Positions 1 to 11,381 of a DNA stretch of 11,381 nt are shown here, in pieces. Numbering within the stretch: the stretch's first letter is position 1; each line of letters starts with the position of its first letter. The notes beneath the pieces are model-generated. The model did no database searches and had not been told where the DNA came from. It worked only from the letters and a program-made list of their open reading frames with translations. The stretch is from positions 1-11,381 of the forward strand of contig JALSTO010000175.1 of NCBI GenBank assembly GCA_026983685.1, in the 5' to 3' direction. The stretch comes from Aquificaceae bacterium. Lineage in GTDB: Bacteria; Aquificota; Aquificia; Aquificales; Aquificaceae. Position numbers and translations under genes: made by a program.

Positions 1-1
1 C

Positions 2-1066
2 AGCCTCGGGGTTGCCCAGCCTGTGGTGACCAGACTCGGGAAGGAGAGGATAATCGTTGAGCTCCCTGGCTTCCTTGACATAAACAGGGCAAAGAGGATA
101 ATAGGGAGCACAGCCTCCTTGGAGCTCAGGCTCGTTATAGACAGCTCCACATCAAGGGAAGAGCTTGAGAAGAAGCTCACAAAGGACAGGGAGATACTCC
201 CCTCCAGAGACGGTGGTGAGTGGTTTCTCCTTGACAAGGTTCCCATAGTCTCGGGCTCGGACCTGAAGACCGCCTACATAAGCAAGGATGAGTTCGGTCG
301 TCCTGCGGTCGGCTTTGAGCTCAAGAGCGAAGCTGCCGGGAAGTTTGGAGAGTTCACCTCCAAGAACATAGGAAAAAGGCTTGCCATAGTCCTTGAAAAC
401 AAGGTCGTTTCCGCTCCAGTAATAAGGAGCAGGATATCCGACAGGGGACAGATAACGGGCAACTTTACCCCTGAAGAGGTTAGGGACCTCGCCCTAATAC
501 TCCGGACTGGAGCCCTGCCCACGAGCGTAAAGATACTTCAGGAGAAGGTTGTAGGTCCTTCCCTCGGAAGGGACGCCATAAGGCAGGGTATATCCGCCGG
601 TGTAGTCGGTTTCCTCCTCCTCATAGCCATAGTGGTATTCAGGTACAAGACCGCAGGTGTTTCCGCTACCTTCTCCATACTCCTGAACGGGCTTCTCCTG
701 TGGGTTGGTCTTGCGGGTCTGGGAGCCACCCTGACCCTCCCGGGGATTGCGGGGATAATCCTGAACATGGGAATTGCGGTTGATTCAAACGTCCTTATCT
801 TTGAAAGGGTTAAGGAAGAGCTGAGGCTCGGGAACACCCTCAGGAAGGCTGTGGAGCTCGGATACAAGAGAACCCTGAGTGCGGTCTGGGATACACACAT
901 AACCCTCCTCGTTGCCTCCCTCATTTTATTCCAGTTCGGGAGCGGACCTGTGAAGGGCTTTGCCACGACCCTTGCTATAGGAACCATAGCGAGCTTTCTC
1001 TCAAACGTCTATTACGCTAAGGTTTTCCTTGACCTTCTTGCCAAGAGGAGGTGGCTCAGAGTTTAA
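2..1066 (+). CDS. secD: Protein translocase subunit SecD, C-terminal part (5' end outside window)
   Basis: SecD is an inner-membrane RND-family accessory subunit of the Sec translocon that uses the proton gradient to pull exported proteins to the periplasmic side. The reading frame is open from base 2 (reading SLGVAQPVV) with no start site, so the gene begins upstream; the GTG at 23 is an internal codon. Visible parts: the end of the periplasmic P1 region with the GKERIIVELPGF signature (about residues 6-17 counted from base 23), then LRTGALPTSVKILQE, then five hydrophobic segments (about 188-206, 215-231, 240-260, 290-305, 312-335). The hallmark LPGIAGIILNMGIAVDSNVLIFERV block lies at 239-263, including the conserved Asp of the RND core. 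The C-terminus (KRRWLRV) is normal. No secF follows; the next genes are a convergent toxin-antitoxin pair, so secF must be elsewhere. Family identification is firm. Confidence 0.96.
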   Translation, partial: SLGVAQPVVTRLGKERIIVELPGFLDINRAKRIIGSTASLELRLVIDSSTSREELEKKLTKDREILPSRDGGEWFLLDKVPIVSGSDLKTAYISKDEFGRPAVGFELKSEAAGKFGEFTSKNIGKRLAIVLENKVVSAPVIRSRISDRGQITGNFTPEEVRDLALILRTGALPTSVKILQEKVVGPSLGRDAIRQGISAGVVGFLLLIAIVVFRYKTAGVSATFSILLNGLLLWVGLAGLGATLTLPGIAGIILNMGIAVDSNVLIFERVKEELRLGNTLRKAVELGYKRTLSAVWDTHITLLVASLILFQFGSGPVKGFATTLAIGTIASFLSNVYYAKVFLDLLAKRRWLRV

Positions 1067-1097
1067 AGGGGTTCAGCAACTTTTCATTTGTTCCTTC

Positions 1098-1376
1098 CTA
1101 AAGGTTTCTTAGCCTTCTGTAAACCTCATCATCTCCGCGCTTCCCTATCAGGATGATCTTTATGGTGTCTTCTTCAACAGAATAAACTATCCTGAACTCA
1201 CCTACATCTACTCTTAAAAACTCCCTCCTTTCACCTTTTATCTTCTTGCAGTCCTGAGGATGAGGGTCTCTGGAAAGGGAAAGAAGCTTTGATGTTATCT
1301 GAACATAATGTTTCTTCTGCTTTTTCAAAGTTTCAAGAAAGTCAAGAGACCTCCGCTCAATCAGAAGCTTATACAT
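1098..1376 (-). CDS. RelE/ParE-family toxin of a type II toxin-antitoxin pair
   Basis: A 92-aa basic protein of RelE-fold size. By hand comparison with E. coli RelE, the C-terminal half (VGEFRIVYSV, then LIGKRGDDEVYRRL) matches the family core: R62, R80 and Y86 fall where RelE has its catalytic R61, R81 and Y87. RelE K52 and K54 correspond to F53 and R55 here. RelE toxins cleave mRNA in the ribosomal A site, whereas ParE relatives poison gyrase; the retained Arg/Tyr set favours the ribonuclease type, which is an inference. The ATG overlaps the antitoxin stop by 8 nt (ATGTATAA), so the pair is translationally coupled in the usual antitoxin-first order. The gene ends 31 bp from the convergent secD stop, and I see no hairpin terminator there. 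Confidence 0.9.
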   Translation of the reverse strand: MYKLLIERRSLDFLETLKKQKKHYVQITSKLLSLSRDPHPQDCKKIKGERREFLRVDVGEFRIVYSVEEDTIKIILIGKRGDDEVYRRLRNL

Positions 1377-1617
1377 TCAGAAGATCTTCGGGGGTTACCT
1401 CTTCAAACCTACCCTTTTCATAAACTATCTCAGCCATCAGTCCCCACAGTCTGTCCTCAAGGGTCTCAACTCTTTTCTTGAGAGCTTCATAGGTCTCATA
1501 GTCCACAACCACTGCGGTGGGCCTGTTTCTCTTGCTCACAACCACCTCTTCCTTGAGAGCCTTTTCAAGGTACTCACCCGACCTCTTCTTGAAATCGGAA
1601 GCACTTACCTTTACCAT
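1369..1617 (-). CDS. Phd/YefM-family antitoxin (82 aa, start moved to 1617)
   Basis: The N-terminal half shows the Phd/YefM fold: VSASDFKKRSGEYLEKAL (residues 4-21), then VVVSKRNRPTAVVVDYETYEAL (25-46), which is the DNA-binding dimerisation module. The rest (47-82) is a charged helical tail of the kind that wraps and neutralises the toxin. A longer frame reaches an ATG at 1653, adding a hydrophobic MIILIILLKLSN extension; I prefer the ATG at 1617 because the family starts with the xVSASDF strand/helix and because the added residues lie over the candidate promoter and palindrome. Antitoxins of this family usually repress their own operon, which fits the perfect inverted repeat immediately upstream (1619-1635). 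The gene begins about 40 bp after the platform-protein gene on the same strand, so some read-through from the pilus operon is possible. Confidence 0.9.
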   Translation of the reverse strand: MVKVSASDFKKRSGEYLEKALKEEVVVSKRNRPTAVVVDYETYEALKKRVETLEDRLWGLMAEIVYEKGRFEEVTPEDLLNV

Positions 1618-1618
1618 G

Positions 1619-1635
1619 TTGCTTAATTTAAGCAA
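1619..1635. promoter_or_regulatory. Candidate operator: perfect 8-1-8 palindrome at the antitoxin start
   Basis: TTGCTTAA-T-TTAAGCAA is an exact inverted repeat with a single central base, ending one base before the antitoxin ATG (1615-1617, read on the minus strand). It overlaps the proposed -10 element. Phd/YefM antitoxins bind short palindromes at this position to autorepress. The sequence match is direct; the operator role is inferred. Confidence 0.7.
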
Positions 1636-1653
1636 AATGATCAAAATAATCAA
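1625..1653 (-). promoter_or_regulatory. Candidate sigma-70-type promoter of the toxin-antitoxin pair
   Basis: On the minus strand, TTGATT (1653-1648; 4/6 to consensus) and TAAATT (1630-1625; 4/6) are separated by exactly 17 bp. The predicted start point falls at about 1618, essentially at the antitoxin ATG, so the message would be nearly leaderless. The -10 lies inside the palindrome, so a bound antitoxin would block it. The match is weak on its own, and the spacing and position are what support it. Confidence 0.45.
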
Positions 1654-1656
1654 GAT

Positions 1657-2880
1657 TTAAAACTGCCTGCCTACCTGACTAATCAGGTCGTATATGGGCA
1701 GGAGCAGGCTGACCATGATTATAGCCATAAATATCCCCACCGTTATTATCACCACCGGCTCTATTATCTTCGCTATGTTCTGGGTAATGTAATCAAGCTT
1801 GTTGTAATAGTAGCGGGATAAGTAGTCAAGCTGGTCGTCAAGCCCACCGGTCTCTTCCCCAACCGATACCATCCTGACCATCAGGGAAGGAAAGAGCCTC
1901 GTTCTTCTCATGCCTTCGCTTATGGACCCTCCGCTGGCTATGAAATCCCTTATGAAGAACATAGCCTTTTTAAAGACCCTGTTGTTGAAAGACTCTGCCA
2001 GTATGGTGAAGGTGTCGTAAAGGGACACTCCAGCAGTAACCATCAGCCTCATGTACTCGGAGAAGAAGGCGTAGTTGAAGTTGTAAAGGACGAGACCAAT
2101 TATGGGTAGTCTGAGTACAAGCTTGTCCGTCAGGTACCTAAACCTCTCACTCTTCCTCCTGAGGGCTGTAAAGAGAACCACAGAGAGAACGATGAAGATG
2201 AGAATGAGGAGAATGTAGTTTTTGACAAACTCGGAGATGTTCAGAACCGCTACAGTTATAGCTGGTAGCTGGACATTGAGACCCTTGAAGAGCTCTGCTA
2301 TCTTCGGCAGGACGTAAACGAGCCAGAATATCAGGGCTATCGTTATGGTGGTCAGCGCAAAAGCCGGGTATATGAGTGCCTGCTTTGTCTTGCTCACAAA
2401 GTCCTCTATCCTTGCATAATGCTGGGATATGTCCTTGAATATCCTGTCAAGGGAGCCGGTTTCTTCTCCTATCTTTATAAGGTTTACCGCTATCGGTCCG
2501 AGAACACTCTCGTAGCGTGCCATGGCTGAGGATATGGATTCTCCGGACTGAATCCTGTAGGCTATGTCCTCAAGCATATCCCTGATGACGGGGTTGTCCA
2601 TATCTCCCGCAAGGTCCCACAGACCGACCCCGAGGGGCACACCAGACTGGGCAAGGAGGTGCAGGTTCTCAAAGAGGTCAATGAGGTCCTTCCTCTTTAT
2701 GTTCCTTAAGTGGAGCCTTTTCCTGAGATTTCCGATGAAATCGGGTCTTTTAGATATCTTTACCGGCGTAAGGTTGAGGAAGTCAAGGAAGGACAGGAGC
2801 TGGACTTCGTTCTCAGCCTCTATATACCTTTTTACTTCCCTTCCTGCGTTGTCAACCGCCACGACAGCGTAGTAGGGCAT
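1657..2880 (-). CDS. gspF: Type II secretion / type IV pilus inner-membrane platform protein (GspF/PilC/MshG family)
   Basis: The platform protein sits in the inner membrane, couples the assembly ATPase to the growing pilin filament, and is thought to rotate or scoop pilins into the fibre. The 407 aa match the usual length. The N-terminal region (3-45) has the family's YxAVxxDxxGREVxxxIEA pattern. Two homologous T2SSF helical domains follow, each carrying the conserved GEETG motif (residues 138-142 and 341-345). Three membrane segments lie at about 170-192, 220-240 and 372-396. Its ATG overlaps the ATPase stop by one base (TGATG), so the two are translationally coupled. The C-terminus (LLLPIYDLISQVGRQF) is intact. 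GspF, PilC and MshG cannot be told apart from sequence alone; the MSHA-like partners suggest an MshG role. Confidence 0.95.
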   Translation of the reverse strand: MPYYAVVAVDNAGREVKRYIEAENEVQLLSFLDFLNLTPVKISKRPDFIGNLRKRLHLRNIKRKDLIDLFENLHLLAQSGVPLGVGLWDLAGDMDNPVIRDMLEDIAYRIQSGESISSAMARYESVLGPIAVNLIKIGEETGSLDRIFKDISQHYARIEDFVSKTKQALIYPAFALTTITIALIFWLVYVLPKIAELFKGLNVQLPAITVAVLNISEFVKNYILLILIFIVLSVVLFTALRRKSERFRYLTDKLVLRLPIIGLVLYNFNYAFFSEYMRLMVTAGVSLYDTFTILAESFNNRVFKKAMFFIRDFIASGGSISEGMRRTRLFPSLMVRMVSVGEETGGLDDQLDYLSRYYYNKLDYITQNIAKIIEPVVIITVGIFMAIIMVSLLLPIYDLISQVGRQF

Positions 2881-4538
2881 CAGCCCACCACCCTCCTCAC
2901 TTCCTCCGGAGTTGTTATACCCTTGAGCACCTTCAGAAGCCCGTCTTCCTTGAGAGTTCTCATTCCCTTCTCCTTAGCCCTTTGGAGTAGTGCAAGGGGC
3001 GGATACCCTCTCACTATCATATCCCCTATCTCTTCGTCTATCTTCAGGAGCTCAACTACAGCCTGCCTCCCGAGGTATCCAGTCCCCCTGCAATGTTCAC
3101 ATCCCCTTCCTCTGTAAAGTGTAACCAGCTCCTCTTTAACGTATTTCCCGATCATCTCGTCGGTAAATCCGAACCTTTTAAGCTCTTCCAAGCTTGCCCT
3201 ATACTCTTCTTTACAGAAAGGGCATATCTTCCTTACCAGCCTCTGAGCTGATATCGCCAGCACTCCAGAAGCTACCATATATTCCTTAACCTTGAGGTCT
3301 ATGAGTCTGGGGATCGTGCTGACCGCATCGTTGGTGTGAAGGGTGGAGAGAACAAGGTGCCCCGTTATGGCAGCCCTGACCGCCATCTCCGCAGTCTCCT
3401 CATCCCTCACCTCTCCTATCAGTATCACATCCGGGTCCTGTCTGAGGAAGTGTCTGACAGCCCTTGCAAAGGTGTATCCCGCCTTCTCATTGACCTGAGT
3501 CTGTTTTATGAAAGGGAACCTGTACTCTATAGGGTCCTCAACGGTGAGTATGTTCTTCTTGAGGGCATTTATTCTTCTCAGCGCAGCGTAAAGGGTTGTG
3601 GTCTTACCCGAGCCTGTAGGACCAGTGACGAGGAGCATCCCGTAAGGCTTTGAGATCACCTCCTCAAAATCCCTCAACGTGTCTTCCTCAAAGCCGAGGT
3701 TCTTGAGATTGAAGAGGGAGAGGTTCTTAGGCAGGAGTCTCATCACGACATTCTCACCGTAGGCGGTCGGGACCGTTGAGACCCTCACATCGTAACCCTC
3801 TCCCAGAAAGGTGTAGGAAAAACCACCATCCTGAGGTAGCCTCTGTTCGGAGATGTCCATCCCGCCGATTATCTTCACCCTTGAGACGAGGGAAGGATGT
3901 ATCTCCCTCGGTATTGAGAAGTAGTGGTGGAGAACGCCGTCTATCCTGTAAAAGATGTGAGAAGCTACCTGCTCGGGTGAAACGTGTATGTCTGTAGCTC
4001 TCTCTATTATTCCCTCATCAAGGAAGAGATCAACGAGTTTGGGAATATCAGCCTCTCCTCTGCTCGCCCTCCCTATTACCTCTTTTATCTGTTCCTCCAA
4101 AGGTCTCTCCAGCTGTTCGTAATATATCTCTATGCTCCTGAGTATGCTTTCCCTGTCCGAGACAAGAACCTCTACCTCAAGCCCCGTCTTCCTTCTGACC
4201 ATATCCACTATGTTTATGTTGAAGGGGTCAGAGACGACGAGCTTAAGCCTTCCTTCTTCCACATCAAGAGGCAGAACCTCAAGCTGTCTTGCGGTGTTCT
4301 TGTCAATGAGCCTCAGGGCGTCTGCTGAGGGGCTGTAAACCGACAGGTCCACGAACTCTCTCCCTGCCTGATGGGCTATCGCCTGAGCAAGCTCTTGCGG
4401 AGACACGAAGGAAAGGTCAATAAGAAGCTCACCAAGGCTCTTGCCGCTTAGCCTCTGTATATCAAGAGCCACCTCAAGCTGGTCCTCGGTAAGGTAGCCC
4501 AGCTCCTGAAGTAGTTCTCCCAGTTTCTTACGAGCCAT
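2880..4538 (-). CDS. gspE: Type II secretion / type IV pilus assembly ATPase (GspE/PilB/MshE family)
   Basis: This hexameric cytoplasmic ATPase powers pilin extension. Numbered from the ATG at 4538 (552 aa): an N-terminal MshEN/GspE_N domain (about 1-130), ATDIHVSPE and VKIIGGMDISEQRLPQDG of the N2 domain, Walker A GPTGSGKT (306-313), Asp box VEDPIE (333-338), Walker B ILIGEVRD (372-379), His box HLVLSTLHTND (394-404), and a four-Cys zinc site (C439, C442, C480, C483). All catalytic motifs are intact. The frame is open to an ATG at 4631, but those 31 extra residues do not resemble the family and overlap a micro-ORF in another frame; MARKKLGELLQELGYLT at 4538 is a typical MshEN start. The start has no Shine-Dalgarno and lies 2 nt after the micro-ORF stop, which suggests coupled translation. 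Confidence 0.95.
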   Translation of the reverse strand: MARKKLGELLQELGYLTEDQLEVALDIQRLSGKSLGELLIDLSFVSPQELAQAIAHQAGREFVDLSVYSPSADALRLIDKNTARQLEVLPLDVEEGRLKLVVSDPFNINIVDMVRRKTGLEVEVLVSDRESILRSIEIYYEQLERPLEEQIKEVIGRASRGEADIPKLVDLFLDEGIIERATDIHVSPEQVASHIFYRIDGVLHHYFSIPREIHPSLVSRVKIIGGMDISEQRLPQDGGFSYTFLGEGYDVRVSTVPTAYGENVVMRLLPKNLSLFNLKNLGFEEDTLRDFEEVISKPYGMLLVTGPTGSGKTTTLYAALRRINALKKNILTVEDPIEYRFPFIKQTQVNEKAGYTFARAVRHFLRQDPDVILIGEVRDEETAEMAVRAAITGHLVLSTLHTNDAVSTIPRLIDLKVKEYMVASGVLAISAQRLVRKICPFCKEEYRASLEELKRFGFTDEMIGKYVKEELVTLYRGRGCEHCRGTGYLGRQAVVELLKIDEEIGDMIVRGYPPLALLQRAKEKGMRTLKEDGLLKVLKGITTPEEVRRVVG

Positions 4539-4540
4539 AT

Positions 4541-4687
4541 TTACATAAGTGGTTGTAATATTCTCCTGTCCCAGTAGGCAAAGCCTATCACAACAGAGGT
4601 AAGGGTAGTGAATATTCCAGCTATTATCCATAGAAGGGTGTAAAGCTGGTCAAACCTCTTGTCCACCTGCTCAAACCTCTTGTTCAT
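4541..4687 (-). CDS. 48-aa coiled-coil plus membrane-helix micro-ORF ahead of the ATPase gene
   Basis: This short frame reads MNKRFEQVDKRFDQLYTLL followed by a hydrophobic stretch, about residues 18-37 (LLWIIAGIFTTLTSVVIGFA), then YWDRRILQPLM and TAA. The first part is two heptads of a coiled coil (NKRFEQV, DKRFDQL) encoded by a 21-bp DNA repeat. The predicted product is a single-span membrane protein with a short charged coil. A G-rich stretch (AGGGGGG) lies 2 nt before the ATG. The stop is 2 nt before the ATPase ATG. The frame stays open for 14 codons upstream (about 4688-4729) without a start codon, and those codons read on as coil-like sequence (GIEGLRGD), so this may be the 3' remnant of a longer member of the thermophile coiled-coil/membrane family I recall with repeated NKRFEQV units. 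Function is unknown. Coding status is likely but not proven. Confidence 0.6.
   Translation of the reverse strand: MNKRFEQVDKRFDQLYTLLWIIAGIFTTLTSVVIGFAYWDRRILQPLM
4640..4681 (-). repeat. Two tandem 21-bp units encoding coiled-coil heptads
   Basis: 4640-4660 and 4661-4681 match at 17 of 21 positions, with identical 11-bp right ends (TCAAACCTCTT on the plus strand). Each unit encodes one seven-residue coiled-coil repeat with the KRF core (NKRFEQV and DKRFDQL span the units). This is what is expected when a coiled coil grows or shrinks by heptad-unit duplication. Confidence 0.75.
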
Positions 4688-4747
4688 GTCCCCCCTAAGC
4701 CCTTCAATCCCTAAAAGCGGGCAAAATCTTCATGACTTTTAATTCTA

Positions 4748-4776
4748 TATAAAACAGAGCTTGCAGGTCATACCAA
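4748..4776 (-). promoter_or_regulatory. Weak candidate promoter ahead of the micro-ORF and ATPase
   Basis: On the minus strand, TTGGTA (4776-4771) and TTTATA (4753-4748) are 17 bp apart in the 158-bp gap between the pilin stop and the micro-ORF. The gap is otherwise AT-rich with no clear hairpin. The match is modest; the micro-ORF, ATPase and platform genes could equally be read through from the pilin promoter. Confidence 0.3.
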
Positions 4777-4845
4777 AGGCTACCTGACGAGGTTTGCCAA
4801 GCTTCTTGTGAGTTGTACAATGGTAAATCTTATATCTGCTCAGTA

Positions 4846-5406
4846 TCACATTCTGAAACATAAAGTATAGGAGTTAGCATGATTGTATGTCGTATCTGTT
4901 GAATCTCCCTGAATTGAACCTGAACTGGGAATGCCATCATCATTTTGTCTGTCTATTATTTCAGCAATATCTCCAGGCATGTTCGTGAAACATATGGTAT
5001 GTCCAGAAAGGTTGTAGTCGTTATAGTTAACGTATATTCTCCCACTATATGAATGAGTGGGGTGGTTTTGCCCCGAACCTGTCAATATACCTGCACATCT
5101 CATATGTTCCCAATATTTCCCTGTTGTGGCTGTGTCTTCGTCATCCATTCTTCCATCCCCATCCCCATTTGCCGTAGCACATCCGCTAAATCTCGTTGTG
5201 GCATTCGGGTCATCTCCGGGTAGAAAATCATACCTTTCCTGATAGGTATATATAGCGGCAACTATGCTTTTGTAATCATTAACGAGCCTCTTAATCTTTG
5301 CGTTTGCTATGATTTCCTGCCCCTTCAAAACCGCTCCCAGTATTATCCCTATTATCACGAGAACAATCGCAAGCTCAATGAGGGTGAAACCTTTATCTCT
5401 CCTCAT
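4846..5406 (-). CDS. Type IV prepilin-like protein with EF-hand-like loop
   Basis: A 186-aa filament subunit. It has a short basic leader MRRDKG, a class III cleavage site before Phe, then FTLIELAIVLVIIGIILGAV with Glu at mature position 5, the membrane/filament helix. Prepilin peptidase would cut after Gly6 and methylate Phe. The globular part has four Cys (76, 104, 139, 183), enough for two disulfides, and an acidic loop NGDGDGRMDDED (80-91) that fits the EF-hand spacing of ligand residues at 1, 3, 5, 9 and 12. The ATG has a perfect AAGGAGGT ribosome site 6 nt upstream, the strongest in the window, consistent with an abundant product and therefore perhaps the major pilin. It is the first gene of the minus-strand pilus operon. 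The C-terminal YTLCFRM looks complete. MshA/GspG-like is a role guess, not an orthology call. Confidence 0.93.
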   Translation of the reverse strand: MRRDKGFTLIELAIVLVIIGIILGAVLKGQEIIANAKIKRLVNDYKSIVAAIYTYQERYDFLPGDDPNATTRFSGCATANGDGDGRMDDEDTATTGKYWEHMRCAGILTGSGQNHPTHSYSGRIYVNYNDYNLSGHTICFTNMPGDIAEIIDRQNDDGIPSSGSIQGDSTDTTYNHANSYTLCFRM

Positions 5407-5412
5407 GGTGCT

Positions 5413-5420
5413 ACCTCCTT
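5413..5420 (-). promoter_or_regulatory. Consensus ribosome binding site of the prepilin gene
   Basis: AAGGAGGT on the minus strand, 6 nt before the ATG at 5406. It is a full-length match to the anti-Shine-Dalgarno and fixes the pilin start. It contrasts with the divergent mshI-like gene, which has no such site. Confidence 0.85.
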
Positions 5421-5434
5421 CAAGGTTAGTAAAT

Positions 5435-5464
5435 ATTATCGGTCATTTCGCCGGTTTTTTTCAA
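5435..5464 (-). promoter_or_regulatory. Candidate promoter of the prepilin operon
   Basis: On the minus strand, TTGAAA (5464-5459; 5/6 to the -35 consensus) and GATAAT (5440-5435; 5/6 to the -10) are separated by 18 bp. This would give a leader of roughly 20 nt carrying the consensus ribosome site. The -35 shares its bases with that proposed for the divergent operon. Confidence 0.65.
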
Positions 5465-5486
5465 GCAGGGCTTTCTGCAGTATAAT
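5458..5486 (+). promoter_or_regulatory. Candidate promoter of the mshI-like to pilin operon, near-leaderless
   Basis: A perfect -10, TATAAT, lies at 5481-5486. With 17-bp spacing the -35 falls on the T-rich 5458-5463, a poor match, so an activator or an extended T-tract contact may be needed. Transcription would start near 5493, only about 5 nt before the ATG at 5498, and no Shine-Dalgarno is visible. Confidence 0.55.
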
Positions 5487-5497
5487 TCAGCTCAAAT

Positions 5498-6856
5498 ATG
5501 GGGGAAATTGTAAGTGTATATATTTCAAAGAGCTTTGAGAGGGTAGTTTTCCTCAAGAAAGAAAGGAACCGTTACAGGATTCTGCTCCTTGACAAGGGCA
5601 CTGGTCTTCTGAAGGAACACATAGAGGAGGAGCCATACATAACGCTCCTCTACACGGACATGATACAGGAGGTTGTTGATATACCTCCGGTTAAGGACGA
5701 GGAGACCCGGGAGCTTCTCATAAAGAAGAAGCTATCCGAGAGGCTCGGAACTCAGGAGGACTATCTGCTTGTCATAAGGGAGGTTGAAGAAAGCCCAGAA
5801 ACCAAGAGCTTCAGGGTCTTCGGGATTCCGAAAGGCGCCTTGAGCGAAGGCTCTGGAATTCCTGAGTCCGCTCTCGTGAACTCTTCCCTCTTTACGCTTA
5901 CTCCCTTTTCCCTAATGGGCATATCCAAGGCTGTTGAAGGGGGGCTATCCATCTTTCACGCCTACGCTGACGAGTCCGCTATAACCATAACGGTCAGTCA
6001 GGGGGAGGAGGTTCTCTATACCCGTTCCATACTCATTCCCCCCTACGCGGGCGATGACCTCACAGACTTTGCCTACGAGAACCTGAACATGACTTACATG
6101 TTCGTAGCCCAGAGGAGCAATATCCCTGTTGACCTCGTGCTCTTGAGCGGACGACTCTGTCAGGATGCGGAGCTTGTAGATAGCCTGGGGCAGTTCGTCA
6201 GCTGTCCAATAGCGGTCCCGACGAGCGGTGCGGGTTTTAAAGGGATAGATGAAATTTCCTTCCACGAGTATCTGCCCTGTCTGGGTGCTGTCCTTCTTAA
6301 GGAGGACTACGACTTCTCTCCAAGACCTCTCAAGGACAGGAGGAACTTTAAGAGAACTCTGAATAAGTTAATTCCTCTCACGGCGCTCGGTGCCGTCCTG
6401 TCGCTATTACTACTTGCCTATGAAGTTTACAGCCTGAAGGTGAAGCAGGCTGAGATGGAAAAGATCAAGGATATGGTGGAACTTCAGGCAAGGAGCTTCT
6501 TCCACAACCCCCTTATAAGAGAAGGAGGGCTTGAATACTTCCTGAGATACGCTCGGCTCATAGAGAAGAGTCGTCGTGAGAACCCCCTTACACTGCTTGA
6601 GGAGGTCGGACCCCTTATATCCTTTGATGGGACGAAGCTGTTTGCGCTGAAGAGGGGTAAAGGCGCCGTAAACCTTTACATGGAGGTGGAAAAGAGCTTT
6701 GAGAGCACCCTTGAGCTCACCTTGTTCAGGGAGAGGTTCTTCAGAAGGCTTGAGGAGCTTAAAAAAAGGGGAATATCCTACAGGGTGGAGAGGGAGGAGA
6801 AGGACCTGAATAAAAACAGCCTTTATCTGAGGCTTACGCTGGAGAAGAAGGTATGA
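5498..6856 (+). CDS. GspL/MshI-like assembly protein (PilM-PilN fusion architecture)
   Basis: GspL/MshI proteins link the cytoplasmic ATPase to the periplasmic alignment complex. The 452 aa divide into a cytoplasmic actin-like (ASKHA, PilM-type) region of about 1-270, one membrane helix at about 290-312 (LIPLTALGAVLSLLLLAYEV), a coiled stretch (313-330), and a periplasmic PilN/GspL-C-like ferredoxin fold to the end. YLPCLGAVLL (259-268) resembles the end of the PilM fold. The PilM phosphate-loop pattern (IGIDIGSSS-type) is not present at the N-terminus, where VSVYISKSF stands instead, so nucleotide binding is doubtful, as in GspL. The ATG at 5498 follows a TATAAT by 12 nt without a ribosome site. 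The stop overlaps the next ATG by 4 nt. The family is recognised by architecture and gene order rather than strong identity. Confidence 0.78.
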   Translation: MGEIVSVYISKSFERVVFLKKERNRYRILLLDKGTGLLKEHIEEEPYITLLYTDMIQEVVDIPPVKDEETRELLIKKKLSERLGTQEDYLLVIREVEESPETKSFRVFGIPKGALSEGSGIPESALVNSSLFTLTPFSLMGISKAVEGGLSIFHAYADESAITITVSQGEEVLYTRSILIPPYAGDDLTDFAYENLNMTYMFVAQRSNIPVDLVLLSGRLCQDAELVDSLGQFVSCPIAVPTSGAGFKGIDEISFHEYLPCLGAVLLKEDYDFSPRPLKDRRNFKRTLNKLIPLTALGAVLSLLLLAYEVYSLKVKQAEMEKIKDMVELQARSFFHNPLIREGGLEYFLRYARLIEKSRRENPLTLLEEVGPLISFDGTKLFALKRGKGAVNLYMEVEKSFESTLELTLFRERFFRRLEELKKRGISYRVEREEKDLNKNSLYLRLTLEKKV

Positions 6857-7338
6857 AGTATGCCCTTTACGTGTTCTTTCTCCTGGTGATTTCAATTTCA
6901 CTCTTTTCCTACTTCGGGCTTGAGGAGCTGGAGAAGAGGCTCTCGGAGGAGGAGAGGAGGGTTATGAGGTTGAAGATTGAGCTCGGGCGGAAGAAGGAAA
7001 ACCTTGACAGGCTTAGGGCTTTCATAGATAAATACAGGCTCAGGGCTTACAGCGAAGAGTCCGCCCTGAGAGAGCTTCTGACAGTTATTGACAGGCTGAA
7101 GGGCTCCTATGAGGTTGAGATAACCGGCGATATAAGGAAGGAGTCGGGGAGCTGGGTAGCGGATATGGTCCTCAGCTTCAAGCCAGTCAGCGGTGAGGAC
7201 ATAGCCCGGAGGCTGAGGGAGCTGACCGGAATGACCTCCCCGGTTGCCCTTTTAGAGGGGGTTATGGTGAGCACCGATGAACGGGTTGTTCAGATCAAGC
7301 TGACCTTAATTCAGCCCTTCAGGGAGAGGTCACCATGA
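6853..7338 (+). CDS. GspM/PilO/MshJ-like periplasmic alignment protein
   Basis: A 161-aa bitopic protein with a short cytoplasmic tail, a membrane helix at about residues 4-22 (ALYVFFLLVISISLFSYFG), a highly charged coiled coil (about 24-62, Glu/Arg/Lys-rich heptads) and a small alpha/beta domain (about 65-161) ending in VVQIKLTLIQPF. This is the PilO/GspM layout: helix, coiled coil, ferredoxin-like fold that pairs with the PilN/GspL periplasmic domain. It overlaps the upstream GspL-like gene by ATGA and the next gene by ATGA, so stoichiometric coupled synthesis is likely. There is no catalytic motif and none is expected. The family call rests on architecture and position between the GspL-like and GspC-like genes. 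Confidence 0.75.
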   Translation: MKYALYVFFLLVISISLFSYFGLEELEKRLSEEERRVMRLKIELGRKKENLDRLRAFIDKYRLRAYSEESALRELLTVIDRLKGSYEVEITGDIRKESGSWVADMVLSFKPVSGEDIARRLRELTGMTSPVALLEGVMVSTDERVVQIKLTLIQPFRERSP

Positions 7339-7778
7339 GGTTTAACAGATACGCCCTGCTTCTTATAGCTCCACTGCCGGTTGCTCTCCTGATAGGTTAC
7401 TACGCGGGCTTCTTTGTGGAGAGCATGGTCAGAGAGGCTGTTTTAAGAGCGGAAGATAAACAATATCCCCAAGTTCCCGATTTTGAGGTTAAGGAGATAG
7501 CTCTCAGTCCGGAGGTTTTTGAGGTGCTTTCTGAGGTAAAGCTAAAGAGGGGCAAAGTCCAGAAACAGGTAGCTGAGAAGAAGGAAGTGAAGGCACCCCC
7601 CTCTTACAGGCTCAGCTTCACCTACGTCGGACCAAAAAGCAGGTATGCGATAATCAACGGTAGGCTCGTTAAGGAGGGCGAGATGCTCTCCGAAGAGGAG
7701 AGAGTTATCAGGATCACGAGGAAAGGTGTCTTGCTCTCGGGCAGGTGGGGTAGGAGATGGCTATGGGTTGGCGAGTGA
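7335..7778 (+). CDS. GspC/PilP/MshK-like inner-membrane to secretin connector
   Basis: A 147-aa protein: a membrane helix at about 7-29 (ALLLIAPLPVALLIGYYAGFF), an extended periplasmic linker rich in Lys/Glu/Val (about 30-90), then a small beta domain (about 91-147) reading YRLSFTYVGPKSRYAIINGR and continuing through LVKEGEMLSEE to GVLL. That domain has the GspC homology-region/PilP pattern: a strand with a Val-Gly turn, an 'xAIINGRLVKEGE' hairpin and a closing IxRxGVLL strand. In this family it docks on the N-terminal domain of the secretin, and the secretin is encoded immediately downstream. The start overlaps the upstream stop by 4 nt and follows a GGGAGAGGT ribosome site. The gene's last codons overlap the secretin start region. 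Confidence 0.75.
   Translation: MRFNRYALLLIAPLPVALLIGYYAGFFVESMVREAVLRAEDKQYPQVPDFEVKEIALSPEVFEVLSEVKLKRGKVQKQVAEKKEVKAPPSYRLSFTYVGPKSRYAIINGRLVKEGEMLSEEERVIRITRKGVLLSGRWGRRWLWVGE
7752..7756 (+). promoter_or_regulatory. Ribosome binding site that fixes the secretin start
   Basis: AGGAG ends directly against an ATG at 7757 but lies 6 nt from a second in-frame ATG at 7763. Only the second has workable spacing, so 7763 is the likelier secretin start. Confidence 0.6.
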
Positions 7779-9301
7779 TATTTATCCTCTTTGTCTTTCT
7801 TATAGCTTCCTGTGCTCAGAAGGCTGAGAAGGTTGAAAGGACCGCTTCCGCGGTTTCAAAGGAAATAGACAGAAAGGCTGAGGAGGTCAGGAAGGAGGCG
7901 AAGATACCTCTCCTTCCACCAAGGGTGCCTCCCCCTGCCATTCCTCCGACCTACAAACCCATAGACCCCTTTGAGGGAAGGACCTTCTCAATGTCCGCGG
8001 TCTCCGCTCCTCTGACAAAGGTCCTCTACGCTATAGCGGACGGCGCAGGTATGAACCTGATAATATCCCCCGAAGTGGATACCAACAAGACTATTACCGC
8101 TACCTTCAACAACGTTCCCCTCAAGGATGCACTTGAGATAATCATGGACATGACGGGACTTTACTACGAGGTAAGGGGAAACGTCCTCTACATAAAGGAA
8201 TTTATGACAAAGACCTTCAAGATACCCTACATCCACACCACAACGAACTTCAGCAGTTCTCTCGGAGGAGATGTTCTCGGGGGGGCTTTGACAGCGGGGA
8301 CTGTAACCACGGGTACTGTTGCTATAGGAACGACAGGCTTTGGTAGCACGGGTTTGAGAGGAAACTTCACCCTTGACTATAAGAATCCGGAGGGGGCGGG
8401 AGACATATACAAGCAGATAGAGGAAAATGTAAAGGCTCTCCTTTCAAAGGAAGGCAGGTACGTGCTTAACAGGTTTACGGGAACGCTCGTGGTTCACGAC
8501 AGGAAGAAAAATATTCGCGAAATTGAGAGATTTATGAAGAAGGTTCTCAGCCAGATAGGAAAACAGGTCCTGATAGAGGCGAAGATAGTAGAGATAGCCC
8601 TCTCTGACACCTTCCAGTACGGAATAGACTGGGGAGCCTTCTTCAGAGACGTCTTTGGGACGGGAGCTAACATTACCCTCTCCCAGACCCTTTCCATACC
8701 CACGGGAGGATTCGCGAGCTTAAATGTTGTCTCCTCAGATTTCACAGCCCTAATAAACGCGCTCTCCACCTACGGCAAGGTATACACCCTTTCCAATCCG
8801 AGAATAATGGTTGCCAACGGGCAGACAGCCCTCATAGCCACGGGCATAGTAACCCCCTTCTTTGAAAGGCAGGCTGTAACCCTGACGGGAACCACCACAA
8901 CCCAGCTTCAGGAGAACATAGTTAAAACGAACGTCCTTGAAGGTGTGCTTCTCGGAGTAACGCCCTACATAGATGAAAAGGGAAATATAGTCCTCAACAT
9001 CGTCCCTGTTTCAACAAGGCTTGAAGGGACGAAGACCCTTGAGAGCAATGGACAGATCATAGCGGAAGCTCCCGTTCTCAATGTAAAGGAGACGGGAACC
9101 GTGGTCAAGGCAAGGGACGGAGACCTGATAGTTATAGGTGGTCTGATAGGGGATGTTAAGAGTGTAGAGGAGAGAAAGGTCCCAGGTCTTGGAGACATAC
9201 CGGTGCTCGGATACCTCTTCAAAGGTAAGAGGGTGGTAAAAGAAAAAAGGGAGCTCATAATCTTTCTGAAGCCACGGATCGTTGATAACATAGGTCTCTG
9301 A
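7763..9301 (+). CDS. mshL: MshL-type secretin, outer-membrane lipoprotein
   Basis: The secretin forms the outer-membrane ring through which the filament or substrate passes. From the ATG at 7763 (512 aa): a lipoprotein signal ending in IASC with Cys17 as the lipidated residue; a charged helix and proline-rich spacer (about 18-66); an STN/N0 domain (about 70-146, with LIISPEVDTNKTI); a Gly/Thr-rich insert (about 167-200); an N1-like domain (about 210-262, VLNRFTGTLVVHDRKKNI); and the secretin core (about 265-508) with EAKIVEIALSDTFQYGIDWG, VYTLSNPRIMVANGQ and the signature VPGLGDIPVLGYLFK (473-487). The IDWG and VxPYID features and overall length favour MshL over GspD or PilQ. The start overlaps the connector gene by 16 nt. 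A built-in lipid anchor may make a separate pilotin unnecessary, which is an inference. Confidence 0.92.
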   Translation: MGWRVIFILFVFLIASCAQKAEKVERTASAVSKEIDRKAEEVRKEAKIPLLPPRVPPPAIPPTYKPIDPFEGRTFSMSAVSAPLTKVLYAIADGAGMNLIISPEVDTNKTITATFNNVPLKDALEIIMDMTGLYYEVRGNVLYIKEFMTKTFKIPYIHTTTNFSSSLGGDVLGGALTAGTVTTGTVAIGTTGFGSTGLRGNFTLDYKNPEGAGDIYKQIEENVKALLSKEGRYVLNRFTGTLVVHDRKKNIREIERFMKKVLSQIGKQVLIEAKIVEIALSDTFQYGIDWGAFFRDVFGTGANITLSQTLSIPTGGFASLNVVSSDFTALINALSTYGKVYTLSNPRIMVANGQTALIATGIVTPFFERQAVTLTGTTTTQLQENIVKTNVLEGVLLGVTPYIDEKGNIVLNIVPVSTRLEGTKTLESNGQIIAEAPVLNVKETGTVVKARDGDLIVIGGLIGDVKSVEERKVPGLGDIPVLGYLFKGKRVVKEKRELIIFLKPRIVDNIGL

Positions 9302-9302
9302 T

Positions 9303-10280
9303 ATGAGCCTCCTTATGGACCTTTTAAAGAAGCTGGAGAGCCAGAGTCCAAAGACAAATGTCCCTCCTACCCTTCTTAAGGGAAGAGATAAGAAGTCAGT
9401 CAGCAGGAGGATACTAATTCTGCTCGCTCCCCTGTTCCTTCTTGGAGCGGTTGCTTCCTACTTTGCAACCCAGTCACTCCTTGGGGAAGAAGGTATTAAG
9501 GTCGTGAGAAGAGAGATGCCTAATACTCAGCCTCCGAAGGAAGAACAGCTCCTGAAGGTAGAGGAAGAGCCTGAGGTAAAGGCAAAGCCTCCAAAAAAGT
9601 ATACCGAAGAAAAACCTGAAGAATCAAAACCCCCCGCTGAAAGCGCTCAGACCTCAAAAGAAGAGATCAGAAAGCTGACCGAAGACATCGGAATAAAAAA
9701 GAAAACAGAAAATAAAAAAGCGGTAGCTCCCATGAACATCAACACTCTCCTTTACTTAGCGGACAGAAGCTACAGGGAGGGGAATCTGGAAAAGAGCAGG
9801 GAATATTATGAGAAAGCGTTTAGATTGAAGAAAGAAGAGAGGATAGCTAACAACTTGCTTGTGATCTATGTTAGGCTGGGAGAGTATGTAAAAGCTGATG
9901 CTCTCGTTAGAAAGTTCGGAAGCGAAGAGCTCGCTTACACCTACATAATGGAGCTCTCCAAAAAAGATAAGAGGAAGGCGCTTAAAGTAACGGAAAGGTA
10001 TCTATCCCTTGATAGGAAAGGTCTTATACACTTTGCTCGTGGCTACATCTATGAGGGTGAAGGAGACAGGGAGAGGGCGCTTGAGGAATACAGGAAGGCT
10101 TACAGCAGGGACAGGTCAAACCCTTACTTTGGCTACAACTACGCAAGGCTTCTGGAGCTTAACCGCAGATACAGGGAAGCCCTGAAGGTTTACAAAGGGC
10201 TGGAAAAGGAAGAGCTTGAGCCGAGAATTAAGAGTATAGTAAGGGAAAGGATAAGATATCTTAAATTTATGGGGCTCTGA
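9303..10280 (+). CDS. MshN-like membrane-anchored TPR protein
   Basis: A 325-aa protein with a short N-terminal amphipathic stretch (MSLLMDLLKKLE), a basic patch, one membrane helix at about 36-56 (ILILLAPLFLLGAVASYFA), a disordered Lys/Glu/Pro-rich spacer (about 65-140) and a C-terminal array of helical repeats from about 145 on. TPR-like units can be seen at LADRSYREGNLEKSREYYEK (151-170), ARGYIYEGEGDRERALEEY (245-263) and the stretch from 278, YNYARLLELNRRYREALKVY. This matches MshN of MSHA pilus operons, which follows the secretin gene and is thought to scaffold the envelope complex. Unlike Vibrio-type operons, no MshM AAA ATPase lies between secretin and TPR gene; the gap is one base. 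The long A-rich spacer (about 9500-9720) has lower GC than its surroundings. Confidence 0.8.
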   Translation: MSLLMDLLKKLESQSPKTNVPPTLLKGRDKKSVSRRILILLAPLFLLGAVASYFATQSLLGEEGIKVVRREMPNTQPPKEEQLLKVEEEPEVKAKPPKKYTEEKPEESKPPAESAQTSKEEIRKLTEDIGIKKKTENKKAVAPMNINTLLYLADRSYREGNLEKSREYYEKAFRLKKEERIANNLLVIYVRLGEYVKADALVRKFGSEELAYTYIMELSKKDKRKALKVTERYLSLDRKGLIHFARGYIYEGEGDRERALEEYRKAYSRDRSNPYFGYNYARLLELNRRYREALKVYKGLEKEELEPRIKSIVRERIRYLKFMGL

Positions 10281-10281
10281 G

Positions 10282-11184
10282 ATGGGTAGAAACAGGGGGC
10301 TTACACTCGTAGAGCTTGCCATAGTTCTTATAGTTCTGGGGATACTCCTCGGGATAGGAGCGGGGATAATAGGTGTTCTCATAAAGAGAGTAAAGTACAA
10401 CGAAAGTAGAGAGATAGTGAACGCTGCTGTTGAGGGTATAGTGGGATATGCGATAACATCGGGAAGGCTTCCTGACAATACAAACTGGACCCCCGCGGTG
10501 AGGTCAGCAAAAGATTCCTACGGTAAGGACATACTTTACGTTTACGATAGTGATTTAACAAGTAGCGGTTCAATATGCGGTGCGGGTGGGACTGCCATTA
10601 CGGTGAAGATCTGTTCTGATACCTCTTGTGCCTCCCCGACCCAGACGATAAACAACGTTGCCTTTCTCATAATTAGCGGTGGTGGCAACTACAATGTGCA
10701 GACGAGCGCGCCTTCCACTTGCAACTCAAGCTCCACCTGCGAGATAAGGGTTTATGAATACGGTGTAGGGAATGTTGATGACTACACTACGGACATTAAT
10801 AGACCCGAGCCCTACGATGACATAGTCAAGTGGGTCTCCCTTTACGAGCTCAAGCCAAAGGTCGGATGCACTGGAAGCGGTGGGGGCGGTGGAGGTGGTG
10901 GTGGAGGCTCTTGTACTTCTTACAGTCTAAGCATACAAAACAATGCCACGCGTTCTATTTCTTATAAGCTAAACAATGGTTCGTGCAATAACATAAGCTC
11001 CGGTGGCAGCTCCCTTTTAGCAGGCTTGACTTCCACAGATAGGATCAGGGTGTGGAGGAGTATATTTTGCTGGCTATCGCTTCTTGTAGACGGAAATATG
11101 CAAAGTTTAGATGCTGACAATAACTGTACTGTAAATATAGTGTGCACCGGTAGTGGTAGCTCAGTATCATGCACTTCTAACTAG
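10282..11184 (+). CDS. Prepilin-like protein with polyglycine hinge and Cys-rich C-terminal domain
   Basis: A 300-aa filament-type protein. The leader MGRNRG and then LTLVELAIVLIVLGILLGIG form a class III signal with Glu at mature position 5; Leu replaces the usual Phe after the cleavage Gly. The pilin globular domain (about 40-195) has six Cys (99, 111, 116, 147, 153, 196) and ends with DDIVKWVSLYEL, a pattern common near the end of MSHA/T2SS-type pseudopilins. Residues 200-209 are ten glycines flanked by Ser. Beyond that lies a separate 91-residue domain with six more Cys (211, 234, 263, 282, 288, 297), rich in Ser/Asn/Thr and probably beta. The domain is not recognised. The size (300 aa against about 150-190 for simple pilins) and last position in the operon suggest a minor, tip-located or adhesive subunit. 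One base separates it from the TPR gene. Confidence 0.88.
   Translation: MGRNRGLTLVELAIVLIVLGILLGIGAGIIGVLIKRVKYNESREIVNAAVEGIVGYAITSGRLPDNTNWTPAVRSAKDSYGKDILYVYDSDLTSSGSICGAGGTAITVKICSDTSCASPTQTINNVAFLIISGGGNYNVQTSAPSTCNSSSTCEIRVYEYGVGNVDDYTTDINRPEPYDDIVKWVSLYELKPKVGCTGSGGGGGGGGGGSCTSYSLSIQNNATRSISYKLNNGSCNNISSGGSSLLAGLTSTDRIRVWRSIFCWLSLLVDGNMQSLDADNNCTVNIVCTGSGSSVSCTSN
10879..10908 (+). repeat. Ten consecutive GGN glycine codons
   Basis: Codons 200-209 of the prepilin-like gene are all GGN (five GGT, two GGA, two GGC, one GGG). They form a short imperfect trinucleotide tract that encodes a flexible hinge. Changes by whole codons would alter hinge length; a one-base change would cut off the C-terminal domain. 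Confidence 0.9.
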
Positions 11185-11186
11185 AC

Positions 11187-11381
11187 CTACTCTCCCCTCA
11201 CATACTTTCCGTTCACCCACCCTTCTATATTCATATCTCCCGACCTGAACCTTACCTTCAGCCACGTTCCGGGACCCTTCTCTATCAGCTCAAGCTCATC
11301 ACCCTCCCGCAGAACGTAAACCACATCCGAGCTTGGGTCTGGGGACTCCCTCATATTCAGCATGGGAACGTTTACGTAAAA
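11187..11381 (-). CDS. Bacterial SH3 (SH3b) domain protein, C-terminal end (5' part outside window)
   Basis: On the minus strand a frame enters from the right edge and stops at TAG (11189-11187), giving 64 residues. It reads FYVNVPMLNMRESPDPSS, then DVVYVLREGDELELIEKG, then TWLKVRF and EGWVNGKYVRGE. This is an SH3b domain: the 'LNMRxSPxxxSxVVxxLxxGxxLxxxxxxxxWxKV' pattern with the closing GWVxxxYV strand. SH3b domains usually bind cell-wall peptides and are found in exported proteins; anything upstream, including a signal peptide, is not visible. Its stop is only 2 bp from the convergent prepilin-like gene stop, so no terminator fits between them. Confidence 0.85.
   Translation of the reverse strand, partial: FYVNVPMLNMRESPDPSSDVVYVLREGDELELIEKGPGTWLKVRFRSGDMNIEGWVNGKYVRGE

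Follow-up and report, generated by a model that had tools for sequence, protein, structure and literature searches.

Modular pilins, in which an N-terminal pilin is followed by an additional C-terminal module, are already known from S. sanguinis, where PilB carries a vWA module and PilC a ConA-like lectin module. According to the excerpts of PMC8179133 and PMC9934059 used here, these heads act in adhesion, and lectin activity is reported for PilC (PMC9934059). In the excerpted text the authors of the PilB study favour a position at the pilus tip but allow for the shaft, given a flexible enough linker (PMC8179133). What looks new at the locus described below is the exchange of heads at one locus, and the family to which the tail belongs.

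The window, that is, the whole stretch of 11,381 nucleotides from an Aquificaceae bacterium, carries a pilus locus, and we consider it likely that one of its genes codes for a modular type IV pilin belonging to an MSHA-like pilus, probably located at the tip, whose binding head is exchanged by recombination. The MSHA pilus gene order of Vibrio and relatives was used for comparison.

The modular pilin gene and its locus

The features of the window are the following:

1657..2880, minus strand: inner-membrane platform protein, T2SSF (Pfam)
2880..4631, minus strand: assembly ATPase with MshEN and T2SSE domains (Pfam)
4846..5406, minus strand: ordinary-sized pilin of 186 aa, probably the major pilin of the locus
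5498..7778, plus strand: three short genes with no Pfam family over cut-off, the third with a weak T2SSB match
7757..9301, plus strand: MshL-like secretin (best match TIGR02519, E 5.2e-73, 245.6 bits against a cut-off of 250.2)
9303..10280, plus strand: TPR protein, directly upstream of the modular pilin
10282..10869, plus strand: pilin module (residues 1-196), with class III prepilin signal, predicted long helix (9-60) and a globular part containing YDDIVKWV and six Cys
10879..10908, plus strand: Gly10 hinge (residues 200-209), seen in the codons; model confidence <50 over 199-208
10912..11181, plus strand: exchangeable tail module (residues 211-300), with six Cys, a predicted small beta-sandwich of an unnamed family
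11187..11381, minus strand: 3' end of a convergent gene, ending in SH3_3

The open reading frame at 10282-11184 (+) encodes a type IV pilin of 300 aa. Its prepilin signal exceeds the Pfam cut-off (PF07963, E 3.9e-5, 23.5 bits against 21.2), TIGR02532 is matched with 22.0 bits against a cut-off of 16.3, the long helix is predicted in the expected N-terminal part, and pilus assembly genes lie alongside. It is modular in that the models place an extra C-terminal module outside the pilin fold, a place that is occupied by lectin-type families in relatives. The initial annotation, which had marked positions 10861-11184 (residues 194-300), read this last gene of the operon as a pilin signal and stalk followed by ten glycines and a separate domain with six Cys, and the same architecture was recovered here, with the prepilin signal, the glycines at residues 200-209, six Cys on the pilin side (99, 111, 116, 147, 153 and 196) and six on the tail side (211, 235, 263, 282, 288 and 297). 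The tail measures 90 residues counted from C211, or 91 with S210.

The hinge codons at 10879-10908 (GGT GGG GGC GGT GGA GGT GGT GGT GGA GGC) all encode Gly; for a Gly content of 10%, as in the remainder of the protein, the expected number of such runs is about 3e-8. All four Gly codons are present, which argues against slippage of one codon, and we rejected this origin for the hinge. A DNA hairpin at the hinge was also rejected, its fold energy being equal to that of shuffles (z -0.08).

In the AlphaFold model of the full-length window protein (35 aligned sequences, pTM 0.55), block means are 90-94 over residues 211-300 and confidence is below 50 over 199-208, with a helix over 9-60. The model of the homologue P0002 is alike, with tail blocks at 85-94 and a hinge pLDDT below 50. 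In both proteins the tail is predicted to form a confident separate module on a flexible link, in agreement with the earlier suggestion that it folds separately and not as one unit with the pilin.

It had also been suggested that each module, the pilin part having six Cys as well, could close its own disulfides. Cys were counted in 27 proteins, selected from the 85 homologues because the end of the pilin can be recognised and a Gly-rich run has 60 residues or more beyond it. The number of Cys is even in the tail of every protein (27/27), in the pilin module of 26/27 and in the stretch between pilin module and tail of 25/27, counts that are not independent since these proteins are related. Even numbers on each side of the hinge are consistent with modules that would close their putative disulfides independently.

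The modular pilin gene is the last of its run, preceded by the three short genes, the secretin and the TPR protein. From their position and size we take the three genes at 5498..7778 (+) to be PilM, PilN and PilO/MshK, and the TPR gene at 9303..10280 presumably holds the position of MshN. A full-length relative of the convergent SH3_3 gene, found in L098, combines AAA_22 and SH3_3 and is, we assume, MshM/ExeA-like. The operon can be described as MSHA-like, as initially annotated, though its secretin falls slightly under the MshL cut-off, and the proposed thermophilic origin fits the names of relatives (Aquificaceae, Persephonella, Thermodesulfovibrio, Thermosulfurimonas). Gene order is largely kept in relatives: 20 stretches were fetched from them, 18 of which contain a pilin homologue (L099 being a divergent paralogue), and the TPR gene adjoins the pilin on the left in 15 of the 18. 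The SH3 gene lies downstream within the stretch in 7/18, with a gap of 0.5 to 1.3 kb in two of these.

The source draft genome is 84.6% complete and consists of 338 contigs, the one with the pilin being 11 kb long. Between secD and the pilus genes, at 1098-1653 (-), the window encodes a ParE-type toxin (PF05016, E 4.7e-6) and a Phd/YefM antitoxin (PF02604, E 9.6e-14). A separate pilus locus of the same genome (G000:C297) shows a PilY1-like match and three prepilin signals, so that adhesion may have another carrier in this organism.

Exchange of the C-terminal module

We kept 85 homologues out of 7986 scored candidates, and 73 of them align over 72% of the query or less. These partial alignments, together with the differing tails found on near-identical pilins, led us to reject end-to-end orthology with uniform conservation. 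The comparison of orthologues instead gave the pattern that the initial annotation had considered, in which the pilin part is conserved and the part beyond the hinge is swapped.

At the protein level, P0001 and P0002 are 99% identical in the pilin module versus 22% in the tail; P0002 shows two differences in the first 209 residues, with the hinge kept, and then continues with another tail. The corresponding values for P0008 and P0009 are 100% and 66%. Another lineage is represented by P0018 and P0044, placed in the pilin tree near P0011, which is described as Thermodesulfovibrio-like; here 19-20 of 20 columns per block are identical up to column 220, 11-16 in the Ig-like part and 4-6 in the tail. 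P0011 and P0016 have near-identical pilin and tail but a different Ig-like module between them, indicating that the inner module is exchanged too. Across all pairs among the 25 proteins (of 85) to which the cutting rule could be applied, pilin and tail identity are still correlated (r 0.53), and the tail is retained in some lineages, with 87% identity over a stretch including the tail in L031/L032 and 88% in L091/L093.

Phylogenies were obtained for the pilin part of 29 proteins hand-picked from the 85 and for the tail of 28 of these 29, tail types A (7 proteins) and B (6 proteins) having been defined on sequence in advance of tree building. The pilin tree rejects both types as clades (p-AU 6e-59 for A and 5.6e-6 for B), whereas the tail tree groups each of them with support of 100/99. 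The tail tree in turn rejects the grouping of P0001 with P0002 (p-AU 8.9e-5) and of P0018 with its four near-identical pilins (p-AU 8.9e-46), finer placements within it being unsure owing to long branches (P0060, P0007, P0001 and P0026). The conflict between the two trees indicates that tails have moved between lineages, and such moves connect Aquificaceae (P0001, P0003) with Thermodesulfovibrio-like bacteria (P0011 and its kin).

The junctions can be followed at the DNA level. Within a single MAG, the contigs L035 and L037 are 89.6% identical over 1775 bp and then agree at 78.6% over 56 bp into the hinge, past which the remaining 88 bp agree at 38%, compared with 40% for shuffles. Beyond the hinge, the last 29 residues of L035 start like the window tail and L037 continues with another module. 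L034 and L102, two contigs of G002, have a common TAA stop codon and agree at 94% over the next 300 bp; upstream of the stop, agreement over 300 bp is 38%, no more than chance. Given the left junction in L035/L037 and the right junction in L034/L102, the exchanged unit seems to extend from about the hinge to the stop codon, each boundary coming from one DNA pair.

Contigs of G023 (L010) and G022 (L025) end within the Gly hinge, as expected where an assembly branches into several tails or meets a plain repeat. In G012, frame L013 shows an apparent shift past the hinge.

The tail family and the heads of related pilins

The domain beyond the glycines had not been recognised in the initial annotation, and when the window tail (211-300) was searched alone, Pfam again gave 0 matches at E<=0.1. 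No sequence likeness to any lectin was found for it in Pfam and PDB sequence searches, the PDB search returning at E<=1 just four weak hits, all of calmodulin type, and the matches to its fold are of moderate quality. The Pfam family of domain 4 of cholesterol-dependent cytolysins was not matched in 21 tails at E<=0.1. In the alignment of 21 tails, positions C1, N10, C25, C53 and D67 (tail numbering) are invariant and C72 is nearly so.

The tail family was matched in 31 of 136 genomes of the phylum searched. On re-scoring 30 loci from this search, a tail frame was present in 28, with the pilin module in-frame in 22, the frame cut by the end of the locus in three and neither in the other three (L063, L079, L080). 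An orphan tail-like frame of 87 aa was observed in G042 (L096:7579-7842, minus strand), a genome in which a pilin match at E<=0.001 is absent; this frame is probably a remnant, and the gene adjoining it reads, we assume, like FeoB. A divergent pilin with a tail of the 'CVHGTSPI' type is encoded in L075, L072 and L024 (G003, G001 and G010, respectively); it constitutes a second copy in G003 and G001, where another shared gene then follows.

The pilin frame is closed at 26 of 30 loci and open at four, two of which stop inside the hinge. The Cys-rich tail family is the commonest head, found in 12/26 closed frames at E<=0.01, not counting the match in G054, which came only in the search of 136 genomes. 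Other C-terminal modules are Laminin_G_3 in G040 (E 2.4e-13), Lectin_legB in L050 (E 2e-7, over cut-off), a putative counterpart of the locus in a Nitrospirae MAG, Lectin_L-type_dom in G051 (E 3.9e-11, though short of the curated cut-off) and DUF2341 in G030 (E 5.1e-6). G038 and G058 were placed in the L-type group solely by their likeness to G051, and Pfam lists no lectin family for G038 at E<=0.01. He_PIG Ig-like domains exceed the cut-off in 12 of 17 different pilins scanned, either before or after the hinge, and the long end tail of G002 and G007 is named by Pfam only in its Ig-like part. A Gly-rich run, as defined by rule, occurs in 19/26 closed homologues and is missing in the other 7, including G051, G038 and G058, as well as in L050; the hinge is therefore usual, not essential.

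The genome with the Laminin_G_3 head, G040, appears to hold the displaced head as well. Within about 60 bp behind the stop codon of the lectin pilin lies a remnant of a Gly/Ser hinge and, after a stop, a broken frame with two tail domains, which matches the double tail on the intact G055 pilin at 32% identity over 164 residues (E 1e-21, two-sequence comparison). Hinge-like DNA flanks the lectin on both sides (74% over 27 nt, spacing 690), a repeat that alone proves little as both flanks encode Gly/Ser. Such an arrangement would result if a new head were inserted at the hinge, and the remnant may be likened to the orphan tips behind cdiA genes in the excerpted description of PMC3150448.

Interpretation and comparison with known systems

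We propose that the MSHA-like machine adds the pilin module of about 196 residues to the filament, the tip being its probable place, and that free movement of the tail would come from the Gly10 hinge. The tail itself may form a small beta-sandwich closed by disulfides, and its external ligand would most likely be a glycan or another surface molecule. Lineages and co-existing strains would trade a cassette that starts at about the hinge and ends with the stop codon. The route would be recombination, probably homologous, either through the conserved flanking genes, that of the pilin to the left and, where present, the convergent one to the right, or within the Gly-rich DNA. By such an exchange the same filament would gain a new binding head, and repeated swaps of its end domain suggest that the pilus probably changes what it adheres to. 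The strongest argument for binding is the presence of lectin-type C-terminal modules in some relatives, as judged from their sequences. These modules and the lectin activity described for PilC in the excerpt of PMC9934059 make glycans our first guess, and a tip placement is proposed since a bulky head would be accommodated most easily there, as argued for PilB in the excerpt of PMC8179133.

Sharp exchange on near-identical pilins is also the trace expected if the tail were an exposed target, with phages or grazers that grip the pilus selecting for changed tips and not for binding. Pili are common phage receptors. Pure escape, however, needs no lectin-type modules, and their presence in relatives points to binding; the Cys and the Asp/Asn-rich loop are moreover conserved in the tail family, and we regard escape as an unlikely explanation of the variation. 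We give slightly less credence still to self-recognition, in which tails of the same type would pair with each other or with those of kin and exchange would alter aggregation partners; several tail types do occur per lineage and inside single MAGs, but the lectin-type modules suit an external ligand better. Least probable in our judgement is that part of the exchange is an assembly artefact, Gly-rich DNA having joined pilin and tail of different strains, for although the G022 and G023 contigs end within the hinge, many genomes are MAGs and P0002 is known as a protein only, the right boundary of L034/L102 lies at the stop codon, outside any Gly run, the P0018/P0044 junction is without a long Gly run, and genomes of one to four contigs (G007, G046, G051 and G054) bear different modules at the same locus.

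Exchange of a binding head on the pilin is thus the reading that we prefer. More tentatively, and with rather less than even confidence, we suggest that thermophiles of at least three phyla, which from the record names we take to be Aquificota, Nitrospirota and Thermodesulfobacteriota, share a pool of heads as hinge-to-stop units traded by DNA uptake with no dedicated recombinase, that the filament could switch ligands far faster than its body evolves, and that the tail family may represent a large and so far undescribed class of small binding domains closed by disulfides. The locus offers a case of natural exchange of a pilin head at one locus, with left and right DNA junctions and one fossil of a displaced head, and makes it possible to test how target switching of type IV pili comes about. 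It also defines a small unnamed domain from hot environments with conserved Cys, which could be expressed and screened alone.

Two known sources of variation were considered and rejected. A shufflon or silent cassettes were discarded in view of the single tail match in the pilin's own genome and the lack of an integrase gene nearby: no second tail cassette was found there, with one tail-family match at E<=1 in a genome 84.6% complete, a search to which unrelated head types are invisible. Among 8 genomes, no tyrosine recombinase (PF00589) was found closer to the pilin than about 53 kb on the same contig, the nearest being in G007; the PF00589 matches of G000, G011, G015 and G040 sit on other contigs than the pilin, and several pilin contigs are short. 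A diversity-generating retroelement was rejected because reverse transcriptase (PF00078, E<=0.001) was matched in 0/8 genomes, compared with 3/14 controls, and because whole domains change.

In the constant N-terminal part and alternative C-terminal binding parts of a minor pilin, the locus resembles the PilV shufflon of IncI plasmids as presented in the excerpt of PMC9045228, but here neither a cassette array nor a dedicated recombinase was found beside the locus. With the tip exchange of CdiA-CT and Rhs proteins, as far as the excerpt of PMC3150448 describes it, it shares a constant carrier, a sharp junction and, in G040, an old tip directly downstream; it differs in having a pilin as its carrier, in that no immunity gene was seen, and in that there is no sign of a toxin head. 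The modular pilins PilB and PilC share with it the order of N-terminal pilin and C-terminal module, and PF05345 and PF13385 are among the modules named in the excerpts of PMC8179133 and PMC9934059. In contrast to PilB and PilC, the link here is a ten-residue Gly hinge, the commonest head is an unnamed Cys-rich family, and relatives bear different heads at one and the same locus, the DNA junctions lying close to the hinge and at the stop codon. The MshL-like secretin, the MshEN-type ATPase, the TPR protein and the AAA and SH3 protein nearby are in common with the MSHA pilus of Vibrio and relatives, from which the locus differs in a secretin just below the MshL cut-off and in the modular pilin that closes its operon.
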